Shown piece after piece: positions 1 to 64,000 of a stretch of 64,000 nt of DNA. The position numbers and the translations under genes are program-made. Every line of letters starts with the position of its first letter. Positions within the stretch are counted from its first letter, which is position 1. Below the pieces are notes generated by a model, which was not told where the DNA came from, ran no database searches, and was given only the letters and a program-made list of their open reading frames with translations. Source of the stretch: Flavihumibacter soli (GTDB lineage: Bacteria > Bacteroidota > Bacteroidia > Sphingobacteriales > Sphingobacteriaceae); the NCBI RefSeq assembly GCF_010692725.1, contig NZ_JAAFZB010000094.1, positions 62,001 through 126,000 on the forward strand, read 5' to 3'.

Positions 1-397
1 CCACAACCGTTTCGGTAGGCTTATAGTCATCTGCAGATTTATAATCCGGAATTTCCTTTGGATAATCAAATACGGAAACTACCCGGCCATCAAGCGAGGT
101 TTTTATCACCTGGTGACGTATAGTGTCTGTAATATACAGGAACTCCGTACCATTTTCGTCACTGATAGACAAGCCATGTGCCCCGGGATAGTCGGTTCCC
201 CATGACGATATTACTTCTCCATCTTTTGAGTAGACAAGTATATTGTTTCTGATGTCATTGTTTAACAGGTATAGAAGTCCATTTTTCGCAACGACCATTT
301 CATGGCAATCATTAACGGGAAATTTTTCGGCATCCGCCCGGCTCCAGGTCATGTTAACACGATATCGAAAGTCGCCGTGTCCTATTACTTCATTCAT
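1..397 (-). CDS. 6-bladed beta-propeller / NHL-like protein, truncated at window edge
   Basis: An open minus-strand frame runs from an ATG at 397 to the window edge, giving about 132 N-terminal residues. It has no signal peptide. The translation shows repeated propeller-blade strands (NGLLYLLNNDIRNNILVYSKDG is split by short turns; further blades read LYITDTIRHQVIKTSLDG), as in NHL/6-bladed beta-propeller proteins. It lies 125 bp downstream of the PhyH dioxygenase on the same strand, so the two may be co-transcribed. A short upstream frame at about 465-395 reads like a hydrophobic leader, but it is in another frame and ends at once, so I kept the ATG at 397. Fold assignment is by pattern recognition; substrate is unknown. 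Confidence 0.6.
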   Translation of the reverse strand, partial: MNEVIGHGDFRYRVNMTWSRADAEKFPVNDCHEMVVAKNGLLYLLNNDIRNNILVYSKDGEVISSWGTDYPGAHGLSISDENGTEFLYITDTIRHQVIKTSLDGRVVSVFDYPKEIPDYKSADDYKPTETVV

Positions 398-522
398 TAT
401 GGTGCTTTTTGATTTGAGTATTGATGAACTTGCCCAGAGGCAGCAGCATAAGCAAGTTCATTCTTTGCAGGTAGCAGACAGGCTTATATCTGCCGTCTAA
501 TTCGCATCGCTAAGTTTATCCT

Positions 523-1302
523 CTAAATATCTCCTTCAAACTCCCGGACTTCATCAAACCGGGTAGTACCCTTCACCAGGCGGCCAAGCCTCGGCTTTTG
601 ATCATTATAAACTTCCACAGCGTCGGCATCAGCGTATCGCAGAAAAAGAATGCGCCGGTCCCGGTCCGACGAATAATTACCATCCGACTTATGAAGCATC
701 CAGCAATTAAAGATCAGCGCATCGCCTGCCTGCATTTCCATCGCTACGGCAAGACTATCGTCAGCATCGACAATAATTTCAGACTGCGTTTGTTTCTGCT
801 CCGCATCCTGGTGAACCTTGATCTGCCCTTGTTTGTGGCTGCCAGGGATAAGCCATAAACACCCGTTACCACGATCCGTGTTGTCAAGTGCAGTAAGTGT
901 TGTCAATGCATTGTATGGATCCAGCTCGCCATACCCATTATCCTGATGCCAGCCAAAAGGCTTTGTATTACCACGCATTTTAAAGGTTAGTTGTGATGTA
1001 GCCCCTTTGATATTCGGTCCTATCAGTTGAGATGCGATATCAACCAGTGGTCCCTCAAAGTAGTAATCGCGAACAGTTGGCGACTGATGATGAATATTGA
1101 CCAGTAAGGAATTCTGCAGCCAGCTTTTACCAGGATCAAATGATTCCTTTTCCCGGCCCCATGCAGCCATGCTTTCCGATTGCATTTTATCAACCCCTTC
1201 CGCTGTCAAAATGCCTTTAATAACCAAAAAACCGTTTTCATTGAAGGATTTTAATTCATCCTCGGTCAATTTCCTGTAGTTAAAAAACTCCGTATGTTTC
1301 AT
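523..1302 (-). CDS. Phytanoyl-CoA dioxygenase (PhyH) family protein
   Basis: A cytosolic Fe(II)/2-oxoglutarate-dependent oxygenase of 259 aa, normal for the PhyH family. The metal triad is visible: His119 and Asp121 in the WHQD motif and a distal His204 in the MLHKSDGN segment. Arg216/Arg217 is the likely 2-oxoglutarate anchor. The segment GCLWLIPGSH (about 147-156) is typical of the family. The ATG at 1302 is the first start in frame. It is followed on the same strand by the truncated propeller gene, and the sialidase is transcribed towards it from upstream. The family hydroxylates many small molecules and the substrate here cannot be read from sequence. Confidence 0.88.
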   Translation of the reverse strand: MKHTEFFNYRKLTEDELKSFNENGFLVIKGILTAEGVDKMQSESMAAWGREKESFDPGKSWLQNSLLVNIHHQSPTVRDYYFEGPLVDIASQLIGPNIKGATSQLTFKMRGNTKPFGWHQDNGYGELDPYNALTTLTALDNTDRGNGCLWLIPGSHKQGQIKVHQDAEQKQTQSEIIVDADDSLAVAMEMQAGDALIFNCWMLHKSDGNYSSDRDRRILFLRYADADAVEVYNDQKPRLGRLVKGTTRFDEVREFEGDI

Positions 1303-1368
1303 CTTATATTTTATTTTTAGGTTTTGAGTATAACTTCGCTTTAATGGCTGGATACACCAGCTTTTGAT

Positions 1369-2535
1369 CTATTTGCCTTCTGTTTTTGCGAAAGATTTTA
1401 CCGGCACAAGTTTAAAAGCAATGCCTTCATAAGGCATTTTAACGCCGGATTCATATAATATTCCGATACTTTTTCTTTTATAAATTGTAATATCTGAATA
1501 GGCTGACGGACCGGGATAGATCTGTTTTGAGACAGCCCAGGTTTGTCCGTCATCATAACTCATTCGCAGTGTCAGGTTAATGCGCTTCTCCCTGCTCGCA
1601 GGGTTAATAAACAAAAGTGCTGGCTTCCTGCCCATTTTGAAATTCAGGAGACTCCCCTGGCAAATAGGCTCGATGAGGGTGCTGTCGCCTCTTACATCAG
1701 CCCATGTCGCACCGCCATTACTGCTGATGCTGGTGTTCCTGGTACGGTTGGTCCGATTAGCATTGCGCATATTAAGCATCAGACGATTACCACTGATCTC
1801 TGCAACCGTCGTTTCATTCATCCCATCCTGCGGCGTGTTATTACCCAGGCTCCAGGTTTCACCATGATCATCAGAGTAGATCGTGTGGGAAAAATTTTTG
1901 TTCAATGGAGCTTCAATATGATTAACCGGAACTACAAGCCTGCCCTTATGATCGCCATTTTCAATTTGCAAACCATGGCCCGGACCGGTTGCATACCAGG
2001 TCCAGTTAGTCCCCTTAACAGAAGAGGTAATTTCCCGGGGCTGTGACCAGTTTTCTCCCTGGTCATCGGAAAATAACACGTATACATGCCGTCCATCCTT
2101 ACTGGTTTGACTTATAATTTCCTTTTCGTGATCTGTGCCCAGGTTCCAGGTACTGATTAATAGTATCCGCCCGGTACTACGGTCCAGTATTGGAACGGGA
2201 TTTCCACAGGTATTGGCCGAGTCGCTCCAAACGACCTGCATAGCTCCCCAGGTCGCTCCACCGTCTTTAGATCTCTTTAAAACCAGGTCGATATCACCTG
2301 AATCACCACAATTTTTCCTGCGGGCTTCAGCGAACGCCAGTAACACATTATCATCCGTACTTAAAAGTGCAGGAATCCGAAAACAGGCATAGCCATTCTC
2401 GCCAGCCTGGTAAATATGATTGAGGGTAGAATCGCTCTTATCAAGAGCATAACTGGTACTTAATCCGGCGAACATTACTGTCAATGCTAAAAGCAATGGT
2501 TTTCGCAGGCTGGAAGTGATACTTAATAGTCTCAT
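1369..2535 (-). CDS. Exo-alpha-sialidase (BNR/Asp-box glycoside hydrolase), secreted
   Basis: A 388-aa sialidase with an N-terminal signal peptide (hydrophobic residues 13-29, cleavage near residue 30). The FRIP motif is at 52-55 and supplies the first triad arginine (Arg53). At least five Asp-box motifs follow: SKDGGATW, SDDQGENW, SDDHGETW, SSNGGATW and SYDDGQTW. Arg257 (NMRN) and Arg324 (LRMS) fit the other triad arginines, and Tyr346 (AYSD) fits the catalytic nucleophile. The full catalytic set therefore looks intact, and the enzyme probably releases sialic acid in the periplasm or outside the cell. No nan catabolic genes lie in the window, so the link to sialic acid use is an inference from family alone. 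Confidence 0.9.
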   Translation of the reverse strand: MRLLSITSSLRKPLLLALTVMFAGLSTSYALDKSDSTLNHIYQAGENGYACFRIPALLSTDDNVLLAFAEARRKNCGDSGDIDLVLKRSKDGGATWGAMQVVWSDSANTCGNPVPILDRSTGRILLISTWNLGTDHEKEIISQTSKDGRHVYVLFSDDQGENWSQPREITSSVKGTNWTWYATGPGHGLQIENGDHKGRLVVPVNHIEAPLNKNFSHTIYSDDHGETWSLGNNTPQDGMNETTVAEISGNRLMLNMRNANRTNRTRNTSISSNGGATWADVRGDSTLIEPICQGSLLNFKMGRKPALLFINPASREKRINLTLRMSYDDGQTWAVSKQIYPGPSAYSDITIYKRKSIGILYESGVKMPYEGIAFKLVPVKSFAKTEGK

Positions 2536-2540
2536 TTGAT

Positions 2541-2962
2541 TTAGTATTTGGTTAGTGTTCGGATATCAATCAGTCTTACAACAAATCTAAATATTATATC
2601 ATTATGTAGTACATATTGTAAATCTTTTTTAGAACAAGGAGCAAAGAGCAAGGAGTAAGGAGTTGGGAGATTGGAGATTGGAGTTGGGAGTTGGGAGATT
2701 GGACGGGTTGGACGGGTTGGAGTAAGGAACAAGGATCAAAGAATAAGGACTCGGACTAACCTAGAGGACAATTTTTGTCTTTTATCTTTGCTCTTTACTC
2801 CTTGTTCCTCTCTCGGTCATTGTTCCTTGTTCCCTTAGGACTTGCTAGGGTCTTCCAGGGGTCTGCTAGTGGTTAGTCCACTAAATTAGCGGACTAACCT
2901 TAACATGAGTGCTACCAGACCTTAAGCAGGTCAGGCCCGGAGATAGCCCGGATCACAACAGT
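2541..2962. repeat. Gene-free stretch with degenerate G/A-rich tandem repeats and inverted arms
   Basis: No credible gene is present. Positions 2631-2760 hold degenerate repeats of AAGGAGCAAAG-like and TTGGGAGATTGGA-like units. The stretch at 2778-2840 carries the reverse complement of the first type (CTTTGCTCTTTACTCCTTGTTCC), so the two arms could fold together. A perfect 9-bp hairpin follows: GGTTAGTCC at 2871-2879 pairs with GGACTAACC at 2891-2899, and another GGACTAACC lies at 2753-2761. The 63-aa minus-strand frame here simply translates the repeats. Confidence 0.7.
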
Positions 2963-3859
2963 TTATAGCATCTCCTTCTCGAAAATATCCTGGATCTGCC
3001 TGATCTCTTCGGCGTAGATCGTTTTACTGCGGGTACCGAAATAAAGGGTGTTCTCAATTACATTGCTTCCTTCCCATAAGATCTTAATACCGCCTGATCC
3101 CCGTTCGTTCCTGGAAAGGAAATCCGGGATCACGGCCAGCCCTGCCCTGCCGTTGATGCATCGCAGAATGGAACTCATATTGGGAACGATGAAGTTCGGT
3201 TTAAAGTCGGGGCGCTTGTTAAAGTTCATATGCCAGAACCTGCGCAGGTGTTCCATATCGCCTGCGGTACCGTACCAGGTCTGGCGTTTCAGCCAGTTTT
3301 CTGTTTCAGCCAGGTCGTTTTCCTTTAACGATCGCTCAAAATCCTGCGTATCCGTTTCAGCGCCGGCAACCAGGACGATCCTTTCCTTGAAGAAAGGCTT
3401 ATAGACAAGTCCCTTATAGTCGCCCTTCTGCGGGGTGATGATCAGGTCCAGGATCCCTTTGTCCAGGTCACTCAGCATCTGCGGGTAATCCCCGAACTTA
3501 ATGATGACGTTGAACGGCAAGTCGGGCAGGTAGGGCTCCAGCGTGAACTGGAAGGTCTCGAAACACATCCCGATACTGATGGTGGGCACATCCTTCTCTG
3601 TGCTCTTATGGAAATGCTGTTCGGCATCCTGCAGCTTGCTGATAGGCTCCTGTATATAATTATACAGAATCTTCCCCCTTTCAGTCGGGACCATTTTGCG
3701 TGAAGACCGGTCGAAGAGCTTGAAGCCCACATGCGACTCCAGGGATCTCAGGTGCAGGCTCACACCCGGTTGGGAAACAAACAGCGCTTCCGCCGCACCC
3801 GTGAGCGATCCGGTCTCATAGATCGATTTAAATGTTCTGAACCATTCCAGGTTTACCAT
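2963..3859 (-). CDS. LysR-family transcriptional regulator
   Basis: A 298-aa LysR-type regulator of the usual length. The N-terminal winged helix-turn-helix covers about residues 3-62, with the recognition-helix region VSQPGVSLHLRSLE at 28-41 and the typical RSSRKMVPTERG end. The rest is the periplasmic-binding-protein-like effector domain (about 90-295). It is divergent from the mdaB-like flavoprotein gene at 3962 with only 102 bp between the starts, the classical arrangement in which a LysR protein controls its neighbour and itself. The effector is unknown. By context it may be a quinone, electrophile or redox signal. Confidence 0.92.
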   Translation of the reverse strand: MVNLEWFRTFKSIYETGSLTGAAEALFVSQPGVSLHLRSLESHVGFKLFDRSSRKMVPTERGKILYNYIQEPISKLQDAEQHFHKSTEKDVPTISIGMCFETFQFTLEPYLPDLPFNVIIKFGDYPQMLSDLDKGILDLIITPQKGDYKGLVYKPFFKERIVLVAGAETDTQDFERSLKENDLAETENWLKRQTWYGTAGDMEHLRRFWHMNFNKRPDFKPNFIVPNMSSILRCINGRAGLAVIPDFLSRNERGSGGIKILWEGSNVIENTLYFGTRSKTIYAEEIRQIQDIFEKEML

Positions 3860-3927
3860 AACTTATCTATTAGAATTATGATACAAAGCTATGATTTATC
3901 TTATTTTAATGAGAACAGTCCTTGCCC

Positions 3928-3935
3928 TAATTTTG
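3928..3935 (+). promoter_or_regulatory. Candidate -7 promoter element for the mdaB-like gene
   Basis: TAATTTTG matches the Bacteroidota -7 consensus TAnnTTTG exactly and sits 26 bp before the ATG at 3962. The -33 region is only T-rich (around 3902-3907), so the promoter may depend on the LysR protein. Confidence 0.45.
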
Positions 3936-3961
3936 TGCCTGTAATCAGAGAAATAAACACA

Positions 3962-4627
3962 ATGGAAAATAAAAAGATCTTCATCATTAACGGCGGGCAG
4001 GTATTCGGGCACTCAGGCGGCCGTTTTAATAAAACGGTTTTCGACAAGACGCAGGAATTCTTCAATGCCCTCGAAGGCTTTGAGATCCGGGCCACCGACA
4101 TCAATGACGATTACGACCCGGCGCAGGAAGTGGAGAACTACGTATGGGCGGACGTGATCATCTACCACACCCCTATCTGGTGGTTCCAGGTTCCGCACGG
4201 TCTGAAGAAATATATTGATGTGGTCTTCACGGCTGGTCACCAGAGAGGGATCTACCACAGCGACGGCCGCTCGGCACTGAACCCGGCTGTCAATTACGGC
4301 ACCGGCGGTATGCTGCATGGAAAACAATATATGGTCACTTCCTCATGGAACGCACCCGCAACAGCCTTCACCCTGCCCGGGGAATTCTTCAACGAGCGCA
4401 GTGTTGACGAGGGCGCCTTATTCGGCTTCCACCGGATGAATGCCTTCACCGGGATGACCCCGCTGGAAAGTATTCACTTCCATGATGTAGAGAAGAACGC
4501 GGATATTGAAGGGGATCTGCAGCGCTACCACGCACACCTTACCAGAGTTTTCAGTCGTGAGTTAGAAGTTTTGAGTCAGTTTGCTTCCACTGAAAGCGAT
4601 GGCTCAAAGCTGATTGCTGAAAGCTGA
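3962..4627 (+). CDS. mdaB: NAD(P)H-dependent quinone/flavin oxidoreductase, MdaB-like
   Basis: A flavodoxin-like oxidoreductase of about 221 aa. The open frame reaches back to 3731, but the ATG at 3962 is chosen because the MdaB fold starts directly there (KKIFIINGGQVFGHSGG), and the extra 77 codons overlap the LysR gene and the promoter. Motifs shared with E. coli MdaB include YVWADVIIYHTPIWWF, LKKYIDVVFTAGH, YGTGGMLHGK and SSWNAPATAF. The expected role is FAD-dependent two-electron reduction of quinones in the cytosol. The last ~20 residues (VLSQFASTESDGSKLIAES) come from degenerate GCTGAAAGCTGA-type repeat DNA and look like an accidental C-terminal extension. Confidence 0.88.
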   Translation: MENKKIFIINGGQVFGHSGGRFNKTVFDKTQEFFNALEGFEIRATDINDDYDPAQEVENYVWADVIIYHTPIWWFQVPHGLKKYIDVVFTAGHQRGIYHSDGRSALNPAVNYGTGGMLHGKQYMVTSSWNAPATAFTLPGEFFNERSVDEGALFGFHRMNAFTGMTPLESIHFHDVEKNADIEGDLQRYHAHLTRVFSRELEVLSQFASTESDGSKLIAES

Positions 4628-4637
4628 CAGCTGACTG

Positions 4638-5819
4638 CTACTCCCAATTTTGCCATTTCCATGGGGTGTATTTATCTGCTATAGTGATCTCAAGCAGTTC
4701 TTTGAAAATGCTTTCGGCGTTGTCACTGTTGGACATGATAATAATACCAGTGCCGGCTTCAGGGAAAATGATTGAGTAATGCTGGAAGCCGTTTCCATGC
4801 CCTTCTTTAAAGGCGCCCCAGCCATAGGGCGACTTGAGTAAGCCCCAGCCCAGGCCATAGCTCAGGGAAATGCCATCGTTAGCACTGGTATCCTTCCGGG
4901 ACAAGGGGCCCATCTGGCTGACCGACCGTAACCGAAACTGTGGCCGGAACATTTCCTGCCGGGAAGCCTTCTTAAGCGCCTTGCCTTCCATTACAGCCTG
5001 GGTGAAGTTAGCATAATCGTTAAGCGTCGTTTCGAGCGTGCTTGCCGAGCGGGCCTCGTTATCCTTGTCTTTTTCGTAGCTCTTCCCTTCCTGGTTAAAC
5101 CCGAGCGCATAGTCTGCTTCGAATCTCGGCAAAAAGGTATAGGCGGAATTTTTCATATTGAAGGGCTTGAAGATCTTTTCGTCCATCAGCTGTTCCAGCG
5201 ATTTCCCGGTGATCTTCTCGATCACGGTTTGCAAGAAAACCATTCCCTCTCCTGAATAACTGTACCTGCTGCCCGGAGTGAAGGCGACAGCCAGTTTTTC
5301 GTCAGCATTATCCCAGCGCCAGTTCGGAAATCCCGTGGTATGATCCAGGCACATCCGGGCAGTAATCTTTTTGTAAAGCGTATCGGTCCGCAGGTCATTG
5401 TAATTATCCTGCCACTTCTTTTTTTGCGGGTATTCATAAATGGGTCTCGGTAAATAACTGTACAATGGTTTATCGAGATCAAGGATCCCATCCTCCACGA
5501 GCTTCATCACGAGCACGGCGAATACGGCTTTGCTAAGTGACGCCCCATATATGTTCATTGAAGTGGACAGAGGCACATTGGCATCGTTAGCAATACCAAA
5601 AGCCTGTTCATAAACCACCTTATTTTTATTGAAAATGGCCAGTTCAAGTCCCTTCACTTTTGCCTTATCCATCAGGAATACGATCCTGCGCTGAAGCGAG
5701 TCAGCTGTGATGGTGCTTCCATCCAGCCTTTTGATTTGTTGGGCGTTTGCGATTGGCGGTGATAGCAGGATAAAAAAGGCAAGTGAGGCTAGCGTACGTA
5801 AGATTTTTAATTTGGTCAT
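4638..5819 (-). CDS. Serine hydrolase, beta-lactamase class C / penicillin-binding family
   Basis: A 393-aa exported hydrolase with a signal peptide (about residues 6-27, cleaved near NAQQ). The catalytic SxxK is Ser94-Leu-Ser-Lys97 in YGASLSKAVF. A YSG motif at Tyr188 fits the YxN element, and HGN in KEGHGNGFQ fits the KTG-equivalent box. Residues counted from the ATG at 5819; the frame opens two codons earlier at a TTG (5825), which I did not use. Such proteins are peptidases, esterases or D-aminopeptidases more often than true beta-lactamases. It converges on the mdaB gene with 10 bp between stops. Substrate unknown. Confidence 0.88.
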   Translation of the reverse strand: MTKLKILRTLASLAFFILLSPPIANAQQIKRLDGSTITADSLQRRIVFLMDKAKVKGLELAIFNKNKVVYEQAFGIANDANVPLSTSMNIYGASLSKAVFAVLVMKLVEDGILDLDKPLYSYLPRPIYEYPQKKKWQDNYNDLRTDTLYKKITARMCLDHTTGFPNWRWDNADEKLAVAFTPGSRYSYSGEGMVFLQTVIEKITGKSLEQLMDEKIFKPFNMKNSAYTFLPRFEADYALGFNQEGKSYEKDKDNEARSASTLETTLNDYANFTQAVMEGKALKKASRQEMFRPQFRLRSVSQMGPLSRKDTSANDGISLSYGLGWGLLKSPYGWGAFKEGHGNGFQHYSIIFPEAGTGIIIMSNSDNAESIFKELLEITIADKYTPWKWQNWE

Positions 5820-5825
5820 GTACAA

Positions 5826-6404
5826 TTTCTATTAAAGATGAGTTTAACAGCAATGGTACTCCAGGCACCAAATGATTTCATTGCTAATGAAGATAAGCAT
5901 TTTCTACTCCGGCAAATGTCGCGTTAATGCACTTTTATTAACGAAATGCATTCGACCTGCACAATTGTTAGAAGTCTACGACGCAATGCCAATACCCAAA
6001 GCTTTATGAGAAGCCTAAACCCAATGGAAGATAAGATGAAGAGTAGTTATTCAGTATAAGTATTATGTTTGGGACAAATGACCTTACCTGAATTATACTT
6101 GACAACAGTCTACCGATGTAGCGGTCACCTGGGCAACTAAATTTACCCCCGAATTTTATCAATATCTGTCCGTTCCACTGGAACAGTTTGTTTATTGCGA
6201 TATTTCCGAATTGACTTCCAGCTCAACAAAGAACTAGAAGCCAGCACCTAAGTGTACACAGGAAATACTTAGATGTTTTTATCCCTTAGGGACAATACGG
6301 TTATTGAGTGGGCGATTATAAAAATTTAGTAATCTCCACGTCAGAATTTCACCAGTATTTAACCCGCCTGCTAAGTTTTAGAAATTTCAACATCTAAATA
6401 AATC
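5826..6404. other. Gene-poor stretch with one possible coding remnant
   Basis: About 580 bp without a credible complete gene. The plus-strand frame 6103-6237 (44 codons, no ATG start) has protein-like composition, including TWATKFTPEFYQYLSVPLEQ, and may be the tail of a decayed gene, but I do not recognise the family. A TTTTATTAACGAAATGCATT segment near 5932-5951 is A/T rich and could be regulatory for either neighbour. Nothing else stands out. Confidence 0.3.
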
Positions 6405-7292
6405 TTACTCCGGTTCCTTCCACAATAGCCTCAACCGTTTATTTTTGAGCATACTGACATCTAGGATTTCAATATCTAAATGTAGGGTGTTTAATGAAAT
6501 TTCTTCGGGCGCTTCTAAGTATTTCCAAGTACCATCATTTAAAAATGGAATTGGTTCATTGAACGCCATAAATGTTGGTTTGAATTTCTCAGTAATATAA
6601 TCCCTTAGCCCTCGATATTCAGTTGGAACAAAAAATTTGAAGTGATGCCTGGCTTTAATTGTGTAGCTAACGCCACTTTTTAAGGGAAACAAATTCTCAT
6701 TCAGCTGTATGTCTTCGCGATTTAATTCAAGATAATGCGTCCCCTCATTTTTTGGGATATCATCTTTTTGCCATTTTTCCATGAAAATATTGAATGCATC
6801 TTCTGGAAAGGGTAGATGCATATGATCCATCGCACCCGGCTTCATGACTACGTAATGGTGTTGAATTTTAACTTCTACTGTAAGGCTTCGTTTAATTACC
6901 GGAATTTGGATTTCGGTCTGCCAATTTACCTTTGATGCATCGTGTGCAGTATAGAGGTCTATTTTTAACCTCTTAGCATACTCTTTCGCTGTTTTTGTAA
7001 AACCGGCGCTACATATTAGTATTCCTTTGGACGCCCTGATGTCCCGTATAACCGAATCAAACTCACCGACTATTTTGATGTCTGCAGGTTTTTTGTGGTT
7101 CTTTGCTTGTACGATCATTAATATTTCGTGTCCCGCAATTGTACTTCGAATTGAAATATCAATCTGACGTTGCTTTTGAGTTTCAAGACCCAAGATCTGA
7201 TCGTTCATGCGTACATCGGCAACCGGTTCCAGTTCTTTGTAGATCTGGTGAATCAGTTCCTCATAACTTTGCCAATCCTTTTTTTCTTTCAA
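6405..7292 (-). CDS. Mrr-like restriction endonuclease-domain protein
   Basis: A 295-aa protein whose first ~120 residues form a PD-(D/E)xK nuclease domain of the Mrr_cat type. Asp45 (QRQIDISIR) followed by Gln62-Ala-Lys64 (IVQAKNHKK) is the D...QxK signature, and GILICSAGFTKTAKEYAK continues the fold. Residues ~125-295 are an unrecognised second domain, possibly substrate-recognising. The frame opens with TTG at 7292; no ATG occurs before residue 29, so the TTG start is likely but not certain. No methyltransferase or specificity subunit is adjacent, so it could be a solitary type IV (modification-dependent) enzyme or a DNA-repair nuclease. It lies between two gene-poor stretches with gene debris, which suggests acquisition. 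Confidence 0.72.
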   Translation of the reverse strand: MKEKKDWQSYEELIHQIYKELEPVADVRMNDQILGLETQKQRQIDISIRSTIAGHEILMIVQAKNHKKPADIKIVGEFDSVIRDIRASKGILICSAGFTKTAKEYAKRLKIDLYTAHDASKVNWQTEIQIPVIKRSLTVEVKIQHHYVVMKPGAMDHMHLPFPEDAFNIFMEKWQKDDIPKNEGTHYLELNREDIQLNENLFPLKSGVSYTIKARHHFKFFVPTEYRGLRDYITEKFKPTFMAFNEPIPFLNDGTWKYLEAPEEISLNTLHLDIEILDVSMLKNKRLRLLWKEPE

Positions 7293-7477
7293 GCGAAATT
7301 TGTTTAGTCTAGCTAATATAAGGAAGATGCCCTCTATCTATATGATTCATATACCATAACTAATCCCAATGCAACGCATCCCACGCTGTTTAAGACTGAT
7401 GGGTCAACCAAATCCGCCTCCCGGGCGTTGATTTACCTTTCCGAAATTACCTAACGCTGCGGAATCTACCGTTACCA

Positions 7478-7565
7478 TATTCCAGTACAAATTATTAGTC
7501 GCCTGTTTGAAGCGTCTTTCAAAACCCAGCCTGCAGTTGCAACCGCGTTGGCCAGTTTTTAATTG
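7478..7565 (-). pseudogene. Remnant of a GlxA-type AraC regulator (helix-turn-helix part)
   Basis: The minus strand here matches the HTH-coding part of the AraC gene at 11574-12566 (its bases ~11785-11855). One frame reads LANAVAT and another FERRFKQATNN, matching ELASAVAV and FERRFKLATNN of the intact protein, so there is a frameshift between them. No start, stop or surrounding domain is left. The rest of 7293-7571 shows no gene. Confidence 0.6.
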
Positions 7566-7571
7566 TAATTT

Positions 7572-10097
7572 TTATCCAAACAAATATTTAGAAAGATATT
7601 TCCCGGTCTTATTACCCCTCCTTTTACCTAATGCCGCAGGCGGCCCCTCAAACTCCACATTGCCGCCCTGGTCACCCGCGCCGGGACCAATATCAATAAC
7701 CCAGTCGCTCTCAGCAATGACATGCATATCGTGTTCGACCATGATAACCGTGTTGCCGGCGTCAACCAGCCTGTTTAGCTGAGTGATCAGCCGCTCGACA
7801 TCGGAAGGGTGCAGCCCTGTAGTGGGCTCATCGAGGATATACAGGGTGTTGCCATGCTGCGTTCTTTGCAGTTCGGTAGCCAGCTTGATCCGCTGGGCTT
7901 CGCCGCCGGAGAGCTCTGGAGCCGGCTGACCCAGGCGGATGTAACTGAGTCCGACCTCCTGGACAACTGCCAGTGCGCGGGAAACAGCGGGTTCCTTATC
8001 GAAGAATAATAAAGCATCGTCAACGGTCATACTTAAGACTTCAGCGATGTTCTTATTCTTGTATTTTACTTCGAGGGTCTTCGCATTAAAGCGGGTACCG
8101 CCACAGGTCGGGCAGGGCGTATAAACGCTGGGCAGAAACAAGAGCTCTACCATGACAAAACCTTCGCCTTCGCAGTGCGGACAGCGCCCTTTGACTACGT
8201 TAAAGGAGAATCGCCCGGCATCATACTTACGCGCCTTTGCTTCCGGGGTGGCGGCAAATAACCTGCGTACATGATCGAACAAGCCGGTATAGGTAGCCAG
8301 GTTGGAACGAGGGGTCCGGCCTATCGGTTTCTGATCGACCACGACAAGCCGTTTGATGGCTTCCATGCCGCCGCTGATACTGCCTCCTACCGGCACCACT
8401 TCTTCCTGTGCCAGCATATCGGCTTCGGTGTCCGGAAGAATATCGACATGCTGGCCGAGCTCCGCTCCTACCAGTTCTACCAGGGCCTGGCTGACAAGAC
8501 TGCTTTTCCCGGAACCCGAAACACCGGTTACCGAGGTCATGACCCCCAGCGGAAAGGAAATGTCCAGGTTATGCAGGTTGTTACGGGTGATCTTTTCCAG
8601 CTTCAGCCAGTTCGATGGCTCGCGGTACTCGGTTTTTTGGGTCTCCGGTCTGTCGAAAAGGTAATGCCGGGTCAGGGAGTTCTTAACGCCTTTTAATCCT
8701 TCCGGTAATCCGCTGTAAAGTACCTGCCCGCCCAGTTCACCGGCGGCGGGACCAACGTCTACGATCCAGTCCGCCTGGCGGATCACGTCCAGCTCGTGCT
8801 CAACGATGAACAGGGAGTTACCGGATGCCTTCAGTTTATTTAAAGCCCGCAGCAGTGCCTCGGTATCGGCCGGGTGCAAACCAGCAGAAGGCTCATCCAG
8901 CACATAGACGACGCCGAATAAGTTTGAGCGAACCTGTGTGGCCAGTCTCAGTCGCTGCAACTCTCCCGGCGAAAGCGTGGGCGTGCTTCTCTCTATCGTC
9001 AGGTAGCCCAGGCCTAGGTCCAGCATGACGGATACCCGCGCAAGGAAATCTGCGGCGATCCTTTGTGCGACAATCGTCTTTTCGGGATGCCCTGCATCGG
9101 ACGATCTGCCGCCGGATCCATAGGGTTCAAAGATCTTATACAGTTCGAGCAGCGGTATGCGGGAGATATCCGCAATATCATAGCCGGCAAACTTCACGGA
9201 CAGAGACTCCCGGCGTAATCGTTTACCATGACAAACAGGACATTCGTTGCCCAGCATATATTTTGCCACCCGCTTCTTCATCAGCTGGCTCTGCGTATTG
9301 GCGAATGTGTGCAGCACATAGCGCCGCACCCCGGTAAAGGTGCCCATATAATCAGGCTGCCGCTTTTGTTTGATCTTCCGCTGAACCTCCTCGATGTTGT
9401 AACCCGCGTAGACAGGAACAACCGGCTGCTCATCCGTGAACAGGATCCAGTCGCGGTCCTTCTGGGGCAGATCACGCCAGGGCGTATCGATGTCATAGCC
9501 CATCGTTGTTAAAATATCCCGCTGATTTTGTCCCTGCCATGCGCTCGGCCAGGCAGCGATGGCACGCTCGCGGATGGTAAGCGAATCGTCGGGAACCATT
9601 GACCGCTCCGTTACTTCGTAAACCCGGCCCAGGCCATGGCATTTGGGGCAGGCACCCTCGGGTGTATTGGGCGAAAAGGATTCGGCATAGATGATGCCCT
9701 GCCCCTCCGGGTAATCTCCCGCCCGGGAGTAGAGCATCCTTAATAAATTGGATAAAGTGGTCACGCTTCCGACGCTGGAACGCGTAGATACCGAGCCGCG
9801 ATGCTGCTGCAAGGCCACTGCGGGCGGTAAACCTTCGATCTCGTCGACTTCCGGAATGGCCATTTGGTTAAATAATCGCCGGGCATAGGGCGAAACAGAC
9901 TCCAGGTAGCGGCGCTGCGCTTCTGCATAAAGCGTGTCAAAGGCTAAGGATGATTTCCCGGATCCGGAAACACCTGTAAATACGACCAACGCATCCCGCG
10001 GTATGTCGAGATCGACGTTCTTCAGGTTGTGTACACGGGCGCCGCGTACTTTCACATAATTGGATTGGGATTTGGGGATTTGGGGATTAGCGGACAT
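7572..10097 (-). CDS. UvrA-like ABC ATPase lacking the UvrB-binding domain (UvrA2 type)
   Basis: An 841-aa UvrA paralogue with two ABC ATPase modules. Module 1 has Walker [10 protein letters not shown] near residue 42, signature LSPGELQRL and Walker [15 protein letters not shown]. Module 2 has [18 protein letters not shown] and [13 protein letters not shown]. Zinc-binding pairs CPKC, CPVC, CPHC and CPTC are intact. Compared with canonical UvrA (~940 aa), the chain passes almost directly from [11 protein letters not shown] to [14 protein letters not shown], so the UvrB-binding domain is missing. It therefore probably does not load UvrB; UvrA2-type proteins are linked to tolerance of DNA-damaging agents or self-resistance. 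The first residues ([13 protein letters not shown]) are encoded by the GGATTTGGGGATT repeat, so the real start may be slightly further in. Confidence 0.9.
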
Positions 10098-10175
10098 TCT
10101 TGTTGAACAGCAGAGGCTAGCAACTGTTTATTGGGATTTGATCCGGATTAACGGATTTGGGGATTAACGGATTCA
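10055..10175. repeat. Degenerate GGATTTGGGGATTAACGGA repeats over the uvrA2 start
   Basis: Units of GGATTTGGGGATT and GGATTAACGGA recur at 10062-10090 and 10130-10172. The first group lies inside the 5' end of the uvrA2 gene and encodes its N-terminal residues. The remaining 10176-10392 region shows no gene beyond the promoter listed below. Confidence 0.6.
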
Positions 10176-10342
10176 TGATGAAGAGCAATTAGCTGGATTC
10201 AGGAATTTGGGAACCCATCGGACATTCCGGAATTGTCAGCGGACAGGGCAATCAGGGCCATATAATGAACAGTGGTAAACTTTCGTGGAAAGGAGGTGTT
10301 GAGTTTAATAGATACAAGCTCTGAAATAAGAAACACTAACAC

Positions 10343-10350
10343 TACGTTTG
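10343..10350 (+). promoter_or_regulatory. Candidate -7 promoter element for the PAS kinase gene
   Basis: TACGTTTG fits TAnnTTTG exactly, 42 bp before the ATG at 10393. No clear -33 TTTG was found at the expected 18-23 bp distance, so confidence is modest. Confidence 0.35.
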
Positions 10351-10392
10351 AGGGATCTGCAATTTTTACATATCCTGATCTAAATCACAAAG

Positions 10393-11466
10393 ATGGCAGA
10401 AGCTGATAAGAATATTAAGAGACTGACAAAGCTGAATGATGAACTGGAGAATTATTTCAGGAATACCATTATCCCTCAACTATTTGTAGACGGCGATCTT
10501 ATCTTACGCAAGTTCACTCCCCCGGCTATGATGCAGTTCAATCTGGCCGATGAAGACATAGGGAAACCAATCTCGGAAATAAAGGAAAACTTCCGTTATC
10601 CGAGCATAGCTGATAATATCCAGCAAGTGATCGAGAGCAAGGAGATCCGTGAAAAAGAGATCCAGACAACTGACTTCCGATGGTATCAGATGAACATTAT
10701 ACCTTATGTCGAACTGGTTAATGACAAGGCAAACGGCGTAATTATCACTTTTGTGGAAATTACAGTTCGGATCAAAGATTTGAAAGAGCAGGAGAAATTA
10801 ATATCTGAACACGAGATCCTGCTTGATACCATTTCACACGATTTCAAGACCCCACTTACCAGCCTGGCCTTATCAGTTGGTCGTTTGAAGAAAATGTCCA
10901 AAGCCGATTCTCCGGATTTCCTGCCGATCTTGGATATTGTGGATAACGGCATCCGGAAAATGCAAAATATCATTCAGGAATTAACTGCTTCCCGCCAGGA
11001 AGAACATAAGTACAAGGCAGAAGAAGAACTCCTGAATTTCGAACATATCCTGGAGGATGTACGGCTTACCCTCAGGGACCTTATTAAGGAATCAGATGCA
11101 TCCATTAAGATAGATATCGGGGTTTCGGAATTAACCTATTCCAGAAGAAAACTGCGCAGTATCATATATAACCTGGTGAGCAATGCTATAAAATTCAGGT
11201 CGCCGGACCGGAAGCCTGTAATAAACATTTCTACAGTAAAGGAAGATGACTTTATTTTAATTTCGGTAAAGGATAATGGTATTGGTATGGAATCATCCAC
11301 GCTGGACTCTATATTTTCGAAATATTTCCGAAAGGACAAAAAGATTGAGGGTTCAGGGATAGGCCTCTATCTAGTTAGAGAGATCGTGAATAATTCGGGG
11401 GGACGCATTACCGCTGAAAGCCGGCCCGGAGAAGGCTCTGAGTTTAAGGTTTATCTAAAGGCATGA
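10393..11466 (+). CDS. PAS-domain sensor histidine kinase, soluble, orphan
   Basis: A 357-aa kinase without membrane segments. Residues ~18-128 form a PAS domain (IIPQLFVDGDLILRKFTPPA), of the kind seen in CheB/CheR-PAS fusion proteins. A short coiled coil (IKDLKEQEKLISEHE) leads to the HisKA domain with phospho-acceptor His149 in the H-box SHDFKTPL. The HATPase domain follows, with N-box YNLVSNAIKF, G1 box DNGIGM and G2 box GSGIGLYLV. No response regulator gene is adjacent and there is no receiver domain, so its partner is encoded elsewhere. The cytosolic PAS suggests an intracellular redox, light or ligand signal. Confidence 0.9.
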   Translation: MAEADKNIKRLTKLNDELENYFRNTIIPQLFVDGDLILRKFTPPAMMQFNLADEDIGKPISEIKENFRYPSIADNIQQVIESKEIREKEIQTTDFRWYQMNIIPYVELVNDKANGVIITFVEITVRIKDLKEQEKLISEHEILLDTISHDFKTPLTSLALSVGRLKKMSKADSPDFLPILDIVDNGIRKMQNIIQELTASRQEEHKYKAEEELLNFEHILEDVRLTLRDLIKESDASIKIDIGVSELTYSRRKLRSIIYNLVSNAIKFRSPDRKPVINISTVKEDDFILISVKDNGIGMESSTLDSIFSKYFRKDKKIEGSGIGLYLVREIVNNSGGRITAESRPGEGSEFKVYLKA

Positions 11467-11573
11467 AAGAGAACGGAGCCTTAAACTTCAGCCGGAAGAG
11501 ACTTCCCCACAGCTGACGTGGTATCATGGAACAGGATCGGATCAGGGCTTCGCTAAACTCGCAGACATAGAGT

Positions 11574-12566
11574 TTACCTTGCCGCAATTACCTCCTGCCC
11601 TATTTTATTATACTTGTTACGATACTCAATAGGCGTCAGCCCTGTGAACTTCTTAAAAATAGTCCGAAATGCCTTTGTGTCGGTATAGCCGATATCATAC
11701 ATCACTTCGTTGATATTTTTCCGGCTGGTTTCGAAACGTTTCTTTGCGGACTCAACCTTCACCCGGATAATATATTCGAGGACGGAATTATTCGTTGCTA
11801 GTTTAAAGCGCCTTTCAAAACTCCGCCTGCCAACTGCAACCGCGCTGGCCAGTTCATCGATGGTGATCTTATCCCGGACGTTATTTTCGATAAACTCCTG
11901 AGCTTTCTTCACGACTTCGTCGCTGTGATTTTTCTGACCCTTAAACATGGCAAAGGTGGCCTGGCTGTCGCGGTCGATGTCGATAGCGAAATATTTGGAG
12001 GCCAGTATCGCGGTTTCCCGGTCGGTATATTTCTCGACCAGGTGCAAGAGCAGGTTCCAGTATGACTGCGCACCCCCGCTCGAATAGATCCGGCCTTCCT
12101 CGGTGATAATGCTTCCATCCACCACCTCTACTTTCGGGAACATTTCCCGGAACTCGTCCTGGAAGCCCCAGTGAGTAGAACATTTTTTGCCGTCCAGCAA
12201 ACCTGTTGAGGCGAGCAGGAAGGCGCCCACACACAGGGAAGCTACTTCGGCACCTTTGCGGTATTGTTCCGATATCCAGGGCAGGAAATCCCGGTTCCGG
12301 GCGATCGCATCCTTCATATCTCCGAACAGGGCGGGTATCACAATAAGATCTGTGCTCTCAACATCCTGCAAAAGCCGGCTTGTGTTCACAGAATACATCC
12401 CCTCGTTCAGATTCACCTGCCTGCTCAGACCCACCAGTTCCACATCGAACAAGGGCTTTCTGCCCGACACAGCCATAAACTGGTTTACCGCCAGGAACAA
12501 ATATTGCGGATCTGCAATGGCCTGCATCACAGAACTTTCCGGAACAAGAATGCTTACTCTTTTCAT
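11574..12566 (-). CDS. GlxA-type transcriptional regulator (DJ-1/PfpI-like domain + AraC HTH)
   Basis: A 330-aa regulator. Residues 1-~190 are a DJ-1/PfpI (class I amidotransferase-like) domain with the nucleophile-elbow-like SLCVGAFLLASTGLLDG and THWGFQDEF segments. Residues ~225-325 are an AraC DNA-binding domain with two HTH motifs (ITIDELASAVAVGRRSFERRF and NINEVMYDIGYTDTKAFRTIF). It is divergent from the VOC gene at 12690, separated by 123 bp, so that gene is its probable target. A second VOC copy at 16229 carries the same upstream sequence and may be co-regulated. A frameshifted fragment of a related gene lies at 7478-7565. Confidence 0.9.
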   Translation of the reverse strand: MKRVSILVPESSVMQAIADPQYLFLAVNQFMAVSGRKPLFDVELVGLSRQVNLNEGMYSVNTSRLLQDVESTDLIVIPALFGDMKDAIARNRDFLPWISEQYRKGAEVASLCVGAFLLASTGLLDGKKCSTHWGFQDEFREMFPKVEVVDGSIITEEGRIYSSGGAQSYWNLLLHLVEKYTDRETAILASKYFAIDIDRDSQATFAMFKGQKNHSDEVVKKAQEFIENNVRDKITIDELASAVAVGRRSFERRFKLATNNSVLEYIIRVKVESAKKRFETSRKNINEVMYDIGYTDTKAFRTIFKKFTGLTPIEYRNKYNKIGQEVIAAR

Positions 12567-12595
12567 AATATCTGAATGACAACCTAAAGTTAGAA

Positions 12596-12633
12596 CATTT
12601 GTCGTAATACACCCTTTTGTTGACGCTTTTACA
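12596..12633 (+). promoter_or_regulatory. Conserved upstream element of VOC cassette, copy A
   Basis: The block TTGTCGTAATA-C-ACCCTTTTG and TTGACGC(T)TTTACAC is nearly identical to 16134-16171 upstream of the second VOC gene, whereas the next ~30 bp differ. Both copies then have a -7-like CATCTTTG 25-30 bp before the ATG. Retention in both copies suggests an operator, most likely for the adjacent GlxA-type regulator. Confidence 0.45.
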
Positions 12634-12689
12634 CAGGAGGCATCTCAGATTTCTGCGCCATCTTTGTATATCAACCAATAACGTAAGAA

Positions 12690-13097
12690 ATGGCAAAGAA
12701 AATCTTTATTAATCTGCCGGTTGCAGATCTGCAAAAGGCACTGACCTTTTACAAAGCGGTCGGGTTTGCGAACAATCTCCAGTTCACAGATGAAACAGCA
12801 GCCTGTATGGTGCTGTCTGATGAGATCTATGTGATGTTATTAACGCATCCCAAATTCAATGAATTCACGAAGAAGGAAATAGGCGATACTGCCAGGACGG
12901 CTTCCGTGATCCATACCCTGTCTTTAGACAGCAATGCCGAAGTAAATACAATGGTTGGAAAAGCTATTGATGCCGGCGGTATCGAACCTTCCGAGCCAAG
13001 AGATTACGGTTTTATGCAGTCGCGAAGCTTTGAAGACCTGGATGGACATCTTTGGGGTGTTAATTATATGGACCTGAGCAAGCTTCCGCAGCAATAA
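12690..13097 (+). CDS. VOC-family (glyoxalase/bleomycin-resistance fold) protein, copy A
   Basis: A 135-aa single-domain VOC protein (beta-alpha-beta-beta-beta repeats). It starts KIFINLPVADLQKALTFYKAVGF and ends in SFEDLDGHLWGVNYMDL. In the family and in copy B the end reads DPDGHLWEVFYM, where Glu is the C-terminal metal ligand; here it is Gly123, so metal binding may be lost. It is 8 bp upstream of the PhnB-like gene and divergent from the GlxA-type regulator. A near-copy lies at 16229-16633. Substrate unknown. Confidence 0.85.
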   Translation: MAKKIFINLPVADLQKALTFYKAVGFANNLQFTDETAACMVLSDEIYVMLLTHPKFNEFTKKEIGDTARTASVIHTLSLDSNAEVNTMVGKAIDAGGIEPSEPRDYGFMQSRSFEDLDGHLWGVNYMDLSKLPQQ

Positions 13098-13105
13098 TTA
13101 GAAGA

Positions 13106-13519
13106 ATGACACAGCTGAGTCCCTACCTCACATTCAACGGGAACTGTCGTGAAGCAATGTCGTTTTACCAGAAATGCCTTGGCGGGGAACTGGAGCTGCA
13201 AAGTATAGCCGATTCGCCAATGGCGTGCCACCTGCCAAAAGGAATGCGGGAATGTATTCTGCATGCCACGCTCACAAGTGATCATGTCATCCTGATGGGA
13301 TCAGATATCGCACCTCAAGCCTTATTCAGGGGCAATGCGAATTCGATGATCCTCACGTTTAACAGCGAAGAAGAAATCCGGAAGACATATGCCCAACTGG
13401 CAAATGGCAGTGAGGTATTACAGCCCCTGGAATTTACGTTCCGGGGAGCATTATTCGGCAATCTTACGGATAAGTACGGCAACCATTGGTTGTTCAACTT
13501 TCTGGATAAGTCAGCGTAG
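13106..13519 (+). CDS. PhnB-like VOC protein
   Basis: A 137-aa VOC protein of the PhnB/3-demethylubiquinone methyltransferase-like class: LSPYLTFNGNCREAMSFYQ at the N-terminus and GALFGNLTDKYGNHWLFNF at the C-terminus are typical. It probably forms an operon with the preceding VOC gene (8-bp gap). No phn genes are nearby, and proteins of this class are often annotated without a proven reaction. A deletion-shortened copy follows the second VOC gene at 16633. Confidence 0.85.
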   Translation: MTQLSPYLTFNGNCREAMSFYQKCLGGELELQSIADSPMACHLPKGMRECILHATLTSDHVILMGSDIAPQALFRGNANSMILTFNSEEEIRKTYAQLANGSEVLQPLEFTFRGALFGNLTDKYGNHWLFNFLDKSA

Positions 13520-13550
13520 CGTCGAATTTGTATTTTCTACCACAGATAAC

Positions 13551-13648
13551 ACAGATTCTAAGATCATTGGAAGAATGATAAAACAGGGATGCTAACTTAT
13601 TATTTCACGCAGAGGGCGCAGAGATTAAGACGCAAAGGTCGCAAAGTT
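13551..13648. repeat. Dispersed repeat, copy 1
   Basis: The segment starting CAGATTCTAAGATCATTGG and ending in TTCACGCAGAGG...GTCGCAAAGTTTA recurs almost identically at 15893-16002. The second half is built from GCAGAGG/CGCAAAG units. The two copies bracket the BNR propeller and winged-helix genes, and each copy is attached to one VOC cassette. Confidence 0.75.
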
Positions 13649-13686
13649 TAAATCCAAATGTCAGACATTCTTCCTGTTAATTATTT

Positions 13687-14787
13687 TCAGCATCCGGAAC
13701 TCCCAGCCACAGCATACAATACATTACCGGAAGAATATATCCTGAATACATTTCCAGGGTCACTGACAGAACGATTCCATGTTGTTATAAAGTTAAACTC
13801 GTTCTTATCAATACCGGGAAGAACACTATTCCAGGTTTTACCCATGTCAGATGACCGGAATATGCCATCCGGATGACCAATTATTAAATATTTGCCCATT
13901 TGTTTGATCGATGAAACGGACAAGGAAGGCCGAAGTCCATCGTCAATGGCTTGCCAGGTTTTTCCGCTATCCAATGAAATACGGATCCTTCTGGAATGGG
14001 TTTCTGCGTTGTAGGATATAGCAGCAAATCCACCTTGGATACGCTCGATAGCTATACCCACGCCACCCTCGCTGATTACCCATTGCCAGTGTTCACCATT
14101 GTCTGTCGAACGCATGATACCGTTTTTACCTGTCGCAATGAGAACTCCTTCTGACTCCACGAAGTTCGCTACCCAACCTTCATTTTGTACCTGCTTCCAG
14201 TTTTTCCCTTTGTCGGTAGATTTGTAAAGAGCGTTATTGGAACCGAGGAGTACCGCCCCAGCAGATGTTTCAAAAATAGTATGTGTACAAGTTCTTTCGA
14301 AATTTGTATGTATCGGCAACCAGTTTTTTGCAGCGGGCACCTTTTGATAAATCTGTCCCTGGTGACTGAAGGCCATGGCACCGGAACGGTTGAAAGCAAT
14401 CGAAGCACCTTTTGGATAAGGAACATTCTCTTTTTCCCAAACAGGAGTTGTAAGATCACTCTTACTGTGATACATTACATTTTTTACTTGCAAATAGAGA
14501 TCTGACTCTCCTGCAAAGAAATTAACCGGCTGTTCAACTTCAGGCAGTCCTTCGCTAATGTCCTGCCATGTTTGTCCGCCATCAGCAGATTTGAAAACGA
14601 CGTTTGCTTTGGCAACAGGGATTTTCGCAATTGGCTCTATTAACGACTTATCACGAAGCGTCATGGCTGTAAATGATTTAGCCTCTTCGGTTGTTTTCTC
14701 CCCTGCTTCCTTTTTTTTTGGTTCAAAAGAATTTAGTAGAAATAATATCAGGAGGATGGGCGGAACAAACACAAATGATCTTTTCAT
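13687..14787 (-). CDS. Exported BNR/VPS10-type beta-propeller protein
   Basis: A 366-aa protein from the ATG at 14787, chosen because a signal or anchor sequence begins there (MKRSFVFVPPILLILFLLNS). The frame extends 29 codons upstream, but that stretch lacks export features. Asp-box-like blades recur: FKSADGGQTW, YKSTDKGKNW, MRSTDNGEHW, ISLDSGKTW and FRSSDMGKTW, giving a 6- or 7-bladed propeller like photosystem-stability-factor or sortilin-like proteins. No sialidase FRIP motif is present, so it is unlikely to be an enzyme of that type. It is divergent from a membrane-tethered regulator with 177 bp between starts, suggesting a regulator-target pair. Confidence 0.8.
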   Translation of the reverse strand: MKRSFVFVPPILLILFLLNSFEPKKKEAGEKTTEEAKSFTAMTLRDKSLIEPIAKIPVAKANVVFKSADGGQTWQDISEGLPEVEQPVNFFAGESDLYLQVKNVMYHSKSDLTTPVWEKENVPYPKGASIAFNRSGAMAFSHQGQIYQKVPAAKNWLPIHTNFERTCTHTIFETSAGAVLLGSNNALYKSTDKGKNWKQVQNEGWVANFVESEGVLIATGKNGIMRSTDNGEHWQWVISEGGVGIAIERIQGGFAAISYNAETHSRRIRISLDSGKTWQAIDDGLRPSLSVSSIKQMGKYLIIGHPDGIFRSSDMGKTWNSVLPGIDKNEFNFITTWNRSVSDPGNVFRIYSSGNVLYAVAGSSGC

Positions 14788-14964
14788 TTTTTTAAATTTA
14801 ATTGAACAATTGATTACAAAATTTTGAAACGGCAAGAGGAGCTGTAGAAAGCGTCTCCTTTTTTCATCTATCAAAATTGATTCAGCGAATCTACTTTGAT
14901 ATTTTTCGGCTTGAGAGATCTGGATTGTAAATAAAAATGTAAACTTTGTAAATAAAATCTTGAC

Positions 14965-15858
14965 ATGATGCAGATTAGCAGAGATCTCCCATCCGGGAAG
15001 CGCAAGTACCTCTTCGGAATATTACTGCTTCTGTCTGTCGCTGCAATTTGTGCGGCTTTCAGTATGACCGGCAGTGATGGCTTTGATATTGCCAGGAGGG
15101 AAGTCGTGCTCCGCAGGATCGGAGATGAACTACTCATACAGTCGGGCGACAATACATCAAGGGTTCTTCCGGTAAAAAAGATCGCCGAAAATGAATACCA
15201 GATCAGGTTTGAGAATAAGCTTACCTTTCAACCGGACTCCCTGGTGAATACTACCCGGCGTTTGTTAGCCAAAGACCCTCTTGCACGTGACTATGTAGTT
15301 AACGTTCTGAAGTGCGACAACGCCAGTGTAGCTTATGGATTTGCTATATCAGGAAATAAGAAAGATGATATTGTTCCTTGTAGAGGAAGAGTGCAACCCA
15401 CAGCATGCTACATGATCAACATTAAATTCAAACCGACAGGAATAAATACAGCAAAGAGTGCCTATCTTCTGGGCGGTCTGCCATTATTAGCATTTGTTGG
15501 TTTTATTTTTTTGAGATCAGTTAAGCCGCAGAGACCTTTACCTGACAGTCAGTATACTGACGAGTTCACTTTGGGCTCGGTGTTGTTTGATGCGAAAAAC
15601 CGGAAGCTCATAATAAATGGAAAGACAATAGACCTGACCGGAACTGAAACCCGTGTACTGCGTATTTTCGCTTTGTCTCCCAATGAGACCATTGAAAGAA
15701 TCCGGCTGCAAAAAGAGATCTGGGAAGATGAAGGTGTTATTGTCGGCCGCAGCCTGGATATGTTCATATCAAAACTTAGAAAAAAACTGGAACTTGATCC
15801 GCATATCAAAATTGCTGTTGTACGCGGCAAAGGATATAAGCTTGAGATCAGCTTTTAA
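14965..15858 (+). CDS. Membrane-tethered winged-helix transcriptional regulator
   Basis: A 297-aa protein with two membrane segments (about 15-34 and 166-184), an exported domain of ~130 residues between them, and a C-terminal OmpR/PhoB-type winged helix (about 200-297). The wing helix region contains LTGTETRVLRIFAL, SLDMFISKLRKKL and VRGKGYKLE. No receiver domain exists, so signal must come from the exported domain, which carries Cys117, Cys139 and Cys148 (VPCRGRVQPTACYMI). This is a one-component membrane regulator like ToxR/CadC, but with the DNA-binding domain at the C-terminus. The divergent BNR gene is the obvious candidate target. Two ATGs occur in tandem (14965 and 14968). Confidence 0.85.
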   Translation: MMQISRDLPSGKRKYLFGILLLLSVAAICAAFSMTGSDGFDIARREVVLRRIGDELLIQSGDNTSRVLPVKKIAENEYQIRFENKLTFQPDSLVNTTRRLLAKDPLARDYVVNVLKCDNASVAYGFAISGNKKDDIVPCRGRVQPTACYMINIKFKPTGINTAKSAYLLGGLPLLAFVGFIFLRSVKPQRPLPDSQYTDEFTLGSVLFDAKNRKLIINGKTIDLTGTETRVLRIFALSPNETIERIRLQKEIWEDEGVIVGRSLDMFISKLRKKLELDPHIKIAVVRGKGYKLEISF

Positions 15859-15892
15859 GAAGAATCTCCATTAAATCCCGGCCTTTCTCATT

Positions 15893-16002
15893 ACAGATTC
15901 TAAGATCATTGGAAGAATGATAAAGCAAGGATGCTAACTATAGGAGGCTATTTATTTCACGCAGAGGTCGCAAAGATTAAGACGCCGAGGTCGCAAAGTT
16001 TA
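15893..16002. repeat. Dispersed repeat, copy 2
   Basis: Near-identical to 13551-13648 (CAGATTCTAAGATCATTGG start, GTCGCAAAGTTTA end), with a small insertion in the middle. It is followed by inverted CTTTGCG units near 16055-16075 (GCTTTGCGTTTTCTTATTCA, CTTTGCGTGCCC). Confidence 0.75.
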
Positions 16003-16133
16003 ATAACAGACTCATTGATTTTAGACCGGGGATAGAAAGTTTGACTTTGGGGGCTTTGCGTTTTCTTATTCACTTTGCGTGCCCTTATTAAAATAGCCTT
16101 AGCTTCTTCATCGCTGATAAACTTAATAAGATG

Positions 16134-16171
16134 CATTTGTCGTAATAGACCCTTTTGTTGACGCATTTACA
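16134..16171 (+). promoter_or_regulatory. Conserved upstream element of VOC cassette, copy B
   Basis: Matches 12596-12633 at nearly every base (TTGTCGTAATA-G-ACCCTTTTG, TTGACGC(A)TTTACAC). A -7-like CATCTTTG follows at about 16197-16204. See the copy A entry for interpretation. Confidence 0.45.
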
Positions 16172-16228
16172 CGTAACGCGTTTCGAATTTCCATTCCATC
16201 TTTGTAATATCAATCAATAAATGAAGAA

Positions 16229-16633
16229 ATGGCAAAGAAAATCTTTATCAATCTGCCGGTAGCAGATCTGCAAAGGGCACTGACCTTTTACACAGCGATC
16301 GGGTTTACAAATAACCCCCAATTCACCGATGAAACAGCAGCCTGTATGGTACTGACTGAAGAGATCTATGTGATGTTATTAACGCACCCCAAGTTTAACG
16401 AGTTCACGAAGAAAAAAATTGCTGATACTAACACGACTTCGGTGATCAATTCCCTGTCGGTAGACAGCAGTGAAGAAGTAAATACCGTGGTGCGGAAAGC
16501 TGTTGAAGCCGGGGGTGCAGAACCGGTCGAAGCAAGAGACTATGGTTTTATGCAGCAAAGAAGTTTTGAAGATCCGGATGGTCATCTCTGGGAAGTTTTC
16601 TACATGGACATGACCAAGTTTCCCGGACAATAA
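16229..16633 (+). CDS. VOC-family protein, copy B
   Basis: A 134-aa paralogue of the protein at 12690, identical over most of its length (for example FTDETAACMVL and EIYVMLLTHPKFNEFTKK). It retains the usual VOC end DPDGHLWEVFYMD, with Glu122 as the expected metal ligand, unlike copy A. The stop TAA overlaps the ATG of the decayed PhnB copy (TAATG). The gene with its upstream element and decayed neighbour looks like a duplicate of the 12.6-13.5 kb cassette. Confidence 0.85.
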   Translation: MAKKIFINLPVADLQRALTFYTAIGFTNNPQFTDETAACMVLTEEIYVMLLTHPKFNEFTKKKIADTNTTSVINSLSVDSSEEVNTVVRKAVEAGGAEPVEARDYGFMQQRSFEDPDGHLWEVFYMDMTKFPGQ

Positions 16634-16733
16634 TGCCACAGCTGAGTCCGTGGCTAAAGGCAGCAAGGTTTTTAACCCCCTGGAGATTACAGTCCGGGGG
16701 GCTTTGTTCGGGCAATCTTACAGACAAATAAAC
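16633..16733 (+). pseudogene. PhnB-like gene remnant with internal deletion
   Basis: It begins ATGCCACAGCTGAGTCCG, matching the start of the gene at 13106 (ATGACACAGCTGAGTCCC). It then jumps to sequence matching the 3' part of that gene: GSKVFNPLEITVRGALFG compares with GSEVLQPLEFTFRGALFG. About 275 bp are missing, and one extra G before AATCTTAC shifts the frame. The reading frame from its ATG stops after 32 codons. The remainder to 16819 shows no gene. Confidence 0.8.
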
Positions 16734-16819
16734 TTTCCTTTCGAAATTGAATCTTACGGGCAATAGCAACATCTTGAGCTTCTTTCAGCATGAGGCAGTA
16801 AAAAACCTTGAAGATTCGA

Positions 16820-18565
16820 TTACTTCTCAATTTCCATTTGTTCGTATTTCCTGCAAATTGCAGCGTCCTGCTCCAAAATGTGATTCATCCTGCTGATCAT
16901 GTAAACTCTGAATGCGAGAACATTCACTCCAATCTCTTTATGAACGGCCTTACCAGCCATCGTCTCTAACAGCTTTGCAGGCACATAAAGCTTTATAAAT
17001 GATTTTAGGTTTGCCTTGCTATTGGTCTTGTCTTTTGTAGGCCTGTAATTATCTAAAATGTAGTTCAGTAGTTTCACGGGCACAATTGCCCGGCAGCGCT
17101 CTGTCTCCAATTCCGCTTTGATGACCTTTACAGAGCTCTCCGATTTAACCACAAAGTCGCCGCGGGCCGGGGCGTTACTGGTGGCGTAGCTGATAGCAGG
17201 ACTGATAGACTCAATTATTTTTCTGTATACATTTTTATCTCTCCGCAGGCGATCGGGCATCTTCCGTATTTGCGATAAAATGCGCCTGGATAACAATGGA
17301 TTGATCACCTCGGTGAACGGAAGTTTTAAATCTGTGAGCGCCGCAAGAATTACCGGCAGCCGTTGCTCGTGATAAAGCCTGTCCCTCCAGGTTTCCAGGG
17401 ATTCGTCGTCTCTTTTCTCCAGGTATGCAGGCATTTCCTGTTTCGGCAGCCCTAATTCTTCATAGTTAGCCAGGTTTGGAACGTCAGAGCACAACGACAT
17501 CCCCATACGTAAACGAACATTGGTAACTGATGAAACGTTCATGATGCCAAAACCTTCATCGCCCCGGATAATGCCCTGTATATTATCATTAAACAGATCA
17601 GCCCAGAGTTTGAAGCCATCCATGTATCCGCCTATATGATCGACCCTTCCTTCGCCGCATAACAGGAACCTTTCGAAGATCTTCTCCAAAGGTTCTTCGG
17701 AAAGATCAGTCGCAAAATATTTGTGTTTTAAGTTGAAGTGTTCGGCAACCTTCTTAGCTACAAATGCATCGTTTCCAGGCTTATTGACCGCGCTCGCTAA
17801 TCCCCAGGTTACGGCTTTCAGATTCTTGATATTAAGCCCTGAATTCTTCAAAAGGCATAATATGCCGCGGCTATCATATCCTCCCGAGAGAGGCAGTGCT
17901 ATCTTGTCGAAATCAAAGGGAATAGATTTAAAAGTATCTCTTAACGCGTCAAAGAGCTTTGCTTCATGTTCTCTATCCGGGATATTTTCAGGCTGGAATG
18001 TTATCTCGTTGGATTTTAGTTTCAAGATCCAGGTTTGATGATCCAGTGATGCGACTGAATCAGGGGGAAGCGGGTTAATGCGGTTATCCCACGAAAGTGA
18101 TGGTCCCAGCGACCCGGTGGATAACATCCATGGGATTACATTCCGGTTAAACTTAAAATCGCCAATGAGCGAAATGATCGCTCTCTGAGAAGAGGAAGCT
18201 GCAAACAAATTCTGATCAAGGTAATACCAGATAGTTCTCGATGCTGCCGCATCCGTTACAATCTCGGTATGGCTTTCATTTGTCCGGAACAATGAAAAAG
18301 AACCGTCAGGAATATAGCCTCCCGGCTCCCACCAGTCTTGCGCTTCTTCAAATGCCAGGCCCAGCAAAACACTGTTTCCTCTCTCTTTAGTGAAACTTGA
18401 AATATTGCTGATGCCATAAATTGTATTTCCATCCATGAATACCTTTACGGGTCTGGCGACAATGTTGTCAGCATTGATTCCTTCCATGATGGCCCTTACT
18501 CTATTCTTGTTAGAAGGGTTGCAGTCAGCGGAATTCCTGAACTGAACATATAGTATTTTAGACAT
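16820..18565 (-). CDS. Asparagine-synthase-like ATP-dependent amide-forming enzyme
   Basis: A 581-aa protein with the asparagine synthase fold. The ATP pyrophosphatase P-loop is LPLSGGYDSRG, near residue 223. The N-terminal half resembles the Ntn glutaminase fold but begins MSKILYVQF with no Cys2, so glutamine-dependent ammonia release is not expected. Such proteins act as lasso-peptide cyclases (McjC type), beta-lactam synthetases or other amide formers. No McjB-type transglutaminase or obvious precursor peptide is nearby, so the product is unknown. The gene sits downstream (minus sense) of tRNA-Leu and is separated from it by a terminator, with its own candidate promoter at 18775-18808. Confidence 0.72.
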   Translation of the reverse strand: MSKILYVQFRNSADCNPSNKNRVRAIMEGINADNIVARPVKVFMDGNTIYGISNISSFTKERGNSVLLGLAFEEAQDWWEPGGYIPDGSFSLFRTNESHTEIVTDAAASRTIWYYLDQNLFAASSSQRAIISLIGDFKFNRNVIPWMLSTGSLGPSLSWDNRINPLPPDSVASLDHQTWILKLKSNEITFQPENIPDREHEAKLFDALRDTFKSIPFDFDKIALPLSGGYDSRGILCLLKNSGLNIKNLKAVTWGLASAVNKPGNDAFVAKKVAEHFNLKHKYFATDLSEEPLEKIFERFLLCGEGRVDHIGGYMDGFKLWADLFNDNIQGIIRGDEGFGIMNVSSVTNVRLRMGMSLCSDVPNLANYEELGLPKQEMPAYLEKRDDESLETWRDRLYHEQRLPVILAALTDLKLPFTEVINPLLSRRILSQIRKMPDRLRRDKNVYRKIIESISPAISYATSNAPARGDFVVKSESSVKVIKAELETERCRAIVPVKLLNYILDNYRPTKDKTNSKANLKSFIKLYVPAKLLETMAGKAVHKEIGVNVLAFRVYMISRMNHILEQDAAICRKYEQMEIEK

Positions 18566-18774
18566 ATGCCTAAGTTTAAGTTGGTATAAAAGTTCGACAG
18601 TATGGGCAATAGTAATTTCCAGACATATCGGTGTCTATTATGCTATTGATTAACCTCAATAAGGATTTTGCAAATGACTGGGCGGATTGAGCTAATGAAT
18701 TGAAGCCCTTTTAAAGGTATCATTATAGTCGAACTCGTATGGAATCTTAAATAAACATTTTATTTAGTAAGAAA

Positions 18775-18808
18775 CAAAATAGCATTTTATTTGGCCTTAT
18801 CAAAATGC
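18775..18808 (-). promoter_or_regulatory. Candidate promoter with inverted repeat for the Asn-synthase-like gene
   Basis: Read on the minus strand, TTTTG (18805-18801) and TATTTTG (18781-18775) are 19 bp apart, close to the TTTG-n-TAnnTTTG pattern. The perfect inverted repeat GCATTTT (18782-18788) / AAAATGC (18802-18808) spans the spacer and could be an operator. The predicted 5' UTR is about 200 nt. No convincing gene was found in 18566-18920. Confidence 0.4.
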
Positions 18809-18921
18809 CCGACGGAATTATTTCAGGGCGATTATCTAAGTATTAAGGCGGTCGTCAGGCACGGGTTGTGTGCCTGGAGGAAGATTTCGGGAAAAAAGAC
18901 AGGAGCAAAATATCATTAAAT

Positions 18922-18951
18922 AAAAAACCCTCTCTACGTATGTAGAGAGGG
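18922..18951 (-). terminator. Intrinsic terminator after tRNA-Leu
   Basis: CCCTCTCTAC at 18928-18937 pairs perfectly with GTAGAGAGGG at 18942-18951, followed on the minus strand by TTTTTTATTT. It lies directly after the 3' end of the tRNA. Confidence 0.9.
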
Positions 18952-18955
18952 CTTG

Positions 18956-19035
18956 TACCCAGCGCCGGAGTCGAACCGGCACGGTTTCCCATCGGTGTTT
19001 GAGACCGACGCGTCTACCAATTCCGCCAGCTGGGC
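18956..19035 (-). tRNA. tRNA-Leu (anticodon CAA)
   Basis: The cloverleaf folds cleanly on the minus strand. The acceptor GCCCAGC pairs with GCTGGGT, the anticodon stem is TCGGT/ACCGA around loop CTCAAAC (anticodon CAA, codon UUG), and there is a long class II variable arm. The T arm GCCGG-TTCGACT-CCGGC completes it. The CCA end is not encoded. The gene is preceded by a duplicated fragment of the hscB 3' end and followed by a strong terminator. Confidence 0.95.
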
Positions 19036-19095
19036 ATTCCTTGTACGCGGGCTGCAAACTTAGATAAACTCTCCCGTATTCGCAACAAAATATTT
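19036..19095 (-). pseudogene. Duplicated 3'-end fragment of hscB
   Basis: The minus strand encodes LLRIRESLSKFAARV, matching the C-terminus LLRIRESLSKFSARI of the intact HscB at 21994. The stop codon is lost (GTACAA in place of ATATAA). It joins the tRNA-Leu at the same distance as in the other copy, so the hscB-tRNA junction itself was duplicated. Confidence 0.85.
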
Positions 19096-19260
19096 GTGAG
19101 ATATGAGGAGAAGGCTGAAAGCTGAAAGGAGAAAGCTGAAGGCTGAAGGCTGAAGGCTGAAAGGAGAAAGCTGAATACTGAAGGCAGAAGGTTGAAGGCT
19201 AAAGGTTGAAGGCTAAAGTTGAAGGCTGAAGGCTGAAAGGAGAAAGCTGAAGGCTGATCC
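19096..19260. repeat. Degenerate GGCTGAAGGCTGAAAGGAGAAAGCTGAA tandem repeat
   Basis: About 165 bp of imperfect 7-10 bp units (AGGCTGAA, AAGCTGAA, AGGAGAAA). The 83-aa minus-strand frame (QPSAFSFQLSAFS type) is a translation of the repeat and not a gene. There are no spacers of constant length, so it is not a CRISPR array. Confidence 0.85.
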
Positions 19261-19274
19261 CTCACACCTCCTAC

Positions 19275-20297
19275 TCAAATCATATCTGAAGCCCTTAGCC
19301 ATTTTATCGTCCGGGCAACACCCTCCTCTAAAGAAATAGGATTGTAGTTTAATTGCGTTTTTGCTAAAGAGATATCCTTAGACCAGTTATAGGGTATCTT
19401 CTTAGCCCATTCAGATGTAATAAACGGTTTGACCTTCAGGCTGGCCTTGATATCTTCAACAAAGGCCATTGCCCGGATTAAGCCATACGGAATGTGAAAG
19501 AGGCGATTATTGATTTTTGACTGCTTCTTAATTATTGAAAAAAATGTATTAAAGCTGGCATTATCGCCACCCATGATATATTGTGATCCTGGTTTAGCAA
19601 GTAACATAGCCGAGATCATTCCTGATACCACATCGTCTATAAATACATAATTTGCAATACCATGCCCGTCTCCCGGAATAAACTTCCATTTACCCAAAAT
19701 ATAGTCCCTGATCATCATTGTTGCCGTGTTGCTGTCATCAATCAGCCCGGGTCCATATACCTTTGTGGGATTTACGATAACGACAGGGAGCCCGTCATTA
19801 AAATAGGTCCTGGCTAATTCCTCTGCTTCGTTCTTAGTTTGTTCATACCGTGTATACAGGTCAGGCCTTTTAGATGATCGTTCATCAACAGGAACCTGAT
19901 CAGCTGGCGGAAATACGCCGGCAGTTGATGTTATAAGTATTTTTTCAACCCCGATATGTTTCGCTGCCTCCAGGACATTCCTGGTACCAACGACATTGAC
20001 ATTATGATAGGAATCGCTGTCGGGCATCCAACCCTTTGCCAGGCCAGCCAGATGATAGACCTGCCTGCAGTTAGTCATTGCCAAAGCGATACTTTTCTTG
20101 TCTAACAAGTCACCATTAAACAAGGTTATATTGGGATGGTTCAGCTGATCTGTTGTACTGCTACGACGTACCAATGCATGTACCCGGGAGCCTTGATCGG
20201 CTAGTGCGATGGCCAGGTGCCTGCCAATAAATCCGCTGGCACCTGTTATGAAAACAGGACCAGGCACTGTATTATTGTGAGGGGAAGGAGCTTGCAT
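19275..20297 (-). CDS. NAD(P)-dependent epimerase/dehydratase (extended SDR)
   Basis: A 340-aa extended short-chain dehydrogenase. The Rossmann motif is ITGASGFIGRHLA (about 18-30), the catalytic YxxxK is YEQTK (about residue 150) and the preceding Ser/Thr is in LITSTAGVFPP. The segment VVIVNPTKVYGPG is typical of dihydroflavonol-4-reductase or sugar-epimerase-like members. It follows the SDR fusion gene by 52 bp on the same strand, so they probably form an operon. Both lie inside the hscB/tRNA-Leu duplication. Substrate is unknown; polyketide, flavonol or sugar ketones are all possible. Confidence 0.87.
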   Translation of the reverse strand: MQAPSPHNNTVPGPVFITGASGFIGRHLAIALADQGSRVHALVRRSSTTDQLNHPNITLFNGDLLDKKSIALAMTNCRQVYHLAGLAKGWMPDSDSYHNVNVVGTRNVLEAAKHIGVEKILITSTAGVFPPADQVPVDERSSKRPDLYTRYEQTKNEAEELARTYFNDGLPVVIVNPTKVYGPGLIDDSNTATMMIRDYILGKWKFIPGDGHGIANYVFIDDVVSGMISAMLLAKPGSQYIMGGDNASFNTFFSIIKKQSKINNRLFHIPYGLIRAMAFVEDIKASLKVKPFITSEWAKKIPYNWSKDISLAKTQLNYNPISLEEGVARTIKWLRASDMI

Positions 20298-20349
20298 CCA
20301 GAATAAATGTGCTTGTATTCAAATCAAAAACCTGACATCTTTATCTCTG

Positions 20350-21663
20350 TCAGTTACTTGTATTCACCACATCAATTAGCGGCCGGTTATTTAATAAATC
20401 AGGATACAGTCGACTTATGTAATTTGAAACATCGGGAGGAATATCATAAGTAGCAATATCATAGGCATCGGAACTTTTTTCAGGGACCGATAATATAAAG
20501 CCATCATGACGTAGTAAATAAAAGTAACCCTTCTTATATGCCAGGCCATTAAAGTGCCCTTTATCTCCATAGGGTATAGCCCGTTCAATTTTGCTTCCCA
20601 TCCTATTGTATACGTAAATCTTACAGTCATTATTGTTTAAGAATGCAAAACGCATTTTGTCTATAGGAGTGACGGCAGAGAAAGACTCGTATTGAACCAA
20701 TCGTGCCGGGTTCAGATCGGTTTGTCCTGTTCCTTCAGCATCAATCCTATTGCTGTTCATATTATATAGCTTGAATCCGATGAACAAAACAAGGAGCCAC
20801 GCTGCAAATTCCGCCATTTTATAATACGGCGTTCTGAATTTCTGTGCTGAAGGCTCGTTTTCATTGGAAGAATGAAATAATTTCCGCACAATCTGATCGG
20901 CTAATGATGACGGTAAGATGAACGAGGTGAACACATAGAATTTAGATACCAGTCCTGGCAAAATCACCTTTTTGTTCTTCAGCATTCCACTTATCCCGTC
21001 TTCGGCGATCCGCTTTGGGGTTTCATGAATAATGCTTGTAAATAAGCTGCTCAGCTTTTTCTCAACGTTCAGATCTACCCGGTGTGTAGATCCCCCCGGA
21101 CACAGTAGGGAAACGGATATATTCGTATGGGAAAGCTCGTTCCGCAAACTGGTGGTAAAAGTATTTACGTAAGCCTTGGTTGCAGAGTAAACGATTTTAT
21201 TGGGTATATTAAAATAGGAGGCTGTACTGCTGACATTAAGAATATAGGCCTTTTGCTGGGCTTTCAGCATCGGGATGAACAGGTTGGTAATCGCAGAAAG
21301 GATATATATGTTTAAGTTGATCATTGTACTGATCATTGTCAAACTTAAATTTTCAAACTTATCCCTTCCGCCCATGCCAACATTGTTGATCAGCATATTC
21401 ACATTATAATCATTGCTTTCACACCACTCATAGACTTTTTTGGGTGAGTTTAAGTTGTTCAGGTTTATTTCAAGATAGTGAACCTTTACTCCGTATTCTT
21501 TTGAAAGATTCAGCGAAATGTCTTTTAATGAGGTCTCCGGCAAGGAGATGAGCAAAAGATTAAAGCCCCTTTTTGCACAATTGATTGCCATTTCGTTTCC
21601 GATACCCGAACTGGCTCCTGTAATTAAGGTAAAATTCTCCCTTGTAGTTTCCTTTCTGCTCAT
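20350..21663 (-). CDS. Short-chain dehydrogenase fused to a membrane-anchored C-terminal domain
   Basis: A 437-aa protein. Residues ~10-265 are a classical SDR: cofactor motif GASSGIGNEMA, NNVGMGG in place of NNAG, and catalytic YSATKAYV. Ordinary members end near 260-270 aa. Here one hydrophobic segment (AEFAAWLLVLFIGFKLY, about 285-301) follows, then ~130 residues with propeller-like repeats (RFAFLNNNDCKIYVYNRMGS, FNGLAYKKGYFYLLRHDG). I do not know this architecture. A fusion of two once-separate genes is possible, but no internal stop or frameshift is visible. It is likely co-transcribed with the epimerase downstream. Confidence 0.75.
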   Translation of the reverse strand: MSRKETTRENFTLITGASSGIGNEMAINCAKRGFNLLLISLPETSLKDISLNLSKEYGVKVHYLEINLNNLNSPKKVYEWCESNDYNVNMLINNVGMGGRDKFENLSLTMISTMINLNIYILSAITNLFIPMLKAQQKAYILNVSSTASYFNIPNKIVYSATKAYVNTFTTSLRNELSHTNISVSLLCPGGSTHRVDLNVEKKLSSLFTSIIHETPKRIAEDGISGMLKNKKVILPGLVSKFYVFTSFILPSSLADQIVRKLFHSSNENEPSAQKFRTPYYKMAEFAAWLLVLFIGFKLYNMNSNRIDAEGTGQTDLNPARLVQYESFSAVTPIDKMRFAFLNNNDCKIYVYNRMGSKIERAIPYGDKGHFNGLAYKKGYFYLLRHDGFILSVPEKSSDAYDIATYDIPPDVSNYISRLYPDLLNNRPLIDVVNTSN

Positions 21664-21921
21664 AGGGATTGCATTTAGAGGTAAACAAGCAAATTTTATG
21701 GATGTTCGTTTTCCTAAGTAAAGATAGCACTACCTTTACAAGATATCCTTATTTACCATTTGAAATTGCTGTTTTTGGGATAGTCAACTTTTTTACTACC
21801 AGCGTATTAGCGTTTGGGCGCGGAGAGATAGAATACATTTCGTATTAACGCTATTTTGGGAAATAAGTCTTACACAACAATAAGCCGGATCTGGAACGAA
21901 AACCCGAACTAATACGGCCTG

Positions 21922-21989
21922 TACCCAGCGCCGGAGTCGAACCGCACGGTTTTCCATCAACGACGCGGCTGCAATTGCGCCAGCCAGGA
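21922..21989 (-). pseudogene. Degenerate tRNA-Leu lacking the anticodon arm
   Basis: The minus strand aligns to the intact tRNA-Leu at 18956-19035: TGGCG-AATTG in the D region, the T arm with GGTTCGACTCC, and the 3' end GGCGCTGGGTA. Twelve bases covering the anticodon loop and half its stem are missing, one base is lost in the T stem, and the acceptor is mutated to TCCTGGC. It cannot function. It lies directly after the hscB stop, and no terminator follows. The rest of 21664-21921 shows no gene. Confidence 0.88.
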
Positions 21990-21993
21990 TTTC

Positions 21994-22545
21994 TTATATA
22001 CGGGCTGAAAACTTCGATAAGCTCTCCCGTATTCGCAACAAATATTTCTGGCGGTACCAGATATCCTTGATTTTTAGCAGAGTGGCTTCATGCTGCTGTT
22101 CAGGTTCATTATCGTAAGCTTCGGTACACCGCTGAAGTTCGTCGAAAAGCTTCATTTCTATATCATTCACCTGGGTATCGATCAGCATCAGGCCGGCCGC
22201 GTCGGGCTGGAATTGCTGTTCCATGATCTCCTCGTTCACATCCATCATTTCCATCAGGAAATCCTGTGACAGCTTGTACTTATCCCCTTCCGCCATCATA
22301 TTATTCAGGCTCAGCACGTATTCAATGCGCTTCAGCGGGTTGGAAAGAACGAGGTAGGCTTTATTATTCAGCGTCGATTTTTCCAGGATCTCCTGCTGCT
22401 TTTCCTCCGGCTCATTGGCATGGAAGTCCGGGTGAAACTGCTTGCTCAGCTCATAGAATTTCTTCTTCACAAGCGCTTTGTCCGGGTGAAACCTGACCGG
22501 CAGATCGTAGAGCTGGAAGTAATTGAGACTTGAGGTATGAGACAT
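21994..22545 (-). CDS. hscB: Fe-S cluster assembly co-chaperone HscB
   Basis: A 183-aa J-domain protein that would deliver the IscU scaffold to an HscA/DnaK chaperone. The J domain covers about residues 8-75, with the HPD motif in QFHPDFHANEP. The C-terminal helical region contains LKRIEYVLSL and the usual IscU-binding helices. The frame opens at a TTG (22599), but the first 18 codons are TCTCACAT-repeat DNA, so the ATG at 22545 was chosen; even then the first ~8 residues (MSHTSSLN) come from the repeat. It ends five bases before a decayed tRNA-Leu. Other ISC parts (IscX, 2Fe-2S ferredoxin) lie at 55.4-56.0 kb. Confidence 0.88.
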   Translation of the reverse strand: MSHTSSLNYFQLYDLPVRFHPDKALVKKKFYELSKQFHPDFHANEPEEKQQEILEKSTLNNKAYLVLSNPLKRIEYVLSLNNMMAEGDKYKLSQDFLMEMMDVNEEIMEQQFQPDAAGLMLIDTQVNDIEMKLFDELQRCTEAYDNEPEQQHEATLLKIKDIWYRQKYLLRIRESLSKFSARI

Positions 22546-22639
22546 CAGATGTGAGATGTGAGACACTAGATGTGAGATTTGAGATATAAAGTTTGACAAC
22601 CATTAGTCAGTCTCATATCTCAAATCTCAGATCTCAGAT
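22546..22639. repeat. Degenerate GAGATNTGAGA repeat with inverted arms
   Basis: GATGTGAGATGTGAGACACTAG-type units occur at 22545-22586. The inverse type (TCTCATATCTCAAATCTCAG) lies at 22610-22640, running up to the rseP stop. The arms could fold into an imperfect hairpin. The repeat also supplies the 5' end of the hscB reading frame. Confidence 0.7.
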
Positions 22640-23965
22640 CTAATTTATAACGTGCTTAATAATATCATTACCGAAAACAAACACCATCAGCGTGATAAGG
22701 ATAACGAAGCCGACCATTTGGGCACGTTCCATAAATTTATCGCTTAACGGGCTTCCTTTGATCATCTCAATGATGAGGAATACGGAGTGTCCGCCGTCCA
22801 GTGCAGGGATTGGCAGTAAGTTCATCAATGCAAGCGCCATAGAAAGCAATCCTACGAGGCTCCAGAACTTAACCCAGTCAACCGTGTTACCAAACATGGT
22901 AGCGATACCGATCGGTCCTGTAAAGGCTTTATTTGCCTTCACCTCACCAGTCACGACTTTACCTAAGCCTTTGGCGTTATCCATAAAGGATCCCCATGCT
23001 TTGGAAGCGCCGACTGGCAGAGATTCAAAGAAACCGTATTGCTGGTTCTCCCGTGGTATACCTAATCGCGGGATTAGCACGCCAACCGTACCCTCGGTAC
23101 TTACTTTCGAGGTCACATCAACAGGTTTTCCGTCACGCAAGATGGTAAACTTAACCGATTTACTGCGGTGCTGCTGCACGATAGACTGGTACTCGTCAAA
23201 GAACCTGACCGGTGTATTATTTACAGCGACAATACTGTCGCCTGCCTTTATGCCTGCTTTTTCTGCATTGCTTTCAGGAGAAACCTCGCGTACACTGCCG
23301 AGGATGCCGCGCGGTTCGATGAACTGCCCGATACCATGATCTGATAACTCCTCGATGATATCGCCGGGAACGTCGATGATCTTAGTTTCGCCGCCGCGGT
23401 TTACGGTCAACTCCGCGTTACCAAAAAGCACTTTGGAGCTGCTCAGTTCTTCGAAACGAACGATCTTCTTACCGTTAACAGCCGTGATGCGGTCACCGGC
23501 CTGTAAGCCGATATCTTTACCGATTATTCCGGGAGAGATGCCGTACGGTAGTTTATCATTCGGAGTAAAGGACTCACCAAATTTGAAGGTAAGCATCCAG
23601 AAGATGAAAATACCCAGTACAATATTGACGGTTACCCCGCCGAGCATGACAATTAGTCGTTGCCAGGCAGGCTTCGAGCGGAACTCCCATGGTTGCGGCG
23701 GACCGGCAAGCTGGTCGGTATCCATCGATTCGTCTATCATACCGGCAATCTTCACATAGCCGCCCAGGGGCAGCCAACCCATACCGTATTCGCAACCTTT
23801 ATAGTTAAAGCTGAAGAGTTTAAAGCCCCAGGCGTCAAAGAATAAGTAAAATTTTTCTACCCTGATACCGAATGCACGAGCGGCAAAAAAGTGCCCTGCT
23901 TCGTGTAATATGATCAAAATAGAGAGTCCGAGCAACAACTGCCCTGTCATTATTAATCCGTCCAT
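22640..23965 (-). CDS. rseP: Site-2 intramembrane metalloprotease RseP
   Basis: A 441-aa M50 zinc protease of the inner membrane. The metal-binding HEAGH is His21-His25 in the first membrane helix, and the second catalytic motif LLPIPALDGGH lies in the third near residue 385. Two PDZ-like regions lie between (about 115-210 and 210-295). It cleaves membrane anti-sigma factors and remnant signal peptides in regulated intramembrane proteolysis. It follows dxr by 27 bp on the same strand, a widely conserved order. Confidence 0.95.
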   Translation of the reverse strand: MDGLIMTGQLLLGLSILIILHEAGHFFAARAFGIRVEKFYLFFDAWGFKLFSFNYKGCEYGMGWLPLGGYVKIAGMIDESMDTDQLAGPPQPWEFRSKPAWQRLIVMLGGVTVNIVLGIFIFWMLTFKFGESFTPNDKLPYGISPGIIGKDIGLQAGDRITAVNGKKIVRFEELSSSKVLFGNAELTVNRGGETKIIDVPGDIIEELSDHGIGQFIEPRGILGSVREVSPESNAEKAGIKAGDSIVAVNNTPVRFFDEYQSIVQQHRSKSVKFTILRDGKPVDVTSKVSTEGTVGVLIPRLGIPRENQQYGFFESLPVGASKAWGSFMDNAKGLGKVVTGEVKANKAFTGPIGIATMFGNTVDWVKFWSLVGLLSMALALMNLLPIPALDGGHSVFLIIEMIKGSPLSDKFMERAQMVGFVILITLMVFVFGNDIIKHVIN

Positions 23966-23992
23966 GCGTAATTTTTATATTGGAGATTGATT

Positions 23993-25183
23993 TTAAATAT
24001 TTGTTACTAAATGTTGTGCATACAACCGGGTCTCACAGTCCGTTTCCAGGTAATCTTCGAGGGAAGGGTTAGTTAAGAAAGATATTTTGCTCATGCAGTT
24101 TTCTATGACCTCGCTCATCTGCAGGAATCCAAGGCGATTATTCAAAAACTCTGCCACAACAACCTCATTGGCAGCGTTTATGACACAGGGCATATTGCCC
24201 CCCGAATGCAATGCCTCGAATGCCAGGTCCAGGTTTCGGAAGGTTTTAGTGTCTGCCGGTTCGAAACTAAGGTTCGGATAGTCCAGGAAATTAAATCTCG
24301 GGAAACTGCTGTATATACGCTGTGGATATGCTAAAGCATACTGTATCGGCAGCTTCATATCGGGCAGGCCCATCTGCGCTTTCATAGAACCGTCGGTGAA
24401 CTGTACGATCGAATGAATAATGGATTGCGGATGGACGATCACGTCGATCTGCGAAGGCTCAAGGTTGAATAACCACTTGGCTTCGATCACCTCCAGACCC
24501 TTGTTCATCAGCGTTGCCGAATCAATGGTTATCTTGGCACCCATCACCCAATTGGGGTGCTTCAAGGCTTCTGCCTTTGTTACTGAGGAAAGGAACTGGC
24601 TTGTTTTACCGCGGAAAGGACCGCCGGAGGCTGTCAGGTATATTTTCTCAATGGGATTATGTTCCTCGCCGGCAAGGCACTGGAAGATCGCTGAGTGCTC
24701 GGAGTCAACCGGTAGTATTTTCACACCATGCTTTGCTGCAAGTGTAGTCACGAGTTCGCCTGCCACAACCAGGGTTTCTTTGTTTGCTAACGCAATATCT
24801 TTTCCGGCCTTGATGGCGGCAAGCGTCGGCTTTAAACCGGCAAAACCGACCAGCGCTGTCAGCACAATATCGATCTGCGGCCGGGTGACAACTTCGGAAA
24901 GTCCTTCTAATCCGCACAGCACTTCAATATTCAAAGGCTTTAAAGCATTCTCGATCTCAGAACATTTGCTCTCATCACCAATAACTACGCACTGCGGTCT
25001 GAACTCCCGCGCCTGCTCTATCAGGAGTGCGGCGTTGGCATGTGCCGTTAATACGAAAACCTTAAAGCGATCCTGGTTCTGGCGGATAACCTCCAGTGCC
25101 TGGGTCCCGATACTTCCGGTAGAACCCAGTATGGCTATAGAACGTATGTCAGATGGTTGGTCTGTTAATTTTTTCAATGTCAT
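23993..25183 (-). CDS. dxr: 1-deoxy-D-xylulose 5-phosphate reductoisomerase
   Basis: A 396-aa enzyme of the MEP isoprenoid pathway that converts DXP to MEP with NADPH. The N-terminal nucleotide motif is GSTGSIGTQALEVI (about 20-33). The NKETLVVAGEL segment, PVDSEHSAIFQCL and the substrate region TASGGPFRGK are diagnostic, as are HPNWVMGAKITIDSATLMNKG (in two parts) and VHPQSIIHSIV. It lies 9 bp after the GH3 gene and before rseP on the same strand. Confidence 0.97.
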   Translation of the reverse strand: MTLKKLTDQPSDIRSIAILGSTGSIGTQALEVIRQNQDRFKVFVLTAHANAALLIEQAREFRPQCVVIGDESKCSEIENALKPLNIEVLCGLEGLSEVVTRPQIDIVLTALVGFAGLKPTLAAIKAGKDIALANKETLVVAGELVTTLAAKHGVKILPVDSEHSAIFQCLAGEEHNPIEKIYLTASGGPFRGKTSQFLSSVTKAEALKHPNWVMGAKITIDSATLMNKGLEVIEAKWLFNLEPSQIDVIVHPQSIIHSIVQFTDGSMKAQMGLPDMKLPIQYALAYPQRIYSSFPRFNFLDYPNLSFEPADTKTFRNLDLAFEALHSGGNMPCVINAANEVVVAEFLNNRLGFLQMSEVIENCMSKISFLTNPSLEDYLETDCETRLYAQHLVTNI

Positions 25184-25192
25184 CTCTCAATC

Positions 25193-26695
25193 TCACGTCT
25201 CAATATATTTTTCTAAAAGATCGGCTATTTTACGATCGTTAGAAAGGCGGGGCACCTTATTCTGCCCGCCCAGTTTGCCCTCAGAGCGCATAAAGTCAAT
25301 GAATGCTTCTCTCTTTAGTCGGCGCATGACCAGGGGCTGTAATATCTTCCCATCGATCAGGTCCTGGTAATATACATTCTTTTTCTGCAGGGCGGCGTCA
25401 ACCTTTAACCTGAAGGCTTCGGGATCCAGCGGCGGTTTCGCGAATTCGACAAACCACTCATGGTAGGGCATCGATCCGTCTGCGGGAGACACCTGCGGAG
25501 CGACCGTAAATTCAGTGATCTCCACACCCTCCTCCCTGGCTACTGATAAGAGGGAGTGCTCTACCTCCTCGCCGATCACATGTTCACCAAAGGCGGAAAT
25601 ATAGTGTTTTATTCGTCCGCTAACTAAAATCCGGTAAGGATCTTTGGATACAAATTTAACCGTATCGCCGATACTATAGCCCCATAGACCCGCGCTGGTG
25701 TTCAATATGATCGCATAGTTCTTATCCACCTCCACGTCCTCAAGCGAGATACGAGTGGGATTATCATTGTAATACTCCTCGCTCGGAATAAACTCATAAA
25801 AGATTCCCGCGTCTGCGAGCAGCAGCAAACCTTTTTCTTTCTGGGAGTCCTGGAAAGCAAGAAACCCTTCGGAGGCCGGGTAGGTCTCGATGGAATCTAT
25901 CCTGCGGCCAAGGCTCTCCTGCAGTTTTGCCCTGTAAGGCTCGAAATTAACCCCTCCATAGACAAACAGGTCAAGGTTAGGGAAAATGTCTTTGATCTTG
26001 TTTTTCCCGGTTGATGAGATGAGCTTATCAAAATACATCTGCACCCAGGGTGGTATACCTCCCAGGAGGCGCATATCAGCATCCCTGGTCTCGTCTACTA
26101 TTGCGTCGACCTTTTGCTCCCAGTCGTCAATGCAGTTGATCTCATACGAGGGAAGTCGGTTTTTCTGAAGATATCCCGGCACGTGATGAGCGACAATGCC
26201 CGAAAGACGGCCGGTCGGAATTCCCGCCTTGGTTTCCAGTACCGGGCTTCCCTGCAGGAACATCATTTTACCATCAGCAAAACCTGCCTTTCCGGTTTCA
26301 TGAATATAGCAAAGAAGTGCATTGCGGGCGGCTTTAATATGCTCCGGCATTGATTCCTTCGATATGGGAATATATTTTACCCCGGAGGTAGTTCCGGAAG
26401 TTTTAGCGAAATATGCAGGCTTTCCGGGCCACAAAACATCCGGCTCGCCATGGACAACCCGCTCAATGTACGGGCGCAGTTCTTCATATTCCCGGATAGG
26501 AACTTTCGCTTTAAAGTCTTCGTAGGTTTTTATTTCAGCAAAGTGGTGATCTCTGCCGAAGGACGTATCCGCAGCCTTAGATACCAGGTTCTTCAGAACC
26601 TTTTGCTGGGCTGCAACGGCATTTTTCTTCCATTTGTTCATCTGCCGGACTATAAGGGCAGCAAATGGCTTGCTCAATACCGCTTTAATTCCCAT
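25193..26695 (-). CDS. GH3 family acyl-adenylate/amino-acid conjugating enzyme
   Basis: A 500-aa member of the GH3 (auxin-responsive promoter) family, common in Bacteroidota. The ATP-binding motif is KTSGTTSGVKYIPIS (near residue 103), with YPASEGFLAFQ and VDKNYAIILNTSAGLWGYS as further adenylation-fold motifs. Plant homologues adenylate carboxylic acids and join them to amino acids. The bacterial role is not established. It overlaps no neighbour (3 bp from the membrane-protein gene, 9 bp from dxr) and sits in a tight minus-strand run. Confidence 0.9.
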   Translation of the reverse strand: MGIKAVLSKPFAALIVRQMNKWKKNAVAAQQKVLKNLVSKAADTSFGRDHHFAEIKTYEDFKAKVPIREYEELRPYIERVVHGEPDVLWPGKPAYFAKTSGTTSGVKYIPISKESMPEHIKAARNALLCYIHETGKAGFADGKMMFLQGSPVLETKAGIPTGRLSGIVAHHVPGYLQKNRLPSYEINCIDDWEQKVDAIVDETRDADMRLLGGIPPWVQMYFDKLISSTGKNKIKDIFPNLDLFVYGGVNFEPYRAKLQESLGRRIDSIETYPASEGFLAFQDSQKEKGLLLLADAGIFYEFIPSEEYYNDNPTRISLEDVEVDKNYAIILNTSAGLWGYSIGDTVKFVSKDPYRILVSGRIKHYISAFGEHVIGEEVEHSLLSVAREEGVEITEFTVAPQVSPADGSMPYHEWFVEFAKPPLDPEAFRLKVDAALQKKNVYYQDLIDGKILQPLVMRRLKREAFIDFMRSEGKLGGQNKVPRLSNDRKIADLLEKYIET

Positions 26696-26698
26696 AAC

Positions 26699-27445
26699 CT
26701 ATTTTTCAGAATTTTCAATCAGGATATCTTCTTCATCTGCATAGCTGTTGACCATCTGGCGATAAGTAATGATGAGGATCAGGCTGGAAAAAGGGACGGT
26801 GAACAGCAACCCTATAAAAAGCGCCATTGCGCCTAAAATGTTTAAACCAAGTATGATCAGGAACAGAACAAATATAAACCAGAAATGATTCTTCGTAAGC
26901 GTCCAGCTCTGGCTGATGGACTCAGAGGCGCCGGATTCCTGATCAACTATAAAACAAACTACGAAACATAACCTGATAGTGAAATAGGTAACCGGAATTG
27001 CTATGAGTAGTAATACAGGCCACATTTCAGGGCTAAATGCTTCTGTTGCTTCGATCTCCGGTGCATTCCTGAAATAAATCAGGCTAATTATTCCGATCAG
27101 GAAAACTAGCATGATACCTATAATAAGCTTGACGAGCACGAAATTCAGAGCCTTCATCAGGTTAGGAACGAAATCGGGGAATTGCGGCTCGCCTTCTTCA
27201 TCGATCTGCTTGAATATGACCTGGTAAAAAGCTACGGTAAAGAATGCGTCGAAAAGGCTCAGGATCACATTTTGAAGGACAACAGCGGTCGGGCTCTCGC
27301 CTCCGAGCAGACCGCTTAGGAAGGTTGTGATCATAATGATCACGACAAACTGTACCGCAGTAAAACCTAATAATATCCAGATGTTCTTTTTGGCGAAGTT
27401 CCAGGCTTCAGACATGATCTCGTTAACCGAGAAGGGCTTATTCAT
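26699..27445 (-). CDS. Multi-pass inner-membrane protein of unknown function
   Basis: A 248-aa protein with about six hydrophobic segments, starting near residues 20-42, 58-75, 95-125, 135-160, 185-205 and 210-235. The N-terminus (FSVNEIMSEAWNFAKKNIWILL) and the loop SASESISQSWTLTKNHFWF-like stretch resemble DUF975-type membrane proteins, in which a pattern of helix pairs repeats. No catalytic motif is seen. It lies between GH3 and a glycosyltransferase gene with gaps of 3 and 7 bp, so it is probably in their operon. Confidence 0.75.
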   Translation of the reverse strand: MNKPFSVNEIMSEAWNFAKKNIWILLGFTAVQFVVIIMITTFLSGLLGGESPTAVVLQNVILSLFDAFFTVAFYQVIFKQIDEEGEPQFPDFVPNLMKALNFVLVKLIIGIMLVFLIGIISLIYFRNAPEIEATEAFSPEMWPVLLLIAIPVTYFTIRLCFVVCFIVDQESGASESISQSWTLTKNHFWFIFVLFLIILGLNILGAMALFIGLLFTVPFSSLILIITYRQMVNSYADEEDILIENSEK

Positions 27446-27452
27446 ATTGTAT

Positions 27453-28421
27453 TTATCCTTGTTTTAAAATTATTCTACGCCAAAAATCCTGAATGAAACC
27501 TAAGCCATAAGCAGTTAGTTGAACGAACGCAGCAATAATGCTCAAAAATGCAACTTTTGCTGATGTGTTTTTACTCCATGAATGGAAAAATATCATTAGA
27601 ATGTAAATTGCCAGTAAAAAGTTTGCCAAACCTGCCAGAGGACTGCCAATAATATTCAATATCAGCGATGTGATCAGGAAAAGTGTGAAGAGCGCCGGAA
27701 AAAAATGCACAGCCTTTAACTCTGACGGGAAGTGCTTAAAGATATTTATCCGAGCTCTTCCAAAGAAGTGAAGCTGCTTGTAAAACTGCCTGAAGTCGGT
27801 GCGTCTTTTATGATAAACAATCGCATCGGGTATCAGCCCGATCTTAAATTCAAGGGAATGGATCCGGATACTGAATTCGATATCTTCGCCCAGCCGTGTC
27901 AGTATAAAGCCGCCGCTTTTTTCCCATACTTCCCTTGAGATCCCCATATTGAAGCTTCGGGGATGAAAACGGCCGATGTGCTTTTTGTTCCCGCGTATAC
28001 CGCCTGTAGTAAACGGGGAAGTCATCGAATAACTGATGGCTTTCTGCACGGGCGTAAATGACTCGTGTGCTCCGTCCGGACCGCCATAAGCGTCAAGCTG
28101 GTGTTCGAACAGATAGTTTTTAACGATCTCGAGATAATCGCACGGAATCAGGCAATCTGAGTCGAAGACAATGAAGTAATCCCCTTTCGCACGGGCGAAG
28201 CCGTAATTCCTGGTAAACCCCTGCCCTTCATTCTCTTTATAGAAGTATTTTATATCCAGTTTGTCTGCATAGCTTTCGACGATTTCTTTCGCATCCTCTT
28301 TCGAACCATCCTCGATCACCAATACTTCGAACTGCGGATAGGTTTGCTGGGTAAGCGTATGCAACAGCTCATCAATTTCCTGCGGACGGTTGTAGAGTGG
28401 GATGATTATGGAGAAAAACAT
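27453..28421 (-). CDS. Family 2 glycosyltransferase, membrane-associated
   Basis: A 322-aa GT-A enzyme. The N-terminus FFSIIIPLYNRPQEIDELL and the metal/UDP-binding DSDCLIP (DxD, near residue 92) are typical GT2. The mid-region FILTRLGEDIEFSIRIH fits the ED acceptor-base motif. Two or three hydrophobic helices at the C-terminus (about 240-300) anchor it to the membrane. It sits upstream of the GH3-dxr-rseP run and near another GT2 gene. Acceptor and donor sugars cannot be inferred. Confidence 0.9.
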   Translation of the reverse strand: MFFSIIIPLYNRPQEIDELLHTLTQQTYPQFEVLVIEDGSKEDAKEIVESYADKLDIKYFYKENEGQGFTRNYGFARAKGDYFIVFDSDCLIPCDYLEIVKNYLFEHQLDAYGGPDGAHESFTPVQKAISYSMTSPFTTGGIRGNKKHIGRFHPRSFNMGISREVWEKSGGFILTRLGEDIEFSIRIHSLEFKIGLIPDAIVYHKRRTDFRQFYKQLHFFGRARINIFKHFPSELKAVHFFPALFTLFLITSLILNIIGSPLAGLANFLLAIYILMIFFHSWSKNTSAKVAFLSIIAAFVQLTAYGLGFIQDFWRRIILKQG

Positions 28422-28424
28422 TTC

Positions 28425-28513
28425 AATGAGTCAATTTGGCAATGAGGCAATTTGGAAATTTGTTAATTAGTCAATTGATTACTGGCCATTGACAAATTGA
28501 CAAATCGACAAAT
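28425..28513. repeat. Degenerate CAATTTGGCAATGAGG / TTGACAAATTGACAAAT repeat
   Basis: Short imperfect units built on CAATTT and GACAAATT fill the gap between the two GT2 genes, with inverted arms (AATTTG versus CAAATT). No gene is present. Confidence 0.65.
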
Positions 28514-29467
28514 TTAAACAGTCTTTTCAATCTGGTAACTATTCCTTTCCGGGGCGTTCCTGGAGACCAGTTCAGCGATAAAGCCTGTTAAGAAAAGCTG
28601 AAACCCGACGACTATAGCTACCAGGGCAATATAGAACAAAGGCTGATCGGTTACCTCGCGGGTATAGCGAATGTGATTGGCGATATGGTACAGCTTCTCG
28701 CCAATGATCCATAAGGCTATCAGGGTTCCGGTAAAAAAGCTGGTAACCCCTAAGGCTCCGAAGAAGTGCATTGGCCTCTTGGCGAACTTGCCTACAAAGA
28801 AGATCGATAAGAGGTCAAGAAAGCCATTGATAAAACGGCTGAAGCCGAATTTTGTGGTGCCATATTTCCTGGCCCGATGTTCTACTACCTGCTCGCCAAT
28901 CTTTTTAAAGCCGGCCCATTTGGCTATTACCGGTATATACCGGTGCATTTCACCGTATACCTCTATACTTTTGACGACATCACGCCGGTAAGCTTTTAAA
29001 CCGCAATTGAAATCATGCAGATTCTTTATACCTGACATACTGCGGGTAACCGAATTGAAGAACTTCGTCGGGATTGTTTTTGTTAACGGATCGTATCGCT
29101 TTTGCTTCCAGCCTGAAACAAGATCAAAATCTTCTTCCCGGATGCGGCGGTATAGTTCCGGGATCTCATCCGGACTGTCCTGCAGATCGGCGTCCATGGT
29201 AATGACCACCTCTCCCTGGACTGCTTCAAAACCCACATTCAATGCGGCCGACTTACCGTAGTTGCGTCTGAATTTAATACCGACGATCTCCGCATGGTCA
29301 GCTTTTAGCCTTTCGATCACTTTCCATGAATCATCATCGCTGCCATCATCGACCAGGATTATTTCATAAGTGAAATTATTTTTGTTCATCACCTGCCTGA
29401 TCCATTCGGTAAGTTCGGGCAATGATTCGGCTTCATTATATAAGGGTACAACTACGGAAATGTCCAT
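28514..29467 (-). CDS. Family 2 glycosyltransferase, polyprenyl-phosphate sugar transferase type
   Basis: A 317-aa GT2 of the DPM1/GtrB/ArnC class. The N-terminus DISVVVPLYNEAESLPELTE, the DxD in VITMDADLQDSPDE (near residue 92) and GLKAYRRDVVKSI are typical. Two C-terminal membrane helices (about 233-256 and 276-302) fit enzymes that put a sugar on undecaprenyl phosphate for later transfer on the outer face of the membrane. It is separated from the next gene downstream by repeat DNA, and a terminator lies between it and the DUF4199 gene upstream. Confidence 0.9.
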   Translation of the reverse strand: MDISVVVPLYNEAESLPELTEWIRQVMNKNNFTYEIILVDDGSDDDSWKVIERLKADHAEIVGIKFRRNYGKSAALNVGFEAVQGEVVITMDADLQDSPDEIPELYRRIREEDFDLVSGWKQKRYDPLTKTIPTKFFNSVTRSMSGIKNLHDFNCGLKAYRRDVVKSIEVYGEMHRYIPVIAKWAGFKKIGEQVVEHRARKYGTTKFGFSRFINGFLDLLSIFFVGKFAKRPMHFFGALGVTSFFTGTLIALWIIGEKLYHIANHIRYTREVTDQPLFYIALVAIVVGFQLFLTGFIAELVSRNAPERNSYQIEKTV

Positions 29468-29515
29468 TTAAAGGATGAGATATAAGCTGTGAGTTATGGG
29501 GATATTCCTTTCCCA

Positions 29516-29566
29516 CAAATAAAAACGTGCAAATTTTATCATTAAAATCGATAAAACCTGCACGTT
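29516..29566 (-). terminator. Intrinsic terminator after the DUF4199 gene
   Basis: Bases 29524-29540 pair with 29550-29566. On the minus-strand transcript all 17 positions pair, two as G-U, and TTTTTATTTG follows. It ends the DUF4199 transcript. Confidence 0.88.
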
Positions 29567-29585
29567 AAGATAAAGAATGTTCAGA

Positions 29586-30152
29586 CTAGTCTTCAGTAGT
29601 TGGTGCGAATGCCGGGCTTTCTTTCTTGAATATAGCAGCAAAAATAAGCGACATGATAAACTGTACAAGGACGGCAATACCAAAATTTCTCGCAAGATCT
29701 TTGAAGGTAGGATCAAACTGTGCCTTCATTGCTTCCAGCTGTTTTTCTACAGCTTCGTCAATTTTGTCCTGCTCCATTCCAAGGTTTTCAAAAGTCTTGG
29801 TAGTGCCTTCCGTAATGTAGCCTGAGATCTTTTCAAAACCGTCAGGCTCAATGAACTTGTAGAAGATGAAATTAAATACCATACCGACTAAGCCAGCAAC
29901 GAAGGCCATCAGGAAGATACCCTTTAAAGCAGACTTGAAATTCCAGTACCCGCCGATCTTTTTTCTCAGATCAATTGTAAAATAGATGTAGAACGCCAGC
30001 GACAACAGCATTAGTCCGATACCGAACATAGTTGAACCCATCAGGTTTGGTGCGACGTAAAAGGTCAGAATGCCCACCACCGCCATGATGACACCGATGA
30101 CCAGTCCGTTAGTAACAGCTGCTTTGTTCAGATCCTGTAAATTTGATTCCAT
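29586..30152 (-). CDS. DUF4199 domain membrane protein
   Basis: A 188-aa protein with four hydrophobic segments (about 16-35, 40-58, 75-97 and 155-177) and a charged loop at about 100-150. This is the DUF4199 pattern found widely in Bacteroidota; function unknown. It follows the acidic hypothetical protein by 22 bp and ends before a strong terminator, so it closes the BatA-dihydroorotase-like-acidic protein-DUF4199 run. The first ~10 residues are probably cytosolic. Confidence 0.85.
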   Translation of the reverse strand: MESNLQDLNKAAVTNGLVIGVIMAVVGILTFYVAPNLMGSTMFGIGLMLLSLAFYIYFTIDLRKKIGGYWNFKSALKGIFLMAFVAGLVGMVFNFIFYKFIEPDGFEKISGYITEGTTKTFENLGMEQDKIDEAVEKQLEAMKAQFDPTFKDLARNFGIAVLVQFIMSLIFAAIFKKESPAFAPTTED

Positions 30153-30174
30153 TAGATTAAGGGTTTAGGTTTGG

Positions 30175-30849
30175 TTATTTTGATTGATTGTAGGTTATTA
30201 AGAGCGCATAGACCGCCGCATCGAAACCAGGATTTACACTGTACTTGCTAAAACGGCTGAGTTCATCCTTATCAGGAGCAGGATTGCGGAAGAAGGCCAT
30301 CATCGGGTAGAAAAGTTCCTTTAATTCTGAAAATTCAGGCAGACTTTTCGCGACGCGGGCAACTTCATCGAGGGAACTGTCAACAAGGATCTGGTTGGCG
30401 ATCACCTCTTCATAGATCCGGTGTTCATCCTGGAATTCATCATCGTCAACCAGCAGGAACTCTCGTAGGAAGTCACCGAGTTCAGGCTCCAGCCCTTCGT
30501 CTTCACATTCCTTGATATAAAGCAGCACGTTTAGCAGCTCAGTCCCGCGGTCAAGAGTTTCCTCTTCAATATCTTCCCACTCTTCTGAGTCAAGATAGTC
30601 TTCTTCCAGCTTCTGGACATCTTCAGTGAAAAAATTAATAAGGAGCAGATCAAAAAATACTTCTCTCAAAGCCTCCAGCGGGGGATTTTGATCAAATACT
30701 TCATCGAGATCAGCAACCTTTTCCAGGAAGGTTTTATCTGTGTCGAATACTTGAGATAACTCACTTGCAAATGCAGTGGTATTGATTCCGTTGATTTGCG
30801 AAAACTGATCTAATCCAGTGTTCAGCGATTTTTTAACCCTTGTATTCAT
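30175..30849 (-). CDS. Acidic conserved hypothetical protein
   Basis: A 224-aa soluble protein, strongly acidic in the middle (EDYLDSEEWEDIEEETLD near 105-122 and LVDDDEFQDEHRIYEE near 152-167). It has no signal peptide or membrane helix and looks all-helical. I do not recognise a family. Position in a tight minus-strand run (8 bp after the dihydroorotase homologue, 22 bp before DUF4199) suggests a shared transcript. Confidence 0.8.
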   Translation of the reverse strand: MNTRVKKSLNTGLDQFSQINGINTTAFASELSQVFDTDKTFLEKVADLDEVFDQNPPLEALREVFFDLLLINFFTEDVQKLEEDYLDSEEWEDIEEETLDRGTELLNVLLYIKECEDEGLEPELGDFLREFLLVDDDEFQDEHRIYEEVIANQILVDSSLDEVARVAKSLPEFSELKELFYPMMAFFRNPAPDKDELSRFSKYSVNPGFDAAVYALLITYNQSK

Positions 30850-30857
30850 AATTTTCG

Positions 30858-32117
30858 TTAAGATAAAAACTTTTTGCTATTGTTAAAAACCATCGTCACT
30901 TTCCCCTTTAGTGTTTGTTGTAAGAATGGGCTGTTAGCTGATCTGGAAAAATTAAATTCATTGCTGTAGATCCACTCCGCGTTGGGGTCGAACAAAACGC
31001 AGTTTGCGTCATTTCCTGCACAGATAGGCAGAATCTCCAGTTTTAAAATCTTCCGGGGATTCACTGCTAACTTTTCTACGATCAACTCAGGAGATAAGCC
31101 GGCTTTTAAAGCAAGCGGTAAAACTGTCTGCAATCCTATGATCCCATTACTGGCGATCTCGAATTCGACATCCTTAAATTCTTTTTCATGAGGAGTGTGC
31201 TGCGAAACGATCGCATCAATTGTCCCGTCCTTCAAACCAACGAGCAAAGCTTCAACATCCGAGCTGCTGCGCAATGGTGGCTTCACTTTATAATTGCTGT
31301 CAAAACCTGACAGCATTTCGTCAGTAAAGACCAGGTGATGTGCCGCAACATCGCAGGTTACTCTGACGCCTCTTTGCCGTGCCTGCCTGATCAGATCAAC
31401 GCTTCCGGCAGTGCTGATGGTTGAAAAATGGATCCGTGAGTCATTGTATTCGGCCAGGTACAGATCCCTGATGACCATCAGTTCTTCAGCCAGCGCAGGG
31501 TTTCCCTTCATTCCGAGGAGTGTGCTGTTTACTCCCTCATTCATCTGGCCATTTGCAGCAATATTCTTATCCTCAGCATAGGACATGACCAGTCCGTCAA
31601 ATCCCTTGCTGTAAAGCAAGGCCCGGCTCATCAAACCGGCATCGTTAACGGGGCGATCACCGTCGGTGAACGCAATTGCTCCTGCAAGCTCCATATCGTA
31701 AAGCTCTGCAAGTTCTTTCCCTTCCCGGTCTCTGCTGATACTGCCCAGCGGAAATATATCCACCAGGTTTCCCTTCGATCTGTTGACCAGGTATGCAACC
31801 TCGCTTTTTGAATGAACCGGAGGCTGTGTATTCGGCATAAGGGCAAGCCCCGTGAATCCACCGGTCATAGCAGCCAAACTTCCGCTTTCAATATCTTCTT
31901 TCGTTTCAAGGCCTGGTTCCCCAAAATTGACATTCATATCAAAAAAACCGGGAGAAAGATACTGACCCGTACCATCCAACACTTTTAAGTCTTCGCTTGT
32001 ACCGAGCTTTCCTATTTCCGAAATCACCCCGTCAGCAATTAAAACATCAGCAACCTTATTGTGATGCTCGCTTTGTTTATCAAGTATGGTTACGTTTTGG
32101 ATGAGCAGTTTATTCAT
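30858..32117 (-). CDS. Dihydroorotase homologue, probably catalytically inactive
   Basis: A 419-aa amidohydrolase-fold protein of the type I dihydroorotase class, clearly alignable: GFFDMNVNFGEPG, GGFTGLALMPNTQPP, YAEDKN, FSTISTAGSV, SQHTPHEKEF and GIIGLQTVLPLAL. The metal ligands are gone. HxH is Asn62-Val-Asn64, the His of HAED is Tyr180, the His of HxSTA is Thr233 and the Asp of DHAPH is Gln306; only Asp152 (TDG) remains. Without zinc ligands it should not hydrolyse dihydroorotate. Inactive homologues in Pseudomonas (PyrC') are structural partners of aspartate transcarbamoylase. pyrB is not in the window. It lies between BatA-like and acidic-protein genes. Confidence 0.88.
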   Translation of the reverse strand: MNKLLIQNVTILDKQSEHHNKVADVLIADGVISEIGKLGTSEDLKVLDGTGQYLSPGFFDMNVNFGEPGLETKEDIESGSLAAMTGGFTGLALMPNTQPPVHSKSEVAYLVNRSKGNLVDIFPLGSISRDREGKELAELYDMELAGAIAFTDGDRPVNDAGLMSRALLYSKGFDGLVMSYAEDKNIAANGQMNEGVNSTLLGMKGNPALAEELMVIRDLYLAEYNDSRIHFSTISTAGSVDLIRQARQRGVRVTCDVAAHHLVFTDEMLSGFDSNYKVKPPLRSSSDVEALLVGLKDGTIDAIVSQHTPHEKEFKDVEFEIASNGIIGLQTVLPLALKAGLSPELIVEKLAVNPRKILKLEILPICAGNDANCVLFDPNAEWIYSNEFNFSRSANSPFLQQTLKGKVTMVFNNSKKFLS

Positions 32118-32149
32118 TTGATAAGTTCAATTTGTGTATGCAATATTGG

Positions 32150-34210
32150 TTATAAGGCTTCATATACTTCGGCTCTGGCTGTCTGAACCTTGTAGAACCG
32201 AAGCAGTAAAATTTCTGCCGCGAGACAGAACAAGGCCAAAATTATACAAAGTTTCCACAACTGTAGTCCAAGGTTGGCCGATTCAACCGCACTTTTAACT
32301 GCGCCATCTGCCGAATTGATGATCCTTATGTTCGCACCTGGCAAGGCCGAATTAAGTTCCTGATCACTAGCATAGCTTAGATCTGATTCATTACCACTTT
32401 GATTGAATGCCACATAAGATAAAAGACTGTCACCCTTCAAAAGTTCATAAGTGCCCGAATCCTTGATCTGATCGGCTACATACAGTTGTGTTATATTCCC
32501 ACTTCGTCTCAGGTCAGGAATTGCTTCGAATTTGTCTTTCCTGAGAGTGAGTGTTTGATTTGCCTTCAGGCTGGTACTCTGAATTTCAACTGCCTGGTCC
32601 CGGCCCAGTACAGAATAAAGGCGCTGTGGTTGCGAACTAAGCAGGGCAATCTGGTACATGACCGGTACAAATAATGAATGGCGGACGAAATTACTTGCCT
32701 CTTCAGTCAGCGGAACTGCCGACAGGAATATTCGCCCCTTGCCCAGGCGGTATTCGCTTAAAAATTCCTGGCGACCGGGCAGGGACAATAAACTTTGCCT
32801 GTTAGTCTGGTTCTGGCTGGTATATCGCAGATAACTCTTTACGGCCGGCAAGTCAATTCTTTGGGGAACGGTTTCGAAAACATCCTTAAATACCGGATGC
32901 TGAAGATTAATTGCAGAAACCCTGATTTCTCCCGTTATCACTTCCCGGGGAGTATCCGTATCTAAAGCTCTCAATAATGCGGTTAAGGCTGAAGGATCGG
33001 CCTCCAAGGCCGGAAGGATCAGCAAATTACCTCCCCGTTCTGTAAAACTTTTAAGTTGCTGAATGAGGCCGCTGGAAAACTCCGGAATTTCATTTAGAAT
33101 CACTAGTGAATGGTCCCCGAGGCCCGAATAGTTTATGTTACCTGCGGATGAGTTCTCCAGGATGAAGTAATTATCTGAGCGGTATACAGCCTGAAGGTAC
33201 GGATTGGCCGCGGCGCCATTGATCGCCAGTATTCGAAGATGTGGCAGTACATTAAAACTGAAATAAAAGCGATCATCAAAAACCACCGGGTAATCCTGGA
33301 TGCTGATCTCTCCGGCCTTCCACCCTGCATTCAGCCCGCTGAATGAAAGTGTATCGTTCTGTGTTGCCCGGGGCGCAATGCTCACGTTGCCAATGGCCTT
33401 TTGCTGACCATTCAGCGATAACCTGAGAGGAATATTTTGCGCCTCGCGGTCAGAATTGTTGCGCAGCCTTGCAACTACCCTGCCCGCTTCTCCGGGTTTC
33501 TGTATTGCCGAAATTAACCAGACCGAATCAACAGAAACATTTGGCAGAGGATTAGACTTTAACCTCACAAGGTTAACAGCGACAGTGCTGTCTACACGGA
33601 TATTTTTGGTTTGAAGAAGGTTCTGCTGAAAATCTGAGATCAGAAAAATAGATTTACCAGCTTCTGGCTCACTTGCAAAAATATCATTTTGCCGGGCTAT
33701 AACCTGCGATATATCCCTGGTGGCTGAACTGATCCTGATATCTTCAACAGCATTCAGGAAATCCTCATAACTCAGCAACCTTTGATGCTTACCTTCAAAA
33801 TCATTGGTCAAAAGCTGAAACTTATCGTTCAGGCTGTATTCCGCAGCGATTTCCTTGGCTCTTCGGCGTGCTTCATCCAGAAGTGTCCCCTCACGGTTAA
33901 CACCTTCCATACTGTAAGAATTGTCAATGTAAATGCTCGCAACGCGCCTTGAAGTCCCGGCGCTTTTATCATTACTGATGTAGGGTCGGGCAAAAGCAAG
34001 AACCAGAAATGTGATCGCCAGCACGCGTGCGGCAAGCACCAACAGGTTCTTCAGATTCCTGCGGGAAGCTGTTTGCTGGTCTATCGATTTCAGAAACCTG
34101 ACATTGCTGAAGTAGACAGTCCTGAATTTTCTGAAATTAAATAAATGAATAATGACGGGAATGGCGATCGCCAGCAGTGCAAATAAAAATCCGGGGAAAA
34201 GGAATCTCAT
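32150..34210 (-). CDS. BatA-like membrane protein with von Willebrand A domain
   Basis: A 686-aa inner-membrane protein. The N-terminal BatA domain has helices at about 5-22 and 57-75, with HLFNFRKFRTVYFSN between. A VWA domain follows with MIDAS DxSxS at Asp96-Asn-Ser98-Tyr-Ser100. A long central extracytoplasmic part (about 200-640) contains beta-rich and DUF4350/glutamine-amidotransferase-like segments, and a last helix lies at about 655-676. Family members belong to aerotolerance-type operons with MoxR ATPases, which are absent here. It starts a minus-strand run that includes the dihydroorotase homologue 32 bp downstream. Confidence 0.87.
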   Translation of the reverse strand: MRFLFPGFLFALLAIAIPVIIHLFNFRKFRTVYFSNVRFLKSIDQQTASRRNLKNLLVLAARVLAITFLVLAFARPYISNDKSAGTSRRVASIYIDNSYSMEGVNREGTLLDEARRRAKEIAAEYSLNDKFQLLTNDFEGKHQRLLSYEDFLNAVEDIRISSATRDISQVIARQNDIFASEPEAGKSIFLISDFQQNLLQTKNIRVDSTVAVNLVRLKSNPLPNVSVDSVWLISAIQKPGEAGRVVARLRNNSDREAQNIPLRLSLNGQQKAIGNVSIAPRATQNDTLSFSGLNAGWKAGEISIQDYPVVFDDRFYFSFNVLPHLRILAINGAAANPYLQAVYRSDNYFILENSSAGNINYSGLGDHSLVILNEIPEFSSGLIQQLKSFTERGGNLLILPALEADPSALTALLRALDTDTPREVITGEIRVSAINLQHPVFKDVFETVPQRIDLPAVKSYLRYTSQNQTNRQSLLSLPGRQEFLSEYRLGKGRIFLSAVPLTEEASNFVRHSLFVPVMYQIALLSSQPQRLYSVLGRDQAVEIQSTSLKANQTLTLRKDKFEAIPDLRRSGNITQLYVADQIKDSGTYELLKGDSLLSYVAFNQSGNESDLSYASDQELNSALPGANIRIINSADGAVKSAVESANLGLQLWKLCIILALFCLAAEILLLRFYKVQTARAEVYEAL

Positions 34211-34360
34211 TATTCCAAAACTACTGATAAAATAAGCTTGTGCCCAATTTTTCGATTAATTCATTTTGCTAATCACCGCATCGACCACCATTCTTATCCC
34301 CCGGGAAACGGATGATACTGTACTTTTAACACATTCTTCCGAATAAACCAGCGAATTTAC

Positions 34361-34390
34361 TTTGAAACCATCAAGCTATCAGTATATTTG
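34361..34390 (+). promoter_or_regulatory. Promoter of the histidine operon
   Basis: A full Bacteroidota promoter: TTTG at 34361-34364, 18 bp spacer, TATATTTG at 34383-34390 (exact TAnnTTTG). Transcription would start near 34397, about 27 nt before the leader-peptide ATG and 150 nt before hisG. Confidence 0.75.
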
Positions 34391-34423
34391 CATTCCTCCC
34401 GTTATTATGATGGGCCAGTAATT

Positions 34424-34480
34424 ATGATCAAAGTTTACACTCAGCACGTACATTTCCATCATCGCCACGAGCGGCGATAA
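34424..34480 (+). CDS. hisL: Candidate histidine-rich leader peptide of the his operon
   Basis: An 18-codon ORF ATG...TAA reading MIKVYTQHVHFHHRHERR. Five of eight consecutive residues (8-15) are histidine, as in enterobacterial HisL. It lies between a good promoter and hisG and is followed by a possible terminator at 34494-34516. The block GTAC(A/G)TTTCCA occurs twice (34448-34458 and 34490-34500), and ACGTACAT at 34446-34453 can pair with ATGTACGT at 34488-34495, which overlaps the terminator stem. This supports ribosome-mediated attenuation, although I could not define a full anti-terminator scheme. Confidence 0.7.
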   Translation: MIKVYTQHVHFHHRHERR

Positions 34481-34493
34481 ACTATATATGTAC

Positions 34494-34516
34494 GTTTCCA
34501 CTGTGAAACTTTTTCT
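34494..34516 (+). terminator. Candidate attenuator terminator before hisG
   Basis: GTTTC at 34494-34498 pairs with GAAAC at 34505-34509 (loop CACTGT), followed by TTTTTCTT. The stem is short, so it is weak by itself. Its 5' edge overlaps the alternative pairing ACGTACAT/ATGTACGT. Confidence 0.45.
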
Positions 34517-34548
34517 TAATTTATTTACTGGTCTAATCCTTTTCAATA

Positions 34549-35400
34549 TTGAAAACATTAAAAATTGCTATCCAAAAATCGGGTAGATTAAACGAAAAGT
34601 CCGTTCAGCTTCTTAAGAACTGCGGCTTGTCCTTCGAAAATTATAAGAGTTCACTGATTTCTACCGTTTCCAATTTCCCTTTAGAAATACTTTTTCTTCG
34701 CGACGATGATATCCCGGAGTACGTGCAGGACGGCATTGCAGACATCGGGATCGCAGGCGAAAATGTCATCGCCGAAACAGGGGTAGATGTAAGCTTTTTA
34801 CAGGAGCTTGGATTCGGAAAATGCACCCTCAAACTGGCTGTTCAAAATCATTCTCAGATCCAAAAGATAAGCGACCTCGAGGGAAAATCTATTGCCACTT
34901 CGTACCCTGTTATATTGAAAAAATTCCTTGCCGAAAACAAGGTAAATTCAGAGATCAGAACCATCTCCGGATCGGTAGAAATCTCACCCGGTCTCGGACT
35001 GAGTGATGCCATTTTTGACATCGTTTCAACCGGCGGAACTTTGAAGAGTAATGGCCTGAAACCATTCGCCGATGTGATGTCCTCGCAGGCTGTTTTAATT
35101 GGCCGGAAGGGGATCGAAAATGATGAGCTGGTTCGTGAACTTATCCAGCGGATCCAGTCAGTTCTGCGGGCGCGCGAAACAAAGTATGTGGTACTGAATA
35201 TCGAGAAAAAGAACCTGCCGGAAATTGTCAAATTGCTCCCGGGTGTGAAGAGTCCGACCGTGGTACCGCTGGCGCAGGAAGGCTGGGTAGCCATTCATAC
35301 GGTTATCGAAGAACGGGACTTCTGGGAAAAAATAAATTCACTCAAAGCGGTTGGTGCGCAGGGAATTGTGGTCATGCCAATCGAAAAAATCATCCTTTAG
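34549..35400 (+). CDS. hisG: ATP phosphoribosyltransferase, long form
   Basis: A 283-aa HisG, first enzyme of histidine synthesis (ATP + PRPP). The length and the C-terminal regulatory domain (about 210-283, GVKSPTVVPLAQEGWVAIHT) show the long, self-regulated form that needs no HisZ and is feedback-inhibited by histidine. Catalytic-domain motifs are KIAIQKSGRLNEKS, DIGIAGENVIAE and IVSTGGTLKSNGL. The start is a TTG at 34549, with no ATG in range, and it lies inside the perfect palindrome TTTTCAATATTGAAAA (34540-34555), which may affect translation or bind a regulator. First gene of an eight-gene operon. Confidence 0.96.
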   Translation: MKTLKIAIQKSGRLNEKSVQLLKNCGLSFENYKSSLISTVSNFPLEILFLRDDDIPEYVQDGIADIGIAGENVIAETGVDVSFLQELGFGKCTLKLAVQNHSQIQKISDLEGKSIATSYPVILKKFLAENKVNSEIRTISGSVEISPGLGLSDAIFDIVSTGGTLKSNGLKPFADVMSSQAVLIGRKGIENDELVRELIQRIQSVLRARETKYVVLNIEKKNLPEIVKLLPGVKSPTVVPLAQEGWVAIHTVIEERDFWEKINSLKAVGAQGIVVMPIEKIIL

Positions 35401-35433
35401 GGCATTAACTTATAATTAATAACGATTTATAAA

Positions 35434-36738
35434 ATGCTGAAGCTCTACAATTTAAGCAACTTATCTGAATCGGAGATTCAGGGACTGTGTGACCGTAATG
35501 CTGACGAAGACAAAACCATACAAGTAAGCGTAAATGCTATCATTTCAGAGGTCAGACAGCGTGGTGATGAAGCTCTGAAAGCCTATGCAAAGGAGTTTGA
35601 CGGAGTAGATCTTGAGCAGCTATATATTGGCCGGGAAGAGATAGCCCTGCTGGCAGAATCAGTTCCGGCCATTCAAAAAGAAGCTATCGATATAGCGTAT
35701 AAGAACATCCAGACTTTTCACCTCGGCCAGGTTTGCAAGGAAGACGTAATTGAAACAATGCCAGGGGTTTCGTGCTGGCGCGATAGCCGCGCAATTGAGA
35801 AAGTTGGCCTGTATATCCCTGGCGGGACAGCAGTACTTCCGAGCACCTTCCTGATGCTGGGAGTGCCTGCACGTATAGCCGGATGCGAGGAAATTATTGT
35901 TTGTTCGCCGCCCCAGAAAAGCGGCCTGGTGAATGCCTACATCGCCTATTGCGCCCAACTGCTGCATATTGAGAAGATCTACCTGGTCGGCGGCGCCCAG
36001 GCGGTTGCTGCGATGGCCTTCGGAACCGAGAGCATTACTAAAGTTGACAAAATCTTCGGTCCTGGAAATCAATATGTAACAACGGCAAAAAGTATAATAC
36101 AAAGTATCAGCCGTACTGCCATCGATATGCCTGCAGGTCCCTCCGAGGTACTGGTCATTGCCGATGAGTCTTCCAACCCCGTTTTTGTTGCTGCCGATTT
36201 GTCAGCACAGGCCGAACATGGTATTGACAGTCAGGTTGTTCTGGTTTCTACCTCAAGTGATATTATAGATTCTATAAATAAGGAATTAGAACGCCAAATC
36301 CCGTCACTTCCCAGAGCTGCGATCGCGAGTCAGGCTTTGAAAAACTCTTACAGCATCCTGGTGAAGGACCTGAATGAAGCCATGGAGTTCAGCAATGCCT
36401 ACGCCCCTGAGCACCTGATACTGGCCACTCCGCGTTGGGGGGAACTTACTGATAAGATCAAAAATGCAGGCTCAGTATTCCTTGGAAACTACACTCCGGA
36501 GAGTGCCGGCGACTACGCTTCAGGGACAAATCATACGCTTCCAACAGGATCTTATGCGAGGTCATATTCCGGGGTTTCGGTCGACTCATTTGTTAAGAAA
36601 ATCACCTTCCAATATATCTCCGCAAAGGGCATTCAGAACATTGGTCCGACGGTCGAAATTCTGGCTGAACTGGAGGGTCTGGAAGCTCATAAAAACGCGG
36701 TCTCCGTCCGGCTTCTGGAGACCTTTTCACGATCATAA
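35434..36738 (+). CDS. hisD: Histidinol dehydrogenase
   Basis: A 434-aa NAD- and zinc-dependent enzyme for the last two steps, histidinol to histidine. Diagnostic segments: YIPGGTAVLPSTFLM, KIFGPGNQYVTTAKS, DMPAGPSEVLVIAD, the Zn-site AEHGIDSQVVLV and the catalytic NAYAPEHLIL. Length is normal. It starts 33 bp after hisG and ends 9 bp before hisC. Confidence 0.97.
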   Translation: MLKLYNLSNLSESEIQGLCDRNADEDKTIQVSVNAIISEVRQRGDEALKAYAKEFDGVDLEQLYIGREEIALLAESVPAIQKEAIDIAYKNIQTFHLGQVCKEDVIETMPGVSCWRDSRAIEKVGLYIPGGTAVLPSTFLMLGVPARIAGCEEIIVCSPPQKSGLVNAYIAYCAQLLHIEKIYLVGGAQAVAAMAFGTESITKVDKIFGPGNQYVTTAKSIIQSISRTAIDMPAGPSEVLVIADESSNPVFVAADLSAQAEHGIDSQVVLVSTSSDIIDSINKELERQIPSLPRAAIASQALKNSYSILVKDLNEAMEFSNAYAPEHLILATPRWGELTDKIKNAGSVFLGNYTPESAGDYASGTNHTLPTGSYARSYSGVSVDSFVKKITFQYISAKGIQNIGPTVEILAELEGLEAHKNAVSVRLLETFSRS

Positions 36739-36747
36739 AATTTAACC

Positions 36748-37803
36748 ATGTTTGATATCCAAAACATCCTTCGGGAAAACATAAAAAACCTTATCCCCTA
36801 CTCTTCCGCCCGAGACGAATTCAGCGGAAAAGCTTCTGTTTTTTTAGACGCAAATGAGAACAGTTTTGGCTCCCCGCTCGGAGAAAACTTCAACCGTTAT
36901 CCGGACCCTCAGCAGTCGAAGATCAAGCAGCGTTTAAGTCTTATCAAAGGGGTTCCGCCCCGAAATATTTTTCTTGGAAACGGAAGTGACGAAGCGATTG
37001 ATATTTTGTTCCGGGCTTTTTGTCGCCCGGGTATCGACAACGTGATCACGGTCCCTCCTACCTATGGCATGTACCAGGTGTCGGCGAACATTAATGACGT
37101 CGAAGTTAGGCAGGTAAATTTAAACCCGGCTTTCCAGTTAAACATGGAGGCGATCGCCGAGGCTATTGATGACAATACCCGGATCATATTTATTTGCTCG
37201 CCAAACAACCCTACAGGCAACTCAATTGACCGGGATGATATTCAGACCCTTCTCACAAATTTTAATGGCCTGGTGGTCGTCGATGAAGCTTATATCAATT
37301 ACTCCCGTCAGAAAACATTTATCCAGGAGCTGACCGAATATTCAAACCTGGTGGTATTGCAAACACTTTCCAAAGCATGGGGATTAGCCGGTTTGCGGGT
37401 CGGAATGGCTTTCGCCAGCGAAGAGATCATCGAGGTCTTTAACAAGGTAAAACCGCCGTACAATATTAATGAGGCTTCCCAGCAGCTCGTTTTAAAGGCA
37501 CTGGAAAATATAGAACAGGTAAATAACTGGATCAGGCAAACAGTAAAGGAGCGTGAAGGGTTGACTGCTGAGCTTGGTTTGCTGGATTATGTACAAAAGA
37601 TTTACCCCTCCGATGCTAACTTTCTCCTTGTCAAAATGACTAACCCCGTGTTTGTATACCAGGAGCTGGTTAACAAGGAGATCATCGTCAGGGACCGTTC
37701 TAAGGTGGAATTATGCGAAGGATGCCTTCGTATAACTGTCGGAACTCCGGAAGAGAATGAAATACTAATGAACGCTCTGCATAGTCTAATATCTAAAATC
37801 TAA
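36748..37803 (+). CDS. hisC: Histidinol-phosphate aminotransferase
   Basis: A 351-aa class I/II PLP aminotransferase. The PLP lysine is Lys209 in LQTLSKAWGLAG, the pyridine-N aspartate is Asp179 in VVVDEAY, and SPNNPTG lies at 151-157. It converts imidazole-acetol phosphate to histidinol phosphate. The final codons (HSLISKI and stop) fall within TCTAATATCTAAAATC-type repeat DNA that then fills the gap to hisB. Confidence 0.96.
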   Translation: MFDIQNILRENIKNLIPYSSARDEFSGKASVFLDANENSFGSPLGENFNRYPDPQQSKIKQRLSLIKGVPPRNIFLGNGSDEAIDILFRAFCRPGIDNVITVPPTYGMYQVSANINDVEVRQVNLNPAFQLNMEAIAEAIDDNTRIIFICSPNNPTGNSIDRDDIQTLLTNFNGLVVVDEAYINYSRQKTFIQELTEYSNLVVLQTLSKAWGLAGLRVGMAFASEEIIEVFNKVKPPYNINEASQQLVLKALENIEQVNNWIRQTVKEREGLTAELGLLDYVQKIYPSDANFLLVKMTNPVFVYQELVNKEIIVRDRSKVELCEGCLRITVGTPEENEILMNALHSLISKI

Positions 37804-37825
37804 TATCTCATATCTCATATCTCAA
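37780..37825. repeat. Degenerate TCTAATATCT / TCATATCTCA repeat at the hisC end
   Basis: Imperfect ATCTAATATCTAAAATC and CTCATATCTCATATCTC units overlap the last codons of hisC and run to the hisB ATG at 37826. Confidence 0.65.
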
Positions 37826-38917
37826 ATGAAAAAAGTACTATTCATAGACCGCGACGGAACCATTATCGTTGAGCCTGAGGACGAACAGATTGATAGCCTT
37901 GAAAAGCTGGAATTCCTACCTTATGCGATCTCTTCCTTAAAGAAACTCCAGGATTTCGGATATGAACTCGTTATGGTAAGCAACCAGGACGGTCGCGGGA
38001 CTTCCAGCTTTCCTGAAGAAACATTCCTGGTCCCGCAGCAGAAGATGTTGATAACCCTTCAGAACGAAGGAATAGAGTTTAAAGAGATCTTTATAGACCA
38101 TTCCTTTCCTGCAGATAATAGTCCGAACAGGAAACCAAATACCGGTATGCTAACCCCCTACCTGATCACCAATACAGTGGATCTTCATAACTCCTACACG
38201 ATCGGCGACAGGTTAACAGATGTAGAGCTGGCAAAAAACCTGGGCTGTAAAGCGATCTTTTATTCCACCGAAACTAACAATGAAGCTACCTATTGCAGTT
38301 CGAACTGGGAGGATATAGCGCGTTTCCTCACCTTGCGGAAGGAAAGGTTTTGCCAGCTGACCAGGAATACAAAAGAGACCCGTATCGATCTCGAGCTGAA
38401 TCTGGACGGAAACGGAAAACATTCAATTGATACCGGGCTGAAGTTTTATGATCATATGCTCGATCAGCTTGCCAAACATTCCGGTGTTGATCTCATCCTG
38501 ACCGTTAAGGGAGACCTGGAAATTGATGAGCATCATACGATTGAGGACAGTGCTATTGCCTTGGGAAAGGCCTTCAAGCAGGCTCTTGGCGATAAGCGAG
38601 GCATCGAACGGTATGGCTTCCTGCTGCCGATGGATGAAGCACTGGTGCAATGCGCCATCGATTTTTCTGACCGGGCGTATTTTATTTATGAGGGTAAGTT
38701 TGATCGTGAATATGTGGGCGACTTCCCAACGGAAATGTTTGAACACTGGATGAAATCTTTTTCGGAACACGCGGGCATGAACCTGAACCTGAAGATAATA
38801 GATGGAAATAACACCCATCATATGATCGAAGCAAGTTTCAAAGCTCTTGCAAAATGCATCAAACAGGCCATTGCAATAACCGGGACTGAGCTTCCTAGCA
38901 CAAAAGGCGTTTTATAG
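37826..38917 (+). CDS. hisB: Bifunctional histidinol-phosphatase / imidazoleglycerol-phosphate dehydratase
   Basis: A 363-aa fusion. Residues 1-~165 are a HAD phosphatase with DxD at Asp8/Asp10 (FIDRDGTII) and a later GDRLTDVELAKNLG motif. Residues ~170-363 are the dehydratase with metal-site histidines in DEHHTIEDSAIALG, FFDHML-type KFYDHMLDQLAKHS and GNNTHHMIEASFKAL. It catalyses two non-consecutive steps of histidine synthesis. The fusion is the same as in enterobacteria and common in Bacteroidota. Confidence 0.97.
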   Translation: MKKVLFIDRDGTIIVEPEDEQIDSLEKLEFLPYAISSLKKLQDFGYELVMVSNQDGRGTSSFPEETFLVPQQKMLITLQNEGIEFKEIFIDHSFPADNSPNRKPNTGMLTPYLITNTVDLHNSYTIGDRLTDVELAKNLGCKAIFYSTETNNEATYCSSNWEDIARFLTLRKERFCQLTRNTKETRIDLELNLDGNGKHSIDTGLKFYDHMLDQLAKHSGVDLILTVKGDLEIDEHHTIEDSAIALGKAFKQALGDKRGIERYGFLLPMDEALVQCAIDFSDRAYFIYEGKFDREYVGDFPTEMFEHWMKSFSEHAGMNLNLKIIDGNNTHHMIEASFKALAKCIKQAIAITGTELPSTKGVL

Positions 38918-39022
38918 TGCTTAGCAGGTAGTATTTAGTAGGTAGACATTGTTCGAAAAATTTCAAACTTAGATCTAAATACTCAGTACTAAATACTAAA
39001 TACTAACTACTAAATACGAAGA
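38918..39022. repeat. Degenerate TAGTATTTAGTAGG / AAATACTAAATACTA repeat
   Basis: TTAGCAGGTAGTATTTAGTA units near 38921-38945 are mirrored by CTAAATACTCAGTACTAAATAC units at 38970-39017, so the arms can form a long hairpin inside the his operon, between hisB and hisH. Confidence 0.7.
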
Positions 39023-39616
39023 ATGACAGGTATCATAAACTACGGAGCGGGCAACATATTCTCGCTTACTGCAGCCTTGAACCGGCTAAATATTCCTTAT
39101 GGAATGATAAACATCCCGGAAGAGCTTGAAAAGTATGAAAGGTATATAATCCCCGGGGTCGGACATGCAGGGGCTGCTATGCAGAAACTACGTAACAGCG
39201 GGCTTGCTGAAAGCATTCCCACCCTAAGGAAACCGGTGTTGGGGATCTGTGTCGGAATGCAACTGCTGACTGACTTTTCGGAAGAAGGGAACTCCCGGCT
39301 AACCGGAATTGTGCCTCTTAACACCCTGCATTTTAACAAAGAGCATGGACTTAAAGTACCCCACACCGGTTGGAATCAGGTCGACCTGGATAAACAAAAC
39401 CTCTTATTCGACGGTTTAGGTGCCCAACAATACTTTTACTTTGTCCACTCATTTTTTATAGAATTTAATCCTAAATTTACGATCGCTTCAGCTGAATACG
39501 GAATAAAATTTTCCGCGGTAATACAGAAAGATAACTATTACGGCGTTCAGTTTCATCCGGAAAAATCGGGCGTAGCCGGCGAAAAAATTTTATCTAATTT
39601 CTCACTCTTAGCTTAA
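39023..39616 (+). CDS. hisH: Imidazole glycerol phosphate synthase, glutaminase subunit
   Basis: A 197-aa class I glutamine amidotransferase. The triad is Cys76 (LGICVGMQLL), His178 and Glu180 (VQFHPEKSG). The N-terminus GIINYGAGNIFSL and the oxyanion region PGVGHAG are typical. It feeds ammonia to HisF in the HisHF complex. Four bases separate it from hisA. Confidence 0.97.
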   Translation: MTGIINYGAGNIFSLTAALNRLNIPYGMINIPEELEKYERYIIPGVGHAGAAMQKLRNSGLAESIPTLRKPVLGICVGMQLLTDFSEEGNSRLTGIVPLNTLHFNKEHGLKVPHTGWNQVDLDKQNLLFDGLGAQQYFYFVHSFFIEFNPKFTIASAEYGIKFSAVIQKDNYYGVQFHPEKSGVAGEKILSNFSLLA

Positions 39617-39620
39617 TTAC

Positions 39621-40370
39621 ATGTATATAATTCCGGCCATCGACATTCTTGATGGTAAAGTTGTACGCCTCCGCGAAGGCAATTACGAGCAGGCTACTTT
39701 CTATGATGTTACTCTTGAGGAAATGATAGAGAAATATCAGTCAAAGGGAACCGAATTTATTCACATCATTGATCTGAACGGCGCCAAAGGAGACTTCAGC
39801 AACCAGAAATTTCTTTTTGATTCCCTGAGCAAGACAGATATTAAAGTCCAATACGGCGGCGGCGTTAGAAGCATCGATAAAGTCAAAGAACTTATTGACT
39901 ACGGAATTCATCGCATCATTGTAGGAACGCAAGCTATAACAAACCCGGAGTTCCTTCCGGAGCTTAGTAAAGAGATCTGCGGCAGGGAAAAATGCTCAGA
40001 TCAGGTAGTAGTAGCGATTGATGTGCTCGATGAGGTGATAAAATATTCCGGCTGGATGGAAAGTTCGCCAGTTAAATTGACAGAATACATCGACCGCTGT
40101 CTAAGCCTTGGTTTTTTCAGATTCCTGTGTACAGACATCAATAAAGATGGGAAACTTGGTGGTACAGCCGTCGATCTGTACCGAAAGCTGCTGGACCATT
40201 CGCCTTTCATTAAACTTATCGCGTCAGGGGGTATCAGTTCGATGGATGACATCCGCGAACTGCAGAAAATTAAAGTTGAGTCATGCGTGGTTGGGAAAGC
40301 AATCTATGAGAACCGAATCAGTATTGATGAAATAAAAGATTGGAACCTAAAAGCTCTCATTAGCTTTTAA
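39621..40370 (+). CDS. hisA: ProFAR isomerase
   Basis: A 249-aa (beta/alpha)8 barrel that isomerises ProFAR to PRFAR. Catalytic Asp8 is in IPAIDILDGKVVRL, and the second aspartate is in FLCTDINKDGKL. Phosphate-binding loops are GGGVRS and IASGGISS. Length is normal. It lies between hisH and hisF in the conserved order. Confidence 0.96.
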   Translation: MYIIPAIDILDGKVVRLREGNYEQATFYDVTLEEMIEKYQSKGTEFIHIIDLNGAKGDFSNQKFLFDSLSKTDIKVQYGGGVRSIDKVKELIDYGIHRIIVGTQAITNPEFLPELSKEICGREKCSDQVVVAIDVLDEVIKYSGWMESSPVKLTEYIDRCLSLGFFRFLCTDINKDGKLGGTAVDLYRKLLDHSPFIKLIASGGISSMDDIRELQKIKVESCVVGKAIYENRISIDEIKDWNLKALISF

Positions 40371-40417
40371 ACTCTCCAAACAGTCAATGAAATCCCTGGT
40401 TTACCAGATACTACATA

Positions 40418-41185
40418 ATGCTTACTAAAAGGATCATCCCTTGCCTGGATGTAAAAGATGGCCGTACCGTTAAGGGTATAAACTTCGTTGACCTTCGAGA
40501 CGCCGGTGACCCCGTGGAACTTGCCTGGCAATATTCGGTACAGGGTGCTGATGAACTTGTTTTTTTGGATATTTCAGCCACTGATGAAAAAAGAAAAACC
40601 ATGGCTGAACTCGTTAAATCGGTCGCCAGGCAAATTAATATACCATTTACCATTGGCGGCGGAATTAACGAGATCGCCGATGCTGATATCCTGCTCAATT
40701 CGGGTGCTGATAAGATTTCCATCAATTCGGCCGCGGTCAGAAATCCACAACTGATCGATGACCTTGCTGCCGGCTTCGGAAAGCAGTTCGTCGTTGTTGC
40801 TGTTGATACTAAAGCCATAAACGGCAAAAACTATGTTCATCTGAACGGCGGGCGAATTCCAACCGGAATCGAAACGAAATCCTGGGTGCTCGAGGCTCAG
40901 GAACGAGGCGCGGGCGAAATATTGTTAACATCTATGGATCATGACGGTACGAAGGGCGGCTTCGATTGCAAGCAACTTCAAAAGATCAACCGCATGCTTT
41001 CCATACCCGTGATCGCTTCGGGCGGTGCTGGAAGCAGGGAGGATTTTGCTGAAGTATTTAATGAAACTGACGTTGACGCTGCATTAGCAGCATCCGTGTT
41101 TCACTATGGCCAGATACTAATCCCCGATTTAAAGCAATATTTAAAAGAACAGGGAGTTTTGGTGAGGCAGGTGAATGAAGAATGA
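40418..41185 (+). CDS. hisF: Imidazole glycerol phosphate synthase, cyclase subunit
   Basis: A 255-aa (beta/alpha)8 barrel that makes IGP and AICAR from PRFAR and ammonia supplied by HisH. Catalytic Asp11 ([15 protein letters not shown]) and Asp in [15 protein letters not shown] are present, and phosphate loops GGGIN and ASGGAGS fit. The stop is followed by about 100 bp of repeat DNA before hisIE. Confidence 0.97.
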
Positions 41186-41289
41186 CGAATTAAGAATTAA
41201 GATTTACGAACAAAGAATAAGGATCAAAGAGCAAGGAAGTATCTCCAATCTAATATCTAAAATCTAATATCTAACATCTATAATCTATA
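41186..41289. repeat. Degenerate repeats between hisF and hisIE
   Basis: Two repeat styles sit side by side: AAGAATTAAGATT / CAAAGAATAAGGATCAAAGAGCAAGG (as at 2.6-2.8 kb) and CTAATATCTAAAATCTAATATC (as at 37.8 kb). No gene is present. Confidence 0.7.
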
Positions 41290-41886
41290 ATGACAATTGA
41301 TTTTTCGAAAGGCGACGGCCTGGTTCCGGTTGTAATCCAGGATATCCAGTCCCTGGAAGTTCTGATGCTGGGTTACATGAATGAAGAGGCATACAAAAAG
41401 ACGGTGTCTGAAAATAAGGTTACATTTTTCTCCCGCTCGAGGAAACGTCTCTGGACAAAAGGCGAAGAAAGCGGGAATTTTCTGCATGTTAAAAGTATCA
41501 GCGTTGACTGCGACAACGATACTCTATTGATCATGGCTTTGCCTGACGGTCCTACCTGTCATACCGGTTCCCGCAGCTGCTTTTCAACAGATTATAACCA
41601 GAACTTCATCTTCCGGCTCGAGCAAATCATCGCCGAACGCTACGACAGTCCGGAGGAAACCTCATACATCAATAAACTCCGGCAGAAAGGTTTGAACAAG
41701 ATCGCGCAGAAAGTCGGCGAAGAGGGTGTTGAAACCGTTATTGCGGCCCTGAACGAAACAGAGCAGGATTTGGTCAATGAAGCTTCTGATCTGCTCTTTC
41801 ACCTCCTTGTATTGTTAAAAGAGAAGAATGTTTCTCTCGAAACCATCTCAAAGAATCTTGAACAAAGGCACGCAAGCCGCACATAA
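41290..41886 (+). CDS. hisI: Bifunctional PRA-CH cyclohydrolase / PRA-PP pyrophosphohydrolase
   Basis: A 198-aa HisIE fusion. The N-terminal cyclohydrolase (1-~105) has [29 protein letters not shown] and the zinc-site CHTGSRSCF. The C-terminal pyrophosphohydrolase (~110-198) has [20 protein letters not shown] with the acidic metal residues. It carries out steps two and three and completes the operon set; all ten activities except none are covered by the eight genes here. Confidence 0.96.
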
Positions 41887-41900
41887 TCCAGCGCGTAATA

Positions 41901-42833
41901 ATGATTGAAGTTGAACAGTTAGCAAGCCTGCCGGGCCATCAAAACCCCATATATACGGTTGAGGTATCCCAAAAGCCAGGCATAATCTTTACGGCGGGCA
42001 ATGATACGGGAGTAGTCGAATGGAGTCTTAAAGATAAAGCCTTTATTAAGGTATTAATGCCTGTAAGCACTTCCGTTTACGCCCTTCACGCACCGAGTAT
42101 AGCACCGGTACTTGCCGCAGGCGAAAGAAGCGGCGACGTCAGCCTGTTTAATTTTGAGCAGCAGAAGGTTACGACGGTGTTAAAGCATCACAAACAGCCA
42201 ATATTTGATATAAAATCTGTCTCCTCCAAAAAAGAGCTCCTGGTATCGTCTGAAGACGGTACTGTATCTGTATGGAACCTGAACGACGATGCCGGAGAAA
42301 AAAACAGCCACTCTCTCCTCTACAGTTTTAAGGTTAGTACAGCTATGGTCAGGGTGATGAGCATCAGCCCTGATGAGAAAACTATTGCTTTCGGATGCAA
42401 GGATAACCGCATTCGCATATACAGCCTGGAAGACTACCAGCTGTTACACGATTTTGAAGCACACACGATGCCGGTTACCTCGCTTCAATATTCGCCGGAT
42501 GGCAAATATCTCATCTCCGGGAGTCGTGATGCACAGCTGAATATCTGGGACTGCAATGGATATACCCTCCATAAAACTATCCCCGCACACCTGTTCGCTA
42601 TTTACAGCATTGCCTGGCATCCGTACAAAGATGTTTTTGCAACGTCGGCTAGAGACAAAACCATTAAGATATGGGACTCATCATTTAAACTTGTTAAGAC
42701 GCTCAGCGTTGAAAAGGGATACCCCATGCACCGCCTTTCGGTAAATAAAATAGCCTGGGAGCCCAATAATGGCTACCTAATTTCCGTTAGTGATGATAAG
42801 TTGGTTATGGTCTGGAACATAACCGGTCTGTAA
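41901..42833 (+). CDS. WD40 repeat protein
   Basis: A 310-aa protein composed almost entirely of WD40 blades; seven can be counted, with clear WD or WN ends (VSVWNLNDD, LNIWDCNGY, IKIWDSSFK, VMVWNITGL) and GH-like starts (GHQNPIYTV, HTMPVTSLQYSPDGK, HLFAIYSIAWHP). No enzymatic domain or signal peptide is seen, so it is a cytosolic scaffold. It begins 14 bp after hisIE and may be read through from the his operon. A role in histidine synthesis is not implied. Confidence 0.88.
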   Translation: MIEVEQLASLPGHQNPIYTVEVSQKPGIIFTAGNDTGVVEWSLKDKAFIKVLMPVSTSVYALHAPSIAPVLAAGERSGDVSLFNFEQQKVTTVLKHHKQPIFDIKSVSSKKELLVSSEDGTVSVWNLNDDAGEKNSHSLLYSFKVSTAMVRVMSISPDEKTIAFGCKDNRIRIYSLEDYQLLHDFEAHTMPVTSLQYSPDGKYLISGSRDAQLNIWDCNGYTLHKTIPAHLFAIYSIAWHPYKDVFATSARDKTIKIWDSSFKLVKTLSVEKGYPMHRLSVNKIAWEPNNGYLISVSDDKLVMVWNITGL

Positions 42834-42846
42834 ACTACTTAATGGA

Positions 42847-43134
42847 ATGAAATTATTAACACTACTTATAACGGGATCCCTGCTGTTCAGCGGCTGCGAT
42901 AAAAAGGAACCTATCATACAAAATGTGCCTGGGGTGATGCGTATCAGTAATACTGGCGCCTGCAGGGTACTTATCGAGCTAAACTCCGGTAAATCATTAT
43001 TCCCTACTAATTTGGATAAACTGCAATCATTTTTAACTAATGGCAGGGAAGTAACTGTGAGCTATCGTCATGACGCGGATTTTGTTTCTCCGTGCAGCGG
43101 ATCTGAACCCGCTCTCATCGAGTCTATAAGATAG
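42847..43134 (+). CDS. Small exported lipoprotein
   Basis: A 95-aa protein with a lipoprotein signal peptide: hydrophobic residues 2-15 and lipobox LFSGC with Cys17. The mature part (~78 aa) has two further cysteines near residues 38 and 84 that could form a disulfide. No family recognised. It follows the WD40 gene by 13 bp. Its stop codon abuts the stop of the convergent NlpC/P60 gene exactly (TAG-CTA). Confidence 0.78.
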   Translation: MKLLTLLITGSLLFSGCDKKEPIIQNVPGVMRISNTGACRVLIELNSGKSLFPTNLDKLQSFLTNGREVTVSYRHDADFVSPCSGSEPALIESIR

Positions 43135-43920
43135 CTATACGAAGCGCTTGAGGATCCGCAGTTTATGGGTGTAGCGCTTCAATTCAGCGCTGTAGATCCC
43201 CTGGTTATCTATAACATCAATTTTGACCCTTCCTGAGGCATGAATAATACGGTTGTTGCTTAAGAGAATGCCAACATGAATGATCCGGCCTTCCTCATTA
43301 TCAAAAAAGGCCAGGTCTCCCGGCTGTGTTTCCTGTAGAAAATCCACTGTATTACCCTGAAGAGCCTGCTGCCATGCATCCCTCTTGAGCCGGATATTAA
43401 ATTGTTTAAATACCATCTGACTAAAACCCGAACAGTCTATACCAAAGGCAGATCTTCCGCCCCACAGGTAGGGCGCATTCAGATAGAATTTAGCGGCGGC
43501 TGTGATCTCTGTTAAAAAAAGATCCTGCCTGGGCTTTAAAGGGGGATGAACAACCGAATAGGTTGTGGTGCCGATAATGAACTTTCCGTTTGAATACCCG
43601 GGAAGACTGCTTCCGGCTACAATATTCACGATCTCATCGGTAATTGCATTACGAACCGGGTGATGAATCTTCAGACCAAGAATCGTACTGCAGGTGTTCA
43701 GCGACTCAAACGTTTCCCGATCAACTGTTATGTACTGCTTTGGATCTATCCAGCCTTCATATTCATCATAAGCCGTTCTGATACGAACCCATCTGTCCTG
43801 CGTTTCCAGAACCTCGAAATGATCACCGAAAACCAGTTGAGAAACCATTTCGCTCCGGTCGGAAGCGCCGGCACGCAGAGGAACCAGCGACAGATTGCAT
43901 ACTCCAAATACTTGATTCAT
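43135..43920 (-). CDS. NlpC/P60 (C40) cell-wall peptidase with SH3-like domains
   Basis: A 261-aa protein. Residues ~1-130 are two SH3b-like domains (SLVPLRAGASDRSEMVSQL, GDHFEVLETQDRWVRI). Residues ~140-261 are the C40 catalytic domain with Cys163 (FGIDCSGFSQ), His215 (RIIHVGILL) and His227 (RIIHASG). No signal peptide is visible at the N-terminus, which is common for this Bacteroidota gamma-D-glutamyl-diamino-acid peptidase type used in peptide recycling or wall turnover. Confidence 0.9.
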   Translation of the reverse strand: MNQVFGVCNLSLVPLRAGASDRSEMVSQLVFGDHFEVLETQDRWVRIRTAYDEYEGWIDPKQYITVDRETFESLNTCSTILGLKIHHPVRNAITDEIVNIVAGSSLPGYSNGKFIIGTTTYSVVHPPLKPRQDLFLTEITAAAKFYLNAPYLWGGRSAFGIDCSGFSQMVFKQFNIRLKRDAWQQALQGNTVDFLQETQPGDLAFFDNEEGRIIHVGILLSNNRIIHASGRVKIDVIDNQGIYSAELKRYTHKLRILKRFV

Positions 43921-44015
43921 ACCGGCAAATAAAGTAAATTTAGTTCAATCCACGATATACATTCTAAATTAGCCAGGCTGGCGAACTATTTACACCTTAA
44001 ACCTGTTAACCCGCT

Positions 44016-44501
44016 ATGACAAACCCTGATAACCTTCAAAAGATCCTGATTGCGGTCGAAGACAACATTTATTCAGATCATGCTTTAACCTATGGCTTAG
44101 CGCTTGCACGAAGATTGCAGGCTGAAGTGATACTCGTGCATGTTAATGAAATCCCTGCCGCAACACCTTACATTGCCGATCCTATGCTTAACGAAACCTC
44201 TTTCATCATGCCTGAAATGATGAACATTCAGGAAGACGCGAGCAATGCGTTATTCGAGCGGATAAAAAAACAGGCGGGCGATGATATCAATATTTATACT
44301 TATACAAAAATAGGGTCGCCGAAAATAGAGATCCTCTCTACCGCAGAGGAATGCAATGCTGACCTGATCATACTCGGCACACATGGCCGCACCGGCTTTG
44401 ATCATTTTATTTCGGGTAGTGTGGCTGAAAGCGTTGCCAGGAAGTCCAGGTGCCCGGTTCTCATTATCCCGAACCCGGAACATCACGATAAAAACGACTA
44501 G
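44016..44501 (+). CDS. Universal stress protein (UspA family)
   Basis: A 161-aa single-domain Usp protein: KILIAVEDNIYSDHALTYGL at the N-terminus and the ATP-binding motif GTHGRTGFDHFISGSVAES (G-2x-G-9x-G-S). The motif is complete, so it belongs to the ATP-binding subgroup. It is cytosolic and monocistronic, divergent from NlpC/P60, and upstream of the candidate ncRNA. Confidence 0.92.
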   Translation: MTNPDNLQKILIAVEDNIYSDHALTYGLALARRLQAEVILVHVNEIPAATPYIADPMLNETSFIMPEMMNIQEDASNALFERIKKQAGDDINIYTYTKIGSPKIEILSTAEECNADLIILGTHGRTGFDHFISGSVAESVARKSRCPVLIIPNPEHHDKND

Positions 44502-44575
44502 CAAGCATTTAAAGACAGTCTAAAACGGCGTTTTTTTCTAATTTCTAACCTTCCCAGCCTAATATTCCCATCATC

Positions 44576-44583
44576 TACCTTTG
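44576..44583 (+). promoter_or_regulatory. -7 promoter element of a candidate ncRNA
   Basis: TACCTTTG fits TAnnTTTG exactly. No clear TTTG lies at -33, but the region is T-rich (TTTTTTTCTAATTTC near 44531-44545). Predicted start is near 44590. Confidence 0.45.
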
Positions 44584-44797
44584 CTGCATTCATGCAGCAC
44601 TCAAGTTAAGGTCATGTCCATGAATTAATGGACTTGACAGTAACATGACCCGAACAATTCTCCTGGCAAGCCATTCTCATATTCAGTGCAGAATTGAGTC
44701 CCTCTGCTATGCGCGCTTGAACGCAGTGTGGTCCGGGCAGACTGAAAGTCGATAAAAGAAAAAACCGCCCGGAAATTTCCGTGCGGTTCTTTTTTAA
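44584..44797 (+). ncRNA. Unidentified structured RNA of about 200 nt
   Basis: A 210-bp stretch with no ORF, bounded by a -7 element and an intrinsic terminator. It is rich in complementary arms: GCTGCA/TGCAGC (44584-44599), GTCATGT (44611-44617) with ACATGAC (44643-44649) enclosing TCCAT/ATGGA, CAATTCT (44655-44661) with AGAATTG (44690-44696), TCTGC (44703-44707) with GCAGA (44737-44741), then the terminator. I looked for tmRNA, RNase P, SRP and cobalamin-riboswitch signatures and found none. Size and position would fit 6S RNA, but I cannot confirm that. Strand is inferred from the promoter. Confidence 0.5.
44756..44797. terminator. Bidirectional terminator (ncRNA / ferredoxin)
   Basis: AACCGCCCGGAAA (44763-44775) pairs with TTTCCGTGCGGTT (44776-44788) with one mismatch; A-run before and TTTTTT after allow use from both sides. 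On the minus strand it ends the ferredoxin gene. Confidence 0.88.
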
Positions 44798-44815
44798 AAC
44801 TGAAAGAGGTGAAAC

Positions 44816-45166
44816 CTATTCCATATGCAGGAAGGCTTTCTTAGCCAGCAGCTGTTCTTCTGTTTCGCGGATATCCTCGTCATCAACGCAGCAATCTACA
44901 GGACAGACGGCAGCACACTGCGGTTCATCATGGAAACCCACACATTCAGTGCACTTATCAGATACTATAAAGTAAACTTCGTCTGAAACAGCCGGACGTG
45001 CTTCTTCAGTGTCCACTGTGTTTCCGTCAGGGAACTGGATCAGTCCGCGAAGGCTGGTCCCGTCAGAATAACGCCATGCGGCGCCGGCATCATATATAGC
45101 ATTGTTTGGGCATTCAGGTTCACATGCCCCACAGTTAATACACTCATCGGTGATTTTAATTGCCAT
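44816..45166 (-). CDS. Ferredoxin, 2[4Fe-4S] type
   Basis: A 116-aa ferredoxin with two cysteine clusters: CINCGACEPECP near the N-terminus and CTECVGFHDEPQCAAVCP near residues 78-95. The insertion between CxxC and CxxxC in the second cluster is typical of the FdxN/Allochromatium-type group. The ATG at 45166 is chosen because the ferredoxin starts MAIKITDECINCG; the 41 codons before it are non-homologous. The acid-rich tail includes ETEEQLLAKKAFLHME. It carries electrons in the cytosol and is divergent from the LuxC-like reductase gene with ~115 bp between. Confidence 0.92.
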   Translation of the reverse strand: MAIKITDECINCGACEPECPNNAIYDAGAAWRYSDGTSLRGLIQFPDGNTVDTEEARPAVSDEVYFIVSDKCTECVGFHDEPQCAAVCPVDCCVDDEDIRETEEQLLAKKAFLHME

Positions 45167-45282
45167 CTCTGTATAAAAGTCTAATTCAAAAGTTAATTTT
45201 GCAAGGGTCGACCAGGCATAAAGCCTAAAAAACGCCACAAATATAACATAATTTGAAGGATTTAAGTTTGGGGATAAAAGTT

Positions 45283-46302
45283 TTGACAACTAAAAACAAG
45301 ATCGATTCGCTGGCCCGTCTGGGTGATTTCCTGCTACATCCGAACGATGCGCTTGAGCAGTTGATAATTTCCGCTCCGCAGCAAAATGCGTGGTTTACGC
45401 CTGAAAATACCCGCCATGCGATCACCGCGACGGGAAAAATGCTTAACCATACAGACCTTGAACAATGGCTGGGAGCATACCCCAACGCTGAGTCAATCGA
45501 GCCGGCAAAATTGATTGGGCTTGTTCTGGCGGGAAATATCCCAATGGTTGGACTTCATGACATCCTGTGTGTCCTGGCATCCGGAAACAAAGCATTGATT
45601 AAACTCTCCTCACAGGATAAAAAATTGATCCCCTTCATACTAAACAAACTGGTTGAAATAGAACCTGCGTTCGGAGGGAGCTTTGAATTCATTGAACGTC
45701 TCGCCGGATTTGATGCGGTCATTGCGACGGGTAGCGGCAACACTTCCCGATATTTCGAGTACTATTTCAAGAACGTACCTCATATTATCCGACGAAACCG
45801 CAATAGTGTGGCTGTTCTTGACGGTAATGAATCAGATGCTGCTCTAAAAGCCCTGGGCCATGACATTTTTGACTATTTCGGACTCGGCTGCCGGAATGTT
45901 TCGAAGCTGTTTGTACCCCAGGATTATAATTTTACCCGGTTTTTCGAAGCGATTGAAGAGTTTCATCCGATCTCTGATCATCATAAGTATAATAACAATT
46001 ACGACTATAATAAATCGATCTTCCTCGTGAATCAGGATAAACACCTTGACAACGGCTTCCTTCTGTTAAAGAACGATCACAAGCTGGCATCGCCACTGGC
46101 CGTTCTATATTATGAAGAATACGTGAGCCAGGTGCAGCTACCGCAGTTACTCGAGCCTTTAGAAGACCAATTACAATGCGTCGCTACCAACGTCGGCCTT
46201 CCTTTAGAGGCGCCAGTGGTGAAGCTCGGTCAAACCCAGCAGCCGCAGCTTTGGGATTACGCCGACAAAGTTGATACGATGGCCTTCCTGAGCAGCCTTT
46301 GA
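45283..46302 (+). CDS. LuxC-like acyl-CoA reductase
   Basis: A ~339-aa protein of the aldehyde-dehydrogenase-like LuxC family, which reduces acyl-CoA or acyl groups to aldehydes with NADPH. Recognisable segments: LAGNIPMVGLHDILCVLASG, NRNSVAVLDGNE and LGCRNVSKLFVP, where the Cys is the likely acyl nucleophile. No ATG occurs near the 5' end; TTG codons at 45253 and 45283 are both possible, and I chose 45283 since the family fold begins at TTKNKIDSLARLGDFL. No luxD or luxE is present, so luminescence is not expected. Confidence 0.8.
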   Translation: MTTKNKIDSLARLGDFLLHPNDALEQLIISAPQQNAWFTPENTRHAITATGKMLNHTDLEQWLGAYPNAESIEPAKLIGLVLAGNIPMVGLHDILCVLASGNKALIKLSSQDKKLIPFILNKLVEIEPAFGGSFEFIERLAGFDAVIATGSGNTSRYFEYYFKNVPHIIRRNRNSVAVLDGNESDAALKALGHDIFDYFGLGCRNVSKLFVPQDYNFTRFFEAIEEFHPISDHHKYNNNYDYNKSIFLVNQDKHLDNGFLLLKNDHKLASPLAVLYYEEYVSQVQLPQLLEPLEDQLQCVATNVGLPLEAPVVKLGQTQQPQLWDYADKVDTMAFLSSL

Positions 46303-46388
46303 GTTTCAGGTTATTGATTCCCCAACAGTGAAATCAGATTTGATACTATTAACTCATTCTTTTCCAGAAAACTTTAACTTTGGCGCTC

Positions 46389-46592
46389 ATGTACATCATA
46401 AAAGTTAAAGGCGTGGCGAAAATACCTGACTATGTTCAGCTACGTGATGACCAGTTTACGCTGCTTGCTTATTTCAGGGTTGACCGGCCGGAAAAAGCTT
46501 TGCAAAAAGCCGGACTTGGCAGCCACGAAGAGTACATAATGGAGATGGTGAAGGAGCTGCCTTTCGGGAAGATACTCAAATTAGAACTATAA
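46389..46592 (+). CDS. Small conserved-type protein upstream of FtsE-like ATPase
   Basis: A 67-aa protein, MYIIKVKGVAKIPDYVQLRD... with a predicted beta-strand start and an amphipathic C-terminal helix (HEEYIMEMVKELPFGKILK). The frame opens three codons earlier at a TTG (46380); the ATG at 46389 is preferred. It is 2 bp before the FtsE-like gene, so the two are translated together. No family recognised. Confidence 0.65.
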   Translation: MYIIKVKGVAKIPDYVQLRDDQFTLLAYFRVDRPEKALQKAGLGSHEEYIMEMVKELPFGKILKLEL

Positions 46593-46594
46593 CT

Positions 46595-47278
46595 ATGATT
46601 GGTGATTCTATTATAAAATTGCGTGGTGTTGATGTGTATCAGCAAAAACATCTGGTACTAAACAACGTTGACCTTCAGATTGATAAAGGAGAATTCGTAT
46701 TCCTGATCGGCCAAACCGGTTCCGGGAAAAGCAGTTTACTCAAGATTATTTACGGTGATCTGCACATAGCCAGCGGAGACGGGCTGGTTGCAGGATTTGA
46801 CCTGAAAAAACTTGCAGAAAAAGATATTCCTTATTTACGCAGGAAGCTCGGGATTGTTTTCCAGGATTTCCAGTTACTGACAGACCGTACTATTGAAGAG
46901 AACCTGATCTTTGTCATGAAAGCCACAGGCTGGACCGATAAAAAGCTGATTACGGAACGCATCTATGACGTACTGGACAAGGTGGGCCTGCGTTCGAAAC
47001 TGAAGAAGATGCCGCACGAACTTTCCGGGGGCGAGCAGCAACGAATTGTCATTGCAAGAGCCCTGTTGAACGACCCTGAGATCATCCTGGCAGATGAACC
47101 AACAGGTAATCTGGATCCGGATACTTCTGAAGAGATTGTAATCCTGCTGAAGCAAATAAGCCAGGGAGGAACTGCTGTGTTGATGGCCTCTCATGACTAT
47201 CATATTATTCGCACTTTCCCTTCAAGGATCATTAAATGCGAAGGCGGTAAAGTTCATGAAGATGCTACTATCATTTAA
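46595..47278 (+). CDS. ftsE: FtsE-like ABC transporter ATP-binding protein
   Basis: A 227-aa ABC ATPase of the FtsE/LolD group. Walker [13 protein letters not shown] (about 39-50), Q-loop [11 protein letters not shown], signature LSGGEQQR and Walker [14 protein letters not shown] are complete, with the H-loop in MASHDYHI. FtsE acts with FtsX at the septum to activate wall hydrolases; the ftsX gene is not next to it. LolD or another export ATPase cannot be excluded. Confidence 0.82.
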
Positions 47279-47503
47279 ATCACTTTTGAACGCTATGCGG
47301 CAGAGATCTCTCTGCCAGTGATCCCGCAATTATATACCTATCGTGGCAATTTTTGCTGGCTAAGGCTGACAGCTTGACCGTTAATCGGCCTTGGCAAAAG
47401 AATTGACATTCGAGTCTTTATATTGCCACATAGGGCTTTTAATTACATACAACCCGGATGCCTCTAAGTATAGGTATCCAGTTTTCATTTAAATAACACC
47501 GCA
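47279..47503. other. Intergenic region before grpE
   Basis: About 225 bp without a gene. It holds the palindrome GGCAGAGATCTCTCTGCC (47299-47316), TTGGCAA-type direct repeats near 47345 and 47391, and TTGACATTCGAGTCTTTATATTG near 47403-47425 that could be a promoter. I found no CIRCE element (TTAGCACTC-n9-GAGTGCTAA). Confidence 0.4.
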
Positions 47504-48118
47504 ATGAATTTTTCAGATATGTTGAAGAAAAAGAAAATTCAAGAAGAACCTCTAAGTCCTGAAGTGCAGGAACAACAAGAAATCTCTGAGGAGATTAAGA
47601 ATGTCAATAATGCAAGCCAAAAACATAAGGATGATCTTGAGGATCAGGTATTAGAAGAGCCTGAAACCAGTGAAGACGATAAACTTAAAGCTGAAATAGC
47701 TGAATGGAATAACAAGTATCTCAGGTTGTATGCGGAATTTGATAATTACAAGCGACGTACTATAAAAGAGCGCATTGAAATGCAACAAACGGCCGGCAAA
47801 GACGTAATAGTTGATCTGTTGCCTGTGCTGGATGATTTTGAACGGGCGATGAAAGTTATGGAAACTGCAACTGACGTCAATGCTGTAAAAGAAGGCGTGA
47901 GCCTTATTTACAGTAAGATGAAAAATATTCTCGCTCAGAAAGGTCTTAAGGAAATGGAAGCGAAGGGCTTACCTTTTGATGCTGACCTTCATGAAGGCAT
48001 TACGAGCATTCCCGCACCTGATGAGAACCTGAAGGGTAAGATCCTTGATGAACTGGAGAGAGGTTATTATCTGAATGATAAAGTTATCCGGTTTGCAAAA
48101 GTAATTATAGGCGCGTAG
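47504..48118 (+). CDS. grpE: Nucleotide exchange factor GrpE
   Basis: A 204-aa GrpE. An acidic, coil-forming N-terminal part (1-~65) leads to the long dimer helix with EWNNKYLRLYAEFDNYKRRT, the family motif. The C-terminal beta domain ends LERGYYLNDKVIRFAKVIIG. It speeds ADP release from DnaK. It is followed 94 bp later by dnaJ on the same strand; dnaK is elsewhere. Confidence 0.95.
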   Translation: MNFSDMLKKKKIQEEPLSPEVQEQQEISEEIKNVNNASQKHKDDLEDQVLEEPETSEDDKLKAEIAEWNNKYLRLYAEFDNYKRRTIKERIEMQQTAGKDVIVDLLPVLDDFERAMKVMETATDVNAVKEGVSLIYSKMKNILAQKGLKEMEAKGLPFDADLHEGITSIPAPDENLKGKILDELERGYYLNDKVIRFAKVIIGA

Positions 48119-48212
48119 AACAATGTGCTGCTTCGCAGTGATGCGGAATTAAAATGTGTAAAGATGGATAAAGAAAAATGCTGTCCATATTGCATATTAT
48201 TGAAGTAGAAAA

Positions 48213-49379
48213 ATGGCTAAAAGAGATTATTACGACATACTGGGTGTACAGCGCAATGCTAATGCTGACGAAATAAAGAAGGCTTACCGGAAAATGGCAA
48301 TCAAGTATCATCCCGATAAAAACCCGGGTGATAAACAAGCGGAAGAAAGCTTCAAAGAAGCTGCTGAAGCTTATGAAGTGCTGAGTAACAGCGATAAGAA
48401 AAAGCGATATGATCAGTATGGTCATGCGGCTAATGCAGGAAGCGCAGCCGGTGGATACGGTGGCGGCAGCATGAACATGGATGATATCTTCAGCCAATTT
48501 GGCGATATCTTCGGGGGCGGTGGCGGAAGTCCGTTTGATAGCTTCTTTGGCGGCGGTGGCGGTCAGAGCCGTGGCGGCCGGAGGGTTAGCCGGGGTAGCA
48601 ACCTGCGCATCAAAGTAAAATTAACACTCGAAGAAATAGCAAAAGGCACCGAAAAGAAGATCAAAGTAAATAAACAGGTTGTCTGTAGTACCTGCGACGG
48701 TACCGGTGCGAAGGATAAATCCTCTTTTCATACCTGCCAGACCTGTGGAGGTGCAGGTTCAGTGCGCCGCGTGACCAATACAATACTCGGACAAATGCAA
48801 ACTACGAGTACATGTCCTACCTGCAACGGTGAAGGCACGCAGATCACATCTAAGTGTAATACTTGTCACGGCGAAGGATTGACCCGTGGCGAAGAAACAA
48901 TCACTATCAACATTCCTGCCGGTGTAAGTGAGGGGATGCAGTTATCGATGAGCGGGAAAGGAAATGCGGCACCGCGCGGTGGTGTAGCTGGTGACCTCAT
49001 TATTCTTATAGAGGAAATACCTCACGAATCCTTAAAGCGTGAAGGCAACAATATTATTTATGACCTTCATATAAGCTTTATTGACGCGGCGCTGGGAGCT
49101 GGTGTGGAAGTGCCCACAATTGACGGTAAAGCGAAAATAAAGATAGAACCAGGTACACAGGGTGGTAAGATCTTGCGCCTGAAATCAAAAGGTGTACCTG
49201 AAGTGAACTCTTACCATCGAGGTGATCAGCTTGTTTATGTCAACATCTGGACTCCGAAAGCTTTAAATAAGGACGAGCGCGATCTGCTTGAAAAGCTTCA
49301 GAATTCTGCAAACTTCAAGCCCCAGCCCGGAAAAAATGAAAAAAGCTTCTTCGACCGGATGAAGGAATATTTTGAGTAG
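48213..49379 (+). CDS. dnaJ: Chaperone protein DnaJ
   Basis: A 388-aa type I DnaJ. The J domain (1-70) has HPD at His33-Asp35. A Gly/Phe-rich stretch follows (~75-130), then four zinc-binding CxxCxGxG repeats ([32 protein letters not shown]) and the substrate-binding C-terminal domains. It works with DnaK and GrpE; the gene follows grpE. Confidence 0.97.
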
Positions 49380-49397
49380 GAGAATTAATTATTATAT

Positions 49398-49428
49398 AAA
49401 AGCCCGTTCATTCATTGGACGGGCTTTT
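49398..49428. terminator. Bidirectional intrinsic terminator
   Basis: AAAAGCCCGT (49398-49407) pairs perfectly with ACGGGCTTTT (49419-49428). It lies between the convergent dnaJ and EEP-family genes and can end both. Confidence 0.92.
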
Positions 49429-49449
49429 ATATTTACGGCTATTGTATGA

Positions 49450-50163
49450 TCAGAGATCAAATTCTACAATCAGTGGCTTATGATCGCTGTATTTTGACCA
49501 ATCCGTGTAGGTTCCTACTTCCACGTTAAGCAGTTTCTCAATAAAGCAAGCCGATGCAAAACAGTAGTCTACGTGATATGGCTTATCCTGATGGCGGTAC
49601 ATAAATAAAGTAGCGTGCTCCTCTTTTCCATGCTCCTTCCCAAAAAAGTGATGATAGGTACTAACTATATCTTTTAATCCCAGCCTGCTTACCACTGCCG
49701 AGTGATTCCCTTCTCTCCTGGGCTTATCCCAAATGGTGTTGCTGTTAAAGTCTCCGATAAGAATTGATCTGCCACCCGAAAGCAGGTCATCATAGTAATC
49801 AATTGCTTTCCAAACCTGTGTAACATAGTGGCCATCCTTGTCAAGAGGGTTATTTGCCCAGACTGCAAATAAAGTAAAATCGTAAGATCCGCCGCTAACC
49901 GTGAAAGGCAGGATATTCCTGAAATCCGGATTATGCACATCAAGTAGTTTAAGTTTATACCTGCCGTATGAGAATACTCCGAGTCCCTTATTAGCATTCA
50001 AACCGTGCCAGTAAATATCCGTGGGTAAGGGAGTTCCCGGGAGAAACCTGATTTTATCCGGATGCTCACATTCAGGAACTATTAGAATGTCCGGCTGGTA
50101 TGCTAAAATGATCTCTGCCTTTTTCCGGAAGGCCATATTACAGTTCCAGGTAATTATTCTCAT
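49450..50163 (-). CDS. Endonuclease/exonuclease/phosphatase (EEP) family protein
   Basis: A 237-aa EEP hydrolase: NCNMAFRKKAEIILAYQPD with Asn7 and a catalytic Glu in IVPECEHPD, ILIGDFNSNTIWD with the Asp-Asn pair and SDHKPLIVEF with the catalytic His. It has no signal peptide. EEP members include nucleases (exonuclease III-like) and phosphatases of lipids or nucleotides; sequence alone does not decide. It converges on dnaJ and is divergent from the ABC pair. Confidence 0.87.
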   Translation of the reverse strand: MRIITWNCNMAFRKKAEIILAYQPDILIVPECEHPDKIRFLPGTPLPTDIYWHGLNANKGLGVFSYGRYKLKLLDVHNPDFRNILPFTVSGGSYDFTLFAVWANNPLDKDGHYVTQVWKAIDYYDDLLSGGRSILIGDFNSNTIWDKPRREGNHSAVVSRLGLKDIVSTYHHFFGKEHGKEEHATLFMYRHQDKPYHVDYCFASACFIEKLLNVEVGTYTDWSKYSDHKPLIVEFDL

Positions 50164-50266
50164 CGGGTGTTCGTTGTTATATTTACCGGGGCTTTCGCCA
50201 TGTCTGTGTAACTTACCATATCTTTAATTCTCTAACAACAACCAATAATTAATATACTGTCCCCTT

Positions 50267-51175
50267 ATGCTGAGTATCAGAAATATTGTAAAACAATACG
50301 CCACACATCGGGCTCTGGATGATGTAAGCATGGAAATTGAACACGGAAAGATTTTTGGCCTGCTTGGTCCTAACGGCGCAGGGAAAACCTCCCTGATCCG
50401 GATCATTAATCAGATCACAGCTCCTGACAATGGTCAGATCTTCATTAACGGCGAGAAGCTTAACCCTTCTCATATAACACAAATTGGCTACCTGCCGGAG
50501 GAAAGGGGACTTTACAAGAAGATGGAAATTGGAGAGCAAATGCTATACCTGGCAAGGTTGAAAGGCATGCATAAAGAGGAGGCGACCAGGAAGATCAAGT
50601 ACTGGTTTGAGAAGATGGAGATGCAGACCTGGTGGCATAAGAAAGTGGAGGATCTCAGTAAAGGAATGCAGCAAAAGGTGCAGTTCGTTGCGACGGTTGT
50701 ACATGAGCCGAAGCTTATTATCCTGGATGAGCCTTTCTCCGGATTTGATCCCGTGAATGCAGAATTAATAACAAAAGAGATCCTGGAACTAAATAAAAAG
50801 GGAGCAACGATTATTTTCTCTACACACCGCATGGAGTCGGTCGAGCAGCTGTGTGATAATATTGCCCTGATCCATAAATCTCACAAGATACTGGACGGTT
50901 CAGTTAAGCAGATCAAAAACTCATACAGGAACAACACCTATCAAATTGAATATACAGCTAACGGAACTGATTTCAAGATAAACGATGAGCTGTTCGAGCT
51001 GCTGAACCAGCAAAAACTTGGAGAGGGGCAACAGATAACTCTAAAACTAAAAGAGGGAAAGAGTTCGAATGATGTATTAGCCTATCTTATTCCCCAGGTA
51101 CACATAACCCAAATGACTGAGGTAATACCCAGCATCAACGAAATATTCATCCAGAAAGTGACAGCGTTAAACTAA
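50267..51175 (+). CDS. ABC transporter ATP-binding protein, NatA type
   Basis: A 302-aa ABC ATPase. Walker A GPNGAGKTSLIR (about 35-46), Q-loop YLPEERGLYKK, signature LSKGMQQKVQF and Walker B LIILDEPFSGFDP are present, and a C-terminal regulatory stretch follows (~225-302). It pairs with the ABC-2-type permease 5 bp downstream. The combination resembles NatAB Na+ exporters, but drug or polysaccharide export is possible. Confidence 0.92.
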   Translation: MLSIRNIVKQYATHRALDDVSMEIEHGKIFGLLGPNGAGKTSLIRIINQITAPDNGQIFINGEKLNPSHITQIGYLPEERGLYKKMEIGEQMLYLARLKGMHKEEATRKIKYWFEKMEMQTWWHKKVEDLSKGMQQKVQFVATVVHEPKLIILDEPFSGFDPVNAELITKEILELNKKGATIIFSTHRMESVEQLCDNIALIHKSHKILDGSVKQIKNSYRNNTYQIEYTANGTDFKINDELFELLNQQKLGEGQQITLKLKEGKSSNDVLAYLIPQVHITQMTEVIPSINEIFIQKVTALN

Positions 51176-51180
51176 CCGAC

Positions 51181-52500
51181 ATGAATAAAACCTTACTTAT
51201 CATAGAGCGTGAATATTTCAGCCGTGTAAAGAAAAAATCTTTTTTGCTGATGACCTTCCTGGTACCATTACTTTTTATCGGGATGTATGCGCTGGTCATT
51301 TTCATTTTTATTAAAGGAGACAATAACCTGAAGCAGATCAGGGTTCTGGACCAATCCGGAGTGTTTGAAAACAAGTTAGCCGATAAGAAAAATCTCGACT
51401 TTCAGTATATCAAAGGAAATTACGTTCAGGCCAAAAAAGATCTCCTGGAATCAAAAGCAGACTTCCTCCTGTACATCCCTTCTAATTATGAATCTGCTAA
51501 GAACATTGAGATCGTGTCTGAGAAGAAACCCGGCCTTAACGTCTTAGGAGATATTGAAGACCAGATGGAGAGTATTTTACAGGACAGGCGTTTGATACAG
51601 GCGGGTATTGATACTGCAGTGATCAACCAGGCTAAGCCAAAGCTGAGTATCAATGCCCGGCAGATCACAGAAGAAGGTGAAAAAGATGCAAGCGTTGGTG
51701 CTTCTTTCGTAGTTGGCTTTGTAGCTGCGTTCCTTATTTACATTTCGCTATTTATTTATGGGACACAGGTTATGCGTGGGGTAATTGAAGAAAAGACCAC
51801 AAGGATAATTGAGGTGATTGTATCCTCGGTAAAACCGTTTCAGTTAATGCTCGGTAAAATACTCGGTATTGGCATGGTTGGCCTGACGCAGTTTCTCCTA
51901 TGGATAGCGCTTTCAGCCGGTTTGGCTACGCTGGCGGGTACATTACTGATCAATACAGACGAGACCAAGGCAAAGGTAGAGCAACTGGGTAAGGAAAGAG
52001 CCGGCATGGCTACGGCAGCAGGAGACACTGATGCTGATATGCTTATGAATTTTACGAAAGCCGCTTCTACGGTAGATATTCCCTACATTATAGGAACGTT
52101 TTTATTCTATTTCCTGGGAGGTTACCTGATTTACAGTGCACTCTTTGCAGCCGTCGGCTCGGCGGTCGACAATGAAACAGAGACGCAGCAGTTTATGCTG
52201 CCTATCACACTGCCACTGATCTTCACTTTTATCATCGGGATGAATGTGATCGTTAATAACCCCGACAGCTCCTTATCTTTCTGGCTTTCCATGATCCCGT
52301 TCACCTCCCCGATCGCTATGATCATCCGTATTCCGTTTGGCGTTCCAGTATGGGAACTGGCCTTATCGATGTCCTTACTGATCGGCGGATTTATCTTCAC
52401 CACCTGGGTAGCCGCGCGTATCTACCGGGTTGGTATCCTGATGTATGGCAAGAAAACAAGTTATAAGGAACTGGCTAAATGGTTTCTATATAAAGAGTAA
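51181..52500 (+). CDS. ABC-2 type permease, NatB-like
   Basis: A 439-aa permease. One N-terminal helix (about 20-42) is followed by a long extracytoplasmic domain (~45-175), then five helices near 178-198, 224-260, 303-330, 340-360 and 395-415. The segment GVIEEKTTRIIEVIVSSVKPFQLMLGK is the classic ABC-2 coupling region (given here in parts: EEKTTRIIEVIVSSV). It forms the transporter with the ATPase just upstream, and a strong terminator follows. Confidence 0.92.
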   Translation: MNKTLLIIEREYFSRVKKKSFLLMTFLVPLLFIGMYALVIFIFIKGDNNLKQIRVLDQSGVFENKLADKKNLDFQYIKGNYVQAKKDLLESKADFLLYIPSNYESAKNIEIVSEKKPGLNVLGDIEDQMESILQDRRLIQAGIDTAVINQAKPKLSINARQITEEGEKDASVGASFVVGFVAAFLIYISLFIYGTQVMRGVIEEKTTRIIEVIVSSVKPFQLMLGKILGIGMVGLTQFLLWIALSAGLATLAGTLLINTDETKAKVEQLGKERAGMATAAGDTDADMLMNFTKAASTVDIPYIIGTFLFYFLGGYLIYSALFAAVGSAVDNETETQQFMLPITLPLIFTFIIGMNVIVNNPDSSLSFWLSMIPFTSPIAMIIRIPFGVPVWELALSMSLLIGGFIFTTWVAARIYRVGILMYGKKTSYKELAKWFLYKE

Positions 52501-52517
52501 GATAACTGACCTAAGCT

Positions 52518-52551
52518 AAAAGGAAACCTCAATGAGGTTTCCTTTTTTATT
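52518..52551 (+). terminator. Intrinsic terminator of the ABC operon
   Basis: AAAAGGAAACCTC (52518-52530) pairs with GAGGTTTCCTTTT (52534-52546), with T-rich sequence after. Arms are fully complementary. Confidence 0.93.
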
Positions 52552-52562
52552 TACATTACAGC

Positions 52563-53501
52563 ATGAAACGATTAGCCGTTGTAGACCTCGGAACTAACAC
52601 CTTTCACCTGTTGATAACTAATACGGACGAGCAGGCGATAGTACCGGGTAACGTCTGTAAGGAGACAATTGCTGTGAAACTAGGTCAGGGTGGCATTAAT
52701 CAGGGCATTATACAAGCTGATGCATATCAACGCGGGATAAAGGCCCTTACAAAGTTTTCAGAGCTTATAAATTTTCACCAGGCCACGGAAGTAAAAGCAA
52801 TGGCAACAGCAGCCATCCGCAGCGCTTCCAACGGGGAGCAGTTCATTTCAGAAGCCAGGGATAAAACGGGAATTGAAATAGATGTCATCGATGGTGAGAA
52901 GGAAGCGGAACTGATATATAAAGGAGTGCGGGAAGCTGCCCGGATCGGTGATGAGCCTTCGCTGATCATGGATATCGGCGGCGGCAGCGTAGAATTCATT
53001 ATCTGTAATGCATCAGGCATTCTGTGGAAGAGAAGCTACCCTGTCGGTGCGGCAAGGATGATGGACCGGTTTCATCATTCAGATCCTATATCAGTTCAGA
53101 ACCTCCGGGAATTCACAAGTCACCTAGATAAAACTTTGCCGGAGCTGAGAGATAAAAGCATGCTATACAGCCCGAGAATTCTGATCGGTTCTGCAGGAGC
53201 CTTTGAAACCTTCGAAGAACTTGAAAGCCGGCGATTTCATCCTGGGAAACCTATCGCAAGCGGTCCGGCAAGAGAGATCAATCTTCAGCATTTTGAGGAG
53301 ATTGCTACTATTCTGCGCAATTCAACTCACAGTCAGCGAGCTGACATGCCGGGACTTATTAGCCTGCGCGTTGATATGATAGTTGTTGCAACGATTCTCA
53401 CGGAATATATAATCCGGAATCTCAAAATAGAATCGATGCTGTTATCGGATTACTCACTAAAGGAGGGGATCTTGTTCGACCTGCTCTCCTCTCCTGCCTG
53501 A
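52563..53501 (+). CDS. ppx: Exopolyphosphatase / GppA phosphatase family protein
   Basis: A 312-aa Ppx/GppA protein of the short, two-domain form (actin-like ATPase fold). It begins VVDLGTNTFHLLI, has AMATAAIRSASNGEQF and the second phosphate motif IMDIGGGSVEFII. It hydrolyses polyphosphate or pppGpp. Its 3' end overlaps the convergent membrane-protein gene by 52 bp. Confidence 0.93.
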   Translation: MKRLAVVDLGTNTFHLLITNTDEQAIVPGNVCKETIAVKLGQGGINQGIIQADAYQRGIKALTKFSELINFHQATEVKAMATAAIRSASNGEQFISEARDKTGIEIDVIDGEKEAELIYKGVREAARIGDEPSLIMDIGGGSVEFIICNASGILWKRSYPVGAARMMDRFHHSDPISVQNLREFTSHLDKTLPELRDKSMLYSPRILIGSAGAFETFEELESRRFHPGKPIASGPAREINLQHFEEIATILRNSTHSQRADMPGLISLRVDMIVVATILTEYIIRNLKIESMLLSDYSLKEGILFDLLSSPA

Positions 53502-54175
53502 TCAAACACCGGGGAATGTTTAACGAGATACAGATTGTGAAGCATCATGAGTAAAAAACATATGCTATAAAGGAACTCACCAACTTCTTCTTCATTTCCC
53601 GTGGGTACGTCAATCATAAACAGGGTTGCTATCAGAAAGCCGCTGCCGAGAAAGGTTGGGGGTACGATTAACTGATTTCGGAATAACCAGTTTCCGTTGA
53701 GTTTGCCTTTCCTGATCAGCCAGGGTAATAATACGCCATACAGGAACAGCGCATACATGGCAATATGCTTTGTTTTAACCATGGCTAATCCCTGCAGTGT
53801 ATTATGCAGGTTGATTTCATTTTGATCACTGTACTTCGCAAAAACACCTTCCGTTTTCATATTGAAAAGCCGCTGTCCCCAGCTGATCTCCTCAAGCCCG
53901 GCGAGTAAATTGAACGCAAAGAACAGCCAGAAAAACCAGTGCCAATATCCGTAGCGCTTTTTGATGCTGTATCCAATTGCCAGGGATACAAACCCGGTAG
54001 CAATCAGCAGAACGAACGTTAGCCACTCAGCCACACCATCTTCCCTGACCAAAGCCTGGTATAAGGAGCGGTTAGTTATTAATAACAGAATAAATATGCC
54101 TGCTAAGACCAGGAACACTGAACGACTGATCTTTACCAGTAGCTTATTGTTATTTGCACCTTTCGTACTTTTCAT
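53450..54175 (-). CDS. Multi-pass membrane protein with an EEISWGQ motif
   Basis: A 241-aa protein with about six hydrophobic segments (near 20-38, 50-70, 78-95, 137-155, 172-192 and 200-220). The loop LLAGLEEISWGQRLFNM holds a charged EEISWGQR motif next to a membrane segment, which suggests a conserved functional site; function unknown. It overlaps ppx tail-to-tail and is followed on the same strand by no gene. Start at the ATG 54175. Confidence 0.72.
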   Translation of the reverse strand: MKSTKGANNNKLLVKISRSVFLVLAGIFILLLITNRSLYQALVREDGVAEWLTFVLLIATGFVSLAIGYSIKKRYGYWHWFFWLFFAFNLLAGLEEISWGQRLFNMKTEGVFAKYSDQNEINLHNTLQGLAMVKTKHIAMYALFLYGVLLPWLIRKGKLNGNWLFRNQLIVPPTFLGSGFLIATLFMIDVPTGNEEEVGEFLYSICFLLMMLHNLYLVKHSPVFDQAGEESRSNKIPSFSE

Positions 54176-54217
54176 TTAATTTTTAACAGTTTATTGGAAT
54201 CTGCCACCAGGGTTATA

Positions 54218-54790
54218 TTAAACAAGCTTAGACAATTCTTCGTACAGGCGGTGAGTCGGGAGTCCTACAACATTCGTATAAGATCCGTTAATCCTTTCGA
54301 TAGCTATCAGTCCGATCCATTCCTGGATTCCGTAAGCTCCTGCTTTATCCATCGGCTGGCCGGCAGAAATATAGTGTCGTATTTGTTCCGGTGTAAGGGC
54401 CTTGAAGTACACTTCGGACGTTTCGTAGAAACTATGCACCTGGTTATCTTTTAGTAAGCTGACAGCAGTGATCACTTCGTGCATCTTTCCTGATAATGTG
54501 GTCAGAATTTCGAAAGCATGGTCTTCATTTTCCGGCTTTCCCAGAATCTGGCCATTGATCACTACGATGGTATCGGCTGTGATCACTATCTCGTTGCTTA
54601 TAGTCTCATCAAAGGCGTGTACCTTCTTCTCGGCAATGTAAATGGCGATTTCTGTGGGAGTTAAGCCTTCCGGATAACTCTCATCAACTTCCTTTAATAC
54701 CACACGAAAATCGATTCCGAGAAGCTTCATCAATTCCTGGCGCCTGGGAGACTTAGAAGCCAATATTACGGGAGGAAATGTCCGGATCAT
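54218..54790 (-). CDS. Maf-family nucleotide pyrophosphatase
   Basis: A 190-aa Maf protein that hydrolyses non-canonical or pyrimidine nucleoside triphosphates. Motifs: LASKSPRRQELMKLLG (substrate loop), ITADTIVVINGQILGKP and the KAGAYGIQEWIG segment. The frame runs on upstream to 54853, overlapping the KdsC-like gene, but the ATG at 54790 is where the family begins (RTFPPVILASKSPRR). The KdsC-like gene lies 19 bp upstream. Confidence 0.93.
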   Translation of the reverse strand: MIRTFPPVILASKSPRRQELMKLLGIDFRVVLKEVDESYPEGLTPTEIAIYIAEKKVHAFDETISNEIVITADTIVVINGQILGKPENEDHAFEILTTLSGKMHEVITAVSLLKDNQVHSFYETSEVYFKALTPEQIRHYISAGQPMDKAGAYGIQEWIGLIAIERINGSYTNVVGLPTHRLYEELSKLV

Positions 54791-54809
54791 AGTAAAGAAT
54801 TGAGAAGGA

Positions 54810-55343
54810 CTAATTTTGAAAACTTCCGTCCTTCGCTGAAGGACTCGGGTCATTCCACTGGTTCTGGATCTTCAGCACCTTTTCAATAACATCTCTTACA
54901 CAGCCTTTCCCCCCCGCTTTTGGTGAGACATAAACGGAAACAGCTTTAATCTCTTCGACAGCATCCGCAGGGCAAACAGGCAAGCCGGCTAATTGCATCA
55001 CCTGCAGGTCAGGGACATCATCGCCCATATACAAAACATTCTCTGCGCTCAGTTGGTGATCGGTCATAAACTGGCTATAGATTCCGATCTTAGAATCGAC
55101 TTCCATGAAAATATCAGAGATGCCCAGGCCCTGCAGCCTCAGCCTCACCCCGGCAGATCTTCCGCCGGTGATCACCGCGATCTTATAGCCTCGCTTAACC
55201 GCGAGCTGCAATGCATAACCATCCTTGATATTGAACTGACGTAGCTGCTCGCCAGTCTCTGTAACGTGAACTATGCCGTCAGTAAGAACGCCATCAACAT
55301 CGAATATAAACGCTTTTATTTGCCTGATCTTTTCGAGGAACAC
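54810..55343 (-). CDS. HAD phosphatase, KdsC-like (KDO 8-phosphate phosphatase)
   Basis: A 177-aa HAD of the C0 (cap-less) KdsC type: FIFDVDGVLTDGIV with Asp nucleophile and acid, AVITGGRSAGVRLRLQGLG, and YMGDDVPDLQVM plus GKGCVRDVIEKVL. It dephosphorylates KDO-8-P for the lipopolysaccharide core. The start is GTG at 55343, since the fold begins at once (FLEKIRQIKAFIFDVDG). It lies 19 bp before maf. Confidence 0.9.
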   Translation of the reverse strand: MFLEKIRQIKAFIFDVDGVLTDGIVHVTETGEQLRQFNIKDGYALQLAVKRGYKIAVITGGRSAGVRLRLQGLGISDIFMEVDSKIGIYSQFMTDHQLSAENVLYMGDDVPDLQVMQLAGLPVCPADAVEEIKAVSVYVSPKAGGKGCVRDVIEKVLKIQNQWNDPSPSAKDGSFQN

Positions 55344-55433
55344 GGACTAGAATTGAGCTTTGAAAATGTGAAGATTACAAGATAAGATTTAGGTCGAATA
55401 TTGCAAACAGATCAATTATTCGTCTTATCAACA

Positions 55434-55676
55434 TTATTGATTATCACGCCATTCATAGACCCATGCAGACTGGATCTGTTCCAAATGTCCTTCATTACAT
55501 TCTTCACGCGTACCCTTAAAGTTAGGCAGGCTCAGAACCCAGTCCATCAGCTCGGTAAACCGGATCCGGTATATCTGAGATTCTCCAAAAGCGTCTCCGA
55601 ATTTTTCGTAAAGACCCATAGCGATATCTTCGTGATCATTCCAGTGAATGGGCAATTCAAATGTATGTTGACTCAT
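55434..55676 (-). CDS. iscX: Fe-S assembly protein IscX
   Basis: An 80-aa acidic protein of the IscX family: IHWNDHEDIAMGLYEKFGDAF, YRIRFTELMDWVLSLPNF and CNEGHLEQIQSAWVYEW align with E. coli IscX throughout. It binds IscS and iron and moderates cluster synthesis. It lies 21 bp after the 2Fe-2S ferredoxin gene, in part of the ISC set; hscB is 33 kb away. Confidence 0.9.
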   Translation of the reverse strand: MSQHTFELPIHWNDHEDIAMGLYEKFGDAFGESQIYRIRFTELMDWVLSLPNFKGTREECNEGHLEQIQSAWVYEWRDNQ

Positions 55677-55697
55677 AATTTTTTATTCAAGATATGA

Positions 55698-56030
55698 TTA
55701 ATGTCCTAAGAACTGGTTTTGATCTGGTAAGGTGACCACGATATCGCCGTCTAGAACGACACACTGACATCCAAGACGGGAACTGATCCGCGGATCAACA
55801 GCACGGTCGATAAAATCCTCTTCCTTATCTGATATTTCCTGGAGGTTGTCCATTCCATCGTTCACGTAAACATGGCAGGTGCTGCATCCGCATACGCCCC
55901 CACAGTTGTGCTGCAGGTCAATCCCATTATCCAGACAAACGTCGAGCACGGACTCCCCTTGCATTATTGGTAATTCAATACTTTCTTTCCCGGATTCCTC
56001 GAAATTGATTTTGATCTTATACATGCTCAT
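55698..56030 (-). CDS. fdx: 2Fe-2S ferredoxin (adrenodoxin/ISC type)
   Basis: A 110-aa plant/adrenodoxin-type ferredoxin. Cluster cysteines lie in NCGGVCGCSTCHVYV (three) and the fourth in RLGCQCVV, the usual CX5CX2C...C spacing. It donates electrons for ISC cluster assembly. It is in an operon with iscX. Confidence 0.93.
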   Translation of the reverse strand: MSMYKIKINFEESGKESIELPIMQGESVLDVCLDNGIDLQHNCGGVCGCSTCHVYVNDGMDNLQEISDKEEDFIDRAVDPRISSRLGCQCVVLDGDIVVTLPDQNQFLGH

Positions 56031-56069
56031 TGTGCGGCAAAACTAACAATTTTAACCTGCCTGTCAGGA

Positions 56070-56834
56070 TTACTTTTGATAATTGATGATGCTTTGACTC
56101 AATTTCTCATAAAGCTCACCAAGGGCAGGGTCATCAGCCAGTAATTGAAGGTGCTTGTCCATCGTACTTTTGTCGTTCCGAACGGCCGGGCCTGTCTGAA
56201 CGGTAGCAGGATCAGCACCTTGAACCTTCAAAGCTGTTTCAGCGATCAGTGGACGCAGCAGATCGAAATCAAGGCCCTGGTCAGCTAACAGTTTATCTGC
56301 CAGGACATACATATGATTAGTAAAATTACAGGCGAAGACCGCGGCAGCATGAACGGTTCTTCGTTGAACTGAATTCATATCCAGAACCTTTTCAGACACT
56401 CTTGATGCAAGCGAATGCAGGGTGTTGGTAACCTCCGTCGAATTGCCTTCAACCGCGATAGGTACTTTCCTCAGATCAACGGCTTTCGATTTAGAGAATG
56501 TCTGGATAGGGTAAAATACACCGGTTCTTTCAGAAATGCCATCAAGAATATCCAGCCCTGTTGATCCGGAAGTGTGTATTAGAAGCCCACCCGAGATTTT
56601 AAGCTGTTCGGCAACCGTCCTGATCGCATCATCATTAACTGCTAATATATAAAGGGCCGCAGAAGAAGATATTTCGGAAAGTTCCTTAACAGCCCTGGCG
56701 CCCACAGCATCGCCCAGTTCAGTTGCCTTGTCGTACTGGCGACTCCAAACTTGCGTGATATTCTGTCCGGCCATTTTCAGTGCCTTACCCAAATGAGTGG
56801 CAATATTACCACTCCCCAGAAGAATAATTTCCAT
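56070..56834 (-). CDS. Rossmann-like + DUF2520 protein
   Basis: A 254-aa protein with an N-terminal Rossmann-like domain (IILLGSGNIATHLGKALKMAG, LYILAVNDDAIRTVA) and a C-terminal helical DUF2520 domain (HAAAVFACNFTNHMYVLADKLL, DLLRPLIAETALKV). It resembles pyrroline-5-carboxylate reductase and 6-phosphogluconate dehydrogenase-like proteins. Reaction unknown. It lies 39 bp upstream of the ferredoxin gene on the same strand. Confidence 0.88.
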   Translation of the reverse strand: MEIILLGSGNIATHLGKALKMAGQNITQVWSRQYDKATELGDAVGARAVKELSEISSSAALYILAVNDDAIRTVAEQLKISGGLLIHTSGSTGLDILDGISERTGVFYPIQTFSKSKAVDLRKVPIAVEGNSTEVTNTLHSLASRVSEKVLDMNSVQRRTVHAAAVFACNFTNHMYVLADKLLADQGLDFDLLRPLIAETALKVQGADPATVQTGPAVRNDKSTMDKHLQLLADDPALGELYEKLSQSIINYQK

Positions 56835-56909
56835 TAGATAAATATGTAAGATGAAGCTCTTTTTTTAACGAGCTTTTTAATAACGCCGGCATAGGCACCG
56901 GCTTATATA

Positions 56910-59381
56910 TCAACTTGTTTTTATTTCCTTATTTCTGCGGAATATGGAAAGTAAAAATCCTATCACCATAATGATCGTTCCTCCCCAGAACAGATTGATA
57001 AAAGGGAATTCAATAGCCTTTAAAACAATCCAGTCCTTCTCTGCTTTAGGCTTCTGGTAAACCATCAGTTCAAGCTTATCTTTATCGGGATAAATATTTG
57101 TGAAACGAACTTTCAGGCCTGCTTCTTCCACATTCTTTCCGAAATCGTATGGAGTACCACTTTTCAGAAGATATATTGGCTCTGCCGTAAATTTCTTGTC
57201 ACCTTCGTTAACTTCCAGAGTCATTCCTAAAGCAATATCACCACTGGCAACCGGAATATTTTGGATCTGTGCACTGCGGTTCAGTGATTTTACAACAATA
57301 AAGCCCTGGCGGTAACGAATCGTGTCGCCAACGTTCACTTCATGTGTTAACGGCTTTTCGTAATTCTCCTCATCCGAATGACCTTCATGAGGCGTGTGGG
57401 TCTCTTCTTTCAAAGGAACACTGCTCACATGTGTATAGATGTCATTGAATAAATAGTGACGGGTATCTGGCGAAGCGATGATCTGTTTCATCTTTGCATT
57501 CTGCTGGGCATTCGGGAAAAGATCAAAGTTCTCTTTCACCTTACCTGTCTTTTCATCGATCACCTTATAATTAACCCTGTAATAGGTATTGGGTCCTTCA
57601 GTTGAATCTCCCTTATAAGTAACCATATAGCGGTTCATCTTAACCGGCTCGTCCTTATATAAAATAATATTTTCCTTCGGGTCATTACTTTTTGCAAACT
57701 CATCGCCAAAGCCTATTCCGGTGGTATTAACAGATACTGTCTTTTGAGTGGCGGCAGCGACCAGCGCTCCGACGAGCAGCAAAGCAAAGCCAATATGAGC
57801 TACGGCCGATCCTGCCAGCTTCCATTTGCCTTTAAGAGCGTCACCAAGTATCCGGCCGTTAGCCAGGATAGAGAACACGGCTGCATAAGTTAAGACCATA
57901 TACATCGCGTTGGTATAAACTCCTGTGATATAAACGACTGCAGCAGTAATGAAGATGGCAGCAACCAGTGAAACCGAAAGACTGATAAAGAACTTGCGTG
58001 AATCCGTCTTTTTATATTTCAAAAACTGCGAAAACGCTGAAATGATAGCAATTATCACAAAAAACGGCACCTGCCATTTATTATAATGCTCAATAACATT
58101 CGGCGGCGGTGCTATCTTTGTACCAAAGATAGCATTGAACACAGGAACAGAGGTAGTTGCGAGAATCTGTACACAGGCGATGGTTAATACCAATGAACCA
58201 ATAAACAGCCAGAACTCACGAGAATACGTTTCCTCATCCTTCTTTGTGATCGGCATTTCTTTCCAACGGCTTACCATCATAAAAACACCAAGTGCCACAA
58301 AGGTCAGGGTGTAAAGAATCAGGTGCCAGAACATACCGAGGTCCGTAAATGCGTGAACTGATGTTTCGCCGAGAATACCGCTCCGTGTTAGAAAAGATGC
58401 GTAGAGTACGAGTATAAAGCTGATAAATACCAGGAAAGTTGCTGTAAAATAAGAGTGCCCTGAATTTTTGTAGGCAATCAGAACGTGTACACCGGCAATC
58501 AATGTCAGCCATGGGATCACGGAAGCGTTCTCCACAGGATCCCATGCCCAGAAACCTCCAAAATTAAGAGCTTCATACGCCCAGAACGATCCCATAATGA
58601 TTCCGGTTCCAAGTACCATAACAGCATATAACGCCCACGGTAAAGCTGGCTTAATCCACTCGGTATATCTTCTTTCCCATAAACCTCCAATTGCGTAGGC
58701 AAATGGAATGATCATGGAAGCAAAGCCCATAAACAAGGTAGGCGGATGTATAACCATCCAATAGTTTTGAAGCAATGGATTCAGGCCGTTACCGTCTGCG
58801 ACCAGGCTCAGGTAGTCCGGCCGGGCAAATATCGGGGCCTCTATGGCATTTCTTAACAGTATAAATGGCGAGCTGCCTACGCGAGTCCCAAATACCTCGA
58901 CGCCGAGAAGCATAGAAGCTAAGAACGTTTGGGATAACATTAATGTCGTCATCACCGAGTTTTCCCAGGACTTTCCTCTTTTTAAAATAACAAATCCCAA
59001 CACACCCTGCCAAAAGGTCCATAGCCAGAAACTTCCTTCCTGGCCCTCCCAGAAACTGGATATGATGTAATAGACAGGAAGCGTTTTCGAAGAATGCGCC
59101 CAGGCATAATGATATTCGAAAAGATGGTTATAGATAATATAGAAAAGGCAGGAGCCAATACCTACAATAGCCACCAGGTTTAACATATAGGCTATCCGGC
59201 CAATTCGCTTCCATGAGGCTGAAAGAGTTGCAAATTCTCCGGAAAGCGGACTTTTAAGATTATTTACAGTCGCGAAGTAATAACTTAGAGTAGCAAGAAG
59301 AGCAGAACTGAATGATAGTATTATAAAAAATTGACCTAACCTGCCCGGAAGAAGGTGTTCGCCTACAAATTGTATATCCAT
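56910..59381 (-). CDS. ccmF: Cytochrome c maturation heme lyase CcmF
   Basis: An 823-aa polytopic protein with about 14 hydrophobic segments. The WWD heme-handling motif is NFGGFWAWDPVENASVIPWL, and the heme-ligand histidines are expected in the VHVLIAY and IHPPTLFMGFA regions. A large periplasmic domain near 540-790 precedes the last helix. Residue count exceeds E. coli CcmF (~650). It takes heme from CcmE and attaches it to apocytochrome c. It lies 8 bp after ccmE. Confidence 0.93.
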   Translation of the reverse strand: MDIQFVGEHLLPGRLGQFFIILSFSSALLATLSYYFATVNNLKSPLSGEFATLSASWKRIGRIAYMLNLVAIVGIGSCLFYIIYNHLFEYHYAWAHSSKTLPVYYIISSFWEGQEGSFWLWTFWQGVLGFVILKRGKSWENSVMTTLMLSQTFLASMLLGVEVFGTRVGSSPFILLRNAIEAPIFARPDYLSLVADGNGLNPLLQNYWMVIHPPTLFMGFASMIIPFAYAIGGLWERRYTEWIKPALPWALYAVMVLGTGIIMGSFWAYEALNFGGFWAWDPVENASVIPWLTLIAGVHVLIAYKNSGHSYFTATFLVFISFILVLYASFLTRSGILGETSVHAFTDLGMFWHLILYTLTFVALGVFMMVSRWKEMPITKKDEETYSREFWLFIGSLVLTIACVQILATTSVPVFNAIFGTKIAPPPNVIEHYNKWQVPFFVIIAIISAFSQFLKYKKTDSRKFFISLSVSLVAAIFITAAVVYITGVYTNAMYMVLTYAAVFSILANGRILGDALKGKWKLAGSAVAHIGFALLLVGALVAAATQKTVSVNTTGIGFGDEFAKSNDPKENIILYKDEPVKMNRYMVTYKGDSTEGPNTYYRVNYKVIDEKTGKVKENFDLFPNAQQNAKMKQIIASPDTRHYLFNDIYTHVSSVPLKEETHTPHEGHSDEENYEKPLTHEVNVGDTIRYRQGFIVVKSLNRSAQIQNIPVASGDIALGMTLEVNEGDKKFTAEPIYLLKSGTPYDFGKNVEEAGLKVRFTNIYPDKDKLELMVYQKPKAEKDWIVLKAIEFPFINLFWGGTIIMVIGFLLSIFRRNKEIKTS

Positions 59382-59389
59382 GAAAAAAA

Positions 59390-59803
59390 TTAGCTTGTTT
59401 GAACTGGCGCTGCACTGACCTCTTTAACCTCTATCTGATCTTTAGTGTATTTAGAAGGGCATTTCATTAATATTTTGGAAGCATGAAACTCGTTACCGAC
59501 CATCTTACCGGTAAGCACGATTTGTTCAGATCGTTCGAAATCCTGCGGTTTTGAGCCATTAAATACCACTTTGCATTCCAATCCCTTATTGTCCTTCATG
59601 TAAAAAGCAAAGTAATTTGCATCCTGCTGAGGATTATAAACAAGTTCTTTTTTCTTGTTTAGTTGCCCAACCACATGTAATTCGGTATCTGTAGTTTTAG
59701 CATCAGTGAAAGTACCGTAGGTGCTCGAATCAGCATATGTACTGATAATTACACAGATGGCTATAGCGATAATAATGATTCCAACTATAGAACTTTTCTT
59801 CAT
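59390..59803 (-). CDS. ccmE: Heme chaperone CcmE, cysteine (CxxxY) variant
   Basis: A 137-aa CcmE with an N-terminal anchor (about 6-22) and the OB-fold domain (LHVVGQLNKKKELVYNPQ, IVLTGKMVGNEFHASKIL). In the usual protein the heme is bound by His in HxxxY. Here the motif is Cys115-Pro-Ser-Lys-Tyr119, the variant known from archaea and Desulfovibrio. It carries heme to CcmF and lies directly upstream of that gene. The sequence after the motif is short. Confidence 0.9.
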   Translation of the reverse strand: MKKSSIVGIIIIAIAICVIISTYADSSTYGTFTDAKTTDTELHVVGQLNKKKELVYNPQQDANYFAFYMKDNKGLECKVVFNGSKPQDFERSEQIVLTGKMVGNEFHASKILMKCPSKYTKDQIEVKEVSAAPVQTS

Positions 59804-59957
59804 GATTTAATTGCTTTATCCCAAAACCTGTTTGGTGATGCAAAAGTAGTAATTAAAGCATCGCCAAGCTAATAAAAACCAGGAAATTGTGCTCCTGAAT
59901 CGTAACAACCTGCAATACTTAAAAACCTGTGCGACAGGCCCTGTGAGATGTTAATAA

Positions 59958-59992
59958 ACAAAAAAGTCCCCGGTATTCGCGGGGACTTTTGG
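59958..59992 (-). terminator. Intrinsic terminator after glutamate dehydrogenase
   Basis: AAAAGTCCCCG (59962-59972) pairs with CGGGGACTTTT (59980-59990), and TTTTTTGTTTATT follows on the minus strand. It lies 20 bp after the gdh stop. Confidence 0.92.
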
Positions 59993-60011
59993 TAAAATCA
60001 ATGTCAAAAGA

Positions 60012-61448
60012 TCACGGCCAGATGCCCATGTTCATATATGATACAGCGATCTTATCAATTGAGCTGACAAACGCCGCTGTCCTTAAACTGTCAATTTTGG
60101 GATTGTTCATTTTGATCTCCCGAATCTCGTGGTATGAGCGGATCATCGTGTCTTCTAGACCTGAATTCACAAGCTCCAATTCTGACGCACCTTTAATGAT
60201 CATACTGCGCTGTACGCTATCCAAAGTAACACCTGTGGTTTTCTCTACCATGTTAACCAGGTTTAAATTAGCAGTTTCTTCGTAACGCTTATCCATACGG
60301 CCAAACGCCACGTGAGAAAGGTTTTTCAACCACTCGAAATAAGAAACAGTTACCCCACCTGCGTTGCAGTACATGTCAGGGATAATGATACAACCACGTT
60401 CGATGAATGCAGCAGCAGCAGCCGGAGTAGTAGGGCCGTTTGCACCTTCAGCAATTATCTTCGCTTTTATATTTCCTATATTATGTTCAGTAATCTGGTT
60501 TTCTAATGCCGCAGGCACAAGAATATCACAGGCCTGCTCTAAGCCTTCCGCCGAGTTAGCAAATTCAACCTGTGCTTTACTGAATCCTAAGATAGATCCG
60601 GTTGCTTTGCGGTGGTTGAATACTTCATCCAGGTCTAAGCCGTTTTCATTGTAGATCGCACCTTCATACTCGCATAATCCGACAACTGTAGCACCCCACT
60701 CAATAAGATATTTTGCTGAATGGTAGCCCACATTCCCAAGACCCTGGACAATTACTTTCTTGCCTGACAATCCTGTTGTTAAGCCAAGCGCTTTCATATC
60801 CTCATCTACACTCACGCATTCGCGGATAGAGATAGCAACGCCACGACCAGTTGCTTCCCTTCTTCCCGCGATGCCGTGAAGGGCAAGCGGCTTACCGGTT
60901 ACACAACCCAGAGCATCCAGCTGACCCGGATTCATAGTCTGATAAGTATCTGCAATCCAGCTCATCTCACGCTCGCCGGATCCATAGTCAGGAGCAGGAA
61001 CGTCAATGCCGGGACCAATAAAATTTTTCTTGATCAACTCTACCGTATATCGACGGGTAATATTTTCGAGTTCCGCTACCGTATAGTTTTTGGGGTTGAT
61101 CTTAATTCCGCCCTTAGCACCTCCGAAAGGCACATTGACTATAGCACATTTGTAACTCATCAGAGCTGCCAAAGCCATAACCTCATCCTCATTTACCATA
61201 TCGCTATAGCGAATACCGCCTTTTGTTGGCGATTTATGGTGAGAATGCTCTACCCGCCATGCATCTATTACTTCAAAGCCATTGCCTCTTCTTATCGGGA
61301 AGCGGAATCGATACACACTATTACATGATCTGATCTGGTCCAGCAATCCCTCAGGGTGTGAAGTAAACTGGGCTGCATGATCGAAGAACTCACACACATC
61401 ACCAAAAAAATTGGTTTCCAGCTGGGCAGCTTCTGTTGTCTTTGCCAT
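60012..61448 (-). CDS. Glutamate dehydrogenase (Glu/Leu/Phe/Val dehydrogenase family)
   Basis: A 478-aa enzyme that interconverts glutamate and 2-oxoglutarate plus ammonia. The substrate-binding GGIRYSDMV, the catalytic region [14 protein letters not shown] and the Rossmann motif [19 protein letters not shown] are intact. It is slightly longer than the common 420-450-aa forms. The gene lies inside the ccm cluster but terminators at 61522-61562 and 59958-59992 frame it, so it is transcribed on its own. The -7-like CAAATTTG near 61487-61494 may be its promoter. Confidence 0.93.
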
Positions 61449-61521
61449 AACAATTATTTGTATTTTTTTAATTTATTGGTTTTCTGGTGCAAATTTGAGT
61501 TAAAAAAATGCATTCCTGCAA

Positions 61522-61562
61522 ATGAAAAAACCTTAGTGTTAACACTACACAGGCTTTTTCAT
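61522..61562 (-). terminator. Intrinsic terminator after ccmD-like gene
   Basis: AAAAACCTTAGTG (around 61525-61538) pairs imperfectly with CACTACACAGGCTTTTT (61544-61560), and on the minus strand TTTTTTC follows. It separates ccmBCD from gdh. Confidence 0.75.
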
Positions 61563-61600
61563 ATTTAAAAACGATATTTAAACAGGTTTAAACTCTCTTT

Positions 61601-61816
61601 TTAACGCTCGTTTTCACGCTCAATTTTTTTCAATCTTTTGTCGATAGTAAATAGATAGGCGGCCAGTCCAATAAAAATGACGCTGATAACGACTACAACG
61701 ACATATATCTTACCGGAACTCCGCAAGCCTGTTGCCATTTCTACAGAATTGTTTTCCTGCGAAAATGTTTGAAGAGATTGGAGAATTACACACAGAAGGA
61801 GGATGATTCTTTTCAT
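61601..61816 (-). CDS. ccmD: CcmD-like small membrane protein
   Basis: A 71-aa protein with a signal peptide (about 1-20, ending in TFSQ), one membrane helix (about 38-57) and a charged tail (IDKRLKKIERENER). This size, topology and place after ccmC fit CcmD, which helps release heme-loaded CcmE from CcmABC. Sequence homology to proteobacterial CcmD is too short to prove it. Confidence 0.72.
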   Translation of the reverse strand: MKRIILLLCVILQSLQTFSQENNSVEMATGLRSSGKIYVVVVVISVIFIGLAAYLFTIDKRLKKIERENER

Positions 61817-61870
61817 TTATAGTTTATAAGCAGGGTTAGTTTGTTGAGAGAATAGGGAGCAAACTTTTAA

Positions 61871-62542
61871 TCAGCCTTGATTATGATGTTCCTGTTTGTA
61901 CTCCACAATACGAATGCGATAGCGTAGGGTCATGATCCAAACTGCCATGAGAATCCAGCCAATGAAAGTTGGGTAAAGGACAAGCTTCATCGTATCATCG
62001 AGATCGTAGCCACCGAAGCCGGGGTTTCCACCATTTCCCGGATGCAGTGAATCGGTGAGCCGGGGTAATATGAAAAGCAAAACGATCATTACTGGAAAGG
62101 CGAAAATGTTATATATAGCCGATATTTTCGCCCTTTTCTGTTCTTCCTCGATAGAGTTACGCAGTACCAGGTAGGCAAGGTACATCAGGGTAGAGATAGC
62201 TGAACTATTCAGTTTCGGATCGTTCGGCCATGGCTCTCCCCAGGTAATATTTGCCCAAAGCATGCCGGTCAGGAGTCCTAAAAAACAGAATATCACTCCT
62301 ACATTCACACTCTCCACGGCCATCAGGTCATGATTAGGATTTCCTGAATTCAGGTATTTGACACTATAGATAACCGAAATAAGATACAATGTCAACATCG
62401 AGAACCACATGGGAACGTGGAAATATAAATTCCGTATCGTTTCATGAAGAATAGGCAGAGCCGGAACATTGATCAGCAAGCCACCGATTATGGAATAGAG
62501 GATGAGAACTGTGGCAAGAATTTTCCACCAGCTTTTAGTCAT
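61871..62542 (-). CDS. ccmC: Heme exporter CcmC
   Basis: A 223-aa protein with six hydrophobic segments (about 7-27, 45-62, 82-102, 125-145, 155-170 and 190-210). The region ANITWGEPWPNDPKLNSSAI fits the WWD heme-handling motif, though it is less tryptophan-rich than in proteobacteria. It loads heme onto CcmE. It lies after ccmB on the same strand. Confidence 0.88.
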   Translation of the reverse strand: MTKSWWKILATVLILYSIIGGLLINVPALPILHETIRNLYFHVPMWFSMLTLYLISVIYSVKYLNSGNPNHDLMAVESVNVGVIFCFLGLLTGMLWANITWGEPWPNDPKLNSSAISTLMYLAYLVLRNSIEEEQKRAKISAIYNIFAFPVMIVLLFILPRLTDSLHPGNGGNPGFGGYDLDDTMKLVLYPTFIGWILMAVWIMTLRYRIRIVEYKQEHHNQG

Positions 62543-62659
62543 AAATTACCGAATTGATGGGCAAAGGTAAACATTTATCGAGATTTTATACAGAAACCAT
62601 CCGATCTGACATGACTCGTTTTTTTTAAATTCCAGGCTCCGACCATCCCTGGAGATATT

Positions 62660-63319
62660 TTAATCACGCCAGAGAAAAGGGAAAAGCAAAAGTGATACTG
62701 TGACAACGATCGCGTTGATGGCGAGCAATACTCCTATTTCATTCAAGGATACTGAACGGTCTAAGCCATCCATCGCATTTTTAGAGAACTTAAGCAATAC
62801 AACCAGCAGGGGGATAATTACCGGAAAGCTCAGTATGGCCATTAAAGCCCCGCTATTCTGAGCTTTTGCTGCAATTCCCGAGATCATAGTAAAAACGGTC
62901 GCAAAGCTGATACTGCCTAACAGGACCGCCAGCAGATAAAAAAGCGGGTCACCCACAGGGTTTTTAAAGACTATCATGTAAAACCCTAACGCGATGACCG
63001 ACAGAAGCAGCATCAATATCATATTGTAAATGATCTTCGAAAGGATAATGGCCTGGGGGCTGGCAAGCGAATAATAATACAATTGACGTCCTGCACTCTC
63101 CTGGACAAAACTTTTCGTAATGGCGTTTACGGAAGCAAATAACATGATGATCCAGAACAAGGCATTCCAGGTGATGGGCTGAATGGACTTAAAGGCAAGG
63201 AAACAAACAAAAACGGTAGATATCACATACAACAAGATGCCGTTGAATGCATATTTAGAGCGCCACTCCAGCACAATTTCTTTATGTATAAGGAACTTAA
63301 CCTGGCTGAACAGCTTCAT
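62660..63319 (-). CDS. ccmB: Heme exporter CcmB, ABC permease subunit
   Basis: A 219-aa membrane protein with six helices (about 22-40, 45-65, 95-117, 128-150, 157-178 and 195-216). It begins FLIHKEIVLEWRSKYAFNG and has FVQESAGRQLYYYSLASPQ, both typical of CcmB. It would act with the CcmA ATPase, which is not in the window. The start is the ATG at 63319, divergent from the ogt gene. Confidence 0.9.
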   Translation of the reverse strand: MKLFSQVKFLIHKEIVLEWRSKYAFNGILLYVISTVFVCFLAFKSIQPITWNALFWIIMLFASVNAITKSFVQESAGRQLYYYSLASPQAIILSKIIYNMILMLLLSVIALGFYMIVFKNPVGDPLFYLLAVLLGSISFATVFTMISGIAAKAQNSGALMAILSFPVIIPLLVVLLKFSKNAMDGLDRSVSLNEIGVLLAINAIVVTVSLLLFPFLWRD

Positions 63320-63415
63320 GAGTGGTCAAAGATAAAGTTTGTTTTGTGTTTCTTGCTGTCAGGCAGTGAGCCTTTGGAAAATTCCCTAAATTTACATGAA
63401 ATACAAGCCCTTAAT

Positions 63416-63886
63416 ATGTTCATTTCAGTTCTCACAACCCCTATCGGCCGGATGGTTATCCGGGCCGATGAACAGGCAGTTTTTTATATAGGGTTCCCCG
63501 AAGCTACCCCTGAAGAGCTACCCAGTGAGTTGACAACTGAGGCAGCAAAACAAATGCAGGAATATTTTGATGGTAACCGCGAGCATTTTGATTTTCTATT
63601 TCAGCAGCAGGGAACTGAATTCCAGCAACGTGTGTGGAAAGAGTTGCAAAACGTTAAACCCGCCAACCCCATAAGTTACGCGGCATTGTCCAGGAAGATG
63701 AATAACCCGCTGGCTATACGCGCTATCGCCTCAGCCAATGGAAAGAACAACCTGATGATTGTTATTCCATGCCACCGCATCATCGGAAGCGATGGTAAAC
63801 TAGTAGGCTATGCGGGAGGACTGTGGCGTAAAAAATGGCTCCTCGAACACGAATCATCCATGATGAAAGCGGGCAGGCAATTTTGA
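63416..63886 (+). CDS. ogt: Methylated-DNA--protein-cysteine methyltransferase
   Basis: A 156-aa O6-alkylguanine-DNA alkyltransferase that repairs alkylated guanine by a one-time transfer to its own cysteine. The acceptor is Cys119 in VIPCHRIIG, with the Arg finger and wing in NPLAIRAIASANGKN and GKLVGYAGGLWRKKWLL. The frame opens at 63284, but the first 44 codons overlap ccmB and its upstream region; the ATG at 63416 gives the normal length and start (FISVLTTPIGRMVI). Confidence 0.93.
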   Translation: MFISVLTTPIGRMVIRADEQAVFYIGFPEATPEELPSELTTEAAKQMQEYFDGNREHFDFLFQQQGTEFQQRVWKELQNVKPANPISYAALSRKMNNPLAIRAIASANGKNNLMIVIPCHRIIGSDGKLVGYAGGLWRKKWLLEHESSMMKAGRQF

Positions 63887-63915
63887 ATCTTTGACCCGCT
63901 TAGAGAATCGAACCT

Positions 63916-64000
63916 TTAATATGTTTTAGTTTTTCTAAGACCTGCACCTGACCCAATCATGAGGAATGCCCCGCTGAACAGCATTGCCCAGCCCATCCAT
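63916..64000 (-). CDS. C-terminal end of a membrane protein, truncated by the window
   Basis: The minus strand has an open frame entering from the window edge and ending with TAA at 63916. It reads as a hydrophobic helix plus a basic tail (MLFSGAFLMIGSGAGLRKTK), like the end of an integral membrane protein. It is too short to assign. Confidence 0.4.
   Translation of the reverse strand, partial: WMGWAMLFSGAFLMIGSGAGLRKTKTY

Follow-up and report, generated by a model that had tools for sequence, protein, structure and literature searches.

A predicted histidine-sensing leader that lacks a canonical terminator and folds over its own start codon upstream of hisG in Sphingobacteriaceae

Is the histidine operon in this Flavihumibacter soli DNA controlled by a leader peptide, and, if so, does that leader work as the enterobacterial his attenuator does? 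Attenuation of the trp/his type is ribosome mediated and requires translation to keep pace with transcription, and the Bacteroidota are said to have few Shine-Dalgarno sites. An earlier note on the window (by which we mean the whole 64,000-nucleotide stretch analyzed) read the DNA before hisG as a promoter, a His-rich leader peptide and a terminator in the enterobacterial HisL layout. The features needed for the argument are as follows.

34361..34390, + strand: Bacteroidota-type promoter (TTTG at 34361-34364, 18 nt, then TATATTTG at 34383-34390)
34409..34420, + strand: A, the 5' strand of the predicted base helix, lying shortly 5' of the leader start; its partner is 34526-34538 in the window fold and in the own-versus-swapped partner test
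34421..34440, + strand: leader start codon and B (codons 1-6); predicted by the window fold and the swap test to pair with 34503-34520
34424..34480, + strand: leader peptide ORF, translating to MIKVYTQHVHFHHRHERR and a stop codon; the first His is codon 8
34446..34453, + strand: C, the first His codons; predicted to pair with C' at 34488-34495, with C:C' recovered by alignment folding in 2/5 groups
34461..34478, + strand: D, a hairpin at the ORF end (34461-34466/34473-34478), recovered by alignment folding in 5/5 groups
34488..34495, + strand: C', the partner of C in the minimum-energy fold
34494..34509, + strand: small hairpin GUUUC/GAAAC (-1.8 kcal/mol), which excludes B:B' and is read here as permissive
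34503..34538, + strand: B' and A', forming the U-rich 3' strand of the long fold, whose sequence complements the region around the leader start
34549..35400, + strand: hisG, start codon TTG (TIGR00070)
35434..41886, + strand: the rest of the operon, hisD, hisC, hisB (fused), hisH, hisA, hisF and hisIE (fused)

The outline of this arrangement was borne out. An 18-codon ORF with five His in eight residues (HVHFHHRH) does lie between promoter and hisG at 34424-34480, and the HxHxHHxH pattern that it contains occurs three times in 4.4 Mb (both strands), the window leader being one of the three. The assignment of hisG was confirmed by TIGR00070, with its start at the TTG at 34549. The downstream genes follow an enterobacteria-like order, with a fused hisB (phosphatase plus dehydratase, 37826-38917) and a fused hisIE (41290-41886). 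The promoter pattern TTTG-N17-21-TAnnTTTG is weak evidence alone, with 3 matches in the 64 kb window against 1.67 expected by chance; the other + strand matches in the window lie at 6905-6934 and 30142-30173. The consensus promoter proposed 5' of the leader was nonetheless upheld by relatives: a TAnnTTTG box is found there in 154 of 161 distinct Sphingobacteriaceae leaders, compared to 5.5% of shuffled segments, and 107 of the 161 have a second TTTG 17-21 nt above it. The repeated GTAC(A/G)TTTCCA that had been offered in support of a switch does occur in the window, but alignments judged by eye show relatives that do not carry it as a repeat, and we rejected it as a switch element.

The loci in which conservation of the leader was assessed include 80 family and 60 other-family stretches that were hand-chosen from lists and are not a random sample. 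We counted an ORF as His-rich if it had 8-45 codons and at least 4 His in 10 residues and lay no more than 400 nt upstream of hisG. Such an ORF was found in 202 of 211 Sphingobacteriaceae loci (some of which are one genome reached by two routes), compared to 0/211 on the reverse strand and 0-3/211 in five dinucleotide shuffles. Nine of the 211 loci failed the cut; one of them, from a genome of the window's own genus, G056 (locus L221), is without a His-rich ORF before hisG, and no hisG match was found in three same-genus genomes. With these few exceptions, the relatives have the ORF with clustered His codons whose absence, according to the earlier note, would have refuted its reading. Removing L064 and L150 (upstream sequence too short) and L165 and L221 (no His ORF) left 207 leaders, 161 of them distinct; most counts below refer to the 149 compact leaders, with 12 long-spacing leaders treated apart. 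Codon 7 or 8 encodes the first His in 123 of the 161. Outside the family, a His-rich ORF precedes hisG in 62 of 83 loci (reverse strand, 1; shuffles, 0-2), and these come from 17 of the 25 Bacteroidota families sampled there, although one or two single hits may be due to chance. The link between leader peptide and hisG is thus supported across the family, and the peptide itself across much of the phylum.

A histidine-sensing leader before hisG is therefore well supported, and we consider it very probable that this leader is a His-sensing attenuator. His codons also sit in stems C and D, as might be expected if the ORF were an untranslated by-product of a structured DNA or RNA element. This is very improbable, since His is retained while its codon varies (CAT and CAC are both used in 37 of the 74 cluster-position columns with at least 3 sequences), the ORF persists in families that show no long-fold signal, described below, in their leaders, and Tyr/Phe-rich and Trp-rich equivalents stand upstream of pheA and trpE.

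Where the leader departs from the enterobacterial layout is in its terminator. We defined a canonical terminator as a best local hairpin of -8 kcal/mol or below with 5 or more U among the next 8 nt. Between the leader ORF and hisG, this was found in 0 of the 149 compact Sphingobacteriaceae leaders, in which the best U-followed hairpin has a median of -1.2 kcal/mol (-1.8 in the window) and reaches -6 in 6 leaders, and in 0 of the 12 long-spacing leaders, two of which (L069, -8.2; L075, -11.0) would reach the cut if 4 U were asked. By contrast, 49 of the 62 other-family Bacteroidota his leaders have a canonical terminator (median, -14.9). In the family designated f23 (L272, L273, L277, L279, L281, L282, L286, L293 and L294), a His-rich ORF is present in 9/9 loci and a canonical terminator in 0/9.

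All 15 scored pheA and trpE leaders have a canonical terminator (7/7 and 8/8, respectively). Scoring covered the loci with a recognized leader, namely seven of nine pheA loci, all of the window's genus, and eight of 12 trpE-family loci, seven of the window's genus and one of another family; the unscored loci comprise other families and a second trpE-like gene. In the window's own genome, the pheA leader (L302, G000:C96) encodes the Tyr/Phe-rich MILSNAYWNGYFYFYSESRD before a strong terminator, as in six same-genus relatives, and a trpE-like leader (L319, G000:C96) encodes MIVLNTCNWWSFFN, also before a strong terminator, with seven similar relatives. The lineage thus uses textbook attenuators at pheA and trpE, and its his leader differs from them. 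Homoserine dehydrogenase showed no clear leader in six of twelve loci, the flank falling short of the gene start in the other six. Leu/Ile/Val-rich short ORFs, possibly branched-chain leaders, precede ilvD in some relatives (L304, L307 and L308).

The short hairpin and U-tract reported earlier are present in the window, where GUUUC/GAAAC at 34494-34509 (5 bp) is followed by UUUUUCUU, 7 of whose 8 nt are U. In a classic HisL-type scheme, this hairpin and tract would be the intrinsic terminator and the long pairing would be the antiterminator. The window's U-tract, the U-rich tracts behind the hairpin in several clusters and the local terminators of the 49 other-family leaders all speak for such a scheme. 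The hairpin, however, is worth only -1.8 kcal/mol in the window and has a family median of -3.0 kcal/mol; the U-tract is not conserved, as 45 of the 48 leaders in a Mucilaginibacter-like cluster have 0-2 U of 8 there; no compact leader has a canonical terminator; and the modeled response to stalling, given below, has the wrong sign, as a stall at the first His codons favors the hairpin. We therefore regard classic HisL-type attenuation as quite improbable here and rejected the small hairpin as a terminator on strength, conservation and sign. Of the HisL layout first proposed, the His leader peptide and the exclusive folds stand, while the intrinsic terminator does not; as this is one defining feature of trp/his attenuators, we do not file the leader as a classic member of that class, although it should work like a ribosome-mediated attenuator.

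In place of a terminator, folding predicts a long structure, F. The minimum-energy fold of 34400-34554 has an energy of -40.4 kcal/mol (z = -5.5 versus dinucleotide shuffles), and in it the leader start codon itself is paired; the alternative pairing 34446-34453/34488-34495, pointed out earlier, is part of this fold. We examined the pairing of the start region across the family by matching a segment that reaches from 30 nt upstream to 21 nt downstream of the leader start with the RNA that separates the leader stop from hisG. The pairing reached z <= -2 versus shuffles in 108 of 149 Sphingobacteriaceae leaders (mean, -2.83), compared to 6 of 62 other-family leaders (mean, -0.20) and one of the 15 pheA/trpE leaders (the trpE leader of the window's genome, at -2.1); no such signal was seen in the f23 his leaders. 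When partners were swapped between clusters, a cluster's own partner won in 13 of 15 clusters, with a mean z of -2 or below in 6; the window's cluster scored -21.0 kcal/mol with its own partner versus -10.4 kcal/mol with swapped ones, and 2 of the 15 clusters failed. Seven of the 12 long-spacing leaders reached z <= -2. Four long-spacing leaders from Parapedobacter have their best A' next to the leader itself and 56-224 nt away from hisG (z, -3.0 to -4.3), although in three of the four the remaining spacer pairs nearly as well with the leader start (-18.7 to -23.4 versus -23.2 to -25.5 kcal/mol).

Alignment folding within clades recovered the small hairpin in 4/5 groups and C:C', B:B' or A:A' in some. 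Covariation within clades was modest, with double-change pairs above every row shuffle in 2/5 groups and the share of paired cells above every shuffle in 5/5, narrowly in four. The expectation of conserved His codons with covarying stems was borne out for the codons, with few exceptions, and to a modest degree for the stems. Together, these comparisons show, as far as sequence can, that the leader start region of Sphingobacteriaceae his leaders is predicted to pair with the RNA just before hisG.

The small hairpin is present in 146 of the 149 compact leaders. Its arms vary by clade (GUUUC/GAAAC, GUUUUG/CAAAAC or GCUUC/GGAGC), and its loop is usually UACGU, which we take to be UNCG-like, with CACUGU in the window. 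Sequence comparison shows it sharing its predicted 3' arm with F, such that the two folds should be mutually exclusive; the earlier proposal of exclusive folds with a common arm thus gains support across the family from both comparison and modeling.

Which fold would form in a given state was modeled by masking about 30 nt for a ribosome and computing the pairing in 146 leaders, omitting the three of 149 that have no small hairpin. In full leaders, the mean probability of the small hairpin was 0.18 for free RNA; placing the ribosomal A site at the first His codon gave 0.79, at the last 0.46 and at the stop codon 0.04. Transcripts ending 4 nt past the hairpin behaved similarly (0.16, 0.73, 0.49 and 0.10, respectively), and the value at the first His codon exceeded that at the stop codon in 138-144 of the 146 leaders across five other footprint sizes. 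Shuffling the 5' part raised the free-RNA probability to 0.57, above the real value in 123 of 146 leaders. The window itself behaves less cleanly in two respects: in its full leader, a modeled stall at the second or a later His codon lets F return, and in its short transcript, a ribosome at the stop codon gives a small-hairpin probability of 0.95, versus the family mean of 0.10.

These folding models suggest that F would form when histidine is sufficient or the leader is not translated, whereas a ribosome held up at codon 7-8, where the first His codons lie, would cover B and C, disfavor F and allow the small hairpin to form. The operon should be on in starvation, and the first-His stall disfavors F; we therefore read F as the off state. 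By this pathway logic, the assignment of F as off and the small hairpin as on is likely, although model based. The earlier note had been left with a puzzle, in that stalling at the first His codons would also mask the first arm. The puzzle would disappear if the roles were reversed and the first arm served a repressive long fold, a reversal that the modeling points to. As a whole explanation, a ribosome-operated attenuator of hisGDCBHAF(IE) that senses charged His-tRNA by way of its short leader peptide is, in our judgment, probable.

The least certain step is how F would act. It may stop transcription at its U-rich 3' strand, as a long, zippered, noncanonical terminator. An F-type stem next to at least 5 U of 8 is offered by 131 of 149 leaders as free RNA and by 117 when a ribosome occupies the stop codon, and 78 still offer one on a first-His stall. 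In that stalled state, a small hairpin backed by 5 or more U is available in 61 of 149 leaders (median, -2.9 kcal/mol), as the HisL-type scheme expects. The U-richness of A' is not independent evidence for termination, because pairing with the A-rich leader start can explain it. The four long-spacing Parapedobacter leaders, in which A' lies by the leader and 56-224 nt from hisG, favor an event in the leader over occlusion of the hisG start. Overall, we put termination as the output of F at nearly, but not quite, an even chance.

Should F not terminate transcription intrinsically, Rho might act in leaders that are untranslated or folded as F. Such a mechanism would fit the absence of an intrinsic terminator and the C-rich stretches seen by eye after the small hairpin in several clades, but the ordered F fold would then need another reason, and we consider it improbable.

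A further clue lies in the start codon of hisG. In compact leaders, where A' ends a median of 11 nt before hisG, the gene starts with TTG in 94 cases, GTG in 54 and ATG once (148 of 149 non-AUG), versus ATG in 12 of 12 long-spacing leaders; the mechanical ORF finder assigned ATG to all seven downstream his genes of the window. Spacing has switched three times or more on a hisG protein tree with 105 entries (97 compact with a non-ATG start, 1 compact with ATG and 7 long-spacing with ATG); the TTG and GTG entries look intermixed by eye, and ATG occurs once among 98 compact rows. Parapedobacter indicus is compact and has TTG, while its long-spacing congeners have ATG. One idea is that a strong hisG start so near A' would pull A:A' apart, and the lack of AUG in compact leaders, a point against termination, hints at a role once hisG's start has been made. 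Three other accounts were rejected. An AUG at hisG would not be trapped by A', as its modeled introduction opened the region on average and left it less open in 26 of 149 leaders; leader codons do not sequester the hisG start, as their own pairing was no better than that with swapped partners overall; and a local hairpin at the start codon is not conserved, its partners differing between relatives.

The start codons also bear on a reading in which F controls translation or RNA fate, occluding the U-rich stretch before a weak UUG/GUG hisG start until a stalled or queued leader ribosome opens it. The short distance between A' and hisG in compact leaders, the non-AUG starts confined to those leaders and the mixing of TTG and GTG on the tree are all in keeping with such control, as is the modeled opening of the -40..-19 region, which rises from 0.37 to 0.47 when a ribosome stalls at the first His and to 0.61 when one sits on the leader start. 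Against it, accessibility of the hisG start region itself is unchanged between states (0.64 free, 0.63 at the first His and 0.64 at the stop), A:A' is found also at 56-224 nt from hisG, and leader codons show no specific pairing with the hisG start. We regard control at this level as rather unlikely.

The evidence taken as a whole leads us to propose, tentatively and at somewhat less than even odds, that the his attenuator has been rebuilt in Sphingobacteriaceae: its terminator is gone, and control depends on a fold in which the leader hides its own start codon, coupled to a non-AUG hisG start when hisG abuts the leader. If this were true, it would be a ribosome-operated switch without an intrinsic terminator, possibly one acting after transcription. 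The confinement of non-AUG hisG starts to genes adjoining the leader is a sharp anomaly in its own right. One cell also offers a natural comparison, with two textbook attenuators, at pheA and trpE, beside a terminator-less his leader. More broadly, His leaders in 17 of 25 other families, together with the pheA and trpE leaders, make transcription-translation coupling directly testable in the phylum.

How, then, does this leader compare to known systems? No Rfam family matched the window at gathering score, His_leader (presumably RF00514) included, and there was no relevant weak match. The covariance model of Bacteroid-trp (RF01692) matched neither the window nor any of 21 genomes, and we rejected this or another Rfam element as the leader's identity. 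Among open-license PMC papers, the searches listed none on Sphingobacteriaceae his leaders, and the terminator-free, start-sequestering form did not turn up there.

Leader-peptide attenuation is a known kind of control and has already been proposed in this phylum. Leader genes in general are treated in the part of PMC4833913 that we consulted. In Flavobacterium psychrophilum, strong clues for such attenuation at amino acid operons, with 5' elements at hisG and pheA, are given in the consulted part of PMC9723704, where the structured hisG element is described as conserved in other Flavobacteriaceae genera and without an Rfam hit. Our leaders resemble these elements in the leader-peptide attenuation proposed there for Bacteroidota amino acid operons (PMC9723704, in the same part); the contrast that can be drawn is that between our other-family his leaders, 49 of 62 with a canonical terminator, and those of Sphingobacteriaceae, 0 of 149. 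Short ORFs reminiscent of leader peptides occur in Bacteroides 5' UTRs (PMC7366714, in the passages available to us), and the his genes of the superphylum are treated in PMC8305728, in whose main text, the portion searched, the word "leader" is absent. Bacteroid-trp RNA (RF01692) is a predicted cis-regulatory leader of an amino acid operon in Bacteroidetes, according to excerpts of PMC2864571 and PMC6414381; it is alike in that respect and differs in that its covariance model is unmatched here. The his attenuators of Firmicutes and Proteobacteria are the subject of PMC9413887, as far as its consulted sections go, and its main text contains no word starting with "bacteroid"; the Firmicutes attenuators share with ours His-codon leader peptides before his genes, but belong to another phylum and are described in those sections with terminator and antiterminator hairpins. 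The closest likeness is to the enterobacterial his attenuator, HisL, with which the Sphingobacteriaceae leader has in common a clustered-His leader peptide before the hisG of a hisGDCBHAFI operon and folds predicted to exclude one another; it differs from HisL in being without a canonical terminator, in placing its own start codon within the predicted long fold, and in preceding a hisG gene that starts with UUG.
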